A stretch of DNA of 35,279 nt from Planctomycetota bacterium (GTDB taxonomy: Bacteria; Planctomycetota; Phycisphaerae; FEN-1346). The position numbers and the translations under genes were made by a program. A model generated the notes under the pieces. The model did not search any database and was not told the DNA's origin. It was given only the letters and a program-made list of their open reading frames with translations. Every line of letters starts with the position of its first letter. The first letter of the stretch is position 1. The stretch covers positions 1 to 35,279 of the forward strand of contig VGYT01000010.1 in NCBI GenBank assembly GCA_016872895.1. The letters are read 5' to 3'. This document shows positions 1-35,279 of the stretch, piece after piece.

Positions 1-391
1 CGCACAGGACATCCTTGCCGGCCTCCATCGCTGCTATGGAGATGAGAGCATGCCAGTGCGGCGGCGTGGCGATGGCCACAACGTCGATGTCCTTGCGCTC
101 CAGCACCCGCCGGAAGTCGGTGTAGTACGTCTGGTTGTCGTACTTGTCCTTGAACTTCACATCGCACTGGGCGAGTCTCCTGACGCCGGCGCCCAGCCCC
201 TGGAACGTGCCCGGCCCGCGCCCTCCGCAGCCTATAAGCGCCCCGCCTATCGTCTCGCTGGGCGGCGGCTCGGCCTGCCCCCCCAGCACGTGCCGCGGCA
301 CGATGGTGAAGGTGGCGGCCGACACGGCCGCCAGGGCGCCTTGCTTCAGCAGATCCCGTCGGGAACTCCTCCGGCGATTCTCGCCGCTCAT
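1..391 (-). CDS. Gfo/Idh/MocA family oxidoreductase, Tat-exported, N-terminal part
   Basis: The gene reads leftward and runs off the left edge, so only about 130 N-terminal residues are present. It starts at the ATG at 391, with an AAGGAG ribosome site about 8 bases upstream. Residues 1-35 form a Tat signal: arginine pairs with RRDLLKQ followed by an Ala-rich hydrophobic stretch. Next comes a Rossmann nucleotide-binding turn (IGCGGRG, about residues 51-57), then the family hallmark [10 protein letters not shown] followed by an [11 protein letters not shown] segment. The family consists of NAD(P)-dependent sugar or polyol oxidoreductases; exported planctomycete members usually sit near sulfatases and glycosidases, as here. 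The substrate cannot be told, and the C-terminal substrate domain is missing from view. Confidence 0.9.
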
Positions 392-747
392 AACGTGGCT
401 CCTTCTCCTGGTCCGATGACCGGCGGGTAGCGGGGTGTGTCGATGAGGTCCATCGCCCCACGGCGCCGCACTTGGTTAAACCTGACCGGTCGCCGGGCGA
501 TTCGCCGGTTTTCGGCGCGCCCGACGCATTGCCCTTCGCCCCAGCCGGAAAGAACGCAGTAGCGCATGAATCCCCGGCCCGCTGCCTCCGGGACTTCGTG
601 CAGCCGAGATATCCGCATGTCAGTTGCCCTCGGCCTTCTTTCCGGTTTCCACGGGCAGGAGCGAAACGTCAGCCGGGCCCCCCTCGCGCGCCGCGTAGCC
701 CCCGGCGGGGCTGTACAGGAACAGAAAGCAGCCTTCGTCCGGCCGCG
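392..747. other. Intergenic stretch without a supported gene
   Basis: This 356-base gap lies between the sulfatase stop and the oxidoreductase start, both on the minus strand. Open frames exist in it (for example minus-strand 388-618 and 620-826) but have no recognisable domain, no good ribosome site, and one overlaps the sulfatase end. I see the oxidoreductase ribosome site near 398-404 and no clear promoter or terminator. Confidence 0.5.
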
Positions 748-2157
748 CTACACTTTCGCTTTCCGTCTCGGGGCCTCCGGGTTCGGCCTGACCGGATGCC
801 CGGCCTCGTCGGTCGTCTGGTTCCACTTGGCGAGGAGTTGGCGGTGGCGCTCCAGTTGGCCCGCCAGGGCGGCGGCGCCGGCCGCGTTTATCATCTCGCC
901 GGGGTCGGACTCAAGGTCGAACAGCATCTCGGCGCGCTCGGCGCCGGGAAAGGTGATGTACTTATATTTCGATGTGCGTACCATGAAGCAGCGGCCCGCG
1001 CCGCCGCGGACCATCTCGGAGACGACGAACTCGTGGCCGGGCGCGTCGGGTTTCTCGATGATGGGGCGCAGGCTCCGGCCGCGCATTACCGCCGGCGGCT
1101 CGACGCCGGCGTAATCGCAGATCGTCGGCAGCACATCCAGCGCCGACCCAAGGTGCGTGCGGTCGATCCTCCCGGCGGGCGTGCCGCCTTTGCGGGCGAC
1201 AAGGAGGGGCACAGCCGCCTCCTCCTCGTAGAACATCATCTTGCCGGTCCACTGGTGCGAGGCCAGCCCCTCGCCGTGGTCGCTGGTGAAGACTATGACT
1301 GTCTTCTCCTCCTGGCCGGCCCGGCGGAGGGCATCGAGCACGCCGCCGACCTGGCGGTCCACGTCCTCGACCATGCGGAAATACGCATAACGATATCTGC
1401 GCCAATGGTTTTCATCCCACCGTTCGTGCCCGGGCCGCCGCAGCATCGCATCGGGCTCGCCCGCGGGAGGGGCAAAGTTGGGCGGCAGCGGGGGCAACTC
1501 CGCCCCCTCGGCCGGCCCGTACTTCTTCCAGACCTCCGCCAGCAGGGGGCTGTCTTCGCCCGCCAGCAGGCAGACGTCGTGCGGGTTGATGAACGAAACG
1601 ACGAGCAGAAAGGGCTTGTCGCGCTTGCGCTGGAGAAAATCGACGGCCGCCTTCATCGTCTCCTCGTCAACGTCGCGGGCAAGTTTCCTGCTCCGCGAGG
1701 TCTTGTTCAGCACCTCGAACCCGGCGATGCCGTCGCTCGGATACACGGCAGGCAGGTGCCACTTGCCGCAGTAGCCCGTGTCGTACCCGGCGGCGCGGAA
1801 CACCTGGCCCGATATCGGAACGGCCGGGTCGATCGGCAGGTTGTTGTGGTCGACGCCGATCTCGTGCGGCATGCGGCTCGTGTGCAGGCTGGCCCGCGAC
1901 GGGCTGCACAGCGGATACGGACAATACGAGTTCATGAAGCAGACCCCCTGGGCCGCGATCGAATCCATGTGGGGGGTCTTGAGCCACCTGCTGCCCACGG
2001 CGCTCATCACGTCCGCCCGTTGCTGGTCGGTGGTGATGAGCAGGACGTTCGGCCGATTGCGGGCCTCTGCCGCCGCCCGCTGGTCGCCGAGCGCAATCGC
2101 GCACAGGCCGGCCGCTCCCGCCTTGATAAAGTCGCGCCTGGTAACGCGTCGTGGCAT
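748..2157 (-). CDS. Secreted type I sulfatase (formylglycine-dependent)
   Basis: A 469-residue arylsulfatase-like hydrolase that removes sulfate esters, probably from polysaccharide outside the cytoplasm. I chose the start at 2157 because an AGGAGGG ribosome site precedes it and it begins a Tat signal (RRVTRRDFIKAG style, residues 2-30); the open frame extends upstream without support. The N-terminal metal site is in PNVLLITTDQQ. The CSPSR motif has Cys84 as the residue expected to become formylglycine. GKWHL and TSDHGE follow, both conserved metal/sulfate-binding segments of the alkaline-phosphatase superfamily. A C-terminal FDLESDPGE segment is typical of the small sulfatase subdomain. The SDR gene lies 144 bases upstream on the same strand. 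An anaerobic or FGE-type maturase must be encoded elsewhere. The substrate is not predictable from sequence alone. Confidence 0.92.
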   Translation of the reverse strand: MPRRVTRRDFIKAGAAGLCAIALGDQRAAAEARNRPNVLLITTDQQRADVMSAVGSRWLKTPHMDSIAAQGVCFMNSYCPYPLCSPSRASLHTSRMPHEIGVDHNNLPIDPAVPISGQVFRAAGYDTGYCGKWHLPAVYPSDGIAGFEVLNKTSRSRKLARDVDEETMKAAVDFLQRKRDKPFLLVVSFINPHDVCLLAGEDSPLLAEVWKKYGPAEGAELPPLPPNFAPPAGEPDAMLRRPGHERWDENHWRRYRYAYFRMVEDVDRQVGGVLDALRRAGQEEKTVIVFTSDHGEGLASHQWTGKMMFYEEEAAVPLLVARKGGTPAGRIDRTHLGSALDVLPTICDYAGVEPPAVMRGRSLRPIIEKPDAPGHEFVVSEMVRGGAGRCFMVRTSKYKYITFPGAERAEMLFDLESDPGEMINAAGAAALAGQLERHRQLLAKWNQTTDEAGHPVRPNPEAPRRKAKV

Positions 2158-2301
2158 CGTCGGCCCTCCTTGCCGCACTTGCCGCGCGGTCAGTGCTGCC
2201 GTCGGTCCACGCGGAGGCCTTGCCCTTCCGCGCCCGACCGTGGGCACCGTTCGGCGGGCGCCCATCTTCGCGCCTGTGGTGCACGCTGTCAAGCCGATGA
2301 A

Positions 2302-3336
2302 TTACAGCCGATGAATCACAACGTTACCATCCGTGGGGCCGCCATTTCTACCTAAGGCTTCCTGCTCGGCCGCGATGCGGTCCAGCAGGGCGTGCCTGGC
2401 CGCGTCGGGCTTGTACGCGGCCGCGCGGTGCTTGAAGTATTGCTCCGCCGCGCGCCGGAGGCCATCCTCCATGCTCACCTCGCACTCGAACCGCCCGGCC
2501 ACCGACATGACCTTCGAGTTGTCGAAGATGACCGGCCACGCCTTGTCGCCCAGGAGCGGCCCGGCCCAGGCGGAGTTGTATTGCACGAGCGTCTCGGTGG
2601 GCACGTGGACGATGCGCGGCTGAGCGCCCAGGGCCCGGCCCATCGCGGCCATAATGTCGTTCCACATGTGCGCCTCCAGGTGGCGCGTAATGTGGAACGC
2701 CTCGCCGCGGGCGGCCGGCTTGCCGAAGAGATTGACGAACGGCACCGCGAAGTCGGTGGAATACGTGAGCGTCCACAAACTCGTGCCGTCGCCGTGGAGG
2801 ATGACGGGCCGGCCGCTGAGCATCCGCCACGCCCAGTCGTCGCCGCCGGCGATGCCGCCCGGAAACCGCGTCCGGTGCGTATGGCTGGGCCGCACGATGG
2901 TCACGGGCAGCCGCCCCGAGGCGTGCTGCCTCACAAGGTACGCTTCCATGTCGGCCTTTGCCTGGCTGTAAAGCCAGAAGGGGTTGCCCAGGGGCACGGC
3001 CTCGGTGATGACGTACTGCCGCGGCGGCTTCCGGTAGGCGGAGGCGGTGGATATAAAGATATATTGTCCGCAGCGCCCGCCGAAAACCCGGGCGTCGCGC
3101 TCGACGCGCGCCAGGTCGTACGCCACGAACTGGCAGACGACGTCGTAGCACCCCTCACCCAGGGCCGCGTAGGCGGCCGCGTCGTCCAGGTCGCCCGTGA
3201 TGCGGCGGACCTCCGGCGGCAGCGGCTCGCCGGCGCGCCCGCGGTTGAAGACATGGACCTCGTGGCCGACTTCGGTGCTCCGCCACACGCAGGCCGTCGA
3301 GATTTCGCCCGTGCCGCCGACGTAGAGAACCTTCAC
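2302..3336 (-). CDS. NAD-dependent epimerase/dehydratase (extended SDR)
   Basis: A 344-residue cytoplasmic protein of the extended short-chain dehydrogenase family, usually acting on nucleotide sugars. It starts at a GTG (3336) with a purine-rich AGAGGGAGA site upstream. The dinucleotide-binding loop is GGTGEIS at residues 7-13; the usual aromatic after GGTG is replaced by Glu, which is common in the NAD-epimerase branch found near sulfatases. The catalytic pair is in YSQAK (Tyr-x-x-x-Lys, about residues 123-127), preceded by a serine-rich FISTASAY strand. No signal peptide is visible. It probably heads the leftward group with the sulfatase. The specific substrate is unknown; the family call is secure. 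Confidence 0.85.
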   Translation of the reverse strand: MKVLYVGGTGEISTACVWRSTEVGHEVHVFNRGRAGEPLPPEVRRITGDLDDAAAYAALGEGCYDVVCQFVAYDLARVERDARVFGGRCGQYIFISTASAYRKPPRQYVITEAVPLGNPFWLYSQAKADMEAYLVRQHASGRLPVTIVRPSHTHRTRFPGGIAGGDDWAWRMLSGRPVILHGDGTSLWTLTYSTDFAVPFVNLFGKPAARGEAFHITRHLEAHMWNDIMAAMGRALGAQPRIVHVPTETLVQYNSAWAGPLLGDKAWPVIFDNSKVMSVAGRFECEVSMEDGLRRAAEQYFKHRAAAYKPDAARHALLDRIAAEQEALGRNGGPTDGNVVIHRL

Positions 3337-3374
3337 GCGTGTCTCCCTCTTGCTGCAAGCGCCTCGCGACAGGG

Positions 3375-3402
3375 ATTATGACGCGCGGCTGGGCAGGTGC
3401 AA
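3375..3402 (-). promoter_or_regulatory. Candidate promoter of the epimerase gene
   Basis: Reading leftward there is TTGCAC (3397-3402), 16 bases, then CATAAT (3375-3380). The predicted start point lies about 30 bases before the GTG at 3336, leaving room for the ribosome site. The -35 match is only partial. Confidence 0.45.
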
Positions 3403-3451
3403 ACAATCTGCCGCCCCTTGCGGCGCCGGGCGGCGGCCCCCCGCGCATGCA

Positions 3452-3473
3452 CGGCGGGTCCCCCGACCCGCCG
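3452..3473. repeat. REP-like GC hairpin, copy 1
   Basis: A perfect 9-bp stem CGGCGGGTC / GACCCGCCG with a CCCC loop. Related hairpins occur at 17362-17393, 19901-19918 and 22616-22643, so this is a dispersed element rather than a private terminator of one gene. Confidence 0.6.
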
Positions 3474-3577
3474 CGCGCTTCGTGTGCACTACTCAGCCCG
3501 CACGGGCATCGGCGCGGCGGATCACGAGGCCCACGGCGATGAGAACCATCGGTGCCACCTGCACCACGGGCGGCCCC

Positions 3578-3605
3578 TTGCGGCGCCCGGCCGCCGCGGT
3601 AGAAT
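3578..3605 (+). promoter_or_regulatory. Candidate promoter of the YdjC-type gene
   Basis: TTGCGG (3578-3583), 16-base spacer, TAGAAT (3600-3605), followed about 35 bases later by the ATG at 3641. The -10 element is the stronger half. Confidence 0.5.
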
Positions 3606-3640
3606 CCCTTCACCCGAACAAACTGGGAAAGGGCACGGCC

Positions 3641-4531
3641 ATGAGCGGCCACGAGTTGATGATGCTATGCGGCATAGGCGGCGTGCTGGTTGCCGGATGG
3701 GCGGCCGCGGCGCGGGCCGGGGCGCCGGCCGGCGGCGCCGCCGAATCGGATATCCGCCTCATCGTCCGCGGCGACGACATGGGCGCCGCACACGCCGTCA
3801 ACGAGGCCTGCATCCGCTGCTTCCGCGACGGCGTCGTGCGCACCGCCGAAGTAATGGTGCCCTGCCCGTGGTACCGCGAGGCCGTGCGGATGCTCAAGGA
3901 GAACCCGGGCCTAGACGCGGGCGTCCACCTGACGCTGACGAGCGAGTGGGAGAACTGCCGCTGGGGGCCCCTGACGCGGGCGCCCAGCCTTATGGACGCA
4001 TACGGATATTTCTTCCCCATGACGGGCCAGCGGCCGGACTTCCCGCCAGGCACCGGCTTCCTCCAGGCGGGTCCGAAGCCGGAGGAAGTGGAGCAGGAAC
4101 TCCGCGCCCAAATCTCGCGGGCAAAGGCCGACATTCCACAGGTGTCGCACCTGACGGATCACATGGGCGCGGCCGGGGCGTCGCCCGCGCTGCGGGCCAT
4201 CGCCGAGCGGCTCGCGAGAGAGTTCGGCCTGCCGCTGGAGGCCCCCGGGGCAAAGCGCGCCCCCGGCCTCGGCGGCGCCAAGACGTCGCCGGAAGAGAAA
4301 GAAGAAACGTTGCTCCGCACGATTGAGAACCTGGCTCCCGGCACGTGGATTCTGGTGGACCATCCCGGCCTCGACGTGCCCGAGATGCAGGCCCTCGGCC
4401 ACAAGGGCTACGAGACGGTCGCCCGCGACCGCGCGGGCGTCACGCGGGCATTCACAAGCGAGCGGGTGAAGCGCGCCATCCAGTCGCGCGGCGTGCGCCT
4501 GATGAGTTACGCCGAGTTCCACCGGAAGTAA
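3641..4531 (+). CDS. YdjC/ChbG-type carbohydrate deacetylase, exported
   Basis: A 296-residue member of the YdjC/ChbG polysaccharide deacetylase-like family, metal-dependent enzymes that remove acetyl groups from amino-sugar oligosaccharides. The ATG at 3641 follows a purine-rich GGGAAAGGG segment and opens a signal peptide (hydrophobic core to about residue 28, Ala-rich end). The metal-site motif RGDDMG lies near residues 44-49. DAGVHLTL supplies the first metal histidine, and LTDHMGA, about 75 residues later, the second. Characterised ChbG acts on chitin or acetylglucosamine oligosaccharides in the cytoplasm; a signal peptide here suggests periplasmic action, as is frequent in planctomycetes. 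It lies between the two sulfatases, which fits a shared glycan target. The exact sugar is unknown. Confidence 0.85.
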   Translation: MSGHELMMLCGIGGVLVAGWAAAARAGAPAGGAAESDIRLIVRGDDMGAAHAVNEACIRCFRDGVVRTAEVMVPCPWYREAVRMLKENPGLDAGVHLTLTSEWENCRWGPLTRAPSLMDAYGYFFPMTGQRPDFPPGTGFLQAGPKPEEVEQELRAQISRAKADIPQVSHLTDHMGAAGASPALRAIAERLAREFGLPLEAPGAKRAPGLGGAKTSPEEKEETLLRTIENLAPGTWILVDHPGLDVPEMQALGHKGYETVARDRAGVTRAFTSERVKRAIQSRGVRLMSYAEFHRK

Positions 4532-4542
4532 CGGCCGCTGCT

Positions 4543-6051
4543 TCAGCCTCGCACCGGCACACTCCGGCCCTCGCGCTGGTACTTCTCCAGGAGGCCCTTC
4601 AGGCGTTCGACGACATCCGGCTTCTCGGCGAAGAGGTTCTTCTGCTCGCGCGGGTCGTCCTGCATGTTGTAGAGTTGCATGGGCGGCGCGCCGGCGGGAA
4701 CCTTGTTCTCCGGCAAACTCCACCCGCCGGATCCCTTGCAGAGGACGAGTTTCCAGGGCCCCTGGCGGATGGCGAACTGGCCGCTCATGGAGTGATGCAC
4801 GGTTGCCTCGCGGATGGGCTGCGCGGCCGCGCCCTCCAACGCCGGCAGGATGCTATAACTGTCTTCACCCGCGTCGTCGGGCAGCCGCTCGCCTACGATG
4901 GCCGCGCACGTGGCCAGGAGGTCCGTCAGGCAGATCGTCTGGCCGCACGCAGTGCCCGGGCGGATGCGCCCCGGCCAGCGCGCGATGAACGGGATGCGGT
5001 GCCCGCCGTCCCACGCATCGGACTTCTGCCCGCGATAGATGTAGTTTCCTAAGTGACCGTAATCCTCCTGAAGCCTGATGGGCTGGCTGTGGCAGCCGTT
5101 ATCGCTCGTCATGATGACGAGCGTGTTCTCCTCCAGGCCGCTGCGACGGAGGGCCTCGAGGACGCGGCCGACAGTCCAGTCGGTCTCCACGACGAAATCG
5201 CCGTAGTTGCCCGCCTTGCTCCTGCCGCGGAACTCCTCCCTGGGCACGTGCGGCGTGTGCGGCGCGGTAAGCGCGAAGTACAGGAAAAACGGCCTGCCCT
5301 TCTCCTTGGCGCGCTCGTCCAGGTACGCCTCGGCCTTCTTCGTCAGTTCCAGGAGGACCGTTCCATGCTTGAAGCCGGGGGCGCAGAGGCCGCCGCGCCA
5401 GTACGCGGGCCGGTCCGACGACGGGACCCGCCCCGTCGGCAGTTCCGTCGCCTTGCCGTTCTCCAGGTATACATACGGGTCCATATCTAGCGAGGCGGGG
5501 ATGATGAACGAGTAGTCGAAGCCGGAGGTGTTCGGGCCGGCGGCCACGGTCCTGGCGAAATCGACGTTCCCCTCCCCGGCCGCCTTCGCCGCCTTCGCCG
5601 CCGCCGCGCCGTCCTTCCGCTGCCAGCCCAGGCCCAGGTGCCACTTGCCCACGCAGGCCGTGGCGTAGCCGCGCTCCCGCAGGAAAGACGCCGCGGTCAT
5701 CCGCCCCGGCTCAAGGAGCGGCTCGCTGTAACCCCCCAGGACGCCCGACTTCAGTCGCGTGCGCCACGAGTACCGGCCCGTCAGGATGCCGTACCGGGTG
5801 GGGGTGCAGACGGCCGAGCCGCTGTGTGCGTCGCTGAAGATGACGCCCGCGCGGGCCAGGCGGTCCATGTTCGGCGTTGAAATCTTCGACTCCGGGTTAA
5901 GACAACTCACATCGCCGTAGCCGAGGTCGTCGGCCAGGACATACACGATGTTCGGCCGAGCGGCGGCGCGCGCCTCGCCGCGCACCATGCGCGGCAGCAC
6001 GAGCGCCCCGGCGGCCAGGGCCGAGGCCTTCAGAAATCCGCGGCGGTTCAT
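4543..6051 (-). CDS. Secreted type I sulfatase, second copy
   Basis: A 502-residue sulfatase. The start at 6051 has an AAGGGGA ribosome site and opens a Tat-like signal (NRRGFLKASALAAG, then a hydrophobic stretch); the open frame continues about 1.3 kb upstream through other genes and is not coding there. Metal ligands are in NIVYVLADDLGYGD. The modification motif is CTPTR with Cys82, a threonine variant of the CxPSR signature tolerated in this superfamily. VGKWHLG and TSDNG complete the active site. A lysine/alanine-rich insertion (about residues 150-165) follows the GKWHLG loop. The C-terminal subdomain has MQLYNMQDDPREQKNL. It shares little beyond the core with the first sulfatase, so it probably handles a different linkage. 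It stops 12 bases from the deacetylase stop, a convergent pair. Confidence 0.93.
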   Translation of the reverse strand: MNRRGFLKASALAAGALVLPRMVRGEARAAARPNIVYVLADDLGYGDVSCLNPESKISTPNMDRLARAGVIFSDAHSGSAVCTPTRYGILTGRYSWRTRLKSGVLGGYSEPLLEPGRMTAASFLRERGYATACVGKWHLGLGWQRKDGAAAAKAAKAAGEGNVDFARTVAAGPNTSGFDYSFIIPASLDMDPYVYLENGKATELPTGRVPSSDRPAYWRGGLCAPGFKHGTVLLELTKKAEAYLDERAKEKGRPFFLYFALTAPHTPHVPREEFRGRSKAGNYGDFVVETDWTVGRVLEALRRSGLEENTLVIMTSDNGCHSQPIRLQEDYGHLGNYIYRGQKSDAWDGGHRIPFIARWPGRIRPGTACGQTICLTDLLATCAAIVGERLPDDAGEDSYSILPALEGAAAQPIREATVHHSMSGQFAIRQGPWKLVLCKGSGGWSLPENKVPAGAPPMQLYNMQDDPREQKNLFAEKPDVVERLKGLLEKYQREGRSVPVRG

Positions 6052-6104
6052 AAGGTTCCCCTTCTTGGCGCGCGGCAACAGTCCAACCGTGCATCGCGGC
6101 GCGT

Positions 6105-6134
6105 ACAATACTGCGGCCGACCGTGCCGCGTCAA
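6105..6134 (-). promoter_or_regulatory. Candidate promoter of the second sulfatase
   Basis: Leftward TTGACG (6129-6134), 18-base spacer, TATTGT (6105-6110), 54 bases before the ATG at 6051. It is back to back with the promoter of the divergent gene at 6247. Confidence 0.55.
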
Positions 6135-6153
6135 CGGTTGCTTCGCCCCGCGC

Positions 6154-6182
6154 TTGCGGAGGAGAAGGCGCCATTGTATATT
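6154..6182 (+). promoter_or_regulatory. Candidate promoter of the gene at 6247
   Basis: TTGCGG (6154-6159), 17-base spacer, TATATT (6177-6182). The expected transcript has a leader of about 55-60 bases ending in the AGAGGGAGAGA ribosome site. Confidence 0.55.
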
Positions 6183-6246
6183 CCTCCGCGCGGCAGCGCC
6201 GGCGTAAGGGACGGCGCCCGCAGCAGCAGCCGCAGAGGGAGAGACC

Positions 6247-7254
6247 ATGGTTCCGAGCGATCCTGGCGATTTCAGCGGAGCGGCGCCGGCCGGCCGGCCG
6301 GCGTGCGTCTTGTCCGGCGACCGCCGCGAGTTCCTGAAGAAAATGGTGGCGGTGCAGGCGGCGCTTGTGGCGGCGCAGGCCGCGGCGGCCTCCACCCCGG
6401 TCGGCGCAGCAGCGCCGGCCGGCGAGCCGAAACTGCCGCAGATTCGCCTCGGCAAGCATTCCATCTCGCGGCTCATCGTGGGGTCGAATCCGTTTGGCGC
6501 GGGGTCGCACCTCTCGGTCTTTGTCAACCATGAGATGCGGGCCTACTACACGCCGGAGCAGGTCCTTAAGACCCTGCGCCGCTGCCAGGACGCGGGCATC
6601 AACTGCTGGCAGTCGGGGGCCGCCGGCGCGGACCTCTACAAGCGATTCGCGGCCGAGGGCGGCAAGATGCACTTCATCGCCATCCACTCCGGCGACGCCG
6701 CCGCCGTCGAGACGCTGGCCGGCGCCGGCTGCATCGCCGTCGCCCACCACGGCGAGACGACCGACCAGATGTTCAAGGGCGGCCGCCTCGACCAGGCGCA
6801 GGACTACCTGAAGCGCGTGCGCGACGCCGGCCTCCTGGCGGGCGTCTCGACCCACATGCCCGACGTGGTGGACGCCGTCGAATCGAAGGGGTGGGATGTT
6901 GATTACTACATGACCTGCGTGTACGAGCGGCACCGCAGCGCCGAGGCCCTCAAGGCCCTCCTCGGCCAGGCCCCCATCCCGGTGGGCGAGGTGTACCTGC
7001 CGAACGACCCGCCGCGCATGTTCAAGGCCATGCAGGCCACGAAGCGCCCGTGCCTTGCGTTCAAGATCCTCGCGGCCGGGCGGCTCTCGGAACGCAAGGA
7101 GTGGGTGGAGCAGGCCTTCCGCCAGACGCTCGAAGGCATAAAGCCCGCTGACGGCATAATCGTCGGCATATACGACCGCTACAGCGACCAGCCGGCCGAG
7201 TGCGCCGCGCTCGTGCGGCGGCTCGGCGCCGCCGCGGCGGGCCAGGGCGGATAG
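6247..7254 (+). CDS. Tat-exported aldo/keto-reductase-like barrel protein, unknown reaction
   Basis: A 335-residue protein. The start at 6247 follows a strong AGAGGGAGAGA site. After a 26-residue leader comes a Tat-like element (DRREFLKKM, then an alanine-rich hydrophobic run to about residue 58). The mature part has an alternating strand/helix pattern that suggests a TIM barrel: SRLIVGSNPFG near the start resembles the first strand of aldo/keto-reductase-like proteins, and further strand-like segments are FIAIHSGD, CIAVAHHGE and LAGVSTHMPD. The classical AKR Asp-Tyr-Lys-His tetrad is not evident, so oxidoreductase activity is not supported; a lyase or isomerase role on sugar-derived compounds is possible. 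I recall homologues in planctomycete sulfatase/glycosidase loci, annotated only as Tat-domain proteins. Its stop lies 10 bases from the convergent glycosidase stop. Confidence 0.7.
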   Translation: MVPSDPGDFSGAAPAGRPACVLSGDRREFLKKMVAVQAALVAAQAAAASTPVGAAAPAGEPKLPQIRLGKHSISRLIVGSNPFGAGSHLSVFVNHEMRAYYTPEQVLKTLRRCQDAGINCWQSGAAGADLYKRFAAEGGKMHFIAIHSGDAAAVETLAGAGCIAVAHHGETTDQMFKGGRLDQAQDYLKRVRDAGLLAGVSTHMPDVVDAVESKGWDVDYYMTCVYERHRSAEALKALLGQAPIPVGEVYLPNDPPRMFKAMQATKRPCLAFKILAAGRLSERKEWVEQAFRQTLEGIKPADGIIVGIYDRYSDQPAECAALVRRLGAAAAGQGG

Positions 7255-7264
7255 CGAATAACGG

Positions 7265-8863
7265 CTACCGCGGGTTCCGCCGGTTCCACTCCATGACGGC
7301 CCTGAACTTGGGCTGGTCCTTCTCGGTCTCGTCGGCGTATTCGAGGAGGCCCCAACTGCCCCACTTGCTCCAGCGTCCGACGGATGAAAAGATGCACATA
7401 AGGTCCCCACCCGCGGCCTTCCAGCCGTCGAGGTACCGCGTGTAGAACTCGCCCATGCGCGGGTGGCGGTTGGCCGCCTGGAACAGTTTCGTCATGGCGC
7501 CCTCGTTCTCGCCGCCGCCCGCACCCACCAGGTGCTGGCCCGCCTCGTACGCCATCAGCCGCAGGCCGTACCTGTCGGCGATCTTCTTCTGCTCCTCCAT
7601 GTTGCGGATGGAGCGCGGCAGGCAGTTCTTCTCCACGTGGTCGAGGAGTTGGTCGAGCGTCCACCCGGCCACCGCGCCGGCGTCGGGCTTGTCCTTGCCG
7701 GCCTTGGTCGAGATGATGAACGAGATGTACGGCGCGATTGCCAGCGCGTCGCACTGCTTCGCGGCGTCCTGGAACCTGAGTTTCTCTTCCGACACGTTCG
7801 CGGCGCACTGCGACGCGATGACCCGCACCAGCCGGTTCCTCCCGCCGAAGACCTCCTCCCATATCTTAAACATCTGCACAGAGCGATATGCACTGTACCG
7901 CCAGCCGGCCTCCCAGGGCTTCTCGGCGAACCCCAGTTTCACGCCCTCCTCGCCGGCGTACTTCGTCTGCGCGAACATCGAGTTCCAGACCTCGTTGGAG
8001 TACTCCACGTGCGCCCTGAGCGAGGGGTCCAGCCGCTCCTTCACGACCCGCGCGAAGTTCCGGACATAGTCGTCGGTGGCCAGGTGCGGCATGCAGAACC
8101 ACGGGTTCGCCTTCAGCCGGTTGGCAAGGTCCACCATGACCTCCACCGGAACGCCCCTGGCGCAGAACGTGGCGTCCTCGGGCACGGGGCGGTCTTCCCA
8201 CCGGCTCACCTGCGAGCCGTTCGTCTCCATCCAGTCCATGAAGCGCAGCGTGTTGAAACCGCGCCACCGCCCCAGGAAATCCGGGTGAAAGGGATCCTTC
8301 GCGTACGTCTTCTCAAAGCCGGGCATGATGACGCGGATGTTGCGCACGTAGTTGTCGGGGTTTGTCCTGCGCAGCAGAAGAAAGAAGCCCTGCGCACCGT
8401 CGATTTCGACGACCATGCGGCCGGCCTCCTGCGAGACCACGCGCGCAGGCCCCCTGCCCTTGAACTCGATTGCGCCGTCGCCCTCGTACAGACACACGTA
8501 CTGGCCGCTGGGCGCGTGGCCGCCCGTGCACAGGGGCGTCTCGGCCCAGCAATCGGCGTCGAGTTTCTTCACCCAGCCGCGCGCGTCGCAGATGAGTTCC
8601 GGGCCCTTGCCCCAGGGCTGGCCCTTCCTCTGGCTGATCCACTTGCGCGAGAGGCGGAAGACGTCAACAAACGGGTACTCGGTGTTCCAGTCGGCCGGGC
8701 CCGCCAGGTTGATGCCGAGGCGGCTCCGTGCGGGCGGCGGCGGGCCGGCGCCGGCGGCCGATTCAGCCGCACGCAAGTCGCCGCCGGGCCCGCCGGCTGG
8801 CGCTGCGGCGGCCAATGCCGCGCCAGCGATAACGGCCACCACGCACGCCAGGTTGCGCTTCAT
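7265..8863 (-). CDS. Secreted clan-A-like glycoside hydrolase
   Basis: A 532-residue protein with a Sec signal (MKRNLACVVAVIAGAALAAA). The start codon at 8863 overlaps the stop of the propeller gene (ATGA), so translation is probably coupled. The barrel region carries HVEYSNEVWN with Glu291 after Asn, the acid/base arrangement of (beta/alpha)8 clan GH-A enzymes, and MAYEAGQHL with Glu440 in a position fitting the nucleophile. Residues 50-200 form a beta-rich N-terminal module beginning LGINLAGPADW. Related planctomycete proteins are annotated as cellulose-binding or cellulase-like, but no CBM is evident here and the substrate is unknown. It is the last gene of the leftward run. The open frame extends far upstream through the propeller gene in another phase and is not used. 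Confidence 0.8.
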   Translation of the reverse strand: MKRNLACVVAVIAGAALAAAAPAGGPGGDLRAAESAAGAGPPPPARSRLGINLAGPADWNTEYPFVDVFRLSRKWISQRKGQPWGKGPELICDARGWVKKLDADCWAETPLCTGGHAPSGQYVCLYEGDGAIEFKGRGPARVVSQEAGRMVVEIDGAQGFFLLLRRTNPDNYVRNIRVIMPGFEKTYAKDPFHPDFLGRWRGFNTLRFMDWMETNGSQVSRWEDRPVPEDATFCARGVPVEVMVDLANRLKANPWFCMPHLATDDYVRNFARVVKERLDPSLRAHVEYSNEVWNSMFAQTKYAGEEGVKLGFAEKPWEAGWRYSAYRSVQMFKIWEEVFGGRNRLVRVIASQCAANVSEEKLRFQDAAKQCDALAIAPYISFIISTKAGKDKPDAGAVAGWTLDQLLDHVEKNCLPRSIRNMEEQKKIADRYGLRLMAYEAGQHLVGAGGGENEGAMTKLFQAANRHPRMGEFYTRYLDGWKAAGGDLMCIFSSVGRWSKWGSWGLLEYADETEKDQPKFRAVMEWNRRNPR

Positions 8864-10428
8864 GGTTTCTCCTCCGGCCCGGCCGCCCCCGCGCCCTGCT
8901 GCACGGCGTACAGGTGCTGCATCGTGGCGATGTAGAGGACGCCGTTGGCGGCCGTCGGCGTCGCGTTCATCGGGCTGCCGAGCGGAACGGTGGCCAGGAC
9001 GCGTTTCTCCTTCGCGGCCGCAAAGACACAGAGTTCGCCCTTGCGCGTGCCCACGTACACCTTGCCGTCGGCCACGAGGGTCGAGCCCCACATCTCGCCG
9101 CCCGTATCGTGCGTCCAGCAGGGCGATCCCGTGTCGGCATCCACGCAGTGCACCGTGCGGCCGCAGTCGGCGACAAATGCCAGCCCCTCGTGCACCGAGG
9201 GCGTGGATACGCAGTGGCGGTTGACCGGATACGACCACCGCTGGCCTGACGCCGTAACGTCGCCCGGCCTTGCTGCGTCGGCGCACTTCAGCCACGCCTC
9301 GTTCTTGCCCCACCAGATGTCGCCGCCGAGGGTCACGTAGATGCGGCCCTCGTGGAAAACGAGCATGCTCTTTATGTTGCTGGGGCTCTCGCGCCGGTTG
9401 GTGATGAAGCGGTGCACGTCCTCCTTCGGGGCCGACGGGTCGCCATCGAACCGCCAGACGCGCTTGAGCCTGGCCACCTGCCCCTCGGGCGGCACGGCCC
9501 CCAGCGCCTCGAAGCCGTAGCAGACGCCGTCGCCGCCGCCGAAAAACACGACCGGGCGCCCCCCGATCTCGCCCAGCGCCGGGGAGGACCACGTGGAGTG
9601 GAAGATGCGCGGCCCGATGCGCTCGTCGTCATGCGCCACGAGGCGGCCGGTGGCCTTGTCGAGCACCACCAGGCTGGGCGCCTCGGGGCGCTCCACGCCC
9701 TGGTGCTTGCTGTTGAGTCCGTTCGACGTATTGACGTATAGGAATTGCCCGTGCAGCAGGACCGACGAGTGGGCCGAATCGTGCTGGCGGATGCCCACGC
9801 CCGAAACCAGGTCGTACAGCCACAGGATGTCGGCGTCCAGCGGCCCCGGTTCCATGGGCCGCGAGCCGCGAGGCGCCATGTGCGCGCCTTCGTCCTTGTA
9901 CGGCCCGCCGTTGCCGTCGGCCATGCCGCGGATGTCCAGGCACATGACCTCGCCTCGGTTGCTGACGCAGTAAACGCGGTCGCCCTCCACGGTTGGCGGA
10001 GAGCAGATGCCGGCCCCGGGCCAGTCCAGGTACGGGTCGCCCCCAAGTTTAGGCACAACCAGTTGCCACACCAGGCGCCCATCCTTCTCGTCGAGGCACA
10101 TAAGGACGCCCCTGTCGCCCTGGTGCCGCGGGTCGCGCGGCACGTTGTTGTTCGTGCCGATGAACGCGCGCCCGCCCGCCACGATGGGCGAGGAGTGCGT
10201 CTCCGTACCCAGGCGCACCTTCCACTTTATGTTGCGGCCGGTGGCCGGGTCGAACGACTCCGGCAGGCCCTTCTCCTCGGAGACCATGTTGCGTGTGAAG
10301 CGCCGGCCCCACTGCGGCTGGTCGGCGGCGGGGGCGGCGGCGGGCGCCCACAGAAGGGCCGCCGCAACGGCCGCGAGCATCAAGGCGAGCGCGGCCAGCC
10401 AGACGCAAGGCCGAGTCGTTTTCGGCAT
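8860..10428 (-). CDS. Exported PQQ-type beta-propeller repeat protein
   Basis: A 522-residue protein with an N-terminal hydrophobic signal (LAALALMLAAVAAALLWA). The start at 10428 was chosen because it directly precedes the signal sequence and has a GTGAGAA purine stretch; an in-frame start 11 codons earlier is less likely. The body holds repeated propeller blades with the signature of a hydrophobic strand, a Gly-rich turn and an Asp-x-x-(T/D)-G-x-x-x-W element: MCLDEKDGRLVW, VVLDKATGRLVA, CVDADTGSPCW, plus blade strands such as SSPIVAGGRAFIGT and STPSVHEGLAFVAD. This is the PQQ/quinoprotein repeat family (pfam PQQ-like), here probably without the full quinone enzyme machinery, so it may act as a scaffold or binding protein. 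It sits 62 bases downstream of the GH2-type gene and overlaps the following hydrolase by 4 bases. Confidence 0.82.
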   Translation of the reverse strand: MPKTTRPCVWLAALALMLAAVAAALLWAPAAAPAADQPQWGRRFTRNMVSEEKGLPESFDPATGRNIKWKVRLGTETHSSPIVAGGRAFIGTNNNVPRDPRHQGDRGVLMCLDEKDGRLVWQLVVPKLGGDPYLDWPGAGICSPPTVEGDRVYCVSNRGEVMCLDIRGMADGNGGPYKDEGAHMAPRGSRPMEPGPLDADILWLYDLVSGVGIRQHDSAHSSVLLHGQFLYVNTSNGLNSKHQGVERPEAPSLVVLDKATGRLVAHDDERIGPRIFHSTWSSPALGEIGGRPVVFFGGGDGVCYGFEALGAVPPEGQVARLKRVWRFDGDPSAPKEDVHRFITNRRESPSNIKSMLVFHEGRIYVTLGGDIWWGKNEAWLKCADAARPGDVTASGQRWSYPVNRHCVSTPSVHEGLAFVADCGRTVHCVDADTGSPCWTHDTGGEMWGSTLVADGKVYVGTRKGELCVFAAAKEKRVLATVPLGSPMNATPTAANGVLYIATMQHLYAVQQGAGAAGPEEKP

Positions 10429-10490
10429 CGTTCTCACTTTCTCAGGACAAGCCCGGCGCAATCGTGGCGGCTGAGTGCGCAGCGCCCGTG

Positions 10491-13400
10491 TTATTTTTTC
10501 TTCGGCGCCGCCGGCGGCTTCTTCGGCGGCCCCGCCTTGCCGGGCGACGTCTGCGCAGCCGGCGGCGCCGCGGCTATCATCGGCCTGAAGGCCGCCCCCA
10601 GATTCCGCAGCAGGCTGACCATGATGGCCTGTTTCTTTCGCGTGTTATCGGCGGCGATGTCGGCCGCCCGGCGGGCGTCCACGCCGCGAGGCAGCGTCGG
10701 CGGCGGCGATTCGCGCCACTGGAGTTGATTCAGCAGGATGCCGCCCTGCCCGACCGGGTACCTGACGAGTCCCGCGGGCGACGTGAGGGCGACGACCCTG
10801 CCCTCCGCGGCGGCCGGCAGTTGACGGATGAGGGCCACCTCGTCGATGGTCGCCAGGTCCTTCCTCGACTCGCCCTGCACGCTCAGGATCCTGATGCTCA
10901 CGCGCCTGACGGCCCGCGGCGGCACAATCGTCATCTCCTGCCGGTCGTCGCCCGCATCAAGCGTTTTGCGCACAGCCCCGGCCTCGTCGCCGTCGAGGAT
11001 GACCGCCACGTCCTTCGGGCGGTAGTAGGCGGCGCTCGTCCACAGATGCACCGCCGACAGCGTCTCCAGCCGGTCGAACTCGAACTCGGCGCTGCCGTCG
11101 GGCGGCAAATATTGTACATACCACCAGAAATCGCTGTTGAACAGGCCGTCGGCCATCTTGCCCCCGCCCTTCGCGAACGATGCGATGTTCGGCGCGGCAT
11201 CGACCACCTGCGTGAACACCTGGTCCGACGCGCGGTACAGGTTCATCCACGGGGCGATCATCTCGTAGCCGCGCTGATTCAGGTCGCGGTCGGTTACGCC
11301 CATGACGGCCGGGTCGCGGGCCTCAAGCAGGCGCACGCCCTCCACGCGGAACGGCCGGACGCGGTGCGCAAGGCCCGTCAGGGCGTCAAGCGCCTCCAGC
11401 CACTCCGGCGTCAGGCCGCAGAGCATCACCCAGCCGCCTTTCTCGCAGAAGCCGCGCACGGCCGCGGCATTGTCGCGCAGGTACGCAGCGGCCGCAGCAT
11501 CGGCGCGGATGACGGCCACGTGCGCGCCGCCGGCGAGCGCCTCGGCGGCGGTCGGAACCGCGCGGCAGTCCAGGCCCAGGCCCTCAAGCCACGCCTGCCA
11601 CGCCGCATCGCCGCCGGCGTACACGATGGCGGGGTTCGGCCTGCGCCCGGCCCGCTCGGCGGCCCACGAGAGGATGTTATCCAGAAGCACCCCGGCCACG
11701 GGCTCGGAGACCAGTTTCCCGCCCACCAGCACCTGGCTGAGGAGGTACGACCCCGCGCCCACGGGCAGTTCCATCATGGGGGCAAGGGTGAGTTCCGGCC
11801 CGGCCTGCACGAGCGCCAGTGCGCCGCCAGCCGGCGCCTCGTAACTCAGGCGGTAGTTCGTCTCGCCGCCCGCCCACGTGAGAAAATCGCTCGGCCGCAG
11901 GCCGCGGAACACCGGGTGCACCAGCGCCACGGGATGGCAGATGGAGCCGAAGCGGCCGCCCTGCCTGGCGAACTCGCCCCAGGTAACCTTCTGCTTCTTC
12001 TCCATCGCGACGGCGATGCCCGCCGCGGGCAGGTCGCTCTGCTGAAGAGGGTTATCCTGCTCCAGAACAATGGCGGTCTTGCCCGCCAGGACTGCGTCAC
12101 GCAGCGCCGCCGCCCACGCCTCCAGGTTCTCAGCCGCCAGCGCCTTCGGACCGACCAGGATAACCGGCGCGGCCGGGGGCAGCGCATCCGGCCCGCTCAC
12201 GAGCGTAAAGGGAACCTTGCGCGCGGCCAGCCACTTGGCCACGCCGCCTTGCGGGTCGAAGACGGCCAGTTGCCCGGCCGCCACGGCGGGCGGCCCGGCG
12301 GCAAGCGGCAGTACGCTCACGGGCCGGGCGTCCTCGAAAACACGGTTCCCGCCCGAGAAGAGTTCCAGCACAAGTTCCCCGTCCAGGCGCGCGGTCGCCC
12401 GGGGCAGCGCGGCGGTAATCTTGTCCTCCTGGTTCATACCCGCGGCGAGTTGATACGTCTTCTCTCCCTGCGCAGCAGGCTGACCGCCCAGGACGAGGCG
12501 CCATCGCAGCGTCAGCGCCTCCGCGCGGCGGGTGTCGTTGAAGACCTTGATAGTGCGGACCAGCGCGGCGCCCGGCGCAAAGCACTGGTTGTACTCGCGC
12601 ACGAAGACCGCGCGGCGGGCGAGCGCCTTCTGGGACCCGCCCGGCAGCACGTCTGTCCACGGGCACATGCCGGCGGCGTTCTGCCAGCGGGCGCCCTCGA
12701 TAGCCATGCGGGCGTATCGCCCGGCGGCTAGGTGCGATTCTCGCGCGCTTCGGTACACGTCCGGCCCGCCGAACCAGGAAACGTTGAACGGGCGGTTGGC
12801 GTAGAAGAACTCCTCGCCGCCGATGATGGGCCGGTTGCCATCCCACAAGTACGTCTGCGGGCGCTCGCCGGGGCGCGGCTGGAACGTCGGCCCCGTGGGG
12901 TACTCATACAGTTGCCGCGGCAAATCCGCGTACCACTGCCACGAGTAGTGGACGCAGTCAACCGGCCCCATGCCGCCGAGGTCGCCCGCCCCGTCTTCGT
13001 ACGCATCGCGCGTGGGGTCGAGTTCCTTGACGAGTTGCACGAGGGCGGCCATTTTCTTTTCGAGGTCCGCGTACTCCCTCCGCCGCGTATTGTGCGCGTT
13101 GATGAGCATGATCTCGTTGCCGATGCTCCAGTGCACGATGCTCGGATGGTTGCGGTACGCACGCACGACCTGGCGCAGGTGGTTCTCCCAGTTCTGCCAC
13201 AGGACGGGGTTCAGCATGTCCTGCGTGATGAACATGCCATCTATGCAGGTTGATGCGCGGCAGGGCACGCCCAGCCGGTCGAGCACCTCGGCCGCCTTCT
13301 CGCGCCAGCCGAAGACCGACGAGTGGTCCTGGCTGAACCGGTGGAACCCGTCGTTCTGCGCGTGGTACTGCCGCAGCCAGTCCATCGGCTCCTTGACGGA

Positions 13401-15101
13401 CCGCCGGTCGGGCACGTCAACCCAGTTGTAGAACCGCCACGGAACGCCGTTCAGGAGGTAGTCGCGGCCCCGGATGGTTATCTCGCGGAAGCCGAAGAGG
13501 TCCTCCCGCCGGTCCAGCGCCTTGCCGCCCGCCAGGAGCGTCGTCCGCAAGCGGTAGCAGTCGGGCAGGTCCTGGACATTCTCCGACGGCCACCAGAGTT
13601 TGGCGCCGGGCCAGTCGCCGGCCACCTGTGCCGCGGCCGTGCCGCCGGCCGGCACGGTAACCTTCGCGGGCGGGAACTCCTTCTCCACCTGCCCCGTGCG
13701 GTCGTGGACGGCAGCGCAGCGGACCTCCACGTCGAGCGGTTTGGCCGACGGGTTGCTCACTTCCACCGCCGCGTCGAGGCGCCTGCGGGCCACGCTCGTG
13801 CGGATGAACACGTCGCTCGTATAAGCCGGCCCGGCGACGACCAGCGTGCACGGGTTGACGATGCCCACCCGCAGGCCGTCGCCCTCGCCCTTGCTGGATG
13901 GGTACACCGCGTCCTCCCACTTCACGTTGCGGTAAAAACCCTCCGGCAGGTTGCGGCGCTGGTGGATGCTTCCGCGCTCGCCCGTCTTCGGGTCGCGCGT
14001 ATCAAGGCAGTAGTAGGCCCCCTTGACGGCCACCTGGACGAGGTTCTCCCGCCCCGGCCGCACGGCCTTCGTTATATCAACATCCCACGGCACGAGCACC
14101 GACTGCCGCGCGCCGCAGAACTCGCCGTTCACGAAGACGCTGGCGATGTAGCATGTGCCCGCGAAGTGCAGCAGGAAACTCCGCCCCGCGAACTCCGCCG
14201 GCACGCGCACCCGCGCCTGGCACACCAGCCGGTGCGCGAACGGCAACTCCGGCCGCCCGTCCCACGCGTTGCCGGGAACGGTCACGCTCATCCACCGCCA
14301 CGGGTAGCCCGCGGGCAGGGCGCGGACGGGCTCATAACGGTTTTCGTCCATATTAAGGTCGTCGTACCGGGCCGCCTGCCACGGGCCGCTCAGGGCGAGG
14401 CTCGCGCGGCCGCCGGCGGGGGGCGCCGCGCCGGCCCCGGCTGCGCCGCCGAGCGCTGCGCCGCCCGGCGCACCGTCGGCCGGAAAAACATACACATGCT
14501 GCGCGGCCGCCTTGTCGGCCTCGCCGTCGTACGTCTCGCCGGGCTTCAGGCGGCCTTCGGGAATCCAGTCGCCCTGCACGAAGGCGAAGCAGTCGAGGCC
14601 GAAGATCAGCCGGTCCTTGCCCTGCGGCAGCGTAAAGACAAGTTCCAGCCGGTGCTTGCCCTTCGTCAGCGTCACCTGGCCGCAATTGGCCCAGGCGATT
14701 TCGGTCCAGACCGCGAGTCTCATCAGGTTGGTCGTCAGTTCCGTCTCGGCGTACGTCTGCCAGGGACCGTTGTCGATGCGCCACTGCATCCGTGCGCGCA
14801 CCCACTCCATGCCGATGCGCGCCCAGAAGCGGTACTGGCCGTCGGCAGGGGCCATGAAATCGTACGCCAGTTTGAAGCCCTCCGCGGGCACGCTCGCCAG
14901 TTCCTGTTTCTGGACGGCGTGGAAGACCCGCCTGCCGCCCGACAGCACCTCCGCCTTGGCCGCATCGGTGCCCACCTTGAAGTTCGCCGAGGGGGAGTCC
15001 TCGGCCTCGATCCACACATACGCCGGCGCAGCCGCCGCGCGCGTAACGCCAACCAGAAGCGATACGGCAGCCAGCCCGACAACTCGCGCCGACAAATCCA
15101 T
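10491..15101 (-). CDS. Large multidomain GH2-type glycoside hydrolase, secreted
   Basis: A 1536-residue exported hydrolase. The start at 15101 has a GGGAGGAAG site and opens a signal peptide (VVGLAAVSLLVGVTRAAA). Approximate layout: 25-200 a carbohydrate-binding-like sandwich beginning YVWIEAED; 270-430 the GH2 sugar-binding domain (LSGPWQ start, VTVPGNAWDG, VFVNGEF); 450-570 an immunoglobulin-like domain; 580-880 the barrel, with GFREITIRG and YRNHPSIVHWSIGNE where Glu663 is the acid/base, and PIIGGEEF with Glu763/764 fitting the nucleophile; 940-1270 a region with strand-helix pattern resembling glutamine-amidotransferase-like domains of beta-galactosidases; 1280-1480 a discoidin-like sandwich (SAEFEFDRLETLSAVHLW); and a Pro/Lys/Ala tail ending KKPPAAPKKK. 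It probably releases galactosyl, mannosyl or glucuronosyl units, but the specificity cannot be read. Confidence 0.85.
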   Translation of the reverse strand: MDLSARVVGLAAVSLLVGVTRAAAAPAYVWIEAEDSPSANFKVGTDAAKAEVLSGGRRVFHAVQKQELASVPAEGFKLAYDFMAPADGQYRFWARIGMEWVRARMQWRIDNGPWQTYAETELTTNLMRLAVWTEIAWANCGQVTLTKGKHRLELVFTLPQGKDRLIFGLDCFAFVQGDWIPEGRLKPGETYDGEADKAAAQHVYVFPADGAPGGAALGGAAGAGAAPPAGGRASLALSGPWQAARYDDLNMDENRYEPVRALPAGYPWRWMSVTVPGNAWDGRPELPFAHRLVCQARVRVPAEFAGRSFLLHFAGTCYIASVFVNGEFCGARQSVLVPWDVDITKAVRPGRENLVQVAVKGAYYCLDTRDPKTGERGSIHQRRNLPEGFYRNVKWEDAVYPSSKGEGDGLRVGIVNPCTLVVAGPAYTSDVFIRTSVARRRLDAAVEVSNPSAKPLDVEVRCAAVHDRTGQVEKEFPPAKVTVPAGGTAAAQVAGDWPGAKLWWPSENVQDLPDCYRLRTTLLAGGKALDRREDLFGFREITIRGRDYLLNGVPWRFYNWVDVPDRRSVKEPMDWLRQYHAQNDGFHRFSQDHSSVFGWREKAAEVLDRLGVPCRASTCIDGMFITQDMLNPVLWQNWENHLRQVVRAYRNHPSIVHWSIGNEIMLINAHNTRRREYADLEKKMAALVQLVKELDPTRDAYEDGAGDLGGMGPVDCVHYSWQWYADLPRQLYEYPTGPTFQPRPGERPQTYLWDGNRPIIGGEEFFYANRPFNVSWFGGPDVYRSARESHLAAGRYARMAIEGARWQNAAGMCPWTDVLPGGSQKALARRAVFVREYNQCFAPGAALVRTIKVFNDTRRAEALTLRWRLVLGGQPAAQGEKTYQLAAGMNQEDKITAALPRATARLDGELVLELFSGGNRVFEDARPVSVLPLAAGPPAVAAGQLAVFDPQGGVAKWLAARKVPFTLVSGPDALPPAAPVILVGPKALAAENLEAWAAALRDAVLAGKTAIVLEQDNPLQQSDLPAAGIAVAMEKKQKVTWGEFARQGGRFGSICHPVALVHPVFRGLRPSDFLTWAGGETNYRLSYEAPAGGALALVQAGPELTLAPMMELPVGAGSYLLSQVLVGGKLVSEPVAGVLLDNILSWAAERAGRRPNPAIVYAGGDAAWQAWLEGLGLDCRAVPTAAEALAGGAHVAVIRADAAAAAYLRDNAAAVRGFCEKGGWVMLCGLTPEWLEALDALTGLAHRVRPFRVEGVRLLEARDPAVMGVTDRDLNQRGYEMIAPWMNLYRASDQVFTQVVDAAPNIASFAKGGGKMADGLFNSDFWWYVQYLPPDGSAEFEFDRLETLSAVHLWTSAAYYRPKDVAVILDGDEAGAVRKTLDAGDDRQEMTIVPPRAVRRVSIRILSVQGESRKDLATIDEVALIRQLPAAAEGRVVALTSPAGLVRYPVGQGGILLNQLQWRESPPPTLPRGVDARRAADIAADNTRKKQAIMVSLLRNLGAAFRPMIAAAPPAAQTSPGKAGPPKKPPAAPKKK

Positions 15102-15198
15102 GTCTTCCTCCCGCAAGCAGCAGCGCCCGACGCCGGTCCCCGCGCCGGACAGGGTAAACGCCCGCCGCGACGCGCTCAAGGCATTCTTCCTTCGCCAG

Positions 15199-17277
15199 TC
15201 ATTGCTTGAACCACTCCGGGACGGCCAGCACCGTCCTGGCCGCATCAACGGTCACCTCCAGCCGCCCGGGCGCAGCCAGACGGCAGGCCGCTGCCGGCGG
15301 CGCGGTCTCGGCCGCGTCCACCGCCGTCAGGACGTGCAGGAACACCGTGCGGGCCGACTCGCACCCGGGGTCAATCTGCACAACCTTGCCGCCGAACTTA
15401 AGGTGATACTCGCTGCCCGCCGCCGGGCCGAGCGCGCGGCCGTCAGCGCCGTACGCCTCGGCCTTGCCGCCGGCGTGCAGGATGAGCGTGTAGTCGCGCG
15501 GCAGGAGCGTGCGGCAGAAGAGGCGCGCCTCCTCGGCCGGCGGCTGAAGCGCGGGCACAGCCCACTTCGTCCCCGGCGGACGGTTGACCACGGCAAGCAG
15601 CCGCTCGCCCACCTCGGGCGCGGCAGGCAGGTGCAATTGCCACTGCCGCCGCACATCCGGCCGCGCGGTCTCCACCACGTCGAGCACCACGAGGTGCTTG
15701 CGGGCGAGCCAGACGAACTCGCGGACCCACTGCCTGCACCTGCCGGGCGGATTGGCCGCCGACAGGTCCGCCCGGCACCGGGCCTCGGCCGGGCCGGCCT
15801 GCCACTCCAGAATGCGGGCCACGTCCAGGCCGCACTTCTGACGGATGGCCAGCCACTCGGCCCACGTCCGGTGGTCCGTCTTCAGGCCCCGCCGCGTGTT
15901 CTGGTCGCCCCGGTCGGCCCCGTCGGACGGGTCGGTAAAGAGCACTACGTTAGTTGATATGCAATTGCGATGGTACTGGTCGGGAGGGGAATCGTACGAC
16001 GAGTACCGCCCGCTGCGCCCGGCCAGCGGCGCGTAGCGGAACACCTGGAACTCCCCCGCCGACACGCCGCCGTGAACGTCCACCGGGTCGCCGCACCGGA
16101 AAAAGACGTGCGTGGCCGCGTCGGGCCTGCCGTCCTCCGGCCACGCGCTGCGGAAGAATCCGTATCCGCAACTCTCGCGCCCGAAGAGGGCCGCCAGGGG
16201 CAGGTCCGTCAGCGCCCGCGGCTCGGGCGCCGCCGCGCGGAACATGAAGTTGTGCGCGTATTCCGTGTGATAAAGCGCCGGGCCGAACCTGCCCGACCAC
16301 CGCCCGGCCCACGCCCGGCCGTGGCCGCTCCGCGTAACGTACGCAGCGATGTCCAGCCCCTGGCAGAACTGGTCGTGCGTGCCCCATATGTCGCGGGACT
16401 GGTCGTTCGCGTCGGTGAAGGCGAACCCCGGCCGCATGTACCACAGGTAGAACCGCACGATGCCGCCCAGCCAGTCGCCCTGGCTGCGGGCGATCCAGTC
16501 GGCGGGGTTGCGGCCGGTGGCGGACCACCACGCCGCGCACAGGGCGGGCAAATCCACGTATGTGTAGAAAAATGTATACGTTGCCCCCGTGGCCGCCCCG
16601 TCCAGCCACTCGTACGCCTTGAAGTAGTCCGCCGCGCCCCAGTCGCGCACGAGCGCCAGGTACCCGTCGGCCTTGTCGCTTGCGCCCTTGAGGGCAAGGC
16701 CCGCCAGCGCAAGGCCCGCCAGGGCCCCCGGCGTGCGGGAATAGAAGAACGGCGCCTGGCCGCCCCGGACGTGCGCAGCGGCGGCGTCGGCCGCCTCTTC
16801 AATCTTCAGGGCGGCCTGGCGCCGTGCGGGTTCGTCCAATTCCGCGTACATCCAGTCGAAGAGCGCCGCGAGTTCCACCAGCGCAAGGCCGCGGTCGCTC
16901 CACGAGCCGCCCGAAGCATCCATCTTCCGCAGGCCCGCGATGGCCGCGTCGCGGTGCTCGCTGGAGCCCTCGATCATCCACAAGAGCGCCCGCCCGAGCG
17001 GCCTGGCGCGCCACTTCGCGCGGGCATCGGCGAACTCCGGCGTCGCGGCCGCCGCGCGCAGTTTCGCCACCGTCAGGCCCTCGAAGTCGTCGCTGCGGAT
17101 GAAGACTCGCGGCCGCACGTCCAGCACGGGGGCGGTAAACGGACTGTCCGGCCCGCCCACGGGTGCGCCCGCCGCCAGCGCATAGACGCCCGAGTTTCCC
17201 GGCGCAGACGAGGCCGCAACGAGCAGCGCCGCCGTAGCCGGAATAATCACGGCCAGCCATCCGGGCGTTTCGCGCAT
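15199..17277 (-). CDS. Heparinase II/III-like protein, secreted (putative polysaccharide lyase)
   Basis: A 692-residue exported protein. The start at 17277 has a GGAGGAAGGA site and a hydrophobic signal (LAVIIPATAALLVAASSA). Residues 60-420 are helix-rich with many aromatic positions, in the style of the alginate-lyase/heparinase (alpha/alpha) toroid: LALVELAALFDWMYAEL, and WGTHDQFCQGLDIAAYV. Residues 430-690 become beta-rich (DVHGGVSAGEFQVFRY, VVLDVVETARPDV), as in the heparinase II/III C-terminal sandwich; DVHGG with DQYHRNC supplies histidines that could be catalytic or metal-binding. Such lyases cleave uronic-acid glycosidic bonds by beta-elimination. The gene heads the leftward run, 97 bases upstream of the GH2-type gene. 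Family assignment rests on pattern recognition and the catalytic Tyr/His pair is not proven. Confidence 0.68.
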   Translation of the reverse strand: MRETPGWLAVIIPATAALLVAASSAPGNSGVYALAAGAPVGGPDSPFTAPVLDVRPRVFIRSDDFEGLTVAKLRAAAATPEFADARAKWRARPLGRALLWMIEGSSEHRDAAIAGLRKMDASGGSWSDRGLALVELAALFDWMYAELDEPARRQAALKIEEAADAAAAHVRGGQAPFFYSRTPGALAGLALAGLALKGASDKADGYLALVRDWGAADYFKAYEWLDGAATGATYTFFYTYVDLPALCAAWWSATGRNPADWIARSQGDWLGGIVRFYLWYMRPGFAFTDANDQSRDIWGTHDQFCQGLDIAAYVTRSGHGRAWAGRWSGRFGPALYHTEYAHNFMFRAAAPEPRALTDLPLAALFGRESCGYGFFRSAWPEDGRPDAATHVFFRCGDPVDVHGGVSAGEFQVFRYAPLAGRSGRYSSYDSPPDQYHRNCISTNVVLFTDPSDGADRGDQNTRRGLKTDHRTWAEWLAIRQKCGLDVARILEWQAGPAEARCRADLSAANPPGRCRQWVREFVWLARKHLVVLDVVETARPDVRRQWQLHLPAAPEVGERLLAVVNRPPGTKWAVPALQPPAEEARLFCRTLLPRDYTLILHAGGKAEAYGADGRALGPAAGSEYHLKFGGKVVQIDPGCESARTVFLHVLTAVDAAETAPPAAACRLAAPGRLEVTVDAARTVLAVPEWFKQ

Positions 17278-17361
17278 GGTTCCTTCCTCCGCAACCGCAC
17301 TACAGCGCGCGCTGGCGCGGCGGTCTCCGTACCTCGCCGCGCCACACGCAGCCACGCACCT

Positions 17362-17393
17362 TTGCGCGGCGGGTCTCCGCACCCCCCGCGCAA
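17362..17393. repeat. REP-like GC hairpin, copy 2
   Basis: Outer arms TTGCGCGG and CCGCGCAA pair perfectly, with inner GGGT/ACCC pairing after one C-C mismatch. It lies in the 296-base divergent gap between the heparinase-like and esterase genes (17278-17573), in which I see no confident promoter. Confidence 0.5.
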
Positions 17394-17573
17394 GAACGTC
17401 AAGATTCTCGTTCGGTTGTCCTAGCGTTAAACACCGCGCCGGGGCTCGCGGGGCGGCAAGAGATTTCTTGCACACGCCGCAGACAAAGCGGAAACTGGCC
17501 GCCGGCGGCCGGCCAGCGGTCCGAACCGCCCGTCGCAGGGCCGCGGCCCGGCCGCGAAACAGGAGGAACTACC

Positions 17574-19766
17574 ATGCGCCTTGCCGATTCCATGCTCATG
17601 CTTGCCATTCTCGCGGCGGCCGGCGTCGCAACGGCGGCCCTGGCCGCGTCCGCCGCCGCGCCGCCGGACAAGACGGCGGCCGCACTGCCGGCAACGTCGC
17701 CCGGCGCGCCGTCGGCCAAGCCTGCCGCCGCACCGCCCGCCAAGCCGTCCGCCAAGTCCGCTGCGAAGCAGGCCGCGAAGCAGGCCGCACCGGCGGTCCC
17801 CGCCGTGCCGAGCGACCTGATCGTCATCCCGCCCGAGACGGGCGGCCCGACGCTCCGCGACTACCTCCTCAAGGAATGCGCCAAGTGCTTCGACGACCGC
17901 CGCAAGGCCGTCGAGGCCCTACAGACGCCCGAGCAGGTCATGGCCCGCTCAAAGGCCATGCGCGAGGCGTTCCTGGCGGCCATCGGCACGCTGCCGGAGC
18001 GCACGCCGCTTAACGCCCGCACCCTGGCCACGCTCGACCGCCCCAACTTCCGCATCGAGAAGGTCATCTACGAGAGCCGCCCCGGCCACCACGTGACCGC
18101 CAACCTGTACGTGCCCAAGTCGGGCAAGCCCCCCTTCCCCGGCGTGCTCGTGCCGTGCGGGCACAGCGCAAACGGGAAGGCGATGGAAGCCTATCAGACC
18201 ATGTCGATGCTTCTTGCGACGTACGGGTTTGTCTCGTTGTGCTACGACCCCATCGGCCAGGGCGAACGCATCCAGACTTTCGCCCCTGACGGCAAGCCCG
18301 CGGCTTCGGGCACCACCGAGCACACGCTCGTCGACATCGGGGCGCGCCTGGTGGGCCGCTGCTGCGCCCAGTACCGCATCTGGGACGGCTTCCGCTCCAT
18401 CGACTACCTCATAAGCCGCCCCGAAGTGGACTCGAACCGCATCGGATGCACGGGCAACTCCGGCGGCGGAACCATGACGTCGTACCTGATGGCCCTCGAC
18501 GAACGCATCTCGGCTGCCGCGCCGTCGTGCTACCTGACGACCCTGGAGCGCCTGTTTGCCACCATCGGCCCGCAGGACGGCGAGCAGAACATCCCCGGCC
18601 AGGTCGCCCGCGGCCTCGACCACCCCGACTACATCCTTGCGCACGCCCCGGACCCCGTCATCATCCTGGCGGCCACGAAAGACTTCTTCGACATCGGCGG
18701 CACGTGGGAGACCATGCGCGAGGCCAAGCGCCTCTACACCATCCTCGGGCACGGAGAGCGCGTGGACATCTGCGAGGCCCCCGGCCCGCACGGGTTCGCC
18801 AGGACGCAGCGCACGGCCTCGCTGCGGTGGATGCGCCGCTGGCTCCTGGGCATCGACGATGCCCCCGTCGAACCGGCGCTGCCCGTCTCAACCGACGCCG
18901 AACTGCGCGTCACGCAGACGGGCCACGTGGTGCCGGAACTGAAAGGGCGCACGGCGTGGGACCTCAACCTGGACGAGGCGCGGCGCCTGGTCCCGGAGCG
19001 CGCGGCCTTCTGGCGCGGCCGCCCGCGCGCGGAGTGCCTGGCCGAGGTGCGCCGGCTGGCGGGCGTGCGGCCCGGCCTGGCCCGGCCCGTCATCACGAGC
19101 ACCGGCACGCTTCGGCGCGAAGGATATACAATAGAAAAACTTGTCCTCCAGCGGCCGGACGAGCCGCCCGTGCCCGCCCTCTTCTTCCTTCCTGAGCCGC
19201 GCGTCGGCCCGCTGCCCGCCGTCCTCTACGTGGACTCGCGCGGCAAGGCGGCCGACGCCGGGCGGGGCGGCCCGATCGAGACGCTCGTCAGGTCCGGCCG
19301 CGCAGTCCTTTCCATCGACTGCCGCGGCTTCGGCGACACCAGCCCCGTTACGCCCAAGGGCTACTGGAACAAGGAATACACCATCGCGTTCCTCGGGTTC
19401 CACCTGGACCGCCCCCTGCTGGGCCAGCGGGTGGAAGACACCCTGACGGCCCTGGGGGTGCTGGCCTCGCGGCCGGAGGTGGACGGGGGCAAACTGAGCA
19501 TCGTGGGCGCGGAGGCGGGCGGCGTCATCGCCCTTCATGCCGCCGCGATCGATGAGCGGCTGCGCGAAGTCGCCACCGAACGCTCCATCGAATCATGGAT
19601 GGACGTCGTGGCCACGCCGCTCTCGAAGGAACAACTTCAGCACATCGTGCCGGGAGCGCTGGCGCGCTACGACCTGCCGGACCTCGTCCGCAGCATCGCT
19701 CCGCGCCCGGTCAGCGTGCGCAGCCCCGTTGACCCGACGGGCAAGCCGAAGGCGGCGCCGATGTAG
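17574..19766 (+). CDS. Exported tandem alpha/beta-hydrolase, acetyl-xylan-esterase-like; second domain degenerate
   Basis: A 730-residue protein starting at 17574 after a strong AGGAGG site. Residues 1-25 are a signal peptide, followed by an Ala/Pro/Lys linker to about residue 80. Domain 1 (about 125-430) is an alpha/beta-hydrolase: oxyanion-region VPCGHSANG, nucleophile elbow TGNSGGG with Ser296, a conserved ATKDFFD aspartate and PGPHGF histidine, which matches acetyl-xylan-esterase/dienelactone-hydrolase-like enzymes of this phylum. Domain 2 (about 520-720) repeats the fold (VLYVDSRGKA, SIDCRGFGDT), but its elbow reads GAEAGG, with Glu647 where serine belongs, and it ends soon after, so it is probably non-catalytic. 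A deacylating role on the polysaccharide attacked by the neighbouring sulfatases and glycosidases is inferred. It stands alone on the plus strand. Confidence 0.8.
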   Translation: MRLADSMLMLAILAAAGVATAALAASAAAPPDKTAAALPATSPGAPSAKPAAAPPAKPSAKSAAKQAAKQAAPAVPAVPSDLIVIPPETGGPTLRDYLLKECAKCFDDRRKAVEALQTPEQVMARSKAMREAFLAAIGTLPERTPLNARTLATLDRPNFRIEKVIYESRPGHHVTANLYVPKSGKPPFPGVLVPCGHSANGKAMEAYQTMSMLLATYGFVSLCYDPIGQGERIQTFAPDGKPAASGTTEHTLVDIGARLVGRCCAQYRIWDGFRSIDYLISRPEVDSNRIGCTGNSGGGTMTSYLMALDERISAAAPSCYLTTLERLFATIGPQDGEQNIPGQVARGLDHPDYILAHAPDPVIILAATKDFFDIGGTWETMREAKRLYTILGHGERVDICEAPGPHGFARTQRTASLRWMRRWLLGIDDAPVEPALPVSTDAELRVTQTGHVVPELKGRTAWDLNLDEARRLVPERAAFWRGRPRAECLAEVRRLAGVRPGLARPVITSTGTLRREGYTIEKLVLQRPDEPPVPALFFLPEPRVGPLPAVLYVDSRGKAADAGRGGPIETLVRSGRAVLSIDCRGFGDTSPVTPKGYWNKEYTIAFLGFHLDRPLLGQRVEDTLTALGVLASRPEVDGGKLSIVGAEAGGVIALHAAAIDERLREVATERSIESWMDVVATPLSKEQLQHIVPGALARYDLPDLVRSIAPRPVSVRSPVDPTGKPKAAPM

Positions 19767-19839
19767 AACAAGGCGCGCCCGGCACGTCCTCAGCGCCTCG
19801 CCGTGCGGCGTGGGAGGGCGGCGCGCCGCCGCAGGCGAC

Positions 19840-19862
19840 CACGGCCGGACGAGCCGGCCGTG
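19840..19862. repeat. GC palindrome CACGGCCGG/CCGGCCGTG
   Basis: A perfect 9-bp stem with a 5-base loop, located between the convergent esterase and M16 genes. A close relative with one wobble pair lies at 32219-32241, so it is a dispersed element; here it could also serve as a bidirectional terminator stem, although no T-run follows. Confidence 0.5.
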
Positions 19863-19900
19863 CCGCTCGCCGCAAGTCGCGGGCGGCGCGGCAGCGCGCG

Positions 19901-19918
19901 GCGGGTCAGGAGACCCGC
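19901..19918. repeat. REP-like GC hairpin, copy 4
   Basis: GCGGGTC and GACCCGC separated by AGGA, flanked by GCGCG-type arms with mismatches. It lies 21 bases past the M16 stop in the convergent intergenic region. Confidence 0.45.
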
Positions 19919-19938
19919 AGCGCAGCAAGATCGCGGCG

Positions 19939-22686
19939 TTACTTGCGGACCGCCTCGGCCGCCGCGGGGTCGCTGGTGACGATGCACACGACGGGGGCCT
20001 TCAGGTACTGCCGGGCGACGCGGGCGACGTCCTCGGGGCGCACCTGGCGGACGCGCTGGATTTCCTCGCGCGGGAACTCGTAGCCCAGGCCGAGGGCCTC
20101 ATCGACGGCGGCCTCGAACGCCGCCGCATCCACCGTCTCCCGCCCCAGTTCCATGGCCGTCACGATTGTTGCCCGCGCGGGGGCCAACTGCTCTTCCGTG
20201 AAGCCCTCGCGTGCCGCCCGCTGCATGTGGCCCTCGATGATGCGGGCCACCTCCGCCGCCTTCTCGGGCCGGCAGACCGCCATGGCGGCGAAGTACCCGG
20301 GCCGCTGCCCTTCCATCGAAAAAGCGTGGACCTCGTACACCAGGCCCTTGCCCCTGAGTTCCTCGTGCAGCCGGCCGCCGGGCATCTGGTAGCCCGAGAC
20401 GACCGTGTCGAGCACGTCCATCGCGTAACGGTCCCGCACGTTATAGATGTCCATGCCCGGATATGCCACGTACACCACGGCGGCGCCTTTCTGCGAAGGC
20501 TTCACGTGCACCTCGCGGGCCTTGACCTCGCGCGGCGCAACGTCCTTGGGGAAGGCGAGGTCCTTGTTCGGCGGCAGCGACTCCACCGCGCCGGCGGCGT
20601 AGTGTGCGGCCTTCACCAGGTCGATGCCGCCGAAGACCGCCACCACCAGGTTGTTGCCCGCCACGTACTTCTTGTGCCACGCCTGGAGGCGCTCCCGCGT
20701 CAGGGTCTTCACCGAGTCGGGCGTCCCCTGCACGGGGAAGCGGTACGGCGAATCCTGGAAGAACACGCGATGGAAGTACAGTTGTGCCTCGCCGTGCGGC
20801 GTGTCTTCCATGTGGGCAAGTTCCGCCAGGACGAGTTCCCGCAGGCGCTGGAGTTCGTCCTGCGGAAAGGCCGGCCGCAGGAGGCAGTCGGCGGCCAAAT
20901 CGAAGGTTTTCTCGAAGTCCTCGGACAGGCACCGGGCGGAGACATACAGCGTGTTGCGTCCGGCGGAGGCGGTCATCTCGGCGCCCATCGCATCCAGGGC
21001 CTGCGCCACGTCGGCCGCCCTGCGCCTGGGCGTCCCTTTAAGGAGCATGCGGGCCATGAACGACGAGATGCCGGCCTCGGCCTCCGTCTCGACGGACAGC
21101 CCGCCGCGCATAAACATCTGGATGCTTACGCCGGGGTGGCCCTCGACCGGGCAGAGGAGCAGGCGGACGCCGTTGCCGAGGACGCGGGCGATGACCTGCG
21201 GCCGGCCTGCCTGCGCGGCGGCCGGGGCGGGCCTTGCTTCCGGCGGCTTCGCGGCCGCCTTCGGCCCCACGCTCGTAACGCACAGCATCTCCGGCCGCAC
21301 GTACTTCGCCGCGGCGCGCTGCACGTCGTCGGCCGTCACGCCCTGGATGTTGCGGACGTAGCGCTCCGAGAAGTGCGGCGCGCCCACCAGCAGCATGTTC
21401 GTGCCCATGTCCTCGGCTATGTCCTCGCACTTCTGGAGTCCGAAGACGTGCTCGCTGATTTTCTGGCGCTTGGCGCGGGCGAGTTCATCGGCCGAGGGCT
21501 TCTCCTTTGCGGCCCGCGCGAGGTGCTCCAGCACGGCCTGGCGCGCGGCCGCGGCCCTGGCCGGGTCGGCCTGATAGACGACCAGGAACCGCCCGCCGTC
21601 GTAACCGGCCGGGGTGTAACTGGCGCACGAGACGGATTCCACCAGGCCGCGCTTGTCGCGCAGGTCGGCCACCAGTCGCGACGCCCTGCCCTCGCCCAGG
21701 ATGAAGGCCAGGATGTCGAGCGGGTACAGGTCCGGGTGCGTCAGTTGCACGCTGGGGAACTCGATGATGGTGCGGACGCTGGCGACGTCCATCTCGGCGG
21801 CGGCCTCGCGCGGGGCCACCTGCCGCTCGCGCGGCGGCAGGACGGGCGGCGCGCCCGGCCGCCGCTGCCACTTGCCCAGGACCTGCCGCACCTTCTCCAG
21901 CACGGCGGCGGCATCAAAGTCGCCCACCGCCACGGCCGCCGAGTTGTCGGGCGTGACGCGGGCGCGGTAGAACCGCACGAGGTCCTCGTGCTTCAGTTGG
22001 CGCAGGTTCGCCAGGTGTCCGATGACGGGCATGCGGGCGGGATGGCCCGGGAAGAACGTCTCGTCGGCCAGGCGCCAGAGACGGTGGTCGGGGTCGGCCT
22101 CGGCACGCTCCAGTTCGCGCTGGACGACCTCGAACTCGCGCTCGAACGCCTGCGCCTCGATGAGATTGTTGGCCACGTAGTCGCCGATGATCTCGATGAG
22201 GCGGCCGACGTGCTCGGCGCTCGTCTCGCCGAAGTAGCAGACGAACTGCTTGCTGGTGTGCGCGTTGGTCTGAGCGCCGATGGCGGCCAGGGCGCCCTGT
22301 ATCTGCTCCTCGGTGCGCGTGGGCGTAGCGCCGCCCGAAACGACGTGCTCCAGCAGGTGCGAGATGCCGGCGCCGGCGTACTCGCCCTCGTTCAGCGCCC
22401 CTGCGGCCACGTAGATGCGGAATGCCGCCGCGCCGCCCAGGTGCCGCTCCTTGACGATGACGCGCAGCCCGTTATCAAGTGTCTCGATGCGTTCGCCGGG
22501 GCGCGGCGGCTCAGGGGCAGACGCGGGCGAGGCTGCCGCGGCGAGCGCGGCGCCGGCGAGCGCGCACAGCGCCATCGCGGCAAACGTTGCCCCCGCGCAG
22601 GCAAGTCCACGTGCTGCGCGGCGGGTCTCACAGCCCGCCGCGCGAACTTCGGGGGTGCGGTTCAACGACCGGGTCGTCGGCCTCAT
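19939..22686 (-). CDS. M16 family zinc metalloprotease, two-domain, exported
   Basis: A 915-residue protease of the pitrilysin/processing-peptidase family. The start at 22686 overlaps the M20 stop (ATGA) and has a GGAGGG site about 8 bases upstream. Residues 1-35 are arginine-rich, followed by a signal-type hydrophobic run (FAAMALCALAGAALAAAA). The N-terminal M16 half has the inverted zinc motif HLLEH (His110, Glu113, His114), with the third ligand expected in the EFEVVQRELERAE helix about 75 residues later. The C-terminal half (about 430-900) repeats the fold, but SSFMARM stands where the zinc motif should be, so it is the usual inactive partner. Such enzymes degrade peptides in the cell envelope. 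A GC hairpin repeat lies inside the coding sequence at 22616-22643. The pairing with an M20 exopeptidase suggests joint peptide breakdown. Confidence 0.9.
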   Translation of the reverse strand: MRPTTRSLNRTPEVRAAGCETRRAARGLACAGATFAAMALCALAGAALAAAASPASAPEPPRPGERIETLDNGLRVIVKERHLGGAAAFRIYVAAGALNEGEYAGAGISHLLEHVVSGGATPTRTEEQIQGALAAIGAQTNAHTSKQFVCYFGETSAEHVGRLIEIIGDYVANNLIEAQAFEREFEVVQRELERAEADPDHRLWRLADETFFPGHPARMPVIGHLANLRQLKHEDLVRFYRARVTPDNSAAVAVGDFDAAAVLEKVRQVLGKWQRRPGAPPVLPPRERQVAPREAAAEMDVASVRTIIEFPSVQLTHPDLYPLDILAFILGEGRASRLVADLRDKRGLVESVSCASYTPAGYDGGRFLVVYQADPARAAAARQAVLEHLARAAKEKPSADELARAKRQKISEHVFGLQKCEDIAEDMGTNMLLVGAPHFSERYVRNIQGVTADDVQRAAAKYVRPEMLCVTSVGPKAAAKPPEARPAPAAAQAGRPQVIARVLGNGVRLLLCPVEGHPGVSIQMFMRGGLSVETEAEAGISSFMARMLLKGTPRRRAADVAQALDAMGAEMTASAGRNTLYVSARCLSEDFEKTFDLAADCLLRPAFPQDELQRLRELVLAELAHMEDTPHGEAQLYFHRVFFQDSPYRFPVQGTPDSVKTLTRERLQAWHKKYVAGNNLVVAVFGGIDLVKAAHYAAGAVESLPPNKDLAFPKDVAPREVKAREVHVKPSQKGAAVVYVAYPGMDIYNVRDRYAMDVLDTVVSGYQMPGGRLHEELRGKGLVYEVHAFSMEGQRPGYFAAMAVCRPEKAAEVARIIEGHMQRAAREGFTEEQLAPARATIVTAMELGRETVDAAAFEAAVDEALGLGYEFPREEIQRVRQVRPEDVARVARQYLKAPVVCIVTSDPAAAEAVRK
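22616..22643. repeat. REP-like GC hairpin, copy 3, inside the M16 coding sequence
   Basis: A perfect 10-bp stem GCGCGGCGGG / CCCGCCGCGC with an 8-base loop. It encodes part of the arginine-rich N-region ahead of the M16 signal peptide. This is the only copy of the family that I place inside a gene. Confidence 0.6.
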
Positions 22687-23876
22687 ACTTTCTGCCCTCC
22701 GCCGATGAGGTCCAGGAGGACGAGCGTCATGACCTCGGCGAACTGCGCGAGTTCCCCCAGGTCTATCCACTCGCCCGCTGCGTGCTCCACGCCCTCCGGC
22801 CCGCACGAGAAACCCACCGCCGGCGTGCCGCGAAGGATGAGGAACTTGGCCACCGTGGCGCCCGACTGCCCGCGCCTCAAGGGGCGGCGCCCCGTGACCT
22901 CCTCCGTGCGCCGCTCGATCGCCGCCACCATCGGGTGGCCGGCATCCACGAGCGTGGGCAACTGGTGCGACAGGACCTCCAGGTCCAGCCGCACGCCGGC
23001 GGCCGCGGCCGCGACCTCGGCCAGCACGCGGCGCAGGTGCTCAAGGACGGCCCCGCCGTCGGTCCCAGGAAGATAACGGACATCAATAAGGCACTCGCAC
23101 AGGCCGGGCACCATGTTCGGCACGCTGCCGGCGTGGATGGCGCCCAGGTTGAGCGTGGGCGGCGTGAAAAGTTCGTTCGGCGGCCCCGGCGGACGCCAGG
23201 ACCGGATGCGGCCCAGGAAATCGACCACCGGCCACAAGGCGCTGGCGCCCCGCTCCGGCTCGGAGCCGTGGGCCTGGCGGCCCTCGGCGCGGACCTTAAG
23301 GTGCAGCAGGCCCTTCTCGCCCACGTCGATGATCCGCATGGCGTGGCCGGCGTCGGGCACGATGGCCGCCTCGGCCTCCAGGCCGCATTCCTCAAGCAGG
23401 TACCGCATGCCGAGCGTGCTGCCGGCCTCCTCGTCGGCGGCGCCGATGAGAACCAGTTGGCCGCAAAGGCCGGCCTCGCGCTCCTTAAGGAACCGCGCGG
23501 CGAGCATCATGGCGGCCAGCGGGCCCTTGTCGTCCTTCGCGCCGCGGCCGATGACGCGCCCGCCTTCGACAACCGGCTCGAACGGGTCCGTGGTCCACCC
23601 GTCGCCCGCGGGCACGGTGTCCAGGTGGAGCGGCACGGCGATGCGCGGCCGGCCTGGGCCCACGCGGGCCACGACGTTCGTGCGGCCGGGGACCTTCTCG
23701 TGCGTGGTGAAGGGGATGCCGCTGCGGCGGCAGAAATCGGTCAGCACTGCGGCCGCGCGGTGCTCGTCGCCCGGCGGGTTGACGGTGCGGGCGCGGATGA
23801 GGTCCGCGAGGTGCGTGCGCAGGTCGCCGGCGCGGGCGTTGACAAAGGCGCTTACGTCGGTTCGCGTGACGGGCAC
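22683..23876 (-). CDS. M20 family metallopeptidase (ArgE/DapE/ACY1/CPG2-like)
   Basis: A 397-residue cytoplasmic zinc hydrolase beginning at a GTG (23876) with a GAGGAAG site. Metal and catalytic residues are visible in order: PLHLDTVPAG (His and the catalytic Asp two residues later), GRGAKDDKG (bridging Asp), AADEEAGS (the Glu-Glu pair, the first being the general base), and GPEGVEHAAGEWI (final His). A dimerisation domain fits residues 180-290, including RQAHGSEP. The family removes N-terminal amino acids or acyl groups from small substrates; the acyl or dipeptide specificity cannot be decided. It overlaps the M16 protease start by 4 bases, suggesting that both are made from one message and that this enzyme finishes what the protease releases. 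Confidence 0.88.
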   Translation of the reverse strand: MPVTRTDVSAFVNARAGDLRTHLADLIRARTVNPPGDEHRAAAVLTDFCRRSGIPFTTHEKVPGRTNVVARVGPGRPRIAVPLHLDTVPAGDGWTTDPFEPVVEGGRVIGRGAKDDKGPLAAMMLAARFLKEREAGLCGQLVLIGAADEEAGSTLGMRYLLEECGLEAEAAIVPDAGHAMRIIDVGEKGLLHLKVRAEGRQAHGSEPERGASALWPVVDFLGRIRSWRPPGPPNELFTPPTLNLGAIHAGSVPNMVPGLCECLIDVRYLPGTDGGAVLEHLRRVLAEVAAAAAGVRLDLEVLSHQLPTLVDAGHPMVAAIERRTEEVTGRRPLRRGQSGATVAKFLILRGTPAVGFSCGPEGVEHAAGEWIDLGELAQFAEVMTLVLLDLIGGGQKV

Positions 23877-23906
23877 GGTCTTCCTCGCGCGGAGATTGTC
23901 GGCGCC

Positions 23907-23912
23907 ATTATA
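23907..23912 (-). promoter_or_regulatory. -10 element of the M20/M16 operon
   Basis: A perfect TATAAT reading leftward, 30 bases before the GTG at 23876. No convincing -35 is seen at 17 bases. Confidence 0.5.
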
Positions 23913-24000
23913 GCACGACCCGCCGCTTCCGCGGCGGGGTCGGCGCCGGCGGGGTCGGCGCCAGCAGGCGGGCTACCGGCCCCGCTTCGCCGTTGCCGTT

Positions 24001-24028
24001 GCATCCGCAATCCGCAACCCGCAATCGG
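24001..24028. repeat. CAATCCGCAAC-type dispersed repeat
   Basis: GCATCCGCAATCCGCAACCC and GCAATCGGG show three successive CCGCAA(T/C)C-type units. It overlaps nothing coding and belongs to the family also seen at 24549-24580, 24627-24690, 27586-27619, 33059-33069 and 34706-34716. Confidence 0.5.
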
Positions 24029-24029
24029 G

Positions 24030-24509
24030 TCAGTCTTCCTCCGCCGGGCCGCGGGCCTGGTCCACTTCTTCCAGGTAGGTGAGCGTGCGCTCCAGTTCGT
24101 TCTGAAGGTGGCGGACGCGAAGGAGGCTGCGGACGCGCGTGAGGAGTTCCCACTTGTTGATGGGCTTCGAGAGGAAGTCGTCTGTGCCGGCCTCGACGGC
24201 CCGCTCGATGTCGCCCTCCTCCGTGAGGGCCGTGACCATGCAGATGGGTATGCCGCGCGTGGCGGGGTCGGCCTTGAGTTTGCGGCAGACCTCGAAGCCC
24301 GAAAGTCTAGGCATCATAATATCGAGAAGTATAAGGTCAGGCTTGGCCCCGGCCACGCGGTCCAGGGTCTCCTGGCCGTCCATCGCGGTCACGACGCGGC
24401 AGCCGAGGTCGTCGAGGTAGGCCTGGAGGAGTTCCAGGTTCTGCTCGGTGTCGTCGGCGATGAGAATGGTGGAGCGGCGGACTTCCTGGTCGAAATCGGA
24501 GGCGGCCAT
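24030..24509 (-). CDS. Single-domain response regulator with C-terminal helix
   Basis: A 159-residue protein whose start at 24509 follows AAGGAG. The upstream in-frame extension is repeat sequence and is not used. Residues 15-135 form a receiver domain: acidic pocket ADDTEQN, phospho-acceptor Asp63 in LILLDIMMPR, switch threonine in MVTALTEE, and conserved lysine in LSKPIN. About 25 residues of heptad-like helix follow (LQNELERTLTYLEEVDQ), a possible coiled coil, with no output domain. It resembles PleD/CheY-like regulators whose partner is a separate protein; no histidine kinase is present in the window. Signal and target are unknown. Confidence 0.9.
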   Translation of the reverse strand: MAASDFDQEVRRSTILIADDTEQNLELLQAYLDDLGCRVVTAMDGQETLDRVAGAKPDLILLDIMMPRLSGFEVCRKLKADPATRGIPICMVTALTEEGDIERAVEAGTDDFLSKPINKWELLTRVRSLLRVRHLQNELERTLTYLEEVDQARGPAEED

Positions 24510-24546
24510 GATCGCTCCTTGCCCCCTCGGAGCCGGCGGAGAAGCC

Positions 24547-24552
24547 ATTTTA
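24547..24552 (-). promoter_or_regulatory. Possible -10 of the response regulator
   Basis: TAAAAT reading leftward, 38 bases before the ATG, inside the edge of an AATCTAC-type repeat. The -35 is poor, so this is weak. Confidence 0.3.
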
Positions 24553-24690
24553 GATTGTAGATTCCAGATCGCAGATTGCGGCGGCAGCGGCGCTCCGCCC
24601 GCCGCCGGCCGTTCAAGCCCCAAGTTTGGAATCCGTGATCTGCAATCCTCAATCTTCAATCTACAATCTGCAATCTGAAATCTGCAATCC
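24549..24690. repeat. AATCTGCAATC-type repeat cluster
   Basis: Two blocks, 24549-24580 and 24627-24690, are built of (C/A)AATCTGCAATC or GATTGTAGATTCC-type 10-11-base units in opposite orientation (TAGATTGTAGATT versus CAATCTACAATCTGCAATC), separated by about 45 unrelated bases. The two arms could pair into an imperfect hairpin. The region lies between the response regulator and the DUF2064 gene. Confidence 0.65.
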
Positions 24691-24714
24691 GGAACCTCAA
24701 GCCCAGGATGTTTT

Positions 24715-25395
24715 TCAGCGCACGAGTTTCAACTTCTGAAACAGCGTCTGCGTGCGCCTGGGCATCGCGTCGCTGCCCGCCAGCGCAAGCGCCCGCAGGT
24801 GGCTCGCCAGGAGGTCCAGCCCCGCGCGGTCCTCGACCTCGTACCAGTGCGGCACCAGCCCGAGCACCAGGCCGAAGGCGTCCGCCCGCCCGACGAGGGC
24901 GTCGAACACGCCCGGGCCGCCGAAGTCCACGCCCAGGAACAGTTCCGGCCGCTCCAGGCTCAGCCCCACCAGGTACAGGCCGCCCTGCGTGGTGGGTCCC
25001 AGCACGACGTCCTCGATGAGCAGGCGGTCGAACGCCTCGATGATGAACGCATCCGGCACGGTCGGGCACGCGGTCAGCAGCAGCACCGCCCGCCGGGCGC
25101 CCAGGCGCAGGGCGCAGTCGAAAAGGTTCGCCAGCACCTGGCCGCGCGACCCGCCCTCCTGCTGCACCAGCCGCCACTGCCGCGACGCCAGCAGCGCCAC
25201 GGACTTTCGCGCGCCCCTCGGCGCGTAGGCCAGAACGCGGTTGTCGGCCGACAGGTGCGAGAACCGCTCGCACAGGTCCATGATGAAACTACGGTACACC
25301 TTGACCGCCGCGGGCGCACCGAGGGCATCCACCAGGCCCGGCCTGACCGACCGGGCCTGCGGGTCCGCCGCCAACATGCCGAAGAAGGTGGACAT
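24715..25395 (-). CDS. DUF2064-like glycosyltransferase-fold protein with altered metal site
   Basis: A 226-residue protein resembling the TIGR04282/DUF2064 family of nucleotide-sugar-like transferases. Matching landmarks are the LGARRAVLLLTACPTVP strand (family: GxDxPxLP), DVVLGPTTQGGLYLVGL (family: LGPAxDGGYYLIGL) and HWYEVEDRAGLDLL (family: PWYDVDTPEDL). In this copy the aspartate of the first motif is Ala and that of the second is Gln, with Leu for the following Tyr. Those acidic residues normally bind metal/nucleotide, so catalysis is doubtful and a regulatory or binding role is possible. No signal peptide is evident. It begins at ATG 25395 with a modest GCGGGG ribosome site. No partner gene is obvious nearby. 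Confidence 0.65.
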   Translation of the reverse strand: MSTFFGMLAADPQARSVRPGLVDALGAPAAVKVYRSFIMDLCERFSHLSADNRVLAYAPRGARKSVALLASRQWRLVQQEGGSRGQVLANLFDCALRLGARRAVLLLTACPTVPDAFIIEAFDRLLIEDVVLGPTTQGGLYLVGLSLERPELFLGVDFGGPGVFDALVGRADAFGLVLGLVPHWYEVEDRAGLDLLASHLRALALAGSDAMPRRTQTLFQKLKLVR

Positions 25396-25501
25396 ACACC
25401 CCGCCTCGGTACCCGTTGCTCGCGTCCCTGGCCCACGGCTGCCGCGTCATCAGGAGCAACCTCGCGCCGAAACCAGCCGCACCTCGCGCTTCGCCTGGAG
25501 G

Positions 25502-25507
25502 ATTATA
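25502..25507 (-). promoter_or_regulatory. -10 like element upstream of the DUF2064 gene
   Basis: Perfect TATAAT reading leftward, about 107 bases before the ATG at 25395, within the 261-base gap 25396-25656. The -35 position is poor. The gap also carries a C-rich CCCCTGGAACCCTGCCCCTC stretch and no ORF I support. Confidence 0.35.
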
Positions 25508-25656
25508 GAGAACGGCGGCGGGCGGATTCCACGAAAAAGGCCGCGGCCCGGCGCGCGCCACGCGCCCGCCGTCGGCTCGCGGCTGAAACAGGCGCCGGCG
25601 CCCGCCGACCCCCGACGCGCGCCCCTCGCCCCTGGAACCCTGCCCCTCGAACCCCA

Positions 25657-26607
25657 TCACTCGACGAGTTCCAGCATCTTATCGTAGAACTCGCGGTACT
25701 TGTCGCGGCTGGGCGACTTCAGCAGCGCCATCGCCGCACGCGGGTGCTGGTTCAGGATGCCCGTGACCATGTGCGGAATCATGTAGCCCCACTCAATCTC
25801 TTTCTGGAGGGGCAGGATGGCCTCGGCCACGCAATCCAGGATGGGCCGGATGTTGAACTTCGGGTTCTTCAGGAACCCAAGCAGGAGTTCCGTCGGGCAG
25901 TTGCCTGCCGCACGCCCAAGGCCGTACACCGTGCAGTCCGTGAAGTTCGCCCCGCGGATGATGCCCTCGATGGTGTTCGCGAACGCCAGTTGCTGGTTGT
26001 TGTGGAAGTGTACGCCCACCTCCTTGTTCTTCAGAATCCGCTGGTACTTCGTGACGAAGTAGTCCACCTGCTCGCTGTAGAGGGCGCCGAACGAATCAAC
26101 GACGTAACAGGCGATGACTTCCGTTTCTTTTTCAATCTGCTCCAGGGCAGGGTCCAGTTCCCAGTCGGACTCCACCGAGATGGACATGATGTTGATGGTC
26201 GTCTGGTAACCCTTGGCCCGCGCGGCATTTTCCAGGGCGATGGCCTTGTCGATGTCCTTCACGTACGTGGCCACGCGCACCAGGTCCACCACCGAGTCTT
26301 TCTTGGGCAGCAGGTCGTCGGCCTTGGCCTTGTGGGCGTCCTGCATGATGGCGATCCTGGTGCCGTAGTTGGCGACGCCCTCGGTGGCCTTCCGCAGGTC
26401 GTCTTCTTCGCAGAACCGCCACGGGCCGAACTCGTCCGGGGCGAGCATCTCGCGCGAGTTGCGGTACCCAAGTTCCACGTAGTCGATGCGGGCCTCGCAG
26501 CAGGCGCGGTACACCGCCCGCACGGTCTCCAGGGCGAAGAACGAATCGTTCGCCAGTCCGCCGTCGCGGATGGTGCAGTCCAGGACCTTGATTTGCGGCC
26601 GAAACAC
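25657..26607 (-). CDS. HMGL-family aldolase (DRE-TIM metallolyase)
   Basis: A 316-residue barrel enzyme of the HMG-CoA lyase / 4-hydroxy-2-oxovalerate aldolase / homocitrate synthase superfamily. It starts at a GTG (26607) preceded by GGGAGGATGAG. Landmarks are LDCTIRDGG near residues 9-17 (catalytic Arg-Asp pair), the divalent-metal VHFHNN at about 199-204, and YGLGRAAGN (cofactor/phosphate-binding loop) further on. A second alternation of strands (IDYVELGYRNS, TTINIMSISVE) fits the barrel. It lacks the allosteric C-terminal domain of isopropylmalate synthases. The substrate is probably a 2-oxo acid or acetyl-donor aldol product, unresolved. No partner thiolase or dehydrogenase is adjacent. 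Confidence 0.85.
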   Translation of the reverse strand: MFRPQIKVLDCTIRDGGLANDSFFALETVRAVYRACCEARIDYVELGYRNSREMLAPDEFGPWRFCEEDDLRKATEGVANYGTRIAIMQDAHKAKADDLLPKKDSVVDLVRVATYVKDIDKAIALENAARAKGYQTTINIMSISVESDWELDPALEQIEKETEVIACYVVDSFGALYSEQVDYFVTKYQRILKNKEVGVHFHNNQQLAFANTIEGIIRGANFTDCTVYGLGRAAGNCPTELLLGFLKNPKFNIRPILDCVAEAILPLQKEIEWGYMIPHMVTGILNQHPRAAMALLKSPSRDKYREFYDKMLELVE

Positions 26608-26672
26608 GTCTCATCCTCCCGCCGGCGCCCGGTATCCCCCAGCGCCGGCATTTCCTTGCGGCAAGATGGAGC

Positions 26673-26678
26673 ATTATA
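26673..26678 (-). promoter_or_regulatory. -10 element of the aldolase gene
   Basis: Perfect TATAAT reading leftward, 65 bases before the GTG. A weak TTGTTT lies 19 bases upstream of it. Confidence 0.5.
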
Positions 26679-26738
26679 CATCGAATCCCGCCCGGGAAAA
26701 CAAAGAATCTCCCGGCGCTCGCAAGCAGTTGACGGGGC

Positions 26739-26788
26739 GAAACAGAGCCGCGACTTGTGAAACAGAGCCGCGACCGTAAGGGAGCGGC
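26739..26788 (+). repeat. Duplicated GAAACAGAGCCGCGAC repeat
   Basis: The 16-base unit GAAACAGAGCCGCGAC occurs at 26739-26754 and again at 26759-26774, a 20-base period. The second copy continues into CGTAAGGGAGCGGC; an inverted copy of this 30-base sequence, with one mismatch, lies at 30294-30323. It sits just upstream of the uvrA promoter. Confidence 0.8.
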
Positions 26789-26799
26789 GCCCCCCTGCA

Positions 26800-26828
26800 T
26801 TGACGGCCGCCCCGCCGCGAGGTATGCT
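26800..26828 (+). promoter_or_regulatory. Promoter of uvrA
   Basis: TTGACG (26800-26805), exactly 17 bases, then TATGCT (26823-26828). The ATG follows 32 bases later with a GGAG site. It is one of the best sigma70-like matches in the window. No SOS box was recognised. Confidence 0.65.
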
Positions 26829-26860
26829 TAAGGATTCCTTACGATGGAGTTATCGCGCCC

Positions 26861-29800
26861 ATGCGGCGAAATATCGAAGTACGCGGCGCACGCACGCACA
26901 ATCTGAAGGGCATCGACGTCACCATCCCGCACCGGGCCCTGGCGGTCGTGACGGGCGTCAGCGGCTCCGGCAAGTCGAGCCTGGCCTTCGACACCCTGTA
27001 TTCCGAAGGCCAGATGCGGTACGTGGAGTCCCTATCGGCATACAGCCGGCAGTTCCTGGAGCAGATGGAGCGGCCGCCGGTCGATTCCATCACCGGGCTG
27101 CCGCCCGCCATCGCCCTGGAGCAGAAGAACTCGGTCAAGAGCGCCCGCTCCACCGTGGGCACGGCCACCGAGATTGCCGACTACCTTCGGCTGCTCTTTG
27201 CCAGCGTCGGCCAGACGATGTGCCCGCAGTGCAACGTGCGCGTCGTCAAGCACACCGTCGGCGGGGCCGTCGGCGAGGTGCTGCGCCTGCCGCCTGGCTC
27301 GCGGCTGCTGGTCCTGGCGCCCGTGGCTCGCGGCGACCGGCCCTGGGAAAGCCTGCGCCGGGAACTGGAGCGCCTGGGCTTCAGCCGCCTGTGGCTGGCG
27401 GACCGCATCGTGGAAGTCCCGGAAGTGGCTGAGGCCCAGGCGCCGGCCGAGTTCGAGGTCGTCATCGACCGCCTGGTCCTCGCCGACCCGCCTGCCGCCA
27501 GCCGCGCGCGCCTCGCGGAGTCGCTGGAAGCGGCTTTCAAGGCGGGCCACGGGCGCGCGACAGTGATGGCGACAGGCGAGGCGGGGCAATCTGAAATCTC
27601 AAATGTGAAATCTGAAATGCCGTTGCCTCACCCCGCGCCCGTCGACGCCCCCCAGCCGGGTGGCATGCCCACGGCCTGCCCGCCCGGCGGGCCGCCGTTG
27701 CGCGGGCATGCTTCTGGCGTGCCGACGGAACATGCCCAGCAAACGTCGCCGGGCATGCCGCCCTCCGACGCGCTCGCCGCCGGCTCGCGGCAAGACGTTG
27801 AAACACAACATTTGTCTTTCGACGCCCGCTTCAACTGCTCGCGATGCGGGCGCGAGTTTCCCGAGCCCGACGCTCAACTCTTTTCGTTCAACTCCGCCGT
27901 CGGCGCATGCCCCACGTGCGAGGGCTTCGGCCGCGTCAGCGGCCTGGACCCCGCCAAGATCATCCCCGACCCGCGAAAGAGCATCGACAGCGGCGCCATC
28001 ACCTGCTGGCAGACGCCCGCCTACAAGGAACTCCACCGCGAGTGCCGCCGCGCCTGCCGCGCGCGCGGCATACGCACCGACGTGCCGTACGTTGACCTGC
28101 CGGAATCGGCCAGGCGCTTTATCTGGGAGGGCGAGCACGACTCGCAGGGCAACGGCTGGATAGGCATCCGCGGCTTCTTCGACTGGCTCGAGACCAAGCG
28201 ATACAAGGTCCACGTCCGGGTGATGATCGCCCGGTATCGCGGCTACTACCCGTGCCCGGAGTGCGGCGGCAGGCGGCTGCGGCCCGAGGCGCTGAACGTC
28301 CTGGTGGGCGGCCGGCGGCTGGCCGACCTCGTGGTGATGCCCGTCAAGGACCTGCGGCAGTGGTTCGACGCGCTGCGCCTGGAGCCGCAGGACGACGAGA
28401 AGGCGGCCGTCCTCCTGCGCGAAATCCGCAACCGCCTTGCCTACCTCGACGACGTGGGCCTCGATTACCTTACGCTCGACCGCCAGACGCGCACCCTCGC
28501 GGGCGGCGAGGCGCAGCGCATCAACCTTGCCAGCGCCCTCGGGTCAAGCCTGACCAACACGCTCTACGTGCTGGACGAGCCGACCGTGGGCCTGCACACG
28601 CGCGACACGCAGAGACTTATCGGCATCCTTCGCAACCTCATCGCCAAGGGCAACACCGTCCTGGTGGTCGAGCACGACCCGGAGGTCATCGAGGCCGCCG
28701 AGCACGTCATCGACCTCGGGCCGGGCGCAGGCGAGGCCGGCGGACAGGTCATCTTCCAGGGGCCTTCCCGGGAACTGGCGCGGTCGGAGGCGTCGGAGAC
28801 CTCGCGGCAACTGAAGACCCACGCGGCCCGCGCGATGGCCCCCTACGCCCGCAGGCCAAAGGGATGGATAACCGTCAAGGACGCCCGCCAGCACAACCTC
28901 AAGGGCCTGACGGTCCGCCTGCCGCTCGGTCTCCTCTGCTGCGTCACGGGCGTCTCGGGCAGCGGCAAGACCACCCTGGTGCACAGCGTCCTCTACGGCC
29001 AGTTTAAGCACCGCCGCGGCGAGGCCGTCGAGCAGGTGGGCGCCTGCGAAGACATCGACGGCCTCGACGCCGTCGACGACATCATCCTCGTGGACCAGTC
29101 GCCCATCGGCCTGAGCACACGCTCGAACTCCGTCACGTACACCAAGGCGTACGCCGCCATCCGCAACATCCTCGCGGAGACGCCCAAGGCACGCGTCGCC
29201 GGCATCACGGCCGCCGATTTCTCCTTCAACGTCCCCGGCGGACGCTGCGAAGTGTGCAAGGGCGTCGGCACCGTCACCTACGACATGTACTTCATGGCCG
29301 ACGTAACGGTCGTGTGCCAGGAGTGCGGCGGGAAGCGCTTCAAAAAGAAGGTGCTCGACGTGCGGTGCAGCGGCAAGAACATCGCCGACATCCTCGACAT
29401 GACGGTCGATGACGCGATGGCCCACTTCGCCGAGCACGAGGCCATCACCGAGCACCTGCGGCCGCTGGCCGACGTCGGCCTCGGCTACCTGCGCCTCGGC
29501 CAGAGCACCGCCAGCCTCTCGGGCGGCGAGGCCCAGCGGCTGAAACTCGCCTCATACCTGGCCGCGCCAAGGAAGGGCGAGCACTGGCTCTTCATCTTCG
29601 ACGAGCCGACCACCGGCCTGCACATGGCCGACGTGCAGGTGCTCCTCCGCACGTTCCACCGCCTGGTCCACGCCGGGCACAGCCTGCTGGTGATTGAACA
29701 CAACCTGGACTTCATCAGCCAGGCCGACTGGATCATCGACCTCGGCCCCGAAGGCGGCGAAGCGGGCGGCGAACTCGTCGCCGCCGGCCCGCCCGAAAAA

Positions 29801-29863
29801 ATCGCCGCCTCCGACCGCTCGCACACCGGACGCTTCCTGCGCCAGCGCCTGGCCAAATCGTAG
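26861..29863 (+). CDS. uvrA: UvrA-type excinuclease ABC ATPase with a repeat-derived insert
   Basis: A 1000-residue DNA-damage sensor ATPase. It starts at ATG 26861 (MRRNIEVRGARTHNLK), as UvrA proteins do. First ABC half: Walker A GVSGSGKSS with Lys38, QFLEQMERP, ARSTVGTATE and LSFDARFNCSRCG zinc finger with FSFNSAVGACPTCEG. Signature LAGGEAQRINLAS and Walker B LYVLDEPTVGLH close the first ATPase. Second half: TGVSGSGKTT with Lys703, a second zinc finger CEVCKGVG...CQECGGKRF, LSGGEAQRLKLAS, and LFIFDEPTTGLH. The LFIFDEPTTGLH/VIEHNLDFI style resembles the second UvrA class of bacteria rather than E. coli UvrA; I cannot tell whether another uvrA exists. Between about residues 240 and 315, where UvrA normally has a short linker, lies an insert rich in Pro/Gly/Ala/Ser that is partly dispersed repeat. 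Confidence 0.93.
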   Translation: MRRNIEVRGARTHNLKGIDVTIPHRALAVVTGVSGSGKSSLAFDTLYSEGQMRYVESLSAYSRQFLEQMERPPVDSITGLPPAIALEQKNSVKSARSTVGTATEIADYLRLLFASVGQTMCPQCNVRVVKHTVGGAVGEVLRLPPGSRLLVLAPVARGDRPWESLRRELERLGFSRLWLADRIVEVPEVAEAQAPAEFEVVIDRLVLADPPAASRARLAESLEAAFKAGHGRATVMATGEAGQSEISNVKSEMPLPHPAPVDAPQPGGMPTACPPGGPPLRGHASGVPTEHAQQTSPGMPPSDALAAGSRQDVETQHLSFDARFNCSRCGREFPEPDAQLFSFNSAVGACPTCEGFGRVSGLDPAKIIPDPRKSIDSGAITCWQTPAYKELHRECRRACRARGIRTDVPYVDLPESARRFIWEGEHDSQGNGWIGIRGFFDWLETKRYKVHVRVMIARYRGYYPCPECGGRRLRPEALNVLVGGRRLADLVVMPVKDLRQWFDALRLEPQDDEKAAVLLREIRNRLAYLDDVGLDYLTLDRQTRTLAGGEAQRINLASALGSSLTNTLYVLDEPTVGLHTRDTQRLIGILRNLIAKGNTVLVVEHDPEVIEAAEHVIDLGPGAGEAGGQVIFQGPSRELARSEASETSRQLKTHAARAMAPYARRPKGWITVKDARQHNLKGLTVRLPLGLLCCVTGVSGSGKTTLVHSVLYGQFKHRRGEAVEQVGACEDIDGLDAVDDIILVDQSPIGLSTRSNSVTYTKAYAAIRNILAETPKARVAGITAADFSFNVPGGRCEVCKGVGTVTYDMYFMADVTVVCQECGGKRFKKKVLDVRCSGKNIADILDMTVDDAMAHFAEHEAITEHLRPLADVGLGYLRLGQSTASLSGGEAQRLKLASYLAAPRKGEHWLFIFDEPTTGLHMADVQVLLRTFHRLVHAGHSLLVIEHNLDFISQADWIIDLGPEGGEAGGELVAAGPPEKIAASDRSHTGRFLRQRLAKS
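27586..27619. repeat. CAATCTGAAATC-type repeat inside uvrA
   Basis: Three related units (CAATCTGAAATCTC, AAATGTGAAATCTG, AAATG) translate to a QSEISNVKSEM-like segment at the start of the UvrA insert. The same word family forms the intergenic cluster at 24549-24690. Confidence 0.7.
27653..27740. repeat. GGTGGCATGC-type repeat inside uvrA
   Basis: A GC-rich stretch with GGGTGGCATGC (27658-27668), also present as an exact 11-mer at 30217-30227 in intergenic DNA. It forms the central part of the UvrA insert and reads in frame as a Pro/Gly/Ala linker. Confidence 0.55.
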
Positions 29864-29886
29864 GGTGCGTCCTTGCACGCGCCCTA
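29861..29886. terminator. Convergent hairpin spanning both stop codons
   Basis: TAGGGTGCGT (29861-29870), 6-base loop, ACGCGCCCTA (29877-29886): ten pairs with one G-T wobble. The first TAG is the uvrA stop, and the CTA at the other end is the TAG of the 87-aa minus-strand gene. The hairpin may end transcription in both directions; there is no T-run, so factor-independent termination is uncertain. Confidence 0.5.
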
Positions 29887-30147
29887 CATGAGGTTCTTGT
29901 CCGACAGCCCGATGTCGTGGGCGATGTCGCGGAACTCCTCGTGCGAGACGTCCTCCAGCCGCCGGCCGCGCCGTTTGAGTTTCTCGTTGAACTTAAGCGC
30001 CTTCTCCTGCATCGTGCCGTGCGTATCCTCGCTGCCGCCCACCAGGTGGAAGTTCTCGCCGCGCGTAATGCGGACGTGCTCGTCCTTGTTGTCGAGGCCC
30101 ACGCCCAGCAGCCACGCCTTCTTCTTCCTGGCCTTCGCCGGTTTCAT
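29884..30147 (-). CDS. Small conserved hypothetical protein, 87 aa
   Basis: A basic 87-residue protein. Residues 1-10 are lysine-rich (MKPAKARKKK), then a compact beta-type segment AWLLGVGLDNKDEHVRITRGENFHLVGGSEDTH, and an amphipathic helix (EKALKFNEKLKRRGRRL) before VSHEEFRDIAHDIGL. I recall similar unannotated small proteins in planctomycete genomes, but no function is known to me. There is no ribosome site before the ATG. A TTGACG-17-TTTAAT promoter ends 8 bases upstream, so the message probably starts at or next to the start codon. It converges on uvrA with only 20 bases between the stop codons. Confidence 0.75.
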   Translation of the reverse strand: MKPAKARKKKAWLLGVGLDNKDEHVRITRGENFHLVGGSEDTHGTMQEKALKFNEKLKRRGRRLEDVSHEEFRDIAHDIGLSDKNLM

Positions 30148-30155
30148 GGCAATGT

Positions 30156-30184
30156 ATTAAACCGGCGCCGGCCCGCAACGTCAA
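30156..30184 (-). promoter_or_regulatory. Promoter of the 87-aa gene (leaderless geometry)
   Basis: Reading leftward: TTGACG (30179-30184), 17 bases, TTTAAT (30156-30161), then 8 bases to the ATG at 30147. The expected start point falls at about 30149, giving almost no leader. Confidence 0.6.
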
Positions 30185-30196
30185 GGCCGCATCTTG

Positions 30197-30323
30197 AGAG
30201 CCGCGACCATCGGAGGGGGTGGCATGCTTTCGCTTGCGAAAGCATGCAGCGCCGGGGCGCATGCTCTCCGGGCGGCGCGCTGGGCAGCCACCCGCCGCTC
30301 CCTCACGGTCGCGGCTCTGTTTC
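30197..30323. repeat. Composite repeat: inverted arms with internal hairpins
   Basis: Arms AGAGCCGCGACC (30197-30208) and GGTCGCGGCTCT (30307-30318) bracket a segment with a perfect GCATGCTTTCGC/GCGAAAGCATGC hairpin (30222-30247, 2-base loop). The right end (30294-30323) is the inverted counterpart of 26759-26788. It fills most of the divergent gap between the 87-aa gene and queD (30148-30400). It could be a mobile repeat unit. No ORF in it is supported. Confidence 0.65.
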
Positions 30324-30365
30324 GCCCCCGGCGCGCGACGCGCCATCGGCACGGCCACAAATGCC

Positions 30366-30394
30366 TTGTGTGCCCCATCCCGGCGTCCTAAAAT
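30366..30394 (+). promoter_or_regulatory. Promoter of the queD-like gene (leaderless geometry)
   Basis: TTGTGT (30366-30371), 17 bases, TAAAAT (30389-30394), then only 6 bases to the ATG at 30401. No Shine-Dalgarno is present. The transcript would begin at the start codon. Confidence 0.6.
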
Positions 30395-30400
30395 GACGCC

Positions 30401-30775
30401 ATGCCGTACGAACTTCTCATCACAAGCGAGTTCAGCGCCGCGCACAATCTGCGCGGATACAAGGGCAAGTGCGAACGCCTGCACGGGCACAACTGGCGGG
30501 TCGATCTGCGACTGGCGGGGGCCCGCCTGAACCGCGGCGGCATGCTCCTGGACTTCGTCGATGCCAAGCGAATCCTGGCCGACGTCCTGGAACCCCTGGA
30601 CCACGCCTATCTGAACGAGGTGCCGCCGCTGGACCGAGTGAACCCCTCCAGCGAAAACCTCGCGCGCGTCATCGCCCAGGGCGTAGCCAGGCGCCTGCCT
30701 CGCGGCCTGCGCGTCGCGTCGGTCACCTGCTGGGAGTCGGCCCGCTGCGCCGCAACGTACAAAGGAAGTGCCTGA
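30401..30775 (+). CDS. queD: 6-carboxytetrahydropterin / 6-pyruvoyltetrahydropterin synthase family (QueD-like)
   Basis: A 124-residue T-fold enzyme, at the usual length for QueD. Zinc ligands are visible: His15 (SAAHN), then His28 and His30 (LHGHNW); Cys24 (GKCERLHGH) is the catalytic cysteine. LLDFVDAKR, LDHAYLNEVPPLDRVNPSSENLARVI and the ESARC glutamate complete the substrate pocket. The family makes 6-carboxytetrahydropterin for queuosine or 6-pyruvoyl-tetrahydropterin and related pterins. The next genes downstream bind pterins or fix formaldehyde-type C1 units, so a role in a pterin cofactor is as likely as queuosine; no queC/queE/queF is in view. An 8-base tandem repeat (GTGCCTGA, three units) runs through the stop codon. 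Confidence 0.85.
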   Translation: MPYELLITSEFSAAHNLRGYKGKCERLHGHNWRVDLRLAGARLNRGGMLLDFVDAKRILADVLEPLDHAYLNEVPPLDRVNPSSENLARVIAQGVARRLPRGLRVASVTCWESARCAATYKGSA

Positions 30776-30791
30776 GTGCCTGAGTACCTGA
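30768..30791 (+). repeat. 8-base tandem repeat GTGCCTGA x3 at the queD stop
   Basis: GTGCCTGA, GTGCCTGA, GTACCTGA in direct succession. The first unit supplies the queD stop codon. It is short and may vary between strains. Confidence 0.7.
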
Positions 30792-30876
30792 GTCACGGCC
30801 GCCCCCGGGGCGATACGTCAGCCGCGGGCCGCAGGCGAGCGCGGCCTGCATGAGGCCGCTTGCGTAAGAGGGCATC

Positions 30877-32166
30877 GTGCGCGTAACGCTTCAACTGGCG
30901 CTGGACCTCCTGGACCTGGAGCGTGCCCTGCGCATCGCCGATGCGGCCGTGCCGCAGGGCGTTGACTGGGTCGAGGCCGGCACGCCACTCATCAAGAGCG
31001 AGGGCCTCGACGCCGTCCGCGCCCTGAGGGAGCGGTTCCCCGGCCGCAAGATCGTGGCCGACCTGAAGACGGCCGACGCCGGCCGCGTCGAGATGGAGGC
31101 AGCCGCCAAGGCCGGGGCCGACTACGCCGTCGTCCTCGCCGCCGCCAGCGAACCGACCATCCGCGAGTGCATCGAGGTCGGCCGCAATTACGGCCTCGGC
31201 ATCGGCGTGGACCTCCTGGGCATCGAGGACCCCGAACCGCTCCTGGGGCGCCTGGCCGACCTGGGCGTGGCGTTCCTCTCGGTCCACTGCCCCATCGACG
31301 TGCAGATGTGCGGCGGCGGGCCGTTCGACCTGGTTGCGCGGCTGGCGAAGGCGACGGCCATTCCGCTGGCGGCCGCCGGCGGGCTGAACTCCGAGACGGC
31401 CCCTCGCGCCGCCGCCGCCGGGGCGACCATCGTCGTCGTCGGCGGGGCCATCACCAAGGCCCACGACCCCGCCCGCGCCGCAGCCGACATCCGCCGCGCA
31501 CTCGACACCGCTGCACCCGTGCCCACCGAACTCTTCCGCCGCGCGGGGCCGGAGGGCGTGCGCGAAGTCCTCCTTCGCGTCTCCACCGCGAACCTGAGCG
31601 ATGCCGCACACCACCGCCCGTGCATCACGGACCTTAGGCAGATTACGCCGGGGGCCAAACTCGTCGGCCCGGTCCTTACGGTCCGCACCGCACCGGGCGA
31701 TTTCGCCAAGCCGGTCGAGGCCATCGACCATGCCGCGCCCGGCCAGGTCATCGCCATCGACGCCGGCGGCGCCCCGCCGGCCGTGTGGGGAGAACTCGCC
31801 AGCGAAAGCGCCGTCCGGAAGAAACTCGCCGGCGTCGCCATCGACGGCGCCATCCGCGACACCGATGAAATCCGCCGCCTGGCCTTCCCGGCCCACGCCC
31901 GATGCGTGTGCAGCCACGCGGGGTATCCGAAGGGCTTCGGCGAGATCGGCGGCCCCATCCGGCTGGCAGGCGCGGAGGTGATGCCGGGCGACTGGCTCGT
32001 CGGCGACGCCGACGGCCTCGTGGTCCTCGCGCAGGAGCGGGTCGTGGAACTGGCGAACCGCGCCCAGGACGTCCTGGAGGCCGAGAACCGCATGCGCGCC
32101 GAGATCCAGGGCGGCCGCACACTCAGCCAAGTCGCCTACCTCCAGAAATGGGAGAAGAAGCGCTGA
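30877..32166 (+). CDS. 3-hexulose-6-phosphate synthase fused to RraA-like domain
   Basis: A 429-residue fusion starting at a GTG after AAGAGGG. Residues 1-210 are an OMP-decarboxylase-suprafamily barrel matching hexulose-6-phosphate synthase: QLALDLLDLERAL, VEAGTPLIK, VADLKTADAG (the Asp-x-Lys-x-x-Asp site), VHCPID, AAGGLN and VVGGAI phosphate loop. Residues 215-420 are RraA/HMG-CHA-aldolase-like: TDLRQITPGAKLVGP, WGELAS (metal or catalytic Glu), IDGAIRDTDEI (Arg-Asp), and GDWLVGDADGLVVL. The synthase joins formaldehyde to ribulose-5-phosphate or runs in reverse to make ribulose-5-phosphate. The same two-domain protein is known mainly from archaea. No separate 6-phospho-3-hexuloisomerase is in view. 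The partner domain may act on the keto-sugar product rather than RNase E. Confidence 0.88.
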   Translation: MRVTLQLALDLLDLERALRIADAAVPQGVDWVEAGTPLIKSEGLDAVRALRERFPGRKIVADLKTADAGRVEMEAAAKAGADYAVVLAAASEPTIRECIEVGRNYGLGIGVDLLGIEDPEPLLGRLADLGVAFLSVHCPIDVQMCGGGPFDLVARLAKATAIPLAAAGGLNSETAPRAAAAGATIVVVGGAITKAHDPARAAADIRRALDTAAPVPTELFRRAGPEGVREVLLRVSTANLSDAAHHRPCITDLRQITPGAKLVGPVLTVRTAPGDFAKPVEAIDHAAPGQVIAIDAGGAPPAVWGELASESAVRKKLAGVAIDGAIRDTDEIRRLAFPAHARCVCSHAGYPKGFGEIGGPIRLAGAEVMPGDWLVGDADGLVVLAQERVVELANRAQDVLEAENRMRAEIQGGRTLSQVAYLQKWEKKR

Positions 32167-32184
32167 GTGAGTTCCCGGGTTAGC

Positions 32185-32202
32185 CGCCCCGCTCGCGGGG
32201 CG
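32185..32202 (+). terminator. Possible terminator stem after the fusion gene
   Basis: CGCCCCGC and GCGGGGCG pair over 8 bases with a 2-base turn, followed by a few T residues. It lies in the 95-base gap before the methyltransferase. Weak as a terminator, because the T-run is only three bases. Confidence 0.3.
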
Positions 32203-32218
32203 CGGCCTTTGTGCAGCC

Positions 32219-32241
32219 CACGGCTGGCCAAGCCGGCCGTG
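32219..32241. repeat. GC palindrome CACGGCTGGC/GCCGGCCGTG
   Basis: Ten pairs with one T-G wobble and a 3-base loop, related to the palindrome at 19840-19862. It lies just upstream of the methyltransferase start. Confidence 0.5.
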
Positions 32242-32261
32242 ACACATTTTGAGCAATCGCC

Positions 32262-33056
32262 ATGCTTATTATCGCCGAGCGCATCAACGCCGCGCGCAAG
32301 CGCATGGCCGCGGCCTTCGCCGCCCGCGACGCCGCAGCCCTCCAGGACGAGGCCCGCCGCCAGGCCCAGGCCGGGGCCGACTACATCGACGTCAACGCCG
32401 CCCTCTCGCCCGATGCGGAATACGACCTCATGGCCTGGGCCGTTGACGCCGTCCGGGCCGCCACAGACAAGCCCCTCGCGGTCGATTCGGCCAACCCCGC
32501 GGCCGTGCGGGCGGGCCTTCAGCGGTTGCCGCGCGGCTCGGCCATCCTGAACTCCATCAGCGGCGAGGAATCTCGCCTGGCAGCCATGCTGCCGCTGGCC
32601 GCAGAGTTCCAGGCCCGCGTCATAGCCCTGGCGATGGACGATTCCGGCATGCCCGCCACGGCCGCCGACCGCTGGCGGGCGCTCGGCAAAATCCTGGCCG
32701 CCACCGACCGGGCGGGCATCCCGCGCGACCGCATCCTTATCGACCCGCTCGTGCGCCCCGTGGCCACCAGCCCCGAGCAGGCGGCCGAGTGCCTGCGCAT
32801 GATCCGCGAAATCCGCGAACGGGCCGGCGGCGCGGGCGCGGTCGTCGGCCTGTCGAACATCTCGTTCGGCCTGCCCTCGCGGCGGCACCTGAACCGCACG
32901 TTCCTGGCGATGGCCGCCGCCGCCGGCCTCTCCGCAGCCATCTGCGACCCGCTGGAACCGGAACTCATGGCCGCCGTCCTGGCCGCTCGCTGCCTGACGG
33001 GCACCGACGCCTTCTGCATGAACTACATCCTCGCGCAGCGGGCGGGAAAGTTGTAG
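32262..33056 (+). CDS. Pterin-binding methyltransferase (MeTr/AcsE-like, DHPS-type barrel)
   Basis: A 264-residue DHPS-like barrel with methyltetrahydrofolate:corrinoid methyltransferase signatures: IAERINAARK at the start, GADYIDVNAAL (pterin-binding Asp/Asn), LAVDSANPAAV, LNSISGE, VIALAMDDSGMP, ILIDPLVRP and VGLSNISFGLP. The family moves a methyl group from a reduced pterin to a corrinoid protein. No corrinoid subunit is adjacent, so the acceptor is elsewhere or the reaction differs. The ATG at 32262 has only a weak ribosome site. Following queD-like and hexulose-phosphate synthase genes, it fits a C1-transfer neighbourhood; planctomycetes are known to carry tetrahydromethanopterin-linked C1 genes, but no cofactor-specific gene is seen here. 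Confidence 0.85.
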   Translation: MLIIAERINAARKRMAAAFAARDAAALQDEARRQAQAGADYIDVNAALSPDAEYDLMAWAVDAVRAATDKPLAVDSANPAAVRAGLQRLPRGSAILNSISGEESRLAAMLPLAAEFQARVIALAMDDSGMPATAADRWRALGKILAATDRAGIPRDRILIDPLVRPVATSPEQAAECLRMIREIRERAGGAGAVVGLSNISFGLPSRRHLNRTFLAMAAAAGLSAAICDPLEPELMAAVLAARCLTGTDAFCMNYILAQRAGKL

Positions 33057-33058
33057 CA

Positions 33059-33069
33059 ATTGCGGATTG
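33059..33069 (+). repeat. Left arm of inverted repeat bracketing the low-GC cassette
   Basis: ATTGCGGATTG; its exact reverse complement is at 34706-34716. It begins right after the methyltransferase stop codon. Confidence 0.65.
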
Positions 33070-33082
33070 AGAAACGCGCTTC

Positions 33083-33111
33083 TTGACAGTCGGCCAGAGA
33101 TTTGCCATCAT
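33083..33111 (+). promoter_or_regulatory. Promoter of the low-GC cassette
   Basis: Perfect TTGACA (33083-33088), 17-base spacer, CATCAT (33106-33111). A leader of about 67 bases precedes the first ATG; AAGGTGAG lies next to it. Confidence 0.6.
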
Positions 33112-33184
33112 GGTTAGGGGGCAGGTAGGTCGATAGAGTGTGTGCGAGTGATGGCTGTAGTGTTGTGCGTGCGCAAGGTGAGAA

Positions 33185-33799
33185 ATGGGCTTCAACCTGC
33201 CGCATCTTGAGAAAACCACTTGCCTGAACCTAACGGTCTGTGGCGAAGTGAAGGACCGCGTATGCAAGGCCCGGCTTGCCAAAGCAAGGGTTATGGTGGC
33301 AAAGTACCACAGTGGTCACAAGACCGGCTACTTGAGGGTAATGCCGAGGAACTTAGGCAAACACTTGCATGTCGATTGTGCACGTAGGGAATTCTTCGCC
33401 GAGAGTGAGAGTAAACTCCCTAAGGTGACTCAGTCCAAGGCCAAAGCGTTGCAAGTCCTGGAAGCCTGCTGTGGCTCAAACATAGACGCAACGGTGGCTG
33501 GCTACTTCCGCCTGGATTCGCACAAGCTTCCTGAGCGGGGAATCATTCGCTCCCTTTCAACCGAGACGGGAAGTGCCGGTCTACGAGTGAGGTTGACAGC
33601 CGGGACCCTATCAGTTTCCGGCGCGCCAATAACAACTGTTCGCTGGGCCGTCCGTGGCAAGAAAGAACGTATGTTGCTTCAAGTTGTAGGTGAAAGATCA
33701 TTCACTGTCTCCGAGACTTATCTCGAAGAAGCGTTGCAGTGGATTGGCACAATGTTTCAGAAGTTCATATTGGGAACACCCGGCAATGGCGACAGGTAG
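33185..33799 (+). CDS. Unknown 204-aa protein, first gene of cassette
   Basis: I do not recognise this protein. It begins at ATG 33185 directly after AAGGTGAGAA, tight spacing for a ribosome site. Residues 10-30 contain three cysteines (TTCLNLTVC, VCK) and the middle has an EACCG pair. Residues 75-95 are lysine-rich (SKLPKVTQSKAKALQ). The second half looks beta-rich (LRVRLTAGTLSVSG, TTVRWAVRGKKERMLLQVV) ending in an amphipathic helix. No signal peptide or transmembrane segment is seen. Base composition is clearly lower in GC than all upstream genes, pointing to transfer. It overlaps the next gene by 14 bases, so the two are probably translated together. Confidence 0.7.
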   Translation: MGFNLPHLEKTTCLNLTVCGEVKDRVCKARLAKARVMVAKYHSGHKTGYLRVMPRNLGKHLHVDCARREFFAESESKLPKVTQSKAKALQVLEACCGSNIDATVAGYFRLDSHKLPERGIIRSLSTETGSAGLRVRLTAGTLSVSGAPITTVRWAVRGKKERMLLQVVGERSFTVSETYLEEALQWIGTMFQKFILGTPGNGDR

Positions 33800-34337
33800 G
33801 CTCTCGGATCCCCACAGGCAGGAATTCTTGCCCCCGGCCGAGGACCCTGGTTGGGAAGAACCCGAGGCGATGTGCGAGTGCGCGGTTGGCATTGCCGGCA
33901 GGCTGAGCCCGGTGGGCCGGGAGGAACCCTCGCCTGCACAGTTCCGGCAGGTACTGAATGACCTGCTCGGCAAGTGGCGCGAAGCAATAACATTGGATGT
34001 CATCCAAAGTGAACTGGTCATGCTCAAGGAAAAAGTTGCCTCTTTGGAGCAACACAGGCCGCTTGTGGTGCCCCTCGAAACTCTGGCACCTGAGCCTTAC
34101 TGTCTGGTCGCTCCTATTTCGGTGGTCGTGCGCGCGGAGCAGGACGAGTACGTTGCATCTTGGTATGAGGCCAGTCTAGCCGCGTCTGGTTGCACTCCCG
34201 AAGAGGCTGTTGCCAATCTGAAGGACATTATCGTTGCCGTATATGAATCCCTTCGAAACCACGGCGAAGAGCGGATGGGCCCCGCACCTTTGCGGCAATA
34301 CCGCCTTCTGACGAAGTACATAGCCAAGAGCGATTAA
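33786..34337 (+). CDS. HicB-like protein with N-terminal coiled coil
   Basis: A 183-residue protein. I chose ATG 33786 because the earlier in-frame part lies wholly within the preceding gene. Residues 1-55 are acidic/proline-rich; 60-95 contain a heptad-like helix (ITLDVIQSELVMLKEKVASLEQH), probably a coiled coil. Residues 100-165 resemble HicB/UPF0150 antitoxin-type domains: ISVVVRAEQDEYVASWYEASLAASGCTPEEAVANLKDIIVAVYESL. The C-terminal tail has PLRQYRLLTKYI. There is no obvious ribbon-helix-helix DNA-binding segment, so autoregulation is uncertain. It lies one base upstream of the HicA-like gene, as an antitoxin-toxin pair would. Confidence 0.75.
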   Translation: MATGRLSDPHRQEFLPPAEDPGWEEPEAMCECAVGIAGRLSPVGREEPSPAQFRQVLNDLLGKWREAITLDVIQSELVMLKEKVASLEQHRPLVVPLETLAPEPYCLVAPISVVVRAEQDEYVASWYEASLAASGCTPEEAVANLKDIIVAVYESLRNHGEERMGPAPLRQYRLLTKYIAKSD

Positions 34338-34338
34338 C

Positions 34339-34617
34339 GTGGCGGTAATAAGCAAGCAGATTGCTCAAGCAATAGCCAAGAAGCTCGGGGCTGTTATCAA
34401 TGAGCGCCCCGGTAAAGCGCATGACCTGGCTAAGGTGTACCACGAGAACAGGCTTGTGGCGCAATTCGGCTTACGCAGGGGCTCGAGTAGGAATCTCGGA
34501 CACGACCACGTGCCCAGTCAGATCTTTGTAGGGCCCCATCAGGCGCGCCTCCTCGGGCAGTGCCCGCTATCAAGAGATGACTGGGTGGACATAGTCCGGG
34601 GCAAGGGCCTACTCTGA
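34339..34617 (+). CDS. HicA-like small protein (putative toxin partner)
   Basis: A 92-residue protein beginning at a GTG one base after the previous stop, so probably translationally coupled. It starts with a helix (SKQIAQAIAKKLGAVI) and beta-type segments (RLVAQFGLRRGSS), then LGHDHVPSQIFVGPHQARLL with a His-Asp-His cluster, and ends in a helix (SRDDWVDIVRGKGLL). The helix-strand pattern and size fit the double-stranded-RNA-binding-like HicA fold, but the typical HicA Gly-Ser-His-His motif is absent; the conserved histidines may be catalytic. The family is recognisable as a HicB neighbour of unknown function rather than a proven mRNA interferase. Confidence 0.7.
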   Translation: MAVISKQIAQAIAKKLGAVINERPGKAHDLAKVYHENRLVAQFGLRRGSSRNLGHDHVPSQIFVGPHQARLLGQCPLSRDDWVDIVRGKGLL

Positions 34618-34705
34618 GTTTCTGCACACGCGCTGGCCGGTTCTTCGGTCATAGTGTTCCTTCCAGAATGCAGGCTCATGCCCGCTCCCCCGCTTGTCCA
34701 GCCCG

Positions 34706-34716
34706 CAATCCGCAAT
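34706..34716 (-). repeat. Right arm of inverted repeat bracketing the cassette
   Basis: CAATCCGCAAT, the exact reverse complement of 33059-33069. It sits between the HicA-like gene and the mcsA promoter. The same word family occurs at 24001-24028. Confidence 0.65.
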
Positions 34717-34729
34717 GCGCGCCGCTTGG

Positions 34730-34758
34730 TTGACACGCCCCCCTTTATGGTCTATCAT
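34730..34758 (+). promoter_or_regulatory. Promoter of the mcsA-like gene
   Basis: Perfect TTGACA (34730-34735), 17-base spacer, TATCAT (34753-34758): the closest sigma70-like match in the window. It gives a leader of about 29 bases holding the AAGGGGA ribosome site. Confidence 0.75.
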
Positions 34759-34793
34759 GTTTCTGACGCCGCTCCGGGGCGAAGGGGAATTGC

Positions 34794-35279
34794 GTGCTCT
34801 GCCAACGCTGCAAGAAGCAACCGGCCACCGTTCACCTGACCGAGATCCTCCAGAACGAGAAGCGTGAACGCCACCTGTGCGAAGACTGCGCACGCGAAGA
34901 GGGCGTCGCCGTCAAGGCGCAGATCAACCTCCAGGACATCCTCTCCGGCATGCTCGAGGCACACGAGACCGCCGGACGCGGGGCAAACCTCACGTGCCCC
35001 GACTGCGGCACAACCTACGCCGAGTTCCGCAACCAGGGCCGCCTGGGCTGCCCGCACGACTACGAAGTCTTCTCCGACGCACTCAAGGAGGTCCTCGAAA
35101 AGGTCCACGGCGCCGCCGAGCACACCGGCAAACTCCCACGCCGCGCGGGCGCGGACCTCGCCGGCCAGCGCCAACTGATGCAGTTGCGCCGGCAACTCCA
35201 GGCGGCCGTCGAGGGCGAAAAATATGAAGAGGCGGCACGCCTGCGCGACCTCATCAAGAACAAGGAAGCACCGGGTGAA
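34794..35279 (+). CDS. mcsA: McsA-like protein with zinc fingers and UVR motif, right edge open
   Basis: The frame is open from GTG 34794 (after AAGGGGA) to the right edge, 162 codons without stop. It shows CQRCKKQPATVHLTE...LCEDCARE, the N-terminal CxxC/CxxC zinc module; a second module CPDCGTTY...LGCPHDYEVF at about 65-85; and a C-terminal UVR motif (LQAAVEGEKYEEAARLRD). This is the McsA family, which activates the protein-arginine kinase McsB and works with ClpC in protein quality control; mcsB would be expected just beyond the edge. The gene is probably nearly complete, since McsA proteins are of this size. An independent strong promoter precedes it. Confidence 0.9.
   Translation, partial: MLCQRCKKQPATVHLTEILQNEKRERHLCEDCAREEGVAVKAQINLQDILSGMLEAHETAGRGANLTCPDCGTTYAEFRNQGRLGCPHDYEVFSDALKEVLEKVHGAAEHTGKLPRRAGADLAGQRQLMQLRRQLQAAVEGEKYEEAARLRDLIKNKEAPGE

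Follow-up and report, generated by a model that had tools for sequence, protein, structure and literature searches.

A low-GC three-gene cassette in a Planctomycetota genome as a candidate tripartite HicBA-type toxin–antitoxin module

A contig of a Planctomycetota bacterium (GCA_016872895.1, VGYT01000010.1), of which we analysed a stretch of 35,279 nucleotides (hereafter the window, meaning that whole stretch), carries three tightly packed genes whose base composition departs from that of their surroundings. An earlier note, made from the sequence alone, took the last two for a HicB/HicA-like antitoxin/toxin pair, left the first unrecognised and suggested a three-component toxin–antitoxin (TA)-like or defence module. 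The question raised by this locus is whether the first gene belongs functionally to the pair and, if so, what it might do for it.

A low-GC cassette between the arms of a hairpin repeat

The features of the locus are as follows.

33057–34720, + strand: whole low-GC cassette of three co-directional genes, seen as a drop in GC and GC3; gene order the same in L010 and L007
33059–33069, + strand: ATTGCGGATTG, left arm of a hairpin repeat dispersed through the host genome, an exact inverted repeat with 34706–34716
33083–33111, + strand: promoter-like site TTGACA-17-CATCAT with TG before the second hexamer, 10/12 consensus matches
33185–33799, + strand: gene 1, 204 aa, proposed to serve the antitoxin as a dedicated chaperone or sensor
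33786–34337, + strand: gene 2, 183 aa, ATG at 33786, candidate antitoxin of the HicB-like type, extended N-terminally by ~60 residues
34339–34617, + strand: gene 3, 92 aa, starting with GTG, candidate toxin remotely similar to HicA
34706–34716, − strand: right arm CAATCCGCAAT of the dispersed host hairpin repeat, the cassette lying between the arms

The GC content falls from ~0.73 at 32250–33000 to 0.53–0.58 at 33150–34650 and rises again to 0.62–0.69 downstream, the low-GC stretch spanning 33057 to ~34690. GC3 is 0.60, 0.64 and 0.67 in genes 1, 2 and 3, respectively, versus 0.91 and 0.83 in the flanking genes. Genes 1 and 2 overlap by 14 bp, and a gap of 1 bp separates genes 2 and 3, so that GC, GC3 and the ORF coordinates bear out the layout first described. 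All three frames are real genes, because homologues with matching frames and gene order exist in a different taxonomic order and in a different phylum. Upstream, the cassette adjoins a gene for a pterin-binding enzyme. The downstream neighbour carries a UvrB/UvrC motif, and a TTGACA-17-TATCAT site of its own lies at 34730–34758. The promoter that the earlier note had assigned to the cassette is indeed present as a site. Three such sites were observed in the region against 0.7 expected from shuffling, a modest excess, and the role of this site as the cassette promoter is plausible rather than proven. Farther upstream in the window, a gene at 30877–32166 fuses OMP decarboxylase/HUMPS-type and RraA-like domains.

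The cassette is bracketed by the exact 11-bp inverted repeat ATTGCGGATTG / CAATCCGCAAT, whose ends lie within 4 bp of the previously proposed cassette limits. A pattern search of the 5.07-Mb assembly returned 87 exact copies of ATTGCGGATTG versus 0 for the reversed control pattern. The hairpin repeat is intergenic and built of arrays of 7-bp units (GCGGATT) in opposing arms; further copies lie at 24008–24025 and 24643–24674 of the window and in L051–L060. We considered that the 11-bp inverted repeat might represent the cassette's own terminal repeats, and rejected this since the repeat is dispersed host-wide. In the ten hairpin elements that were read, the arms are 39–124 bp apart, versus 1636 bp around the cassette. 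Most simply, the cassette would have entered an intergenic hairpin element and split its arms, and its acquisition is best read as recent and horizontal.

Recurrence of the cassette and of the pair

Taken singly, the proteins of genes 1–3 matched nothing in the libraries scanned (Pfam, NCBIfam and PADLOC). With gene 3 as the entry point, relatives were found in planctomycetes and in one Verrucomicrobia MAG, and a profile made from gene 3 added four further distant pairs from the same phylum (L017–L020, hereafter the intermediate family). All three genes occur in the same order in the window, in Thalassoglobus neptunius KOR42 (L010, L004), which shares the phylum Planctomycetota with the host genome, and in the Verrucomicrobia MAG (L007). 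The other 10 of the 13 loci, namely L005, L006, L008, L009, L011, L012 and the intermediate family, carry the pair without gene 1, and gene 1 was not found elsewhere in their genomes.

We then searched for gene 1 with its own profile, which is built on three sequences and could miss very divergent orphans. It found no genome beyond the three known in partly overlapping samples of 392 genomes from the phylum, 338 and 177 from the Verrucomicrobia side, 170 from the Thalassoglobus order, 179 from the host's own class and the 12 pair genomes. Viral contigs and phages (searched with genes 1 and 3) and plasmids (genes 1, 2 and 3) yielded no relatives either. Tabulated against the pair, homologues of the 204-aa protein therefore occur only together with it, a count in which two of the three gene 1 loci were themselves found through gene 3. 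Sequence conservation of gene 1 is low: the window protein is 23% identical to the Thalassoglobus copy over 155 aa (BLASTP E 4e-8) and 30% identical to the Verrucomicrobia copy. As gene 1 is only 22–30% identical across the full cassettes, the linkage is either old or repeatedly selected.

The three-component idea of the earlier note thus gains two more full cassettes in distant genomes and no orphan gene 1 in the sample, yet most loci have the pair alone. This predominance of the pair (10/13 loci) would fit a HicBA-like TA of just two genes, with gene 1 as independent cargo, e.g. an anti-phage gene in its own right that makes use of the same operon and mobility, and so would the lack of a recognised domain in gene 1. 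However, gene order, tight spacing and the neighbour of gene 1 are shared by all three distant loci, and the sampled genomes hold zero orphans of gene 1. We regard independent cargo as a rather improbable reading, also in light of the antitoxin extension described below.

Genes 2 and 3 as a probable remote HicB/HicA-like pair

Gene 2 aligned with HicB in hhalign at 94% with a score of 43.5, the best of 200 shuffles reaching 17.6, and the partial RNase H domain of HicB was recovered in this comparison. Conversely, a gene 2 HMM run on the ORFs around Pfam-type HicA genes picked out the adjoining HicBs, with a best E of 1.4e-5 for a gene next to HicA in L064. The description of gene 2 as HicB-like, as first proposed, therefore stands, and its assignment as a HicB-like antitoxin candidate is supported at the level of sequence profiles. 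Scans with Pfam, NCBIfam and PADLOC detected no helix-turn-helix (HTH) or ribbon-helix-helix (RHH) DNA-binding domain in it.

A HicA-like nature of gene 3 gained indirect support through the intermediate family, but none from direct profile comparison or a fold search. The HicA model PF07927 matched neither gene 3 nor 8 core relatives nor 3 members of the intermediate family, and the gene 3 core family compared directly with HicA gave 1.8% in hhalign, which is noise level. The core and intermediate families aligned end to end at 96%; between the intermediate family and HicA the value was 77% over 69 collinear columns, with a score of 30.2 (best of 200 shuffles 16.8). The AF2 model of gene 3 (pLDDT 88.9) has helix 6–15, strands 19–21, 28–35 and 38–46, and helices 66–74 and 79–88, i.e. 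an alpha-beta-beta-beta-alpha-alpha order; a Foldseek search of this model against the PDB returned zero significant matches. His28 is invariant in 13/13 members and starts the strand 28–35, near the second strand start where the conserved active-site His is expected; it is equated with the HicA His by way of the intermediate alignment, and we consider it a candidate catalytic residue. The core family also carries a conserved RRGSxxDxGHD motif of its own, for which no counterpart was mapped in HicA. Membership of gene 3 in HicA is accordingly rated as probable, not proven.

These results leave some room for a pair that is not a TA of the HicA kind, with gene 3 encoding some other small protein, RNA-binding or regulatory, whose partner is HicB-like. 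The noise-level direct comparison, the structure search that returned no HicA and the motif that cannot be mapped to HicA would all suit it. Against it stand the intermediate family, which bridges the core and HicA over the full length with the His conserved, a topology and length like those of HicA with added C-terminal helices (cf. Class 8 HicA, PMC10865869), and the HicB-like partner itself. We judge this the least probable of the readings considered here.

The four pairs L017–L020 are HicBA-like, escape Pfam detection and bridge the gene 3 family and HicA, and they possibly represent an undescribed HicA branch. HicA_toxin matches are abundant in some Planctomycetota genomes (13 in G088, 9 in G004 and 8 in G003). 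A PADLOC match of the L006 relative of gene 3 to AbiEii (E 4.8e-5) was dismissed, as it covers just 25 residues of the first helix and the other members scanned do not show it.

Gene 1 and its coupling to the antitoxin extension

Gene 1 is a member of an undescribed protein family, as judged from its sequence, with no matches in Pfam, NCBIfam, PADLOC or the PDB. Its AF2 model is weak (pLDDT 69, pTM 0.64) and indicates a mixed alpha/beta protein with no obvious HTH or RHH, for which no PDB fold match was obtained at E ≤ 0.001. None of the outcomes that the earlier note would have taken as refuting its three-component hypothesis was observed: in the genomes sampled, homologues of gene 1 always accompany the pair, no unrelated family gave a confident match, and the position of gene 1 beside the pair is not random. 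A SecB-like identity is unsupported, as the Pfam model PF02556 had zero matches in 9 genomes, among them all three gene 1 carriers, and hhalign against E. coli SecB gave 0.1%, a comparison of low power with a single-sequence target. An internal duplication was likewise considered, because the model repeats an E-H-E-E-E-H pattern, and set aside, as the two halves share no sequence signal. A BglI-like Pfam match of one gene 1 member (E 0.04) and EVH1-like PDB matches (E 0.2) are at chance level. Viral fold matches of the model to A0A515MGR4 (E 7.6e-5, TM 0.36) and EsV-1-53 (E 8.8e-4, TM 0.30) were also put aside, both being uncharacterised and the model being of low confidence.

Gene 1 is also tied to the pair through gene 2. 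In the three gene 1 loci, 93–107 residues precede the LAPEP column of gene 2, versus 33–53 in the ten loci without gene 1. Gene 1 and this N-terminal extension are thus both present or both absent in 13/13 loci (Fisher p = 0.0035, a nominal value that ignores relatedness). The three extensions are not similar to one another beyond chance. Trees built from gene 3 and from the gene 2 core both join the window's pair to the pair-only locus L005 (supports 85/94 and 89/92, moderate), apart from the other two gene 1 loci. L005, the closest relative of the window's pair, has neither gene 1 nor the extension, which suggests that the two were acquired or lost jointly. That the presence of gene 1 tracks the extension of gene 2 is a further point against independent cargo. 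Taken together, the sequence comparisons support the operon structure, the HicB link of gene 2, the remote HicA link of gene 3 and the coupling between gene 1 and the extension.

The coupling could also be read in terms of transcription, with gene 1 as a regulator of the operon that the gene 2 extension recruits as a co-repressor or operator binder. Gene 1 is promoter-proximal, gene 2 revealed no DNA-binding domain, and HicBs without such a domain are known, their regulation being an open question (PMC10865869). However, the low-confidence gene 1 model shows no obvious HTH or RHH, gene 1 has no Pfam DNA-binding match, and the pair-only loci manage without it. A regulatory role of this kind therefore seems improbable to us.

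Genomic settings and a proposed mechanism

The Thalassoglobus neptunius copy of the cassette is inside a prophage structural cluster (L049 1199–19223) with portal, capsid, neck and minor tail genes. The Verrucomicrobia copy is flanked by remnants of a type ISP restriction–modification gene, one from the coupler and one from the C-terminal specificity domain (L007 1820–2788 and 4315–4902), with the intervening part missing, an arrangement that may also reflect misassembly of the MAG. The settings of all three full cassettes suggest mobility, and the prophage and the broken restriction–modification (R-M) gene suggest defence; together with the repeat element in the window, these contexts fit a mobile defence module. 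HicA-type toxins are suspected anti-phage effectors (PMC10865869).

Our preferred explanation, to which we give about an even chance, is a horizontally acquired tripartite HicBA-type TA module in which gene 1 is the dedicated partner, a chaperone or sensor, of an extended antitoxin. Gene 3 would be a remote HicA-type RNA-cleaving toxin with a dsRBD-like core and an extra C-terminal helix, and gene 2 a HicB-type antitoxin that binds it through the partial RNase H-like domain. Gene 1 would act on the N-terminal extension of the antitoxin, most likely preserving the fold and stability of the extended protein in the role of a chaperone or sensor. If gene 1 were lost or titrated, e.g. by a phage protein, the toxin would be freed and growth would stop. 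We infer the toxicity, its neutralisation, the chaperone or sensor role and the anti-phage function; by analogy with known toxin–antitoxin–chaperone (TAC) systems and CmdTAC, the extended HicB-like antitoxin would have gene 1 as its guard. A bolder version, which we put forward tentatively, makes gene 1 a non-SecB chaperone, or a sensor of phage, to which a HicB antitoxin has become convergently addicted via an N-terminal extension; this would be a second kind of tripartite TA, borne on prophages and mobile cassettes of Planctomycetota and Verrucomicrobiota. If confirmed, chaperone-style toxin control would extend beyond SecB-like proteins. For the control of HicBs lacking a DNA-binding domain, a directly testable case is offered by a third protein whose presence or absence follows that of one antitoxin segment.

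Comparison with known systems

With canonical HicAB/HicBA modules, the cassette shares the partial RNase H domain of gene 2 and, in gene 3, the alpha-beta-beta-beta-alpha order of the predicted model and the conserved His. It differs from them in lying below Pfam and NCBIfam detection, in the extra C-terminal helix of gene 3, in the third gene and in the extended antitoxin. Of the fourteen HicA contexts that have been catalogued, none has three genes in one operon with the third protein encoded separately (PMC10865869). The nearest is Class 8 hicBA, which is bicistronic, with a large multidomain HicB of 331–356 codons and a HicA of ~95 aa with added helices (PMC10865869). The window's cassette resembles Class 8, compared here by description only, in placing hicB before hicA, in the size of its HicA-like protein and the extra C-terminal helices, in a HicB fold at the C-terminus after additional sequence, and in having no recognised DNA-binding domain; unlike the single large HicB of Class 8, it encodes two separate proteins of 204 and 183 aa. 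A search for a Class 8-like long HicB near 18 HicA matches gave a 417-aa ORF before a HicA-like ORF in L065, where no ORF fits the gene 1 profile.

In TAC systems, which include HicAB types, a variable antitoxin extension imposes the need for a chaperone (PMC5105189), and CmdTAC senses phage through its chaperone, which the capsid captures so that the toxin is released (PMC11618068). The cassette shares with TAC its three genes and a variable antitoxin extension found only alongside the third protein (3/3 versus 0/10 loci). Unlike in TAC, gene 1 has no detectable SecB homology, the extension is N-terminal rather than C-terminal, and the third gene comes first in the operon. The known addiction domains are C-terminal. 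N-terminal grafts of the TAC antitoxin extension also work on model proteins (PMC5105189). Because gene 2, at 183 aa, falls short of the single 331–356-codon HicB that defines Class 8, and no SecB-like chaperone of the TAC type is recognisable in gene 1, we file the cassette as a variant HicBA module that may work like TAC.
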